From the IMG/VR virus record IMGVR_UViG_3300041411_000106, positions 1 to 25,675 of that record: 25,675 nucleotides of DNA; one strand, 5' to 3'. Positions 1-25,675 of the stretch are shown here, one piece after another (the first letter of the stretch is position 1; each line of letters opens with the position of its first letter). Made by a program: the position numbers and the translations under genes. This DNA comes from a virus. A model generated the notes under the pieces. The model worked only from the letters and a program-made list of their open reading frames with translations. It made no database searches and had not been told where the DNA came from.

Positions 1-226
1 GGAGTGGCTAAACGCACTGGTCCCCTTGCGATTCTCGACAAACTTGTCCGTTCACCTTAAGCACTAGTATCTGAAGTTCGAGGAGAGAGTAACTGTCTCC
101 GTCCCTTCCTTTTTCCCTGTGGGAAAACTGAGTGCCTCCTCGCCGACGGACATCTCCTGGGTCGACCCCGTCTGGGTACCCCTCGAGATCCTGAAGAGCG
201 CGAAAGCACGGGTAGTGCTAATTGGC

Positions 227-297
227 AGGGCTATCCTCTTTATTGAGCCTCCGCTTCCCAATCCGGACATCCAGAGTTAGATAGCCCTGGGATGTCC
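227..297 (+). other. H-type RNA pseudoknot
   Basis: Stem A pairs 227-235 with 280-288 (AGGGCTATC with GATAGCCCT, nine perfect pairs) and can be extended by 236-239 with 273-276. Stem B pairs 265-272 with 290-297 (GGACATCC with GGATGTCC, eight perfect pairs). The order A-B-A'-B' is that of a pseudoknot, with one base between A' and B' so the stems could nearly stack. Two perfect interleaved helices within 71 bases are unlikely to be chance, but this was found by eye without a folding calculation. Confidence 0.6.
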
Positions 298-470
298 ACC
301 CCGGAATAGTATTCAATGCTTTAAAGGTTGAAGTTACTTCGACCGCCTCTTTTCTCCCAGAATCGGGAGCTGGAGGGCTCACCGGTAAAGTCTGCAGCTG
401 AGTTAACCTGGTTTATAAGTACTTTAACCAGGAGCTCGGGGAGACCAACCCGGGTATTCCGAAACCTGAA

Positions 471-499
471 AGCCGACCTTAAAACAGTCGGCTTTTTTT
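471..499 (+). terminator. Rho-independent terminator of the structured RNA
   Basis: AGCCGAC (471-477) pairs perfectly with GTCGGCT (487-493) across a nine-base loop, followed directly by a run of T to 499. It separates the RNA segment from the gene starting at 565, so that gene probably has its own promoter in 500-556 or depends on readthrough. Confidence 0.88.
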
Positions 500-564
500 A
501 GTTCATCTGCGGTCTGGCTGGTATAAGAGTAGTAAGAAAGCCCATTGATTAGATTGGAGGATGT

Positions 565-1044
565 ATGATTGATCCTAGAGCAAATAGTCCAGAACGTCTG
601 GATGCACCTCACCCTCTTCCTTGCGTTAGTCGTCGTGCTCTGAAACGCGTCAAGAACCCCCTTCCTCCGCCTACGGAATGTCCTTGCTGCAAAGGCCCAG
701 TTAGACTGGTCAGCAACTCTGAGATTTACAATGGCCGTGAGTACGGGGAGTGGCCGTACATGTACTACTGCAAGCTCTGTGACGCCTACGTGGGCCTTCA
801 TCCGGCTACGGACATACCTTTGGGTACGATGGCTACGAAGGTCGGCAGAGAAGCTCGTAAGAGCTCCAAGACGGTGTTCCACAAACTCATGGACATCACC
901 CAGAAAAGTCGAGCAGATATGTACGCTTGGCTTGCAGACAAAATGGGTATGACCCGAGGGGAATGCCACTTCGGATGGTTTGACGAACAGAACTGCGCTA
1001 GGGCAGAAGCTATCTGCTCACTCGAAATCAAAAACATCAAATAA
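565..1044 (+). CDS. DUF3268-like zinc-ribbon protein
   Basis: A 159-residue protein resembling the DUF3268 zinc-finger-containing family found in many phages and some bacteria. Two Cys pairs, C39-P-C-C42 and C69-K-L-C72, form the probable zinc ribbon. Between and after them are the family-typical stretches SNSEIY, YGEWPYMYYC and GLHPATDIPLGT, and a C-terminal CHFGWF motif. No biochemical role is established for the family that I know of; zinc-dependent nucleic-acid binding is a guess. The start has a GGAGG site just upstream (556-560). The gene ends 18 bases before the Ro60-like gene and probably shares its transcript, so a role in RNA handling is possible but unproven. No truncation or frameshift is seen. 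Confidence 0.85.
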   Translation: MIDPRANSPERLDAPHPLPCVSRRALKRVKNPLPPPTECPCCKGPVRLVSNSEIYNGREYGEWPYMYYCKLCDAYVGLHPATDIPLGTMATKVGREARKSSKTVFHKLMDITQKSRADMYAWLADKMGMTRGECHFGWFDEQNCARAEAICSLEIKNIK

Positions 1045-1062
1045 ACCAAGGAGACACTTGTC

Positions 1063-2568
1063 ATGACTACTGCAACTTCTGATGTACATGGCCGATATTT
1101 CATTACCCCGCTGCAAATCCTGGAGCGGTTTCTCCTCACCGGCTCCATGGCGGCAACCTACACCGCCAACGATAAGTTCGCAGATTACTCTGCGGAGAAC
1201 ATCAAGACGGTGCGGACCATCTTCGAATGTTTCCCTGACGCAGCGTTCAAAGTTCTTCACGACGTCTGCATGTTGAAGAAAGCCCCGCGTAAACCTCCGG
1301 TGATCCTGGCTCTGGCTGCTGCTCTGGGCGTAGAGTCGATCAAGGCTCAAGCCGAAGGTCTGGCTATGGCCGAAATCAACACGGGCACTGATCAGTTCGT
1401 TCTGACCAAGATGTTGGTTGATTTGGGTCGTGGCGGTGGCCGTTCGTTCAAACGTCAGGTTAACACCTTGTACCGGAAACTGGACCGTCAGGATGGTGAA
1501 CATCCACGAGATCAACTGGCCATGAACTTGGTCAAGTTCCGTAACCGTGCTGGCTGGACTCACCGCGACATTCTTCGGGTTGGCCACTACAAGCCAACCA
1601 AGAAGAACAACGATCTGTTCAAGTGGGTCGTAGGTAAAGGCCCTGCGACTCACCCTCTGATCATTGGTTTTGAAGAGGCTGGTCGAATCACTACTCCGGT
1701 AGAAGCAGTTCAACTTCTGGTTCGAGATCCGAAATTACCGTGGGAAGCCTTTCCTACCGAAGTTCTCTCCAATGCTCCGGTCTGGGAAGCTCTCCTGCCA
1801 AATCTCGGTAACTCGGCATTGATCCGTAACTTGGGTCGCATGTCGTCTCTGGGTATTGATCTGTCTCCGTATGTAGGCCGCATCGTCGGTGCCTGTCGGT
1901 ACCTTCACCCGGTTGCAGCTTTGTCTGCCTGGAAAACTTACTCGCAAGGCAAGGGCCTGAAAGGTAGCTTGGTCTGGGCTGCGAACAAAGATGTAGCAGT
2001 GGCTCTGGAAGAGGGCTTCTACGCTTCTTTCGGTCAGCTGAAGAAGTCTGATTCCAAGGTCTTCTTTGGCTTGGACATTTCAGGTTCCATGGGGACCAAC
2101 TCCTCTACGGTCGCAGGTTTGAACTGTCGGGAAGTAGCAGCGGCCATGGTAATGGTGGCTATGAAGCAGCAGCCTTACATGGTTTACGGTTTCAGTCATA
2201 CTCTGGTTCCGCTGGAAATTAAGGATGACTGGAGTCTTGGTGAGGTGATGAAGTCCATCAGCCGTCAGGATTTCGGTTCTACTGACTGCTCTCTGCCGAT
2301 TCGTTTCTGTAACCAGAACGCCATCCGGGACGTGGACTTATTCGCCATCTACACGGACAACGAAACCAACCAGCGTAATAAACCTTCGGACGCTCTCAAC
2401 GAGTACCGTCGGAATATCAACCCTAACGCCAAGCTTGCTACGGTGGCGTTGATGGGTGGTGCGTTCAGCATTGCAGATCCAAACGATCCAGGCCAAGTTG
2501 ACTTCGTGGGTTTCGACCCTAGCGTCCCTTCTGTCATGGTTTCACTGGCTGAGCAAAAACTCGTCTAA
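1063..2568 (+). CDS. TROVE-domain RNA-binding protein (Ro60/Rsr homologue)
   Basis: The 501 residues match the usual length of Ro60 orthologues. The N-terminal two thirds (about 1-330) is the helical TROVE ring that in Ro60 binds Y RNA on its outside and the single-stranded ends of misfolded RNAs through its central hole. The C-terminal third is a von Willebrand A domain with an intact metal-binding MIDAS: D338-I-S-G-S342, T407 within GSTDCSLPI, and D432 within YTDNET. GSTDCSLPI is close to the corresponding Ro60 motif. AAGGAG lies nine bases before the ATG. In bacteria, Ro60 works with Y RNAs and exonucleases in RNA quality control and rRNA maturation. Here it sits downstream of a structured RNA and upstream of RNase H and a DHH phosphoesterase. 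The phage role is unknown; decay or remodelling of host RNA, or protection of phage RNA, are inferences. Confidence 0.93.
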   Translation: MTTATSDVHGRYFITPLQILERFLLTGSMAATYTANDKFADYSAENIKTVRTIFECFPDAAFKVLHDVCMLKKAPRKPPVILALAAALGVESIKAQAEGLAMAEINTGTDQFVLTKMLVDLGRGGGRSFKRQVNTLYRKLDRQDGEHPRDQLAMNLVKFRNRAGWTHRDILRVGHYKPTKKNNDLFKWVVGKGPATHPLIIGFEEAGRITTPVEAVQLLVRDPKLPWEAFPTEVLSNAPVWEALLPNLGNSALIRNLGRMSSLGIDLSPYVGRIVGACRYLHPVAALSAWKTYSQGKGLKGSLVWAANKDVAVALEEGFYASFGQLKKSDSKVFFGLDISGSMGTNSSTVAGLNCREVAAAMVMVAMKQQPYMVYGFSHTLVPLEIKDDWSLGEVMKSISRQDFGSTDCSLPIRFCNQNAIRDVDLFAIYTDNETNQRNKPSDALNEYRRNINPNAKLATVALMGGAFSIADPNDPGQVDFVGFDPSVPSVMVSLAEQKLV

Positions 2569-2601
2569 TAGACGTAGTTATCTTTGGTATAACTACATTG
2601 T

Positions 2602-2628
2602 GGGAGCCGTAACTGGCTCCCCTTTTTT
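2602..2628 (+). terminator. Rho-independent terminator after the Ro60-like gene
   Basis: GGGAGCC (2602-2608) pairs with GGCTCCC (2615-2621) across a six-base loop and is followed by six T to 2628. A second perfect hairpin, GTAGTTAT (2574-2581) with ATAACTAC (2589-2596), precedes it right after the stop codon. The T run ends only 14 bases before the RNase H start, leaving no room for a promoter, so it may act as a partial terminator or attenuator for the next gene. Confidence 0.85.
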
Positions 2629-2642
2629 GTTTAGGAATGAAA

Positions 2643-3107
2643 ATGACAGACCTCAAGAAAGTAATGATGCACACCGATGGTTCTTGCATTGGAAATCCTG
2701 GACCTGGTGGCTGGGGAGCCATCCTCTCTTTAGGTGAAGTAGACAAAGAATTCTCTGGCGGAGAGTCCCACACTACGAATAACCGAATGGAGATGATGGC
2801 TATCATCCAGGGTCTTGCAGCTCTGAAAGAACGTTGTGACGTTACGGTAGTCTCCGACTCCAAATACGTAATCGACAACATCCGCAGCATCCACACCTGG
2901 AAAAGTCGGGGATGGAGAACTACCGCAAAGAAACCGGTAAAAAACAGAGATCTCTGGGAAATTCTGGACGAGAGCTGTATTCACCAACAAGTAACCTTCC
3001 AGTGGGTCAAAGGTCACGACGGTCATCCTGGTAATGAACGTGCTGACAAACTCGCTAATGACGCGGCAAAGGCTGCGGAGACAGAACTTCGTGAAAAAGC
3101 TCGTTAA
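2643..3107 (+). CDS. rnhA: Type I ribonuclease H
   Basis: RNase HI cleaves the RNA strand of RNA-DNA hybrids, for example primers and R-loops in replication. All key residues are present (numbered from the alternative ATG at 2637): D14 in HTDGSCIGNPGPGGWG, E52 in TTNNRMEM, D74 in VVSDSKYV, H127 in WVKGHDGHPGNERAD, and D137 in the same stretch. Length of about 155 residues is normal for the bacterial enzyme. Of the two in-frame ATGs, 2643 sits six bases after TAGGA (2632-2636), whereas 2637 directly abuts that site, so I prefer 2643. The gene begins just after a strong terminator, suggesting expression by readthrough. Family assignment is very secure. Confidence 0.95.
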   Translation: MTDLKKVMMHTDGSCIGNPGPGGWGAILSLGEVDKEFSGGESHTTNNRMEMMAIIQGLAALKERCDVTVVSDSKYVIDNIRSIHTWKSRGWRTTAKKPVKNRDLWEILDESCIHQQVTFQWVKGHDGHPGNERADKLANDAAKAAETELREKAR

Positions 3108-3155
3108 GAAAGTTGCAGTACTTTCCATCAACGTAACTCTGTACTGGATGATCTA

Positions 3156-4133
3156 ATGAAAACAGTAGTGTTTTATCATTCTCATTGCTTCGACGGGACC
3201 ATGGCTGCTGCGGCAGCTCTGGAAGCAATTCGTGAAGGTCGATTGGACTGTGATGAAAAAGAAGGGTTGATCCCTATCGGCTACAACCAGTCTGACTGGG
3301 ATGGATTCTTCGCAGAAGATCCAAAAGCACCGTACCAATTGGCGTTGGCACAAAATGTTGAGCAGATCATTTTTGTGGACTTCTGTCCTAAGCCTGTAGT
3401 GGTTCAGGATCTACTCTCAGTAGAGATCAAGGTAGTTATCCTAGACCATCACAAAACTGCTCGCGATGATGCGAAACAGTTGGAAGGGATGAAGGGCCTC
3501 GATCTGATTTTCGATATGACGAAATCTGGTGCTCGTTTGGCATGGGAGTATTTCCGTAAAGGCGTTGAGAACCCTTCGGGGATACCGAACCTCGCTCTTC
3601 ACGTAGAAGATCGTGATCTCTGGACTTGGGCGATGCCTAGGACTAGAGAAGTTATCGCGTGGATGTCGGCATCGGCAGAAACCAATGACCCGGCGTCATA
3701 CCTACTCGCAATCTACGATTTCAGTCTCTTTCCCGAAGAGTGTATCAAGGCAGGATCTTTTCTCTGCAAGGAGATGGATACCCAGATCAAAAAGATGGCC
3801 AGCTCCTACCGTTATCTTGAAGTCCAGGGTTATGGTAGCGGCATCGTAGTAAATGCCTCGTGCTACCAGTCCGAAGTTTGCCAGTACCTGTACGACCGTC
3901 ACGAAGTTCCTTTCGTGATTGCCTACAATGCTACTCGTGGTGGGGAAGTAGCTCTGAGCATGCGCAGCAAGCAGGGTGCTGCTCATTCAGTAGATGTGTC
4001 GCAAATGGCCAAGATGTTCGAAGGGGGTGGCCACGTTAACGCCGCAGGTGGCGTCTGTGAACTTGAACGTTGGGTGGATTTCCTTCACGGGAGTAGCCAC
4101 CAAGATAAAGCTCTTGCCAAACGAGGACTGTAA
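3156..4133 (+). CDS. DHH/DHHA1-family phosphoesterase
   Basis: This 325-residue protein belongs to the DHH superfamily of metal-dependent phosphoesterases, which includes oligoribonucleases (NrnA/NrnB), RecJ and cyclic-dinucleotide hydrolases. Motif I is YHSHCFDG (D13 is the clear metal ligand; the common HxDxDG form is altered). Motif II is VDFCP (D75), motif III is LDHHKT (D97-H98-H99), and a later DMTKSGA matches the conserved region after the DHH core. The C-terminal GGGHVNAAGG (290-299) is the DHHA1 substrate-binding signature. With RNase H and a Ro60-like protein next door, degradation of short RNA products (nanoRNA) is a sensible guess, but cyclic nucleotides are another possible substrate. 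A weak GGA lies seven bases before the ATG. It follows RNase H by 48 bases. Confidence 0.88.
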   Translation: MKTVVFYHSHCFDGTMAAAAALEAIREGRLDCDEKEGLIPIGYNQSDWDGFFAEDPKAPYQLALAQNVEQIIFVDFCPKPVVVQDLLSVEIKVVILDHHKTARDDAKQLEGMKGLDLIFDMTKSGARLAWEYFRKGVENPSGIPNLALHVEDRDLWTWAMPRTREVIAWMSASAETNDPASYLLAIYDFSLFPEECIKAGSFLCKEMDTQIKKMASSYRYLEVQGYGSGIVVNASCYQSEVCQYLYDRHEVPFVIAYNATRGGEVALSMRSKQGAAHSVDVSQMAKMFEGGGHVNAAGGVCELERWVDFLHGSSHQDKALAKRGL

Positions 4134-4135
4134 CC

Positions 4136-4297
4136 ATGTGGAAGAAACTTTGCCTTGCCGACATCAACCCGATGAAGGCTTTCGAAATATCTCTGATGCG
4201 TGATCGTGCCAAGTTCTGCATCGAAAAGAAGACCAACCTCGTTGGGGTTGCCCGAATCGTAATCAAAAAGAAAAAGGCCATTAGCCGTGGAAATTAA
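4136..4297 (+). CDS. Small basic hypothetical protein, 53 aa
   Basis: The reading frame starts at an ATG three bases after the stop of the DHH gene, with GAGG (4123-4126) nine bases upstream, and ends in TAA inside the next gene. The product begins MWKKLCLADIN and ends with a lysine-rich tail (VIKKKKAISRGN), giving it a strongly basic C-terminus. I recognise no domain. Position, ribosome binding site and tight spacing support it as a real gene. A basic tail could mean nucleic-acid or membrane contact, but nothing proves this. Confidence 0.6.
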   Translation: MWKKLCLADINPMKAFEISLMRDRAKFCIEKKTNLVGVARIVIKKKKAISRGN

Positions 4298-4730
4298 CGT
4301 GATCGATGCTATCCGCAATCTCTGCAACGCTGCCGAAGCTGCTGGCGGTCTGGACTCCAAGTTCGAGTTGAAGGTGAGCCAGGTTAAATCCTTGCTCGGA
4401 ACCATTAACGAACAGGAGCGTGAAATCCTGGGCATGGAACGTTCTTACGAGTCCATTAAGACGAAGATCCAAGGTCTGATCGATACTTTGGAATGCTACG
4501 ACTTCGACGAGTTCAGCCCGGACGATGATTTCGACGGTGAGATCTTCGAGATCTTCGTTGGTACCACGTCGGATCACGGTCGTATCTTCGGTATGTGGGA
4601 TGCTTCTTCAGGTTCGTTCCACGAACCTCCTGAAGAAAGCGGCCAAGTCTTCTACCGTGAAGATGTCCTCTTCTGGCGCTACTCCCTGCCTGAGCCTCAC
4701 GAAGCTCTCGATCTGGGTGATGCACTCTGA
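4287..4730 (+). CDS. Acidic hypothetical protein with N-terminal coiled coil
   Basis: A 147-residue protein of unknown function starting at GTG, with AAGG nine bases upstream and overlapping the preceding small gene by 11 bases, which suggests translational coupling. The first 70 residues are helical with heptad-like leucines and charges (KVSQVKSLLGTINEQEREIL). The middle is very acidic (DEFSPDDDFDGEIFEIF), and the C-terminal part contains aromatic residues (VFYREDVLFWRYS). No catalytic motif is seen. An acidic DNA-mimic or adaptor protein is conceivable but purely speculative. Confidence 0.75.
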   Translation: MEINVIDAIRNLCNAAEAAGGLDSKFELKVSQVKSLLGTINEQEREILGMERSYESIKTKIQGLIDTLECYDFDEFSPDDDFDGEIFEIFVGTTSDHGRIFGMWDASSGSFHEPPEESGQVFYREDVLFWRYSLPEPHEALDLGDAL

Positions 4731-4743
4731 GCTTTCAACTTAG

Positions 4744-4789
4744 CCGACTCCGAGCTATCATCGATTAAACGTAGTTAACTTGGAGTCGG
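4744..4789 (+). promoter_or_regulatory. Possible RBS-sequestering stem before the membrane protein gene
   Basis: CCGACTCC (4744-4751) is perfectly complementary to GGAGTCGG (4782-4789) across a 30-base spacer. The second arm contains the GGAG ribosome binding site (4782-4785) of the gene starting at 4792. If the stem forms, it would hide the site, so translation could depend on unfolding, on a trans-acting factor or on upstream ribosome movement. No folding energy was calculated. Confidence 0.45.
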
Positions 4790-4791
4790 AA

Positions 4792-5280
4792 ATGCTTGAA
4801 GAAGACGAAGGCGCATACTATTTAGAGTTCTTCTCCCGGTCTATCGGGATTAGTATTTTTCTATCCCTGTTCTTGGCTCCTATAGTTCCAGGATGGGTGG
4901 CGCAGTATTTCCTAGTAGCAGTGGTTTCTATCGCTGCTATTTCAGGAATTCTGTTTATCTGGATCAGAAAGAATTTTCAAAAACTTGCTGAAACAGGTCT
5001 TTCAAACTCTACCGCTCAAACTTTGCTTTCCGAAGATGCATCCACTATGTTCAGAGTCACTGGCAGTACGACTCTGATTCTATTGGTTGTGATTCTGTGG
5101 ATGGGGTTCGCGAAGATGCTTTGGATATTCGAAAGTTTCTTCGTACTCCTTGCCGCAATTCACATCGCAACTTCGGTAGTTTTTACGTTCATTGAGTTGG
5201 TAGCTATACGAGGGGAGATCGATGACCTCACAGATTGTGTTTATGGAGCACAGCCCGATAACGATGTTGAAGAGGGCTAA
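4792..5280 (+). CDS. Four-helix membrane protein, unknown function
   Basis: About 162 residues starting at ATG 4792, chosen because GGAG (4782-4785) lies six bases upstream; an in-frame TTG at 4780 is less likely because that binding site overlaps it. After a short acidic N-terminus come two hydrophobic stretches (near residues 18-58, including SIGISIFLSLFLAPIV and VAVVSIAAISGILFIW), a soluble loop, and two more (near 92-140, including LILLVVILWMGF and FVLLAAIHIATSVVF). The tail is acidic. It probably sits in the host inner membrane. Host takeover, superinfection exclusion or holin-like activity are all possible, but no family is recognised. Its translation may be controlled by the stem at 4744-4789. 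Confidence 0.78.
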   Translation: MLEEDEGAYYLEFFSRSIGISIFLSLFLAPIVPGWVAQYFLVAVVSIAAISGILFIWIRKNFQKLAETGLSNSTAQTLLSEDASTMFRVTGSTTLILLVVILWMGFAKMLWIFESFFVLLAAIHIATSVVFTFIELVAIRGEIDDLTDCVYGAQPDNDVEEG

Positions 5281-5404
5281 CTCCCCTCAGTCGTTAGGGA
5301 ATTTCCTGTACTCTGTTTGTAATTACCCCCATCATTCTAGAGAACGAGAAGATCTTAGGTATAGTCCTAATTTCGAAGAGAATAGCCTGCAAGGGTCTTT
5401 TCAC

Positions 5405-5839
5405 ATGACTATCATGACTGGACAAGTGGAGTTCAAGGGGAAGTTTTTCAGGGAGCAGGCCTACGTCAACCAGTACCTACTAGACCGAGGCATCGCTATA
5501 AAGCTAGGCTTAGTAGATATGAGGGAAATCCGAAATCGCGCAGGTTCTGGTAGCGGAATCCTCTTTATCGAGGAAATTAAGTATTCAGGAGCTACTCTGG
5601 GCAGCATGGCTGTCAGCCGAGCAAAAGCTCTTCTTAAAATTCCCGCATCGACAACCGGCCACCACGATTTAGACACTCAGTTTCTAGGGGTGAAGGCCGG
5701 GAAGCTGATACACACCAGATCTGGAGACTTAATCCCTCCAGATGAATGGGTTCCTCTGTATCGTCCCGGAAGTATTTTGGGGCCTGTAGAGGAAGGACTC
5801 CCTATTAATTTGGAAGAGGTGGAGCATGTCATCGTTTAA
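5405..5839 (+). CDS. Hypothetical protein, 144 aa
   Basis: I do not recognise this protein. I chose ATG 5405, with AAGGG (5391-5395) nine bases upstream, giving a product that starts MTIMTGQVEF. The open frame runs back to an ATG at 5222, which has a purine-rich AGGGGAG four bases before it, but that start would overlap the membrane protein gene by 59 bases and add about 61 residues of unremarkable sequence. The core has mixed strand and helix character (GILFIEEIKYSGATLGSMAVSR) without a catalytic signature. It overlaps the following gene by 14 bases, so the two are probably co-translated. The 124 bases before the chosen start hold only a small hairpin, TTAGG (5355-5359) with CCTAA (5366-5370). 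Confidence 0.65.
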   Translation: MTIMTGQVEFKGKFFREQAYVNQYLLDRGIAIKLGLVDMREIRNRAGSGSGILFIEEIKYSGATLGSMAVSRAKALLKIPASTTGHHDLDTQFLGVKAGKLIHTRSGDLIPPDEWVPLYRPGSILGPVEEGLPINLEEVEHVIV

Positions 5840-6182
5840 AAACAACATCCCTAAATCGTTTGTAATCGCAGCGTTCAACCAAGTTAACAACTACCTGATC
5901 GCGATGAACTACATGCCTGATCTTCCGGAGATTTCTCCGAACGATTACGGGGCGGAAGTATTCTTCGGCGGAAGCGGCGATTGGGATCCTGAGGTCGATG
6001 TTCCAAAGTTCAATCTGGTAATGACCACTCTGGCAGATAACCTTTCAGTCCAGGCGTTCATCATGAAACGACACGGGATGACAGGCACTTTTGTGGAGCG
6101 CATAAAAGACCCGTCTGAAGTGACGGGTTCTATCTATGGCTATGATGCTCTTTTTGAGCAAGCAGCCCCGGAACTACTCTGA
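5826..6182 (+). CDS. Hypothetical protein, 118 aa, last plus-strand gene
   Basis: An acidic 118-residue protein with no domain I recognise. GGAG (5820-5823) lies close before the ATG, and the first 14 bases overlap the upstream gene. The sequence is rich in aromatic and acidic residues (DYGAEVFFGGSGDWDPEVDV), suggesting a small soluble globular protein. Its 3' end overlaps the convergent PAAR gene by nine bases, and codons for the KDPSEVTG region double as a hairpin that looks like a terminator for the opposite strand. Confidence 0.72.
   Translation: MSSFKNNIPKSFVIAAFNQVNNYLIAMNYMPDLPEISPNDYGAEVFFGGSGDWDPEVDVPKFNLVMTTLADNLSVQAFIMKRHGMTGTFVERIKDPSEVTGSIYGYDALFEQAAPELL
6104..6129 (-). terminator. 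Probable terminator of the leftward tail operon
   Basis: Read on the minus strand, ACCCGTC pairs with GACGGGT (6122-6128 with 6109-6115) across a six-base loop, followed by CTTTTATG. The stem is solid but the T run is only four long. It lies 45 bases beyond the stop of the last leftward gene and inside the coding sequence of the convergent plus-strand gene, whose codons must therefore accommodate it. Confidence 0.5.
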
Positions 6183-6476
6183 AGAAACCGTCGGACTTCC
6201 TGACGTAACTGTGTACTGACCATAGTTCTGACCGGTATCGCCTACTCTGTGAAGCAACTTCCCATTTGCTTTAGAAATAGCGCTTCCGGTCAGAGCTGTT
6301 GTCTGATGGCCACAAGTTGAATTACCGAACGACCCCACAGTACAAACTAATTTCCCGTCTGCCAAAAACGTGGCTTCCCCAGAAGTGAAGGTGGTAGTGT
6401 AAATCAAAGGTGCCCCATGGTTTGGGCAAACACCGATACCGATATCTCCAACTCTTGCTACTTGTTTTTGAGCCAT
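6174..6476 (-). CDS. PAAR-motif spike tip protein
   Basis: A 100-residue protein with the features of PAAR proteins, which cap the central spike of contractile tails and type VI secretion systems with a sharp metal-binding cone. The N-terminal RVGDIGIGVCPNH and later RVGDTG are typical short GD-containing turns. C17, H20, C55 and H57 (in STCGH) are candidate ligands for the tip metal ion. AAAGG lies about ten bases before the ATG. It is the last gene of the leftward structural run. Assignment rests on motif and length. Confidence 0.82.
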   Translation of the reverse strand: MAQKQVARVGDIGIGVCPNHGAPLIYTTTFTSGEATFLADGKLVCTVGSFGNSTCGHQTTALTGSAISKANGKLLHRVGDTGQNYGQYTVTSGSPTVSSE

Positions 6477-6488
6477 TTTTTTTAGCCT

Positions 6489-7136
6489 TTATGCAACTAG
6501 GATACGGCGTATTGCCCGTACTAATGTGTAAGAATCGTTTACTATAGACGCGTCCGATCCATCTGAAAAAGATTTGGTGTGCATGTACAGTGGTCCGCCA
6601 GATCCTTGGGTAACAGATGCGTACGGGCTAGCCGCGAATTGCTGAGCTCCACCCGTTCTAAAAATAGCAACAGATGTCTGTGGTGGATTTGTAGTTGTAT
6701 AGTTTGAGGTGGTAGGGATGGAGCTAGAGTTCACTCCCGAGGTAGTTACGTTGACCGTAGTAGACGGCTTAAGTGCTCTGTATATTACTTCCATCTCTTC
6801 TTTAGACCCGATATACCAATCAGTGAATCCCCCAGCGTTTACGCTAGAAATAACTGCTTGCTGAGCAGGGAATGAACTTATCCCATACGCTACCATATTC
6901 GATTGAGTCAGCTTACCGTCGTTCAGAGAAGTGTTACCGGTAAAGGAGAAGTTCCAGGCCTGATTCGCTAGAGTCGCTTCCCCAACTTCTTTAGGGGCTA
7001 CTACGAGCTCGTAGACATTTGAGCCTATCTGAATTCTTCCAGCGTAATATCCCCCTCCGTAAGATTGACCAATAGGCCTGGTGTCTACGGGTATTGATGA
7101 TGGCCAAGAAGCCAACAAGGCTCTGCCTAAATTCAA
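6489..7136 (-). CDS. Probable tail fibre or virion structural protein
   Basis: About 215 residues if translation starts at TTG 7136, whose first base overlaps the end of the previous coding frame (TTGA junction), with AGGGAG seven bases upstream. The N-terminal part (PIGQSYGGGYYAGRI...YELVVAPKE) resembles a sequence common in phage fibre or decoration proteins (GGfyaGxI...YxLIVaPK). The C-terminus ends in VRAIRRILVA, typical of DUF1566/Lcl-like fibre domains. The middle is rich in Ser, Thr and Asn. The frame stays open upstream to 7295, inside the preceding gene, so a -1 frameshift fusion is an alternative to a separate start. It lies beside the PAAR gene, consistent with a virion role. Confidence 0.75.
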   Translation of the reverse strand: MNLGRALLASWPSSIPVDTRPIGQSYGGGYYAGRIQIGSNVYELVVAPKEVGEATLANQAWNFSFTGNTSLNDGKLTQSNMVAYGISSFPAQQAVISSVNAGGFTDWYIGSKEEMEVIYRALKPSTTVNVTTSGVNSSSIPTTSNYTTTNPPQTSVAIFRTGGAQQFAASPYASVTQGSGGPLYMHTKSFSDGSDASIVNDSYTLVRAIRRILVA

Positions 7137-7654
7137 TTGGAAGCTCCCTTCCGTCCCAAAAAAGCAGTCCCATTTTGTGAGGTGACTACGAACTCCGCTA
7201 TCTTGTTCGCCAGCGGCGCGGTCGGCACAGCTCCGCCAGTCGTCAACCACGTTAGACCGGAAAACCACGCTATAGAATACGGTGTAGCCCCGCAAGTAAG
7301 TCTTATCACTATAGTCAGACCCTCTGCAGATAACGTCGGAAAATTCGAAAACGTAAGAGTAGTGTTGCCCGTTAGGGTCAAGTCAAATACGGTGTAGGCA
7401 GATAAATCCAAGTTAACCGTGCCTGTGGTCGTAGCATTCACATAGACCTTGTCTACGTACTGACTCGCACGTATAGAAGTGATGTCCGAGTTAGCTCCAG
7501 CTTTAGCATTGTTTATCGGATAAGAAACTACAGTACCAGTTTCATTGGTGACATAAACATCGAACCCACTCCCTACGCGGACGTAGTAAATAGAACTAGC
7601 CACTAAGGGAGTAGGCAGGGTGGATACGACTTTATGATGGAGTACAGCGGCCAT
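7133..7654 (-). CDS. Virion structural protein, fibre-like, 173 aa
   Basis: The N-terminus (KVVSTLPTPLVASSIYYVRV followed by GSGFDVYVTNETG) matches a short adaptor-like segment seen at the start of many phage fibre and appendage proteins and shared with the neighbouring 191-aa protein, so the two appear paralogous there. The rest is beta-rich (TVNLDLSAYTVFDLTLTGNT) and ends FLGRKGASN, as in fibre domains with a simple beta-sandwich. No ribosome binding site is obvious; the start lies three bases after the upstream stop, suggesting coupling. A slippery heptamer near its 3' end may allow a longer fused product. Function in tail fibre structure is inferred from family resemblance and position. 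Confidence 0.75.
   Translation of the reverse strand: MAAVLHHKVVSTLPTPLVASSIYYVRVGSGFDVYVTNETGTVVSYPINNAKAGANSDITSIRASQYVDKVYVNATTTGTVNLDLSAYTVFDLTLTGNTTLTFSNFPTLSAEGLTIVIRLTCGATPYSIAWFSGLTWLTTGGAVPTAPLANKIAEFVVTSQNGTAFLGRKGASN
7139..7163 (-). promoter_or_regulatory. Candidate -1 ribosomal frameshift site
   Basis: On the minus strand the in-frame heptamer T TTT TTG (7163-7157; codons GCT TTT TTG, residues 164-166 of the 173-aa gene) fits the X XXY YYZ slippery pattern. Four bases later a five-pair hairpin, GGAAG (7152-7148) with CTTCC (7143-7139), could act as a stimulator. Its GGAAGGGAG sequence is also the likely ribosome binding site for TTG 7136. A -1 slip enters the next gene's frame exactly and would give a fusion of about 388 residues. 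Confidence 0.35.
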
Positions 7655-7657
7655 AAA

Positions 7658-8233
7658 TTACCAATTCAAAGTTGTCCAGTTAGTGGTGCCTCCGCCAACT
7701 GCAGAACCATCGTAAGTCATAACACCACCTGTCTCCCCTATCTTGTCCAAATAAATCTTATTGGAATGGGCGTGGGACTGACTTACTGCGGTATCAATCT
7801 GAGCTACGGAAGACGTCGGTTTGTTCTGAAGGGAAGCCCAAGTCAGGGTGACATCTAAAGATTCATACTCAGTTACTTTAGTCCAAGTATCGCCAGTGTT
7901 GTTGAAGGCGTATAGAGCTGCTCCGGAGGCTACGGTGGCGTCTCCAGTCGCATCTGACACTAGGACAAGAAGGTTGCGATTAAGAGTCGCAGCGAGCGTA
8001 TTACGAGCCGCTATGGTGGCCACGATCTCCATGGCGTTATAGGAAGCCAGAGTAGAGGCCATCTGAGAGGTAACAATCGACGTAATCATCGAAGTGTTAC
8101 CTAGGGATTTCGATACACCAGAAGAATCCGTAATGTACGATTCTGCTACTGAACCGTTACTTACGAAATAAAGAGAGTCTGCTACCAGAGTTCCTGGGAG
8201 AGATGTGACTTTGTAGAAATTTAGAGTAGCCAT
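7658..8233 (-). CDS. Virion structural protein, fibre-like, 191 aa
   Basis: This 191-residue protein starts NFYKVTSLPGTLVADSLYFV, a recognisable phage appendage segment shared with the next gene downstream. A helical stretch (ITSIVTSQMASTLASYNAMEIVATIAAR) follows, then a beta-rich domain (LVLVSDATGDATVASGAALY, close to a motif seen in several fibre proteins) and HAHSNKIYLDKIGE, a common fibre linker. The C-terminus is Gly, Thr and Trp rich. The start lies three bases after the stop of the 83-aa gene. A role as a minor fibre or collar component is inferred. Confidence 0.75.
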   Translation of the reverse strand: MATLNFYKVTSLPGTLVADSLYFVSNGSVAESYITDSSGVSKSLGNTSMITSIVTSQMASTLASYNAMEIVATIAARNTLAATLNRNLLVLVSDATGDATVASGAALYAFNNTGDTWTKVTEYESLDVTLTWASLQNKPTSSVAQIDTAVSQSHAHSNKIYLDKIGETGGVMTYDGSAVGGGTTNWTTLNW

Positions 8234-8236
8234 TGT

Positions 8237-8488
8237 TTACCATTCCGCCTGCTGCCAGGTCTGTCTAGTGGTGGCGTTGTAGAAATCTTCTACGGTGCCT
8301 GTATTACCTTGAGACAGCCAAATTTCATAATCGGACTTTCCGATTTTTAAAGGTGGCCTATCATTTCCTAGTCCGATAAACAATTCACCAGTATCTGTGG
8401 CGAACAATGGCTGTGCTAACTCTGCTCGATTTGGGAGGTTGGACCTTAGCCCCCTTTTTATCAATACGTCACCAGACCTGGCTGCCAT
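8237..8488 (-). CDS. Small fibre-associated structural protein, 83 aa
   Basis: The 83-residue product begins MAARSGDVLIKRGLRSNLPN and continues with ELAQPLFATDTGELFIGLG. This second stretch is the familiar repeat-like motif (LaxgELxfxTDtgxLyiGxG) at the N-termini of many phage fibres and of the major tropism determinant. It may be a free-standing attachment domain that binds fibres to the tail. Its ATG overlaps the stop of the upstream gene in a TAATG junction, indicating translational coupling. Short length compared with normal fibres is the unusual feature. Confidence 0.75.
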   Translation of the reverse strand: MAARSGDVLIKRGLRSNLPNRAELAQPLFATDTGELFIGLGNDRPPLKIGKSDYEIWLSQGNTGTVEDFYNATTRQTWQQAEW

Positions 8489-9321
8489 TAGAAAGTACCC
8501 CCGTCTATAACCATTTCAGGTTCTTCTTCTGGGGTAAACGTTACTGCTACTGCCCAACCTTCTACATCACCAAACGGATTAAGCAATCCCCTCCATTCCC
8601 AGTAAGTAAGGCCAAGACCTGCGGCCCCACTCTCATTAAATACTCTGCCTTCAGAAGTTGAAACCGGGAACACCTGGGTTCCAATCTTCATGCTGAAAAC
8701 GTTTGAACCCGGCATGTTACCGGAGAACGTAACTCGTAGGCTTCCGCCTGTATAACTCAGTTCAACTACTTCATGACCCATATAGATCGCAGGTCTTAGG
8801 CTACCGGTAAGAAGGAGACCTCCCCCGATACCTAGCTTGATAGGGTTCATGTAGCCGTAAAGGTCAATGCCGTTAGGAAGAAGAGTCTTGCCTGAGGTAA
8901 GGACCAATGCGTCTGCTGGCTGTATCGGCGAATATTCCAAAGGAAAGGTATTGGTATTGTAGATGTTCACAAACCCTTTCAAAATCTTGGATCTATTCTG
9001 GTCAGGGTCGGTCAAAACCATATCGTAGATACCGCTTGACCAATTCAAATTCGTAGTAAATCCGCCTGTAATTCTTAAGGTTATCTCCCCGTCAGCCCCG
9101 AGGGATATAGAACCGTCTGCGTATGAGTACGAAGTGGAAAGGCCTTTTAGTACCTGAGTACTTCCGGGAACCATGCGGACATAAAGATCAGCCCGATACC
9201 CCGTCAAATCTATAGGGAGTAGTGTGCTTTCATCTACGTAGATGAATTTGAACGTATGGTCCATTCCTTCATCGAGTGGCAGATGGAATGTGTCATACCC
9301 TATTAGTCTTTTTGGTTGCAT
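8488..9321 (-). CDS. Putative baseplate or tail structural protein with Ig-like N-terminus
   Basis: A 277-residue beta-rich protein. Residues about 10-125 follow a pattern frequent in phage baseplate-associated proteins: an opening strand (YDTFHLPLDEG), PIDLTGYRADLYVRM, GSISLGADGEITLRI, and WSSGIYDMVLTDPDQNRSKILKGFVNI. This suggests an Ig-like or baseplate upper-protein fold. The remainder contains further predicted strands and no enzymatic motif. It overlaps the preceding o-spanin gene by 19 bases and is coupled to the small fibre gene after it. The exact position in the virion cannot be told. Confidence 0.72.
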   Translation of the reverse strand: MQPKRLIGYDTFHLPLDEGMDHTFKFIYVDESTLLPIDLTGYRADLYVRMVPGSTQVLKGLSTSYSYADGSISLGADGEITLRITGGFTTNLNWSSGIYDMVLTDPDQNRSKILKGFVNIYNTNTFPLEYSPIQPADALVLTSGKTLLPNGIDLYGYMNPIKLGIGGGLLLTGSLRPAIYMGHEVVELSYTGGSLRVTFSGNMPGSNVFSMKIGTQVFPVSTSEGRVFNESGAAGLGLTYWEWRGLLNPFGDVEGWAVAVTFTPEEEPEMVIDGGTF

Positions 9322-9590
9322 GAGTTGATCGCCGTCTCCAACTTGACACGATAAGCTTTATCTAACTCCCTACCTGCAAGCAGAGTTTTTACCTTGTAGT
9401 GAATATCGTCTGTTTTCTTCAAGTTCATAAAAAGATCAACCGGAGGTTCTACCCTATCAATCTTGCAAGGAACTGGTGGTCCAGGGACCGGAACACGAAT
9501 ATAGACAGTTTCTACTAAAGGTTGTGGTTTAGAGTTCAAGCCGAAACAGCCTTGAAGAAACAGGGTGAATAGAAAAAGTAATACTTTCAT
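9303..9590 (-). CDS. o-spanin (Rz1-like outer-membrane lipoprotein)
   Basis: The product opens with a lipoprotein signal peptide, MKVLLFLFTLFLQGC, with lipobox L12-Q-G-C15, so the mature protein would be lipidated and placed in the outer membrane. A proline-rich stretch follows (VPVPGPPVPCKI), characteristic of o-spanins. Together with the i-spanin encoded just upstream, it would fuse inner and outer membranes in the last step of lysis. Unlike lambda Rz1, it is not embedded in the i-spanin gene; the two touch by an ATGA overlap. Mature length of about 80 residues is in the normal range. Confidence 0.85.
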   Translation of the reverse strand: MKVLLFLFTLFLQGCFGLNSKPQPLVETVYIRVPVPGPPVPCKIDRVEPPVDLFMNLKKTDDIHYKVKTLLAGRELDKAYRVKLETAINSCNQKD

Positions 9591-10000
9591 TTTTCACCCC
9601 GCTCTTTGGCCAAATAAGAATTAATCATATCGTCGGCTTCTTTACACATGTTAGACGATTTTGGAATAGTGGCCAGTAGAGAAGCTGAATAAGATTCACG
9701 TTCTTTCACCACTTTCTCTGCGTCTGCAATGGCTTTAGAAATCTGCTCTGCTTTTAGTAGTTGCAGTCTCTTGACCTCCTCTAGAGACTTTCGGAAGTCT
9801 GAGATGATCGCATCGTTTTCCGCAGCGTTGGAAACGTACCTGTCGATTACAAGTTTGTTAGCATCGATTACGTCATCTCTGTCGGAAACATCTTGAGTAA
9901 GATTAGATACCTCTACTCGCAGATACACGATGTAACCTGCACAGGAAACAAGGGCCGACAAAAGTAGGCCCATGATAGCTTTGTTTACCCAGTCAATCAC
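9587..10000 (-). CDS. i-spanin (Rz-like inner-membrane protein)
   Basis: The protein has one N-terminal membrane helix (IMGLLLSALVSCAGYIVYLRV) followed by a long, charged, heptad-rich periplasmic region, the usual plan of an i-spanin that meets the o-spanin across the periplasm. The start is uncertain. GTG 10000 overlaps the upstream stop by eight bases with AGG six bases before it; ATG 10024 and TTG 10060 are in frame but have poor binding sites and longer overlaps. With GTG the product is about 137 residues. The adjacent lipoprotein gene confirms the pairing. Function is well supported by architecture and context rather than by sequence identity. Confidence 0.78.
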   Translation of the reverse strand: MIDWVNKAIMGLLLSALVSCAGYIVYLRVEVSNLTQDVSDRDDVIDANKLVIDRYVSNAAENDAIISDFRKSLEEVKRLQLLKAEQISKAIADAEKVVKERESYSASLLATIPKSSNMCKEADDMINSYLAKERGEK

Positions 10001-10256
10001 CGGACACCTGCCGAGAACCTTCATCAGGCTCGATAGATTTCTCACAGTGGTTAGGGTCAATTTTGTTTAGTAGATAGCAAATCACTTTGCACAGTTTGCA
10101 TCTGCCAGCACGTACGTTCTTGCCCATTCGAGACGATAGGGTTTCATCAGGATCACCTCCGAGGGCAGTATTGGCAAGCTGATCTACTGCAACCAAGAAG
10201 TTCCAAAAATACAAAGACACTTTTGCTTTTGCGTATTCAAGTTTAGAGACCGTCAT
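9993..10256 (-). CDS. Conserved small phage protein of the lysis region
   Basis: An 87-residue protein with the signature FLVAVDQLANTALGGDPDETLSSR, which I recognise as a widely conserved small phage and prophage protein often found close to endolysin and spanin genes. Its C-terminus contains a Cys pair (CKLCKVICYLL) and DPNHCEKS, also usual for this group. The molecular role is not known to me. GAGG (nine bases upstream) supports the ATG. It overlaps the endolysin gene upstream and the i-spanin gene downstream, so it belongs to the lysis cassette. Confidence 0.78.
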   Translation of the reverse strand: MTVSKLEYAKAKVSLYFWNFLVAVDQLANTALGGDPDETLSSRMGKNVRAGRCKLCKVICYLLNKIDPNHCEKSIEPDEGSRQVSGD

Positions 10257-10836
10257 TTGGAACTACCTCGTTCTTGGCTTTTTTTAGATCGGCGTAGAAA
10301 TTACGGATGTGAACTACGTAATCCATTGTTTCTTTGCTGTTCTTACCTGTCACCCTAGGCAGGCATGGGATAATTTCTTTGTAGAGAGCCGGGCCCCCAC
10401 AGAGTTTTTGTGCAGTGATCAAATGACCTGCCCCCGCGTTGTAGCTCGCGGTAGCAAGGTTATGTCTGTCTTGCATCGGTCTAGGAGACTTCCACATCTT
10501 GTACTGCGTACCCATGTAGTAGGCCGCAGCTTGGATGTTGTACTCAGGATGGAACACCGAGATACTCTCGGAAATCTTCAGTGCTTTTCTAGTGTCTTTC
10601 CAAGTACCGGGCATGAACTGACAGACGCCAGCGGCCCCTACCGGGGAAACCGCCTGCTCTTTGAATCTAGACTCCTGCCAGCACTGAGCCTTTATCAAAT
10701 CGTAGTCGACACCCGGTAGGTACATCTGGGTGTACTTTATGAAGAACCCATCGTACTTGCTCTTTAGCGGAGGCGGGGCCGCCTCTACCGAAGTAGCCGT
10801 AAAAAGGAATGCTAGAATTACGGCTAAGACTTTCAT
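10243..10836 (-). CDS. Exported lytic transglycosylase endolysin (SLT family)
   Basis: This enzyme should cleave the glycan strands of peptidoglycan. Starting at ATG 10836 (GAGG eight bases upstream) it is 197 residues and begins with a Sec signal peptide, MKVLAVILAFLFTATSVEA, probably cut after A19. The lysozyme-like fold follows, with catalytic E55 in CWQESRF, the GAAGVCQFMPGTW motif (67-79), and ASYNAGAGH further on. These are hallmarks of soluble lytic transglycosylases. A longer start at 10869 would bury the signal peptide and is unlikely. Because it carries its own export signal, the enzyme may not need a large holin pore. A virion-associated role is possible but the spanin context favours lysis. 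Confidence 0.88.
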   Translation of the reverse strand: MKVLAVILAFLFTATSVEAAPPPLKSKYDGFFIKYTQMYLPGVDYDLIKAQCWQESRFKEQAVSPVGAAGVCQFMPGTWKDTRKALKISESISVFHPEYNIQAAAYYMGTQYKMWKSPRPMQDRHNLATASYNAGAGHLITAQKLCGGPALYKEIIPCLPRVTGKNSKETMDYVVHIRNFYADLKKAKNEVVPNDGL

Positions 10837-10846
10837 GTCTACGACC

Positions 10847-11098
10847 TCAGTAAAGGAAGTTTGAAGCAATGATGTACGCGTTTCCCAGGCCTAGAACTGC
10901 ATAACGAACGCTCAGGTACATGGATAGGGCTTTGGGATCGGTCCCGACAACCAGGTATGCATGTTCGAAACGTATTCCGGAAAGCTTGTTAGCCACTCTC
11001 AATAGAAGAAAGGTGATGGTGGAGAACATGAGCACAGAAATAGTTGCTTTGGCCAGAGAGACCAGAAAGCCTACTGCTACAACGTCGATTTGATCCAT
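10847..11098 (-). CDS. Small membrane protein, holin candidate
   Basis: The 83-residue product has a long hydrophobic stretch near residues 6-36 (VVAVGFLVSLAKATISVLMF) and a second weaker one near the C-terminus (AVLGLGNAYIIASNFL). Its size, two membrane segments and place next to the endolysin fit a holin or pinholin, but I do not recognise the family. AGGAG lies eight bases before the ATG. The 3' end lies eleven bases before the endolysin start and overlaps its GAGG ribosome binding site (10845-10848), giving a translationally tight pair. Confidence 0.7.
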   Translation of the reverse strand: MDQIDVVAVGFLVSLAKATISVLMFSTITFLLLRVANKLSGIRFEHAYLVVGTDPKALSMYLSVRYAVLGLGNAYIIASNFLY

Positions 11099-11113
11099 TT
11101 TGAAACTCCTAAA

Positions 11114-11521
11114 TTAGCCGCCGAAGAACTTAATAGCTCCGGCACCTGCACCGGCAGAACCCAATGCAAGTATGAATGACGATGCAAACTTCTCAATGAA
11201 GCCCGTAGTTTTACCCTGCATCTTATCGTTTGTAGTCAATTCTTGAACTAGACCTGTCAAAGTCTCTAGCTGTTTGGCTTGTTTGTTAACGTCGCCAGTC
11301 AAGTACTGAACTTCTCTCTCGAGAAGAGCAATACGGCCACGGTCCTGAGCAAGATCTGAAATACGATCCGCCATTTCCTTTTGACCATTACTCAACTGGT
11401 TCATGTAATTGTTGTGCCAAACAGTTTTTTCTTCTAGAGTAGCTAGACGGTTCAACACCTCTCGAATTGCATCGAGAATTTCTATTACTCTATTTTCGAG
11501 TTGAGGGGATGAAGTCGTCAA
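11114..11521 (-). CDS. Coiled-coil protein with C-terminal membrane segment, second holin candidate
   Basis: 135 residues from a TTG start supported by GGAG eight bases upstream. Most of the chain is a charged coiled coil (RVIEILDAIREVLNRLATLE; LLEREVQYLTGDVNKQAKQL). It ends in a hydrophobic helix with a glycine/alanine zipper (FASSFILALGSAGAGAGAI). This layout, coiled coil then one membrane helix, recalls XhlA-type lysis accessory proteins, though it is longer. It could be a holin, a holin partner or a membrane anchor. Position at the head of the lysis cassette favours a lysis role. Confidence 0.68.
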   Translation of the reverse strand: MTTSSPQLENRVIEILDAIREVLNRLATLEEKTVWHNNYMNQLSNGQKEMADRISDLAQDRGRIALLEREVQYLTGDVNKQAKQLETLTGLVQELTTNDKMQGKTTGFIEKFASSFILALGSAGAGAGAIKFFGG

Positions 11522-11542
11522 CTTTATAACTCCGGTTGAAAA

Positions 11543-12520
11543 TTAATAGCCTAGAACTACCCAACGATAGCCTATCGCGATAGCTACTGGGGTTGATCCA
11601 GCTACTGCTCCTGTGGTAAATACCGAGATATTTGAAGGGCTTAGTGAACCGCAGGTAACAATATAGTTAGCCGGTGAAGATGCCGTTGCAGTTGCGATAA
11701 ATTGCGCAGCTGCAGTCGGGAAAGCTATTGGGAAAACCAAATTTCCAGTCCCGCTCGTAGTAACGGATTCACCCCATTGAATAATCATTCCTCCTGGAAG
11801 TTTTTGGTAACCAATATTGGCTTTTGTCTGATTAGTACCCGTGAAATCCGCAAGAGCAGTTTTAAGAGCCATTTCACTAGCCAGAGTAGCAACGTTCAAA
11901 ATACCTGCGTTAACTGGAGAATCGTAGGCTTTTATGCAGTAGAGGACCGAAACGTTTCGTGGGCGGGAAGTACCGTAATGTGCAGCCGAAAATAAAACAC
12001 TTCCAGGTACTATTACTCCGCTATTGGTATAGGTTCCTACCCCAGAATATTCCGTTATAGTAGGTACGTCCCATCCAAGTCCAGCCCTATTAGCACTGAT
12101 GCTATTTAGTCCATGTACCTCTGCTCCGTTATCGTCATTTCCATAGAGGAGAGATCCTTTCTGGTTACTTCGAATTGTGCGACCCGTATCGATCCCTCTA
12201 CCATTATCCCATCCACGGAGGAATTCCCCCCGAAGATCCGGAAGAGTTGCCGAAGTAGTTCCGCCCAAGAAAGTAACTAAGCTTGGGAAAGTAGAACTAG
12301 AGACGGTTTGACCCGAGCAAGGGAGGTAGCCGTACGGGGCAACACTCCCGTAGAAGGCAATGATGGTGCCGATTGGGTTTGCTGCTTTTAGAACGTCGTC
12401 CGCCGAAGCTGCACCGAGGTTAACAAGGGCTGCAGGCTTATCTACTACATCACTGAAATTACTAGCAGCGTAGAGTGGTTTTTGATAGCCGTCCGGAGAC
12501 TGGCCGAAGTAATCAGACAT
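11543..12520 (-). CDS. Tail fibre protein with tail-collar and gp53-like domains (copy 1)
   Basis: A 325-residue fibre, one of three paralogues here. After a short N-terminal attachment region (NFSDVVDKPAALVNLG) comes the phage tail-collar domain: PIGTIIAFYGSVAPYGYLPC near residue 49 and PDLRGEFLRGWDNGRG at 94-109. Residues about 118-184 are unlike the paralogues. Then come RPRNVSVLYCIKAY (186-199) and a C-terminal gp53-like domain starting GYQKLPGGMIIQWG and ending LGY. The divergent middle is the likely receptor-contact or variable part. AAGGA lies just before the ATG. It is the leftmost fibre of the set and directly precedes the lysis cassette. Confidence 0.88.
   Translation of the reverse strand: MSDYFGQSPDGYQKPLYAASNFSDVVDKPAALVNLGAASADDVLKAANPIGTIIAFYGSVAPYGYLPCSGQTVSSSTFPSLVTFLGGTTSATLPDLRGEFLRGWDNGRGIDTGRTIRSNQKGSLLYGNDDNGAEVHGLNSISANRAGLGWDVPTITEYSGVGTYTNSGVIVPGSVLFSAAHYGTSRPRNVSVLYCIKAYDSPVNAGILNVATLASEMALKTALADFTGTNQTKANIGYQKLPGGMIIQWGESVTTSGTGNLVFPIAFPTAAAQFIATATASSPANYIVTCGSLSPSNISVFTTGAVAGSTPVAIAIGYRWVVLGY
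12201..12226. repeat. 26-bp direct repeat, copy in fibre gene 1
   Basis: Identical over 26 bases to 13173-13198 in the neighbouring fibre gene; both encode the WDNGRG region of the tail-collar domain. The third paralogue has a clearly diverged version. Such islands of identity could support recombination or gene conversion between the fibre genes. Confidence 0.8.
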
Positions 12521-12529
12521 GATTTTTCC

Positions 12530-13489
12530 TTAGTATCCTATGGCCATCCAGTAGGCAGTATCTATGTTCGCTGCAGAAGCACCCGACCAACCGTATATTG
12601 AAAATCCGGCAGTGGTGGCTGCGCTAGTACTTGTTCTACGGGCATCCGAAGTAGTTTGTTTATTAGTCATTACTGATGTACATGCACTTGGGAAAACTAT
12701 AGGGAAAGTTACGGAGCCAGTTGTAGCATTTATATAAGTCGTACCCCACTGCATAATCAAACCGTTTGGAAATTTTTGGTATCCGTTTCCTGAAAGAGAA
12801 ACTTCAAATTGAGTCAACTTAGTACATTGACTGAGTTCGGTAAGAACGTTGCCTATATTGGCAGTAGAGGTGTTTACCAAAGCTCCGTAGGCTTTCATGC
12901 AGTAGAGAACTGAGATGTTGCGAGGTCGGGTCTCTACGTCAGCACTTTGGCTATACGTTCTTACCGTACCTGCTGGGGTTCCGAAAATATTGTTGTCACT
13001 TGCTACTCTTGTTACCCAATCTGCGGGGGCATCTTTAAGGACTATAGTCGGAACTATACCTGCTGGATCAAAAGTCGAGCCCGCACCGCTTTCGGTTGGC
13101 AAATAGTGGAAGTGGTTTTTAAGGGCATCTGCTTGAGCAGTTTTAATAGCTCTGCCCAAATCCGTCCCACGACCATTATCCCATCCACGGAGGAATTCTC
13201 CACGAAGATCCGGAAGCGCTTGTGAACTGCCACCACCTAGAAAAGTAACAAGGTCAGGAAAAGTACCAGAGTTGACAGTTTGTCCGTTACATGGCAAATA
13301 TCCTACTGGAGCAGTGTTACCCCAGAATGGGATGATGGTGCCTATTGGGACGGAGTTCATCATGATATCTGAAGTACTCAGCGTCCCGAGATTTGCAAGA
13401 GCCGCAGGTTTATCAGGCAAGTCGGACAGGTTTTGACCAGCCCTTAGCGGGAGAAAAGCGGCGAGAGGTGGTTGACCGAATTGAGACAT
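12530..13489 (-). CDS. Tail fibre protein with tail-collar and gp53-like domains (copy 2)
   Basis: A 319-residue paralogue of the fibres on both sides. It shares the opening (MSQFGQPP, NLSDLPDKPAALANLG), the collar motif PIGTIIPFWGNTAPVGYLPC, PDLRGEFLRGWDNGRGTDLG, RPRNISVLYCMKAYG and the C-terminal GYQKFPNGLIMQWG ending in MAIGY. The segment between collar and RPRN is distinct, again pointing to a swappable tip. CGGAG lies seven bases before the ATG. A strong leftward terminator hairpin ends only 14 bases upstream of the start, which separates this fibre from the fibre-plus-chaperone pair before it and suggests partial readthrough control. Confidence 0.88.
   Translation of the reverse strand: MSQFGQPPLAAFLPLRAGQNLSDLPDKPAALANLGTLSTSDIMMNSVPIGTIIPFWGNTAPVGYLPCNGQTVNSGTFPDLVTFLGGGSSQALPDLRGEFLRGWDNGRGTDLGRAIKTAQADALKNHFHYLPTESGAGSTFDPAGIVPTIVLKDAPADWVTRVASDNNIFGTPAGTVRTYSQSADVETRPRNISVLYCMKAYGALVNTSTANIGNVLTELSQCTKLTQFEVSLSGNGYQKFPNGLIMQWGTTYINATTGSVTFPIVFPSACTSVMTNKQTTSDARRTSTSAATTAGFSIYGWSGASAANIDTAYWMAIGY
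13173..13198. repeat. 26-bp direct repeat, copy in fibre gene 2
   Basis: Partner of 12201-12226. The stretch includes CCACGGAGGAATTC on the plus strand and lies within tail-collar codons in both genes. Confidence 0.8.
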
Positions 13490-13502
13490 TGTGACTCCGT
13501 AG

Positions 13503-13535
13503 AAAAAACTAAGGGGACCTTGTTGGGGGTCCCCT
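13503..13535 (-). terminator. Leftward intrinsic terminator between fibre chaperone and fibre 2
   Basis: On the minus strand AGGGGACC (13535-13528) pairs with GGTCCCCT (13519-13512) across eight bases, followed by TAG and six T (13508-13503). All eight pairs are perfect. The next gene's ribosome binding site follows immediately, leaving no space for a promoter, so some readthrough is probably required for fibre 2 and everything downstream. Confidence 0.82.
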
Positions 13536-13562
13536 ATTGGTCTTACTGAATTTTAACTTGAC

Positions 13563-14129
13563 TTATTCTGGCCATACCGCTAAGGCATCTACTTCATCAT
13601 AATCTGCAGCAGCGTCGATAGCGGCCTTGATTGGCCAAGCTTTAGTGTAAAGAGACTGGATATAAAACCCAACTTCTAGACCCATGGTAATTAGTTCATC
13701 AGCAGTCATTTCATGCGTAGTGTTACTCTCCGCCTGAAATTTCATTGTGCCAGTAAATCCAGAAGCTTTGAGCAACTGAGCTGAAGTAACCATAGATGAG
13801 ACGTTTAGTAGATCTCGGTTATTTCTAAGCTGAATTACGTCGGTTACTTCGTCTGGGAAAACGTAGGTAAGACCTTTTTCTTCAGTATCTTTCCGGATAC
13901 CGTCGATTTTATCTTTAGCCTGTCGTTTGTAGGTTGGGAGATCTGGCTTATCTGGAAGTTTGGTGGTGGGTTTACCATCTTCTCCTACACAGATAACTCG
14001 ACCTTCCGACTGGGCGGTGAGCAGAGCCGTGTGTTCTGATTTAGTGATTTCCACTCCGTCAGAAGGAATAGTGGTGTGAATTTCATCATCGTAAAAACCA
14101 GCGTTAGACGGGCTGTAAAAAAGAGTCAT
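13563..14129 (-). CDS. Tail fibre assembly chaperone (Tfa-like, DUF4376-type C-terminus)
   Basis: This 188-residue protein follows a fibre gene, as fibre chaperones usually do. The N-terminal third resembles Tfa-type proteins (FYSPSNAGFYDDEIHTTIPS; HTALLTAQSEGRVI), followed by a helical section (YKRQAKDKIDGIRKDTEEKG) and a region with MKFQAESNTTHEMTADELITMG that fits the DUF4376 pattern. Such proteins help fibre trimers fold and may stay bound to the tip. AAGGA lies seven bases before the ATG. With one chaperone for three related fibres, it may serve all of them through their shared C-terminal domains; that is inference. Confidence 0.82.
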   Translation of the reverse strand: MTLFYSPSNAGFYDDEIHTTIPSDGVEITKSEHTALLTAQSEGRVICVGEDGKPTTKLPDKPDLPTYKRQAKDKIDGIRKDTEEKGLTYVFPDEVTDVIQLRNNRDLLNVSSMVTSAQLLKASGFTGTMKFQAESNTTHEMTADELITMGLEVGFYIQSLYTKAWPIKAAIDAAADYDEVDALAVWPE

Positions 14130-14144
14130 CTTATGTTCCTTAAA

Positions 14145-15167
14145 TTAATAACCAATGGCAATTACGGTAGTAGCTACTACTGCACCTATTGTCCCAGTAA
14201 ATCCAGTACACATCAAACTAGCTCCGGAGTTATTCCGGTTATTTATAGTGAGACCAACAATCCCCGCAGTACTCATGGTGTGGTTAGAGGCCAGTGCAAG
14301 TGTAGCAACCGCTGTTGGGAATGCAATTGGATAGGTAAATGCAGTACTGGCAGAAGCAGTAGTGGGCATAGCTACTGGAATCCACTGAAGTATTATGCCT
14401 CCTGGCAATTTTTGGTATCCTGAAGAAAGTACTTGCTGATTACTACCTAAGAAATCAGCGTATTTAACCGCCGCAGAGTTCAGAGTGGAATAATCACTTA
14501 TCAATCCAGCTATATTAACGCTAGAAGTGTAGTTGGCTACTGAACTGTACGCTTTGATGCAATACAGGACAGAAACGTTGCGAGGACGAGTCTCTCCGGC
14601 TGTCAATTTAATGTTTGGACCGGTATTAAGCCAACTGTCTTCTCCAGAAGAGATGTAGGAAACACCGGAAGTAATAGTATTAGTCCCTACTAGGATTCCT
14701 GAAGATGATCCATACGGCCAACTGCCAGTACCTCTAGCAATTTGTATATTTACGAGAGACGCCGTATCATTCACGGGAGTTACGTGGCTGTGATCTTCTG
14801 TCTGGGCATCTTGAGCAGTCTTAATGGCTCGCCCCAAATCTGTTCCACGACCGTTATCCCAACCTCGAAGAAACTCTCCTCGAAGATCCGGAATTACTTG
14901 CGAGGCTCCGCCACCTAAAAAAGCAACAAGTTCCGGAAATGTTCCGGAAGTAACTGTTTGCCCTGAACACGGCAGATACCCTGCAGGAGCTACAGAACCC
15001 CAGTACGGTAGAATCATACCTACGGGTACTGAGTTGTAAAGAACTTCGTCTTTACTCGGTACATTTAGGTTATTTCGTGCAGCAGCTTTATCTGGAATGT
15101 CTGAAAAGTTTTTAGACTTAAAGACTGCACCAGTGATATCTGCCGGGTTTTGACCGAAGATACTCAA
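14145..15167 (-). CDS. Tail fibre protein with tail-collar and gp53-like domains (copy 3)
   Basis: The longest of the three fibres, 340 residues. It starts at TTG 15167, directly after the stop of the preceding gene, with GGAG nine bases upstream; the resulting MSIFGQNP aligns with MSQFGQPP and MSDYFGQSP of the paralogues, which confirms the start. It has NFSDIPDKAAARNNLN, the collar motif PVGMILPYWGSVAPAGYLPC, PDLRGEFLRGWDNGRGTDLG, RPRNVSVLYCIKAYSS, and a C-terminal GYQKLPGGIILQW ending IAIGY. The DNA is more diverged from copies 1 and 2 than these are from each other in the WDNGRG region. Directly followed by the chaperone gene. Confidence 0.88.
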   Translation of the reverse strand: MSIFGQNPADITGAVFKSKNFSDIPDKAAARNNLNVPSKDEVLYNSVPVGMILPYWGSVAPAGYLPCSGQTVTSGTFPELVAFLGGGASQVIPDLRGEFLRGWDNGRGTDLGRAIKTAQDAQTEDHSHVTPVNDTASLVNIQIARGTGSWPYGSSSGILVGTNTITSGVSYISSGEDSWLNTGPNIKLTAGETRPRNVSVLYCIKAYSSVANYTSSVNIAGLISDYSTLNSAAVKYADFLGSNQQVLSSGYQKLPGGIILQWIPVAMPTTASASTAFTYPIAFPTAVATLALASNHTMSTAGIVGLTINNRNNSGASLMCTGFTGTIGAVVATTVIAIGY

Positions 15168-15488
15168 TTAGGTTTTCTCCACGTAAGAGACGTAGGCTTG
15201 AATAAAAGAAGCTGCGTCAGCGGTCATGTAGATTTTCTCCCCAGGGCCTAGTACGAATTTTGGAAGAATCAAAGACCCACCGACGCTTACAGGGGCGTTC
15301 TTGACAAGTACAGTGTAGTTGGAGTCCAACGCTTGAACTTCTACCGTAACACCGTGATAGGCTTCGGTAGCATCGATATTAGAAATGGTCCCGCCAATGA
15401 TGATGGTCTGAATGCCGGTGGTGGCGGTCAGTACTAAAGTTCGAGTGCTACCGATTAGAGCAGATGCTTTTTTGAGTGATGCGGCCAT
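15168..15488 (-). CDS. Small virion structural protein, 106 aa
   Basis: A beta-rich 106-residue protein (TRTLVLTATTGIQTIIIGGT, then VTVEVQALDSNYTVLVKNAP, ending IQAYVSYVEKT). The pattern of an exposed-strand sandwich with KFVLGPGEKIYMTADA resembles small phage tail or decoration proteins such as those near fibre genes. I cannot assign a named family. It starts four bases after the upstream stop codon begins its last triplet spacing and ends exactly where the fibre begins, so it is co-translated with tail genes. Confidence 0.7.
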   Translation of the reverse strand: MAASLKKASALIGSTRTLVLTATTGIQTIIIGGTISNIDATEAYHGVTVEVQALDSNYTVLVKNAPVSVGGSLILPKFVLGPGEKIYMTADAASFIQAYVSYVEKT

Positions 15489-15491
15489 TTC

Positions 15492-16265
15492 TTAAGATCC
15501 GAAAATGATTGCGTTAATTATGGATTCATCACTCAATGCAGAAAGGAGTGAAATCTGATATGCGTTACTTACTAAAAGTTCTACCTGAGTACCATTTGCC
15601 GGAGCAGACGAAGTTGGTAGACTCCAGCTTAGCGTAGTTCCAACGATTGCAGTTATCAGACGACTTTGACCTGCGAAGGGGCCTGTCAGAAAATTTAGAA
15701 TGTATCGTCCGGTAGCTACTGGTAAGGAGTTAAAACCTGCAGAAGTAATGCTGGTAGTAGTTGATCCTGAAGAAACAGTAGCCACTGCAACTACGCTGTG
15801 TGTTGGGAATCTCCATCTATCAACCCCTTTAGTGGCCATGATAGGGTTGCCGCCGTCGTCAGCTGATGTGCAAAGAAAGGAGTTACCGGTAGCCGTAGAA
15901 ACTGCTGGCAGATTGTCTACGGTATCAATATCCCCGAGACGGTCTGTAAGTCTAGCCATTCTTGCCAAAGTATCTTTCGTAACACGCATCTGCACCTGAG
16001 CACCGATGGGGAAAGAGTTTGCAATCGTGCCTTCTTGAGATCTCTCTACGGTGAAACTATCACCGATTCTAGAAATTACCTTACAAACCTCAATGAGGCC
16101 TGCGCTTTCAAAGGTAATTAAGAAAAATTCTTTTGCGCTAGCTATTGTCGGAAATCTACTTCCTTGACCAGAAACGACCGAAAACACGGTATCCGTAGGG
16201 CCAATTGCTAGTAGCAGGGTTGACTTTGCATTGTTCCCGTACAGCTGGATATCAGTCGAGGACAT
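15492..16265 (-). CDS. Tail or fibre-network structural protein, 257 aa
   Basis: The N-terminal half (STLLLAIGPTDTVFSVVSGQ, GSRFPTIASAKEFFLITFE, VCKVISRIGDSFTVERSQEG, GAQVQMRVTKDTL) follows a layout common to phage appendage proteins: rigid beta domain with a conserved RxGDxxTVxRxQEGT motif. The C-terminal half is Ser and Thr rich with further strands. It probably links fibres to the baseplate, as similar proteins are found upstream of fibre genes; that is inference. The ATG overlaps the preceding gene by 14 bases. Confidence 0.75.
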   Translation of the reverse strand: MSSTDIQLYGNNAKSTLLLAIGPTDTVFSVVSGQGSRFPTIASAKEFFLITFESAGLIEVCKVISRIGDSFTVERSQEGTIANSFPIGAQVQMRVTKDTLARMARLTDRLGDIDTVDNLPAVSTATGNSFLCTSADDGGNPIMATKGVDRWRFPTHSVVAVATVSSGSTTTSITSAGFNSLPVATGRYILNFLTGPFAGQSRLITAIVGTTLSWSLPTSSAPANGTQVELLVSNAYQISLLSALSDESIINAIIFGS

Positions 16266-16614
16266 AAGTTTTAGTAGACTCTTTTTCGGAGTTGAATTCT
16301 TTTACGAATTTTTGAAGAGACCCTTTTAGATTAAGGATTACTTCGTCCACGTTATGGGTGGTGTCTACCAGTATTTTAATAGTGGAAGCTCTTACCCAAG
16401 GGGACTTTGATATTGGTATTGCTACGCCGGTCCATCTAGGTATCTTAGTCATATCGGAGATGGTTACTACCGAATGCCAACTCCCCAACGTGGTGGTCCC
16501 GGAATTTTCATAGACGAAGATATCCGTCGGTATGGTACCTCCAGCCCCTAGAGAACCGGTTATGCTCCAACCGTCATTGGTCAATCTTTTGGTGATGGTG
16601 ACTGAGTTAGTCAA
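16252..16614 (-). CDS. Virion structural protein, 120 aa
   Basis: The frame is open from 16704 but its only credible start is TTG 16614, one base after the stop of the preceding gene, with AAGG nine bases upstream. That gives MTNSVTITKRLTNDG. The chain is beta-rich in its first two thirds (GWSITGSLGAGGTIPTDIFV; SWHSVVTISDMTKIPRWTGV) and ends with a helical, Lys/Glu-rich tail (LQKFVKEFNSEKESTK). I do not recognise a family. Place and composition suggest a small baseplate or tail component. Confidence 0.68.
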   Translation of the reverse strand: MTNSVTITKRLTNDGWSITGSLGAGGTIPTDIFVYENSGTTTLGSWHSVVTISDMTKIPRWTGVAIPISKSPWVRASTIKILVDTTHNVDEVILNLKGSLQKFVKEFNSEKESTKTYVLD

Positions 16615-16615
16615 A

Positions 16616-17095
16616 TTACACCGCCTTGATTGACCATTCGAAGTGAAGACCGAATTCAGAAGTTTTAGGAACAGCTGGGAAGTTCTTAACGTTGAAAATA
16701 GCACCGGACGCTTTGAATAATCCTGCCTCAGTAATCTTCAAACCATTTCCTTCAGATTGATCCAAATCCGCTAGATAAGTAACTTTTACATCTAGTGGAT
16801 ATTCTACGTAGGAAGTCTGTACTGAAATTTGAGGAGTGATGAGATCAGTCTGCTCCGCATTTTCAGGTTTTGGAAAAAGACCTTCTGGGTCAATAGCCCC
16901 TCCTGTCCCCAGTTTGAACGTAGTAATACGATCCTGGACAAAAGACGGGTTATAAAGGGCTGAAAGCAAATGGAGCTTTGCAAGCCTGATAATTAGGTTT
17001 TTTTTAAGAAAGATCTCTTCCTTGGTGCCGTCGGGAAATACCTTCCAAGCACCCAGAGTTCCTTCAACAACTTCCCAACCTGATCTGATTTTCAT
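16616..17095 (-). CDS. Tail structural protein, 159 aa
   Basis: A 159-residue protein with KLGTGGAIDPEGLFPKP in the middle and, at the end, LKITEAGLFKASGAIFNVKN followed by FPAVPKTSEFGLHFEWSIKAV. This ITEAGLF...FNxKxF...KTxxFxLxFxWxI pattern is familiar from phage tail proteins near the baseplate, where it lies in the fibre-attachment region. It has no enzymatic motif. The ribosome binding site (AGAGG) is unusually far from the ATG, about 12 bases. A run of eight A on the coding strand (16998-17005) is noted and discounted as a frameshift site. Confidence 0.74.
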   Translation of the reverse strand: MKIRSGWEVVEGTLGAWKVFPDGTKEEIFLKKNLIIRLAKLHLLSALYNPSFVQDRITTFKLGTGGAIDPEGLFPKPENAEQTDLITPQISVQTSYVEYPLDVKVTYLADLDQSEGNGLKITEAGLFKASGAIFNVKNFPAVPKTSEFGLHFEWSIKAV

Positions 17096-17114
17096 TTAGA
17101 GCGTAATTCCTCTG

Positions 17115-19349
17115 TTAAGCCGGGGGATTTATATCCGCTCCGAGAATGGCATCGACACTAATTTTAGCTGAACCCCTTGTCTTTGGAGCATTCAGATTTA
17201 CAAGATCGGAGTAGGTAAGGCCTGTAACTGGAGCTCCCGAAGGATCTTCGTTTATACCATTTGCGTTTATAGTATGCGAAGAAGGAGTGCCGCCGTCGTT
17301 CAGTATCCCGCCTCGGGTCATGTATATCGGGGCGTTAATAGCCGGGGCCAATCCTCTAGTCATAGGCATGTTAGCCTGAGCTATTCTAATGGTGTCGGGA
17401 TCCGACATTAGGGCTACCGATTTGTAATTGATTGCGGATCCTGAGTACGACGAAGTAATCCAGTAGACTGCATAAGTCTGTTCGTAGATCTGAGTGCATA
17501 GAAGGTAATCCGTTTCTCGGATCTCGGTTACCGGAGGTTTATACGTACCCAAGGCACTATCAGGTACGAAGTTACCTGCGTAGTTCCCCTTCGGACCTTT
17601 TGTAAATACCGTGGTGTATTTTTCAATCATTAATTGATATTGAGAAATTTGTACACCTTCGTTAATTCCAAGATCGTTTATTGCCCCGTCAGTCCAGTAT
17701 GGCTGCATGAGAGTAAACGCGGATCCACCTTCTGGTACTGGGACCGTGATAGATCTGAACCTAGTTTGAAGATCGGCAAGTGTAGTTATGTACAGAGGTA
17801 CCGACCACATGTTTATCGGTATGAACTCCGGCCAAGGGTCGTAGCATTGCCCGGTATGATCTGGTAACTGGATATCCCGGGCGTACGCAATTTTGGACCG
17901 AAGATGTGGGACATTACGATCATCCCTACGAAACTTAGCGGCCATCAACGCTTTTTCATAACCAGTATTTTCTCTAAGTGCAGAGGGCCTGTTTATGAAT
18001 CCTGTAGCATTACCGCCCATAACTGGGGAGGTGATCCCGTTAGTGTAGGGGTCTAGTCCCAGAACAGAATATTCATGCTGACCTAGGTTGGAGCGAATCC
18101 ATTTCGGACAGCCACGATGCACCGGATCTTGAGCGTTTCTTCTCATGCGGGCAATCTGGGCAAATACCAAGTCACAACGATTGGTATCTCTACGAGTAGA
18201 AGTCTCCTCTTCGATAAGTCGAATTATTTCATCTTCGATAGGTACCGACCAAATGTAGATCGGAGTAGTGTACGAAGGCTTGACTCTCTTAATGATATCG
18301 CCGAGTTGCTGAAATGATTCGATATTTTTAAAAGTAGTGACGTTTACCTTTACCAAGAAGGTGTGATGACGTAGGTAGTTACGCATTAAGTAATCTGCGT
18401 AAGTGCCGGGCTTAGCGTATGAGTCCGGTTGATCCTCTGGAACGTACGGGAGTAGAGATTTCGGAATCTCTAGGTTTATCCACCAGTCACCATCTGTGAC
18501 GTAATCTTTCACTTCAACCCAGGTAGTTACTTCGTCACCCACGGTAAGAGTGTCACCTTCCGAAACGGTAGGAATAAGACCGAATGGCAGGATGTACGAG
18601 TTCAAATCTGTAATTACGAAATACTGACCTGAGCCTGGGTATTTTCTAATCGAAAGAACGGTTTCGTTGTCCCTTGCCAAAGGAACTCCTAAGGCAACAT
18701 TGAGCCCTCGGCGAACCATAGCCAGGTCAGGACCGTGGACGTAGAGATAGAATAGTCCGTATAGAAAATCCTTATACTTTTCAGTGGATTCTTGTGGATC
18801 TACCCCTATCAACTTTCCGTAGTGGTTGTACATCATCTTTTCGTCAGTTTCGACGTCGATTGCCCACAGGGCTATTTCTTCGAAACCAGCCGAGTTAACT
18901 CTGCGAGGAAATTTATCATCAAAAGGGTCTGACGCAAATTGAATAGTATTCGCATCAATGTCGATCAGATAGTTGGTACTGTCTTCATATGTGACCGTGG
19001 CGAGAAATGGTCGATTGGCCAAGTACCGGGCATCTTGAAGACCTTCCGGCAGAGTGTATGTAGCCAATGAGCCTTGGACGAAGTCTTTTTTAGAAATCAA
19101 GACGAGCTTCAACTGAGTCCCTATGTTCGTCTGGATATCTTCCAGAGTAATGGAACTTGTCAGTTGAAGAAATCGGCTGTAAACATCTGAGGCTATGATC
19201 GCGTTTGCTTCTAGGAGCAAATCTATTTTTTCAGAATCTTCGAATAGGAGGTGCCAGAAATCAGACAGACCATACAGCATGGTCATATTTCGGGTAGAAC
19301 CCTCTTCTGATTGAAAAAATCCGGTAGAGCCATCGAATTCAGAACGCAT
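17115..19349 (-). CDS. Large baseplate or tail protein, 744 aa
   Basis: A 744-residue protein directly coupled to the baseplate J-like gene by a TAATG junction, which places it where contractile phages keep wedge or tail-protein-I equivalents. The N-terminus is helical and acidic (FWHLLFEDSEKIDLLLEANA). Residues about 200-225 (YKDFLYGLFYLYVHGPDLAM, RRGLNVALGVPLA) resemble the segment of wedge proteins that handles a short helical bundle. Two WSVP motifs occur, IYIWSVPIEDEI and NMWSVPLYITTL. No enzymatic signature is found. The T4 gp7-like or wedge role is inferred from order and size; I cannot align it confidently to a named family. Confidence 0.74.
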   Translation of the reverse strand: MRSEFDGSTGFFQSEEGSTRNMTMLYGLSDFWHLLFEDSEKIDLLLEANAIIASDVYSRFLQLTSSITLEDIQTNIGTQLKLVLISKKDFVQGSLATYTLPEGLQDARYLANRPFLATVTYEDSTNYLIDIDANTIQFASDPFDDKFPRRVNSAGFEEIALWAIDVETDEKMMYNHYGKLIGVDPQESTEKYKDFLYGLFYLYVHGPDLAMVRRGLNVALGVPLARDNETVLSIRKYPGSGQYFVITDLNSYILPFGLIPTVSEGDTLTVGDEVTTWVEVKDYVTDGDWWINLEIPKSLLPYVPEDQPDSYAKPGTYADYLMRNYLRHHTFLVKVNVTTFKNIESFQQLGDIIKRVKPSYTTPIYIWSVPIEDEIIRLIEEETSTRRDTNRCDLVFAQIARMRRNAQDPVHRGCPKWIRSNLGQHEYSVLGLDPYTNGITSPVMGGNATGFINRPSALRENTGYEKALMAAKFRRDDRNVPHLRSKIAYARDIQLPDHTGQCYDPWPEFIPINMWSVPLYITTLADLQTRFRSITVPVPEGGSAFTLMQPYWTDGAINDLGINEGVQISQYQLMIEKYTTVFTKGPKGNYAGNFVPDSALGTYKPPVTEIRETDYLLCTQIYEQTYAVYWITSSYSGSAINYKSVALMSDPDTIRIAQANMPMTRGLAPAINAPIYMTRGGILNDGGTPSSHTINANGINEDPSGAPVTGLTYSDLVNLNAPKTRGSAKISVDAILGADINPPA

Positions 19350-21295
19350 TAAAGATACTCATTCGCCGTAGTTAGGGACTCAAGCATGAAGATTGCAGTA
19401 CGGTCAGAAGGATCAAGGAAATCTGAGATAACTCCGTCTACTGGAGGTATGTTATCACGGTGGAAATATCTGTAGCTCACATCGATTGGAGTTTTGATAG
19501 TAATCACTCCAGCCTTGTTAAGCAGTGAAATTAGATCTGCCATAATAAATGGAGCACCTGGATCCAATGAATCTAGGTATTCTTTTGCAACTCCGGCACA
19601 CTCCACTGCGCTTGGAGGGGCGCTGTTATAACCGACGATGTTCATCGACAGATAGTAGATGTTGTATCCGCGAGCCAGTATGTCCCCGGCAAGAACCTTT
19701 CGAGTTTCTTGGTTCATATACGTCTGTATACCGTCAAGTCCCTGTAACCCAAGAGTAGTAAAGCTAACGGTTTTATTTGCGTTCTCTACTCCGAAATTTG
19801 CATGGATAGTCTGAAGTGGAGACAGTCCATTATCCTGCATGTAATTAGTCAAAGTTAGGAGTGGGGCACCCGTTGCTGGTGACGATAGGGTCGCAGCGTT
19901 AGTAACGGTGAGAGTGTCTTTAGTTACGGTATTGACTAAGAACCAACCGTTGTATCCAGACTGAGCAGCACCGGTAAGCAGGACATAACGTCCGGCAATA
20001 ACACCGTGATCCGCAGAAGTGACCGTAACTACGTTTCCAGACTTTGTGAATGAAGCGTTTAGTACTTTCCGGTTAGGGTACGTTACTTCGAATGCAGTCA
20101 ACGTTTTTGCAATTATAGTACCGGTAGGGACAGATGCAGGAGTGCTTGGAAGTACGTAGGTGAAGGTGTTCGGATTGCTTACTAAAGATACTGAGAAAGA
20201 CCCGTTGTATACGGTAGGAGTTGCCCCGCTGATAATGATGGCCTGACCTACGGTGAATCCATGGGCAGTGGCATTGACTGTGGCGATATTCCCAGAAAAA
20301 GTAATATTAGTAACTGAGACGTTTCTGTATACGGGCACGGTATCTTCTTCCGCCCCACCGGATATAGTGCTTCTTTCTAGTTCAAGGTACGGTCCTACTA
20401 CTTCCGCAATACCATTTGCATCAGTTGGGTACTGAAGGACTTGAGTCTGCAACGGAACGCGAGTATAGACGTCGGTCTTGCCTCCGATATGGATAAGGAT
20501 CGGATCTACTGCTGGCGGAGCCATTACTGTGACTTGATCTCGATACATCTCTTCGTCACCGTACCCAACGGTAGTAACGGCAGTGATGTAATCGAAGTCT
20601 TCTCGCAGACGTGCGTCGATAGACGGAACGTTAATAAGGTTGCGAGTAGAAACTGCGGTCTTAGTACGTGCGATGAAATTAGTGTTGGTTTCAGTAACCG
20701 ATGCCATTTCTCTCAGGTAGTTGATCTCTCCACGAAGGAAATAAGCATCGAAGTTAGAGAAATACAAAAGGCTACCAGAAGTTAGGTCGTAGTCATTACC
20801 CTCTTTATCTGCTACCAAATCTATGTCGACATAGTACTCACCGGAAAAACTTTCGTACTGAAGTTCGGCGGGTGAAAAAGAGTAAGTGTTTACTGGATAG
20901 AACTTCTTGATGTTATCTGGTGAGAAGAACACCTCAGTACCTACTGTTATATTTTTCTTAGTTGCAAAAAATAGACGGGCACTGATTACTGATTTTTTCC
21001 CAGCTTTACGCTCTACAAACCAGTTTGACAAAATCTTGTCTACGATTTCTGTAGGAGAGTTATCAGTTACTCCCGGAAGAGTGTTCTGAGAAAAATAGTA
21101 GATGACTGCTTTGTTCACCAAAGCGAGAAGAGTTGCCGAAGGACGGATGACCAAATCTCTAAGGCCTGTACCCTGACGAAGATCTAGGTCTGGATATCTT
21201 GACGATAGGATTTTTTCAGCAGCCATTTCTGCTTGAAGGATTTCGTCTTGAGATACTTCAAGACCAGGTAGTACTGTATAGAGATCGGTAGCCAC
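19349..21295 (-). CDS. Baseplate J-like (T4 gp6-like) wedge protein
   Basis: A 648-residue protein from a GTG start with AGGA nine bases upstream. The N-terminus (LPGLEVSQDEILQAEMAAEK, RYPDLDLRQGTGLRDLVIRP) and the core (TAVTTVGYGDEEMYRDQVTV, LIHIGGKTDVYTRVPLQTQV) fit baseplate J/gp47 and gp6-like proteins, which dimerise to form the inner ring of the baseplate wedge. Residues about 331-382 and 415-468 are two related beta modules, apparently inserted into the usual chain. The C-terminus (AGVAKEYLDSLDPGAPFIMA, DLISLLNKAGVITI) is also typical. It follows a gpW/gp25-like gene, the standard order in contractile tails. Confidence 0.85.
   Translation of the reverse strand: MATDLYTVLPGLEVSQDEILQAEMAAEKILSSRYPDLDLRQGTGLRDLVIRPSATLLALVNKAVIYYFSQNTLPGVTDNSPTEIVDKILSNWFVERKAGKKSVISARLFFATKKNITVGTEVFFSPDNIKKFYPVNTYSFSPAELQYESFSGEYYVDIDLVADKEGNDYDLTSGSLLYFSNFDAYFLRGEINYLREMASVTETNTNFIARTKTAVSTRNLINVPSIDARLREDFDYITAVTTVGYGDEEMYRDQVTVMAPPAVDPILIHIGGKTDVYTRVPLQTQVLQYPTDANGIAEVVGPYLELERSTISGGAEEDTVPVYRNVSVTNITFSGNIATVNATAHGFTVGQAIIISGATPTVYNGSFSVSLVSNPNTFTYVLPSTPASVPTGTIIAKTLTAFEVTYPNRKVLNASFTKSGNVVTVTSADHGVIAGRYVLLTGAAQSGYNGWFLVNTVTKDTLTVTNAATLSSPATGAPLLTLTNYMQDNGLSPLQTIHANFGVENANKTVSFTTLGLQGLDGIQTYMNQETRKVLAGDILARGYNIYYLSMNIVGYNSAPPSAVECAGVAKEYLDSLDPGAPFIMADLISLLNKAGVITIKTPIDVSYRYFHRDNIPPVDGVISDFLDPSDRTAIFMLESLTTANEYL
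19892..20305 (-). repeat. Two tandem beta modules within the baseplate J-like protein
   Basis: Residues about 331-382 and 415-468 both follow SGNxxTVxxxxHGxxxGxxxxxxGAxxxxYNGxFxVxxV. Compare SGNIATVNATAHGFTVG with SGNVVTVTSADHGVIAG, and VYNGSFSV with GYNGWFLV. They are diverged copies of one domain, similar to surface-exposed beta modules in many phage structural proteins. The copies are related in protein, not obviously in DNA. Confidence 0.7.
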
Positions 21296-21325
21296 GTAGA
21301 CCAGTCCTGATTGGAGCTGGCCGTG

Positions 21326-21835
21326 TTATTCAGCCAGTCTCATGTCCAATTGCGGGAACGGTATCGCTACTTGAGCGCGTTCACCTGCACGAGTGATTAG
21401 GTATAGAAACATTGTAATAGATTCTTCCCCAACATCTATCGCCAGAACCTGAACTCGGTCAAGCTGGCTTGTAAGATCGCCGGAAGATCTATTTAGTATG
21501 TATTTTACCTGAGCCTCTGCATCCGTTATCTCATCGACCAACTCTGCTTCTACGTTTGCCGCAGTACCTACTCGGTTTGCGTACATAGCCAATGCAGAAA
21601 ATTTAGTCCCTTTGTTTGGCCTCAGGGCATCCGAGCCACGGGTAGTCATCAGTGTAAGAAGAAACGTCTGAGCTACTTTTTGAATACCCGTTATCTTACG
21701 CGGGGTATTCGTCAACGTGAAATCTACGGCACCTACGGGGAATCCACCCGAGAAATCCATAAGCAACATATCATATGTGCCTCCGGCTTCCAGGTTGTTT
21801 GAGATACCTAATCTGAGAAGTTTTCCTGCGGCCAT
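21326..21835 (-). CDS. Baseplate wedge protein, gpW/gp25-like
   Basis: A 169-residue protein containing TGIQKVAQTFLLTLMTTRGS followed by DALRPNKGTKF. This matches the gpW/gp25 pattern (a helix, then a short G-rich turn and DPxxGT), the family of T4 gp25 and P2 gpW, which start sheath assembly at the baseplate. Strands such as ITMFLYLITRAG lie near the C-terminus. The N-terminal 50 residues are additional to a minimal gp25. The gene precedes the baseplate J-like gene, as expected. Assignment is by motif and gene order, not by search. Confidence 0.72.
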   Translation of the reverse strand: MAAGKLLRLGISNNLEAGGTYDMLLMDFSGGFPVGAVDFTLTNTPRKITGIQKVAQTFLLTLMTTRGSDALRPNKGTKFSALAMYANRVGTAANVEAELVDEITDAEAQVKYILNRSSGDLTSQLDRVQVLAIDVGEESITMFLYLITRAGERAQVAIPFPQLDMRLAE

Positions 21836-21836
21836 A

Positions 21837-22217
21837 TTAGTTCTGCATGTCGTTTCGACCGTTGATGAAACTAATCATCGACTGGCCTTGGGTTTGATAG
21901 AAGTTAGCATCCTCTGATGCTGACCCCTCTGCGTCTGCGAAGTAATCTGAACGGATCTTAGCCCTCATCCCAGCTTCCCGTAGGACGGCGAAGATAGAAC
22001 TAGTAGTCTCTATCAACGCCCCGGATACCATAGAGGGATTTCCTTTGGCGGCCTTTTGAGATTCAGTGATCAGTTGTGTGAAGGAAAGACTTGGCAGAAG
22101 CTCCATAAAATTAGGTGGAGTCACCGTAGCGTCTTGGTAATACGCACGGGTGGCATTGAAGTAAGTGCTCATTGCTCCGTAAAAAGCTTGGGCCTGACCT
22201 ATGGAGCTATCCGCCAT
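21837..22217 (-). CDS. Small helical virion protein, 126 aa
   Basis: A 126-residue mainly helical protein (AQAFYGAMSTYFNATRAYYQ; SGALIETTSSIFAVLREAGM) without a recognised domain. Its ATG overlaps the stop of the sigma factor gene in a TAATG junction, and it ends one base before the gpW/gp25-like gene. Constant coupling to tail genes suggests a structural or assembly role, but it could instead work with the sigma factor, for example as a regulator. Confidence 0.68.
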   Translation of the reverse strand: MADSSIGQAQAFYGAMSTYFNATRAYYQDATVTPPNFMELLPSLSFTQLITESQKAAKGNPSMVSGALIETTSSIFAVLREAGMRAKIRSDYFADAEGSASEDANFYQTQGQSMISFINGRNDMQN

Positions 22218-22912
22218 TATTGATACCTCGACATTTCATCTTGAATGTCTTTTAATTTCTTAACCATCTTACCTTTCAAGTAGTTAAGACGGTTGACGTT
22301 AACCCCGAGCTTATCTGCAAGTTCTCCGGAAGAGAGCTCTCCAGTATGAGTCATGATCAAATGTTCTTCGGGAGTCAACTGCTCCATCATGTGTTCAAAT
22401 AGAGGTTTGCCAGTATCGAATCGAGAATACTCGCTAGCTTTCTCTTTACTGCTCTCCACGATATCTTGGAAGATACCTGCTTTGAACTTTATCACTCCCT
22501 TTTTAGACCAACCAAGTTCCGCCGCCAGTTCTTCGTCAGTGGGCTCTCGGCTAAGTCGTTCTTGTAGTCCTTGCTGGGCGTTGTTGTATTTGTGGAAAAT
22601 GAGTTGGTTGTTCTCCGAAAGACGTGCAGCGTTCTGATACCGGTAGTTCATCCTACGTACCTTTTGAAGGTAGTTGGTCACATGGGTAGAAAGCTGAGTA
22701 CCTTTTGAAGGATCGTACGTATTTATAGCATGGATGGTCCACTTCTTAGCTTCAGAGGTAAGTGCCTGAGTTGGAAGAGTACCGGATGCTCTTTTGACTT
22801 CGGTATGAATCAATGGCATGAGTTGGTTCACCAACTTGTGGAGATCCTGAGGGGATTTCGTTTGCTGGTAAGTATGAAACAACTCTTGGTCTAACTTGCG
22901 TACTTCAGACAT
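22217..22912 (-). CDS. Sigma-70-family RNA polymerase sigma factor
   Basis: A 231-residue alternative sigma factor that would redirect the host RNA polymerase to phage promoters. A region 2-like segment lies at about 55-103 (NTYDPSKGTQLSTHVTNYLQ, then RRMNYRYQNAARLSENN), a region 3-like segment at about 118-143 (RLSREPTDEELAAELGWSKK), and region 4 with its helix-turn-helix at about 178-222 (LTPEEHLIMTH; SGELADKLGVNVNRLNYLKG). Region 1 is absent and the protein resembles FliA- or SigF-class factors in size. It sits between tail genes and is translationally coupled on both sides, so it is made together with structural proteins. Late-gene activation is the obvious role; packaging into the virion is a possibility but unsupported. 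Confidence 0.88.
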   Translation of the reverse strand: MSEVRKLDQELFHTYQQTKSPQDLHKLVNQLMPLIHTEVKRASGTLPTQALTSEAKKWTIHAINTYDPSKGTQLSTHVTNYLQKVRRMNYRYQNAARLSENNQLIFHKYNNAQQGLQERLSREPTDEELAAELGWSKKGVIKFKAGIFQDIVESSKEKASEYSRFDTGKPLFEHMMEQLTPEEHLIMTHTGELSSGELADKLGVNVNRLNYLKGKMVKKLKDIQDEMSRYQ

Positions 22913-23109
22913 TACTTATAAACCGCGTAAGGAGAGCTAACCGACATGACGTAGCTGACCAGGAAAACCTGTAGTTTTTGTGAGAACTGCTGTTCCCTAA
23001 AACAAGTCAAAGCGTCAGAGGTACCCGAGAGATTGCCGGATGAGGCAACTCCCGTAGGTAGTTTAGAAGTCTGGTCTACGCCAGTATCTGTAGTGTATGT
23101 AGTGGCCAT
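22912..23109 (-). CDS. Small hypothetical protein, 65 aa
   Basis: A 65-residue Ser and Thr-rich protein (TYTTDTGVDQTSKLPTGVAS) with a more hydrophobic C-terminus (FSQKLQVFLVSYVMSVSSPY). TAATG junctions bind it to the hub-like gene before it and the sigma gene after it, which supports real expression. No family is recognised. A minor tail component is likely by context; an accessory to the sigma factor is an alternative. Confidence 0.68.
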   Translation of the reverse strand: MATTYTTDTGVDQTSKLPTGVASSGNLSGTSDALTCFREQQFSQKLQVFLVSYVMSVSSPYAVYK

Positions 23110-25535
23110 TATGCAGTTACCTCTCCTGAGGAGCCATCGTCGTCTGAAGCTACCACTGGAGTTGGGATAGTCCCAATCTCATCTCGTGAAGGTGCAGGAT
23201 CGTCAGAGTAATCCAAAAACATGCTTTCTCCAGGCTCCATCAATCTTGATTCTTCAAGAATAGGTTCTTCATACGAGAATACGATAGGGCCGTAGTTGTC
23301 AGCAGACATATCAATGAATTTAACTCCGAACCTCTCCTCGTACTGAGCTTTAGTTTCAACAGGTCTAAATACTAGGCCTAGGTTCCCTTCACCAGATACG
23401 TGGGCTGTGGTGCTCCCTTCGCTTAGCGTAGTTGGTGATCCATTCAATCTGGTATGTGGGTATGGAGTACCGGTTGAAAAGTCGTACAGGAACTCTGGAG
23501 CTGCTGCACCGACACCTAGGGTAGATAGGTAGAACTTGGAAGCAGTGTCTCTGGCAACCGTGTTATTTACGATGGTTGCTTTATAGATAGTTTTCCCGGT
23601 CTCATCAGTTTCTTCTGAAAGAGTGTCCGTGACTGACTGAAGCCAGGGGTGCGTATACTGCTGTTCGTAGTTTCCAAGCTCTTGATAGCTCATTGCAGAA
23701 ACAAAAGATACGCTTGTCTGAAGACTTCTGGAGGTGATGGTATGAGAGACGTCTACGCAGAACGCATGGAAGCTAGGTTCTGTAGGAGTAGGGTCGATGA
23801 TGTCCATCGGGTAGCCTGGGACAATGTACGGGTTGAAAATCAAAGTGCAGTTACCCGTTCTAGCTTTAGCAGTCTCGGTCGTGAATTTATAGTTGGCCGC
23901 AGCGAACAACATTCTTTGATAACTGTTTATCTCCGAAGACTGATCCCACGGATTCAGTTGTTTTTTCTTTTCGTCCTGATCGTACCGGTACTGCCATGCT
24001 TTTCTAAACTTCTCAACCTGAATACCTTCTGGGGTTGTATCGGCAGGACGAGTTTCACTTGAGCTAGGAGATTCCTGCTGCATGCTTTCTGCAAGAATAG
24101 CCAGCCACTTAGGAAGTTGAATTCTCTGGTGGCGAATACCACGACCTTGTTCGTACTTACCAATTTTGAATTGAGAAGACGAAGTGGTCCGGGCTAGAGA
24201 CGCGTAGTGCTCGGAATCGCCATTTAGTTCAGCGATACCTTTCGCAATGGCTTCTAGAACGGATTGCGGGGCTCGGTAGTTAACTCCAAATTGTCCAGAA
24301 CTCTGAGGTACGTTATCGTTTACAGCAGTAATTCGAGTAGGTACCGATTGTTCGTCTTGGTTGATATTCAGAGAGACGATCATGTGCGGAAGAATTACGT
24401 TACACGCAGGTGAGTAGTAATGTGGCATCTGCGGCTTAACGATTACGTCTATCGCTGAGGTATCTACTCCGGCTTCTGCGGTTCGAGGATCTTTTGGAAC
24501 TTCCGCAGGAGCATTCAAAAACACCATGTCGTATTCTACAGACATCATGAAATTCTGAAGAATCTGTAGATACGAAGTCAACTCTCCTGAGAATTGCCCT
24601 ACGGTATAAATTACTTGCGTAGAGATATCTGCTTGGACGGCAGACTGCATAAGGGTCTTGTGGGCAGGAGGAATCAACCTAGGATCAGTCTCTAGAGAAT
24701 GGTCGCCGGTAGACTCTGAAGTACAAGGATCACATTTGGAATCATTGATTTGTTGTTCTACCGGAAAATGTCCACCGATTCTTCGGAACAACTGCGTTCC
24801 CTGCTCCACCATCGGAATGTACATACGGGTCATTCCCTCGTACATCATTGGATTTTGGTAAGCCTGGGCTTTCAGTTGATTCCACATGTTCAGAGGTACG
24901 CCAGGAAATCCGGTGAATCGGTATTTCAGATCCTCTAGGTACTTTGGTACCGAGTCATACTGGGGAACTCTAGTTTTGTCTTTTAGGTTTACGATATTTA
25001 CTTCGTCACTGCCCCCGACTTTCAGAGGATCGATCCCCGTGAGTGCCATGCCTATGGATTGTAGGGAGTTGAAAACGTTTGTTTTTACTGCTGCCTCACC
25101 TTCGTTGGTGTTTGTCACGCTGGCATTACTATCACTGGCGTACCCGGAATAATCCATGGTAACCATGTCTAGTTTTGCATAGCGGTGCTCACAGTTAAAA
25201 CTTATGTACTTTTGTCCAGGAGACTGGGTGGATTTATAGTAGGTGGTAGATACGATATTTCCAGAGAAGAACAGGCAGTCCTCCTGAGTCACAGGATCTT
25301 TGTAGAATACATGCACCTTAGGCTCGTAATACCTGCAGATCTCCATAAGTCCAGTTTGAGATGGGACTTGGATATTCATGCGGGGTAATGAGCCAAGGCT
25401 TGACTGTATGTTGATAGCCATGAATGGGACCTGTACACCTTCGATGTACAAGCTGAATTCCTGGAACATCACATCTGTCCGTGGACTTGATGCGATAGAT
25501 CCAAGATTCTGGTTACCAGTTAAATCGAAACCCAT
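23109..25535 (-). CDS. Large baseplate hub-like structural protein, 808 aa
   Basis: An 808-residue structural protein. Its N-terminus (FSLYIEGVQVPFMAINIQSS, RMNIQVPSQTGLMEICRYYE, VHVFYKDP, LFFSGNIVSTTYYKS) has the succession of strands seen in hub proteins of the gpD/gp27 type, which form the ring through which the spike passes. Near residues 570-640 NPYIVPGYPMDIID, then CVDVSHTITSRSLQTSVSF, repeats the hub-like pattern of a docking strand followed by a His-Ser-Thr motif. The C-terminal part is acidic and low in structure (PTPVVASDDDGSSGEVTA). GGAG about ten bases upstream supports the ATG. Hub function is inferred from fold-like features; no lysozyme domain is seen. Confidence 0.76.
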   Translation of the reverse strand: MGFDLTGNQNLGSIASSPRTDVMFQEFSLYIEGVQVPFMAINIQSSLGSLPRMNIQVPSQTGLMEICRYYEPKVHVFYKDPVTQEDCLFFSGNIVSTTYYKSTQSPGQKYISFNCEHRYAKLDMVTMDYSGYASDSNASVTNTNEGEAAVKTNVFNSLQSIGMALTGIDPLKVGGSDEVNIVNLKDKTRVPQYDSVPKYLEDLKYRFTGFPGVPLNMWNQLKAQAYQNPMMYEGMTRMYIPMVEQGTQLFRRIGGHFPVEQQINDSKCDPCTSESTGDHSLETDPRLIPPAHKTLMQSAVQADISTQVIYTVGQFSGELTSYLQILQNFMMSVEYDMVFLNAPAEVPKDPRTAEAGVDTSAIDVIVKPQMPHYYSPACNVILPHMIVSLNINQDEQSVPTRITAVNDNVPQSSGQFGVNYRAPQSVLEAIAKGIAELNGDSEHYASLARTTSSSQFKIGKYEQGRGIRHQRIQLPKWLAILAESMQQESPSSSETRPADTTPEGIQVEKFRKAWQYRYDQDEKKKQLNPWDQSSEINSYQRMLFAAANYKFTTETAKARTGNCTLIFNPYIVPGYPMDIIDPTPTEPSFHAFCVDVSHTITSRSLQTSVSFVSAMSYQELGNYEQQYTHPWLQSVTDTLSEETDETGKTIYKATIVNNTVARDTASKFYLSTLGVGAAAPEFLYDFSTGTPYPHTRLNGSPTTLSEGSTTAHVSGEGNLGLVFRPVETKAQYEERFGVKFIDMSADNYGPIVFSYEEPILEESRLMEPGESMFLDYSDDPAPSRDEIGTIPTPVVASDDDGSSGEVTA

Positions 25536-25538
25536 TTA

Positions 25539-25675
25539 CTACACTCCAACGTCGTAGAACACACCGTACAAAGCTAGGATGTACAGCTCCCGCTCTAACG
25601 GGTCTTTGATATTAGCAATATAATTCAAATAGGTAGGTGGTATGTACTGAGAAAATTCACCAAGCGCAGTTTCCA
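25539..25675 (-). CDS. Unidentified tail-region gene, 3' end only
   Basis: The minus strand has an open frame running in from the right edge and ending at TAG (25541-25539), just before the hub-like gene. The visible 45 residues include EFSQYIPPTYLNYIANIKDP and ERELYILALYGVFYDVGV. The start lies beyond the window, so family and length cannot be judged. Its position suggests another tail gene of the same transcript. Confidence 0.7.
   Translation of the reverse strand, partial: ETALGEFSQYIPPTYLNYIANIKDPLERELYILALYGVFYDVGV

Follow-up and report, generated by a model that had tools for sequence, protein, structure and literature searches.

The first 499 nucleotides of the window, by which we mean the entire IMG/VR record of 25,675 bases analysed here, probably constitute the 3′ part of a phage non-coding RNA of approximately 1.29 kb which would act as a multivalent scaffold for Ro60. 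As read from the sequences, the region comprises two minimal Y units, three Y units with a permuted-tRNA (YrlA-type) mimic as their upper part, a pseudoknotted 3′ domain of about 420 nt and one terminator, with the Ro60 operon next to it. That these parts form a single transcript is inferred, and so is the binding of Ro60, which is deduced from the motif and the gene neighbourhood.

Extent and anatomy of the RNA region

The record is a 25.7-kb fragment in which position 1 lies inside the RNA, and the RNA segment in the window is incomplete because the RNA begins some 790 bases before that position. Two longer contigs were found via relatives of the window's Ro60 gene: L002 (116 kb), which matches the first 1.1 kb of the window at 99% identity (adding 4938 to a window position gives the L002 position), and L003 (165 kb), with 72% DNA identity across the RNA and 68% identity of the Ro60 protein. 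In both contigs a stretch of about 1.2-1.3 kb without a conserved ORF extends from an extended −10 promoter-like box (TGGTATAAC; L002 4134, L003 3914) to the window's terminator, and the stretch is preceded by a gene end, in L002 that of a metallophosphoesterase gene. The RNA spans about 4148-5437 (~1.29 kb) in L002. The parts are arranged in both contigs as Y, Y, Y+tRNA, Y+tRNA, Y+tRNA, 3′ domain and one terminator. Nearly the whole of the Y array is located upstream of the window, whose positions 1-50 hold the 3′ side of the last unit. After the terminator follow a conserved promoter-like box, the DUF3268 zinc-finger gene and Ro60, with an additional 69-aa ORF in L003. The features of the window are listed in Table 1.

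Table 1. Features of the window in and around the RNA region (positions of the window).
Feature	Position	Strand	Remarks
What is left of the third tRNA mimic's D-arm, in the last Y unit	1-17	+	Its T-arm and acceptor hairpin precede position 1
3′ strand of the putative Ro60-binding stem, last Y unit	28-50	+	GCGATT 28-33, inner helix; internal loop ending ACTT 34-45; GTCCG 46-50, outer helix
Ornate 3′ domain, new structured RNA	51-468	+	72% identity in L003, excess of conserved helices; no Y unit, tRNA mimic or Rfam match
Long-range helix AGCACUA/UAGUGCU	60-66/213-219	+	A-U to G-C compensatory change in L003
H-type pseudoknot	226-297	+	226-235/280-289 (10 bp; U-A to C-G, L002 vs L003) interleaved with 265-272/290-297 (8 bp; A-U to G-C); no G-U; helices abut at 289/290
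Long-range helix CGGAAUA/UAUUCCG closing the last subdomain	302-308/455-461	+	Kept in L003
Hairpin inside the last subdomain (302-461)	326-333/337-344	+	
Helix inside the last subdomain	347-351/365-369	+	Three double changes, L002 vs L003
Intrinsic terminator, inferred RNA 3′ end	469-499	+	Stem AAAGCCGAC/GTCGGCTTT (469-477/487-495), T-run of seven (493-499); stem identical in L003
Putative extended −10 promoter GGTATAAGA for the DUF3268-Ro60 genes	519-528	+	After the terminator; conserved in L002 and L003
DUF3268 zinc-finger protein gene	565-1044	+	Between RNA and Ro60; Pfam PF11672 2.3e-32; relatives in Pseudomonas and Achromobacter phages
Phage Ro60 (Rsr) gene; its product is the presumed partner of the RNA	1063-2568	+	Pfam vWA_Ro60 4.4e-43, TROVE 1.9e-11

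The original prediction, made from the window alone, described positions 1-499 as a structured, gene-free segment, and this description holds: no conserved ORF was found, and none of 100 dinucleotide shuffles folded as well as the segment (z −2.6; minus strand z −1.7). The interleaved pseudoknot and the strong terminator it had proposed were likewise recovered, and in each helix of the former one double change between L002 and L003 preserves the pairing. The RNA is upstream of the Ro60 gene as claimed, but not directly, the DUF3268 gene being in between. A size of at least 499 bases was borne out in that the RNA region is larger still (~1.3 kb), of which the window holds only the 3′ part. The suggestion of a new ornate RNA applies to positions 51-468 and the terminator (51-499), which form a new structured domain lacking Y units, and not to positions 1-50, which hold the remainder of one.

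This remainder was identified by R1, our tRNA-mimic model, in which window 1-33 is a 5′-truncated match to model positions 57-88; the third tRNA-mimic module is complete in L002 4881-4971 and L003 4567-4655. The partners of window 28-50 are AATCGC and CGGAC in L002 (unit L002 4852-4987), and the last unit of L003 keeps both helices with other bases, CGGGC/GCCCG and GATCG/CGATC.

In the 3′ domain, eight perfect helices of at least 7 bp were common to both phages, compared with 1.1 +/- 1.0 in column-shuffled alignments. Helices of at least 6 bp with a double change also numbered eight, against 1.9 +/- 1.5, a count equalled in none of 60 column shuffles. The structural evidence for this domain is good but limited, because only two effective sequences are available. 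Pattern scans of IMG/VR, and nhmmer over the phage Ro60 loci collected by then, detected the domain in L002 and L003 only, and a blastn search of phage records with the window RNA gave no match. No significant Rfam, R2 (see below) or nhmmer match was obtained for the domain elsewhere, and R2 sees no unit there beyond chance.

Given its similar size, pseudoknotted structure, phage origin and tRNA-like neighbourhood, the 3′ domain could be conceived as a self-assembling cage RNA of the GOLLD or ROOL type fused to Ro60 docking sites, the more so as the GOLLD linker can carry tRNAs (PMC12286853). We find this improbable, since the Rfam covariance models of GOLLD, ROOL and OLE had no match at the gathering or the E<=10 level.

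Little credence is also given to positions 51-499 being mainly a cis-acting leader or attenuator of the DUF3268-Ro60 operon without a role in an RNP. Such a function would suit a terminator just ahead of the operon, but the conserved promoter-like box comes after that terminator, only conserved pairings of 5-6 bp could compete with its stem, and the region, far longer than known attenuators, shares one ORF-free stretch with the Y array. The promoter-like boxes themselves are to be read with caution. The extended −10 motif is common by itself (about 2-4 expected per locus), GGTATAA occurs in the window at about the number expected by chance, and a promoter scan demanding a consensus −35 found nothing.

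Relatives of the zinc-finger neighbour point to phages of Pseudomonas-like hosts. Homologues of Ro60 were found in 338 phage records, and the family profile matches Rsr 2NVO (4e-173) and Ro60 1YVP; by these matches the phage protein is plainly homologous to known Rsr/Ro60 proteins. Right after Ro60, at window 2585-2629, a conserved TGGTATAAC box is followed by the hairpin GGGAGCC-GUAAC-UGGCUCCC and T6, which in L003 reads GGGAGAC-GUAAC-UGUCUCC, a compensatory change; this element is either the Ro60 terminator or a tiny RNA. RNase H and DHH phosphoesterase genes come thereafter (window 2637-4133), and the operon thus looks devoted to RNA metabolism.

Y units and tRNA mimics

The repeated motif was first read in the distant phage L065. 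On its 5′ side an outer helix has C as its last base and is followed by CG, a short loop, the first strand of an inner helix and (GG)UUAUC. The upper part comes next, and on the 3′ side the second inner strand leads into a loop with CUU or UUU at its end, then to G and the second outer strand. When only these pairings were demanded, 690 kb gave 90 units on the Ro60 strand, compared with one on the opposite strand and 1.7 in shuffles. The minimal Y units contained 143 double-change cells against 52 +/- 6, and outer pairs outside the selection rule also covaried (columns 4-72 paired in 26 of 26, with four pair types). The 26 short units, all from other phages, were the basis of the covariance model R2; the window's phage was not in the training set.

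R2 matched L002 at 4179-4243 (49 bits, E 3.8e-9) and 4252-4322 (22 bits, E 0.013; 9e-5 unfiltered with the stretch alone), and L003 at 3953-4014 (32 bits, E 6e-5). The second minimal unit of L003, 4017-4089, is weak (11.5 bits). The first L002 unit carries the lower-stem motif GAUCCGAAUGG...GGUUACC...UUAACUUG. From L002 to L003 the stem of unit 2 underwent four compensatory changes, from UUCUGGGC/GUCCAGAG to UCUCGUGC/GCACGAGA; two further changes of this type are found in the second tRNA-mimic unit and one in the outer helix of the last unit. By the pairing pattern and these changes, a terminal stem with a Ro60-type internal loop is present in the units.

When the full stretch was searched with cmscan, YrlA (RF02553) was matched in L002 (E 7.7e-7, 1.9e-4 and a weak third match) and in L003 (E 1.4e-8 and 7.1e-6). 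The clear matches scored 31-45 bits (best 45.4), below the RF02553 gathering cut-off of 69 bits. Each module has the architecture of a permuted tRNA, that is T-arm, closed acceptor hairpin and D-arm, and three are present in each contig. Across 16 modules from nine phage records 95% of cells were paired, with 65 double-change cells against 22 +/- 4, and covariation was strongest in the acceptor hairpin. The three tRNA-mimic units lack a clear R2 score and are supported by RF02553, R1 and pairing; in the one at L003 4403-4526 the inner helix is 9 bp long and the outer helix is GAGC/GCUC.

The T-arm and D-arm sequences are tRNA-like, and R1 also scores pairs of tandem tRNAs, up to about 42 bits, so matches below about 45 bits were not trusted alone and most weaker ones were retained in the locus tally only with a paired acceptor hairpin. 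That the pieces are decayed tandem tRNA genes is nevertheless already contradicted and hardly tenable. ARAGORN finds no tRNA in them, the T-arm precedes the D-arm, and covarying Ro60-type stems take the place of anticodon arms. Runs of ordinary tRNAs are excluded because the acceptor hairpin covaries across phages, while in tandem genes one acceptor strand would come from one gene and the other strand from another. Intron-split tRNAs were considered and dropped, given the T-arm-then-D-arm order, the closed acceptor hairpin and the absence of an intron match beyond chance.

A covariance search against Rfam, which the original prediction had recommended, gave only chance-level matches with the window alone and found YrlA only in the full-length stretch of L002 and L003. 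The model built from other phages matches both minimal units of L002, and covarying pairs occur between L002 and L003 in the 3′ domain and in the unit stems. The idea of a Y-RNA-like or composite partner of Ro60 proved largely right: the full-length homologues are composite, with YrlA modules, minimal Y units and the Ro60 gene downstream, binding being inferred.

Y units at other Ro60 loci

In 85 largely non-duplicate phage Ro60 loci, at least one unit was present near the gene in 61, at least two in 43 and at least three in 29; the 43 multi-unit loci had two to eight units each. Units were located upstream of Ro60 in 140 cases and downstream in 21. These counts derive from hand-merged R1 and R2 match lists, in which matches near tRNA genes were checked. 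In 16 whole records, 47 of 48 R2 matches were by Ro60. Some of the loci trained R2, which makes their own R2 matches partly circular, a concern that does not touch the strand bias, L002/L003 or the cellular loci. The cellular Ro60 loci, from GTDB genomes and none of them used in training, displayed 34 R2 matches and many tRNA-mimic matches on the Ro60 strand, typically one or two units per locus, with a maximum of about five. Having Y units in tandem ahead of Ro60 is thus not peculiar to phages; what stands out in the window's phage is the number of units without a terminator between them, together with the large 3′ domain.

A second group of phages, L065 (1264-2860), L094 (1137-2845) and L081, has five to eight Y units in a row, followed by a structured 3′ domain of its own (~410 nt) and a terminator before Ro60. 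This domain is different from that of the window, and no alignable relation was found between the latter and those of L065/L094. One acceptor-type hairpin in this group is 18 bp long. Five Y units are present in L043 (2366-2900), and they are probably separate small Y RNAs, because a T-run follows each.

The L043 arrangement bears on whether the window's array, too, yields separate Y RNAs, from their own promoters or by precursor cleavage, followed by an independent ncRNA of ~450 nt, with no working 1.3-kb molecule. In Salmonella two Y RNA genes neighbour rsr (PMC7790460), and in L065 a promoter-like box at 1341 lies between units; both observations are compatible with separate RNAs, a reading that we judge unlikely overall but regard as a serious contender. 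Against it, L002/L003 and L065/L094 lack T-runs between units and have a single one at the very end, and no promoter-like box was found on the RNA's strand inside the L002/L003 array. One transcript is preferred by inference, resting on one promoter-like site and one terminator in the absence of transcript data.

Several further loci were observed. L019 (Cronobacter phage GAP32) has a strong YrlA-type tRNA mimic at 4988-5075 (81 bits), although none of the records in which a homologue of the window's Ro60 was found is a Cronobacter phage. In L025 (Mycobacterium prophage prophiGD43A-5), an annotated tRNA-Thr at 2136-2214 coincides in part with the first module of a tandem series of three to four Y modules; it may in truth be a tRNA mimic that was misannotated. 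In L105 (Listeria phage A511), no Y unit was found by RF02553, the pattern or R2. Directly upstream of Ro60 on its minus strand (record 25300-25560) are three tandem hairpin-closed elements, AGGAATC..GATTCCT, AGAGAGC..GCTCTCT and AGGAAGC..GCTTCCT, with a common ACAGCAA-TACTA box, possibly a divergent Y array missed by the unit pattern and R2. In Listeria phage CKA15, a relative of A511, noncoding regions near the Rsr gene are massively transcribed (PMC12282133). This is a hint and not proof, and such expression is not claimed for the window RNA because the A511 counterpart is without these units.

Proposed function and relation to known RNAs

In the scaffold reading, a single transcript would start from the conserved promoter-like box ahead of the first unit. 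The lower stem of each unit (N3C-CG...inner helix-GGUUAUC ... ACUU-GN3) would dock one Ro60 ring, and several Ro60 molecules would therefore be gathered by one RNA. The tRNA mimics may be effector domains as in RYPER, where Rsr binds the Y stem and the tRNA-like domain of YrlA binds PNPase (PMC8394870). Alternatively, they might be decoys for tRNA-acting enzymes, an idea raised for YrlA with respect to tRNA nucleases (PMC7790460). The 3′ domain might stabilise the RNP or help its assembly, protect the 3′ end or recruit a further partner. The outcome could be a multivalent Ro60-RNA particle for degradation or quality control, formed in infection.

We tentatively propose, with rather less than even confidence, a new class of giant phage Ro60 scaffold RNA, in which one transcript has numerous Y units (five in the window's phage, at least eight in L065) and a lineage-specific ornate 3′ domain and brings several Ro60 rings and tRNA mimics together in a single particle, with animal-type stems and a possible shared ancestry of Y RNAs. 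To our knowledge, work on the biology of bacterial Ro60 and Y RNA has been confined to a small number of species, and the Ro60 genes of phages have been annotated without a partner. A large set of these genes now has a clear candidate partner, whose chained form predicts multivalent Ro60 particles, and a covariance model is available that detects Y units by cellular and phage Ro60 genes. The occurrence of animal-type Y stems in phages makes the origin of Y RNA a testable question. The 3′ domain with its pseudoknot represents a kind of structured RNA that had not been catalogued before and offers a new object for structure determination.

GOLLD, ROOL and OLE resemble the phage RNA in being large, structured and of phage or bacterial origin, GOLLD and ROOL also in their tRNA neighbourhood. 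They differ in having no described Y units and no match in sequence or structure by Rfam.

Animal Y RNAs (RF00019) and nematode sbRNAs (RF01656) have a lower stem in common with the minimal phage units: outer helix, CCGA, an inner helix of ~9 bp, GGUUAUC and 3′ ACUUG. The phage units differ from them in being tandem and in their upper parts. RF01656 was matched in 7 of 19 records searched (best E 1e-7 to 7e-5), in all cases beside Ro60. The best scores were 37.6 bits for RF01656 (phage L068) and 30.4 for RF00019 (L043, E 3.4e-4 in a sensitive scan), so that both remained below the gathering cut-off of 38 bits. Neither family was matched in L002 or L003, and the whole-record search with RF00019 gave nothing near Ro60. 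As the minimal units are animal-type Y stems, phage and animal Y RNAs may share ancestry and not only have converged, but for these stems common descent cannot be distinguished from convergence on a single protein surface.

Salmonella rsr-yrlBA and the Rsr-Y RNA-PNPase complex (RYPER) of D. radiodurans share with the phage a Ro60 with adjacent Y RNA, in Salmonella more than one. Unlike the phage, they have one or two small RNAs, and no ornate 3′ domain is described in the literature examined. YrlA (RF02553) resembles the phage modules in being a permuted tRNA on a Ro60-type stem with 3′ AAACUUGUC and in having its gene beside Ro60/Rsr. YrlA is a single RNA of 90-150 nt (PMC8394870), whereas in the phage one ORF-free stretch of ~1.3 kb with one terminator combines three such modules with two minimal units and a 3′ domain of 420 nt.
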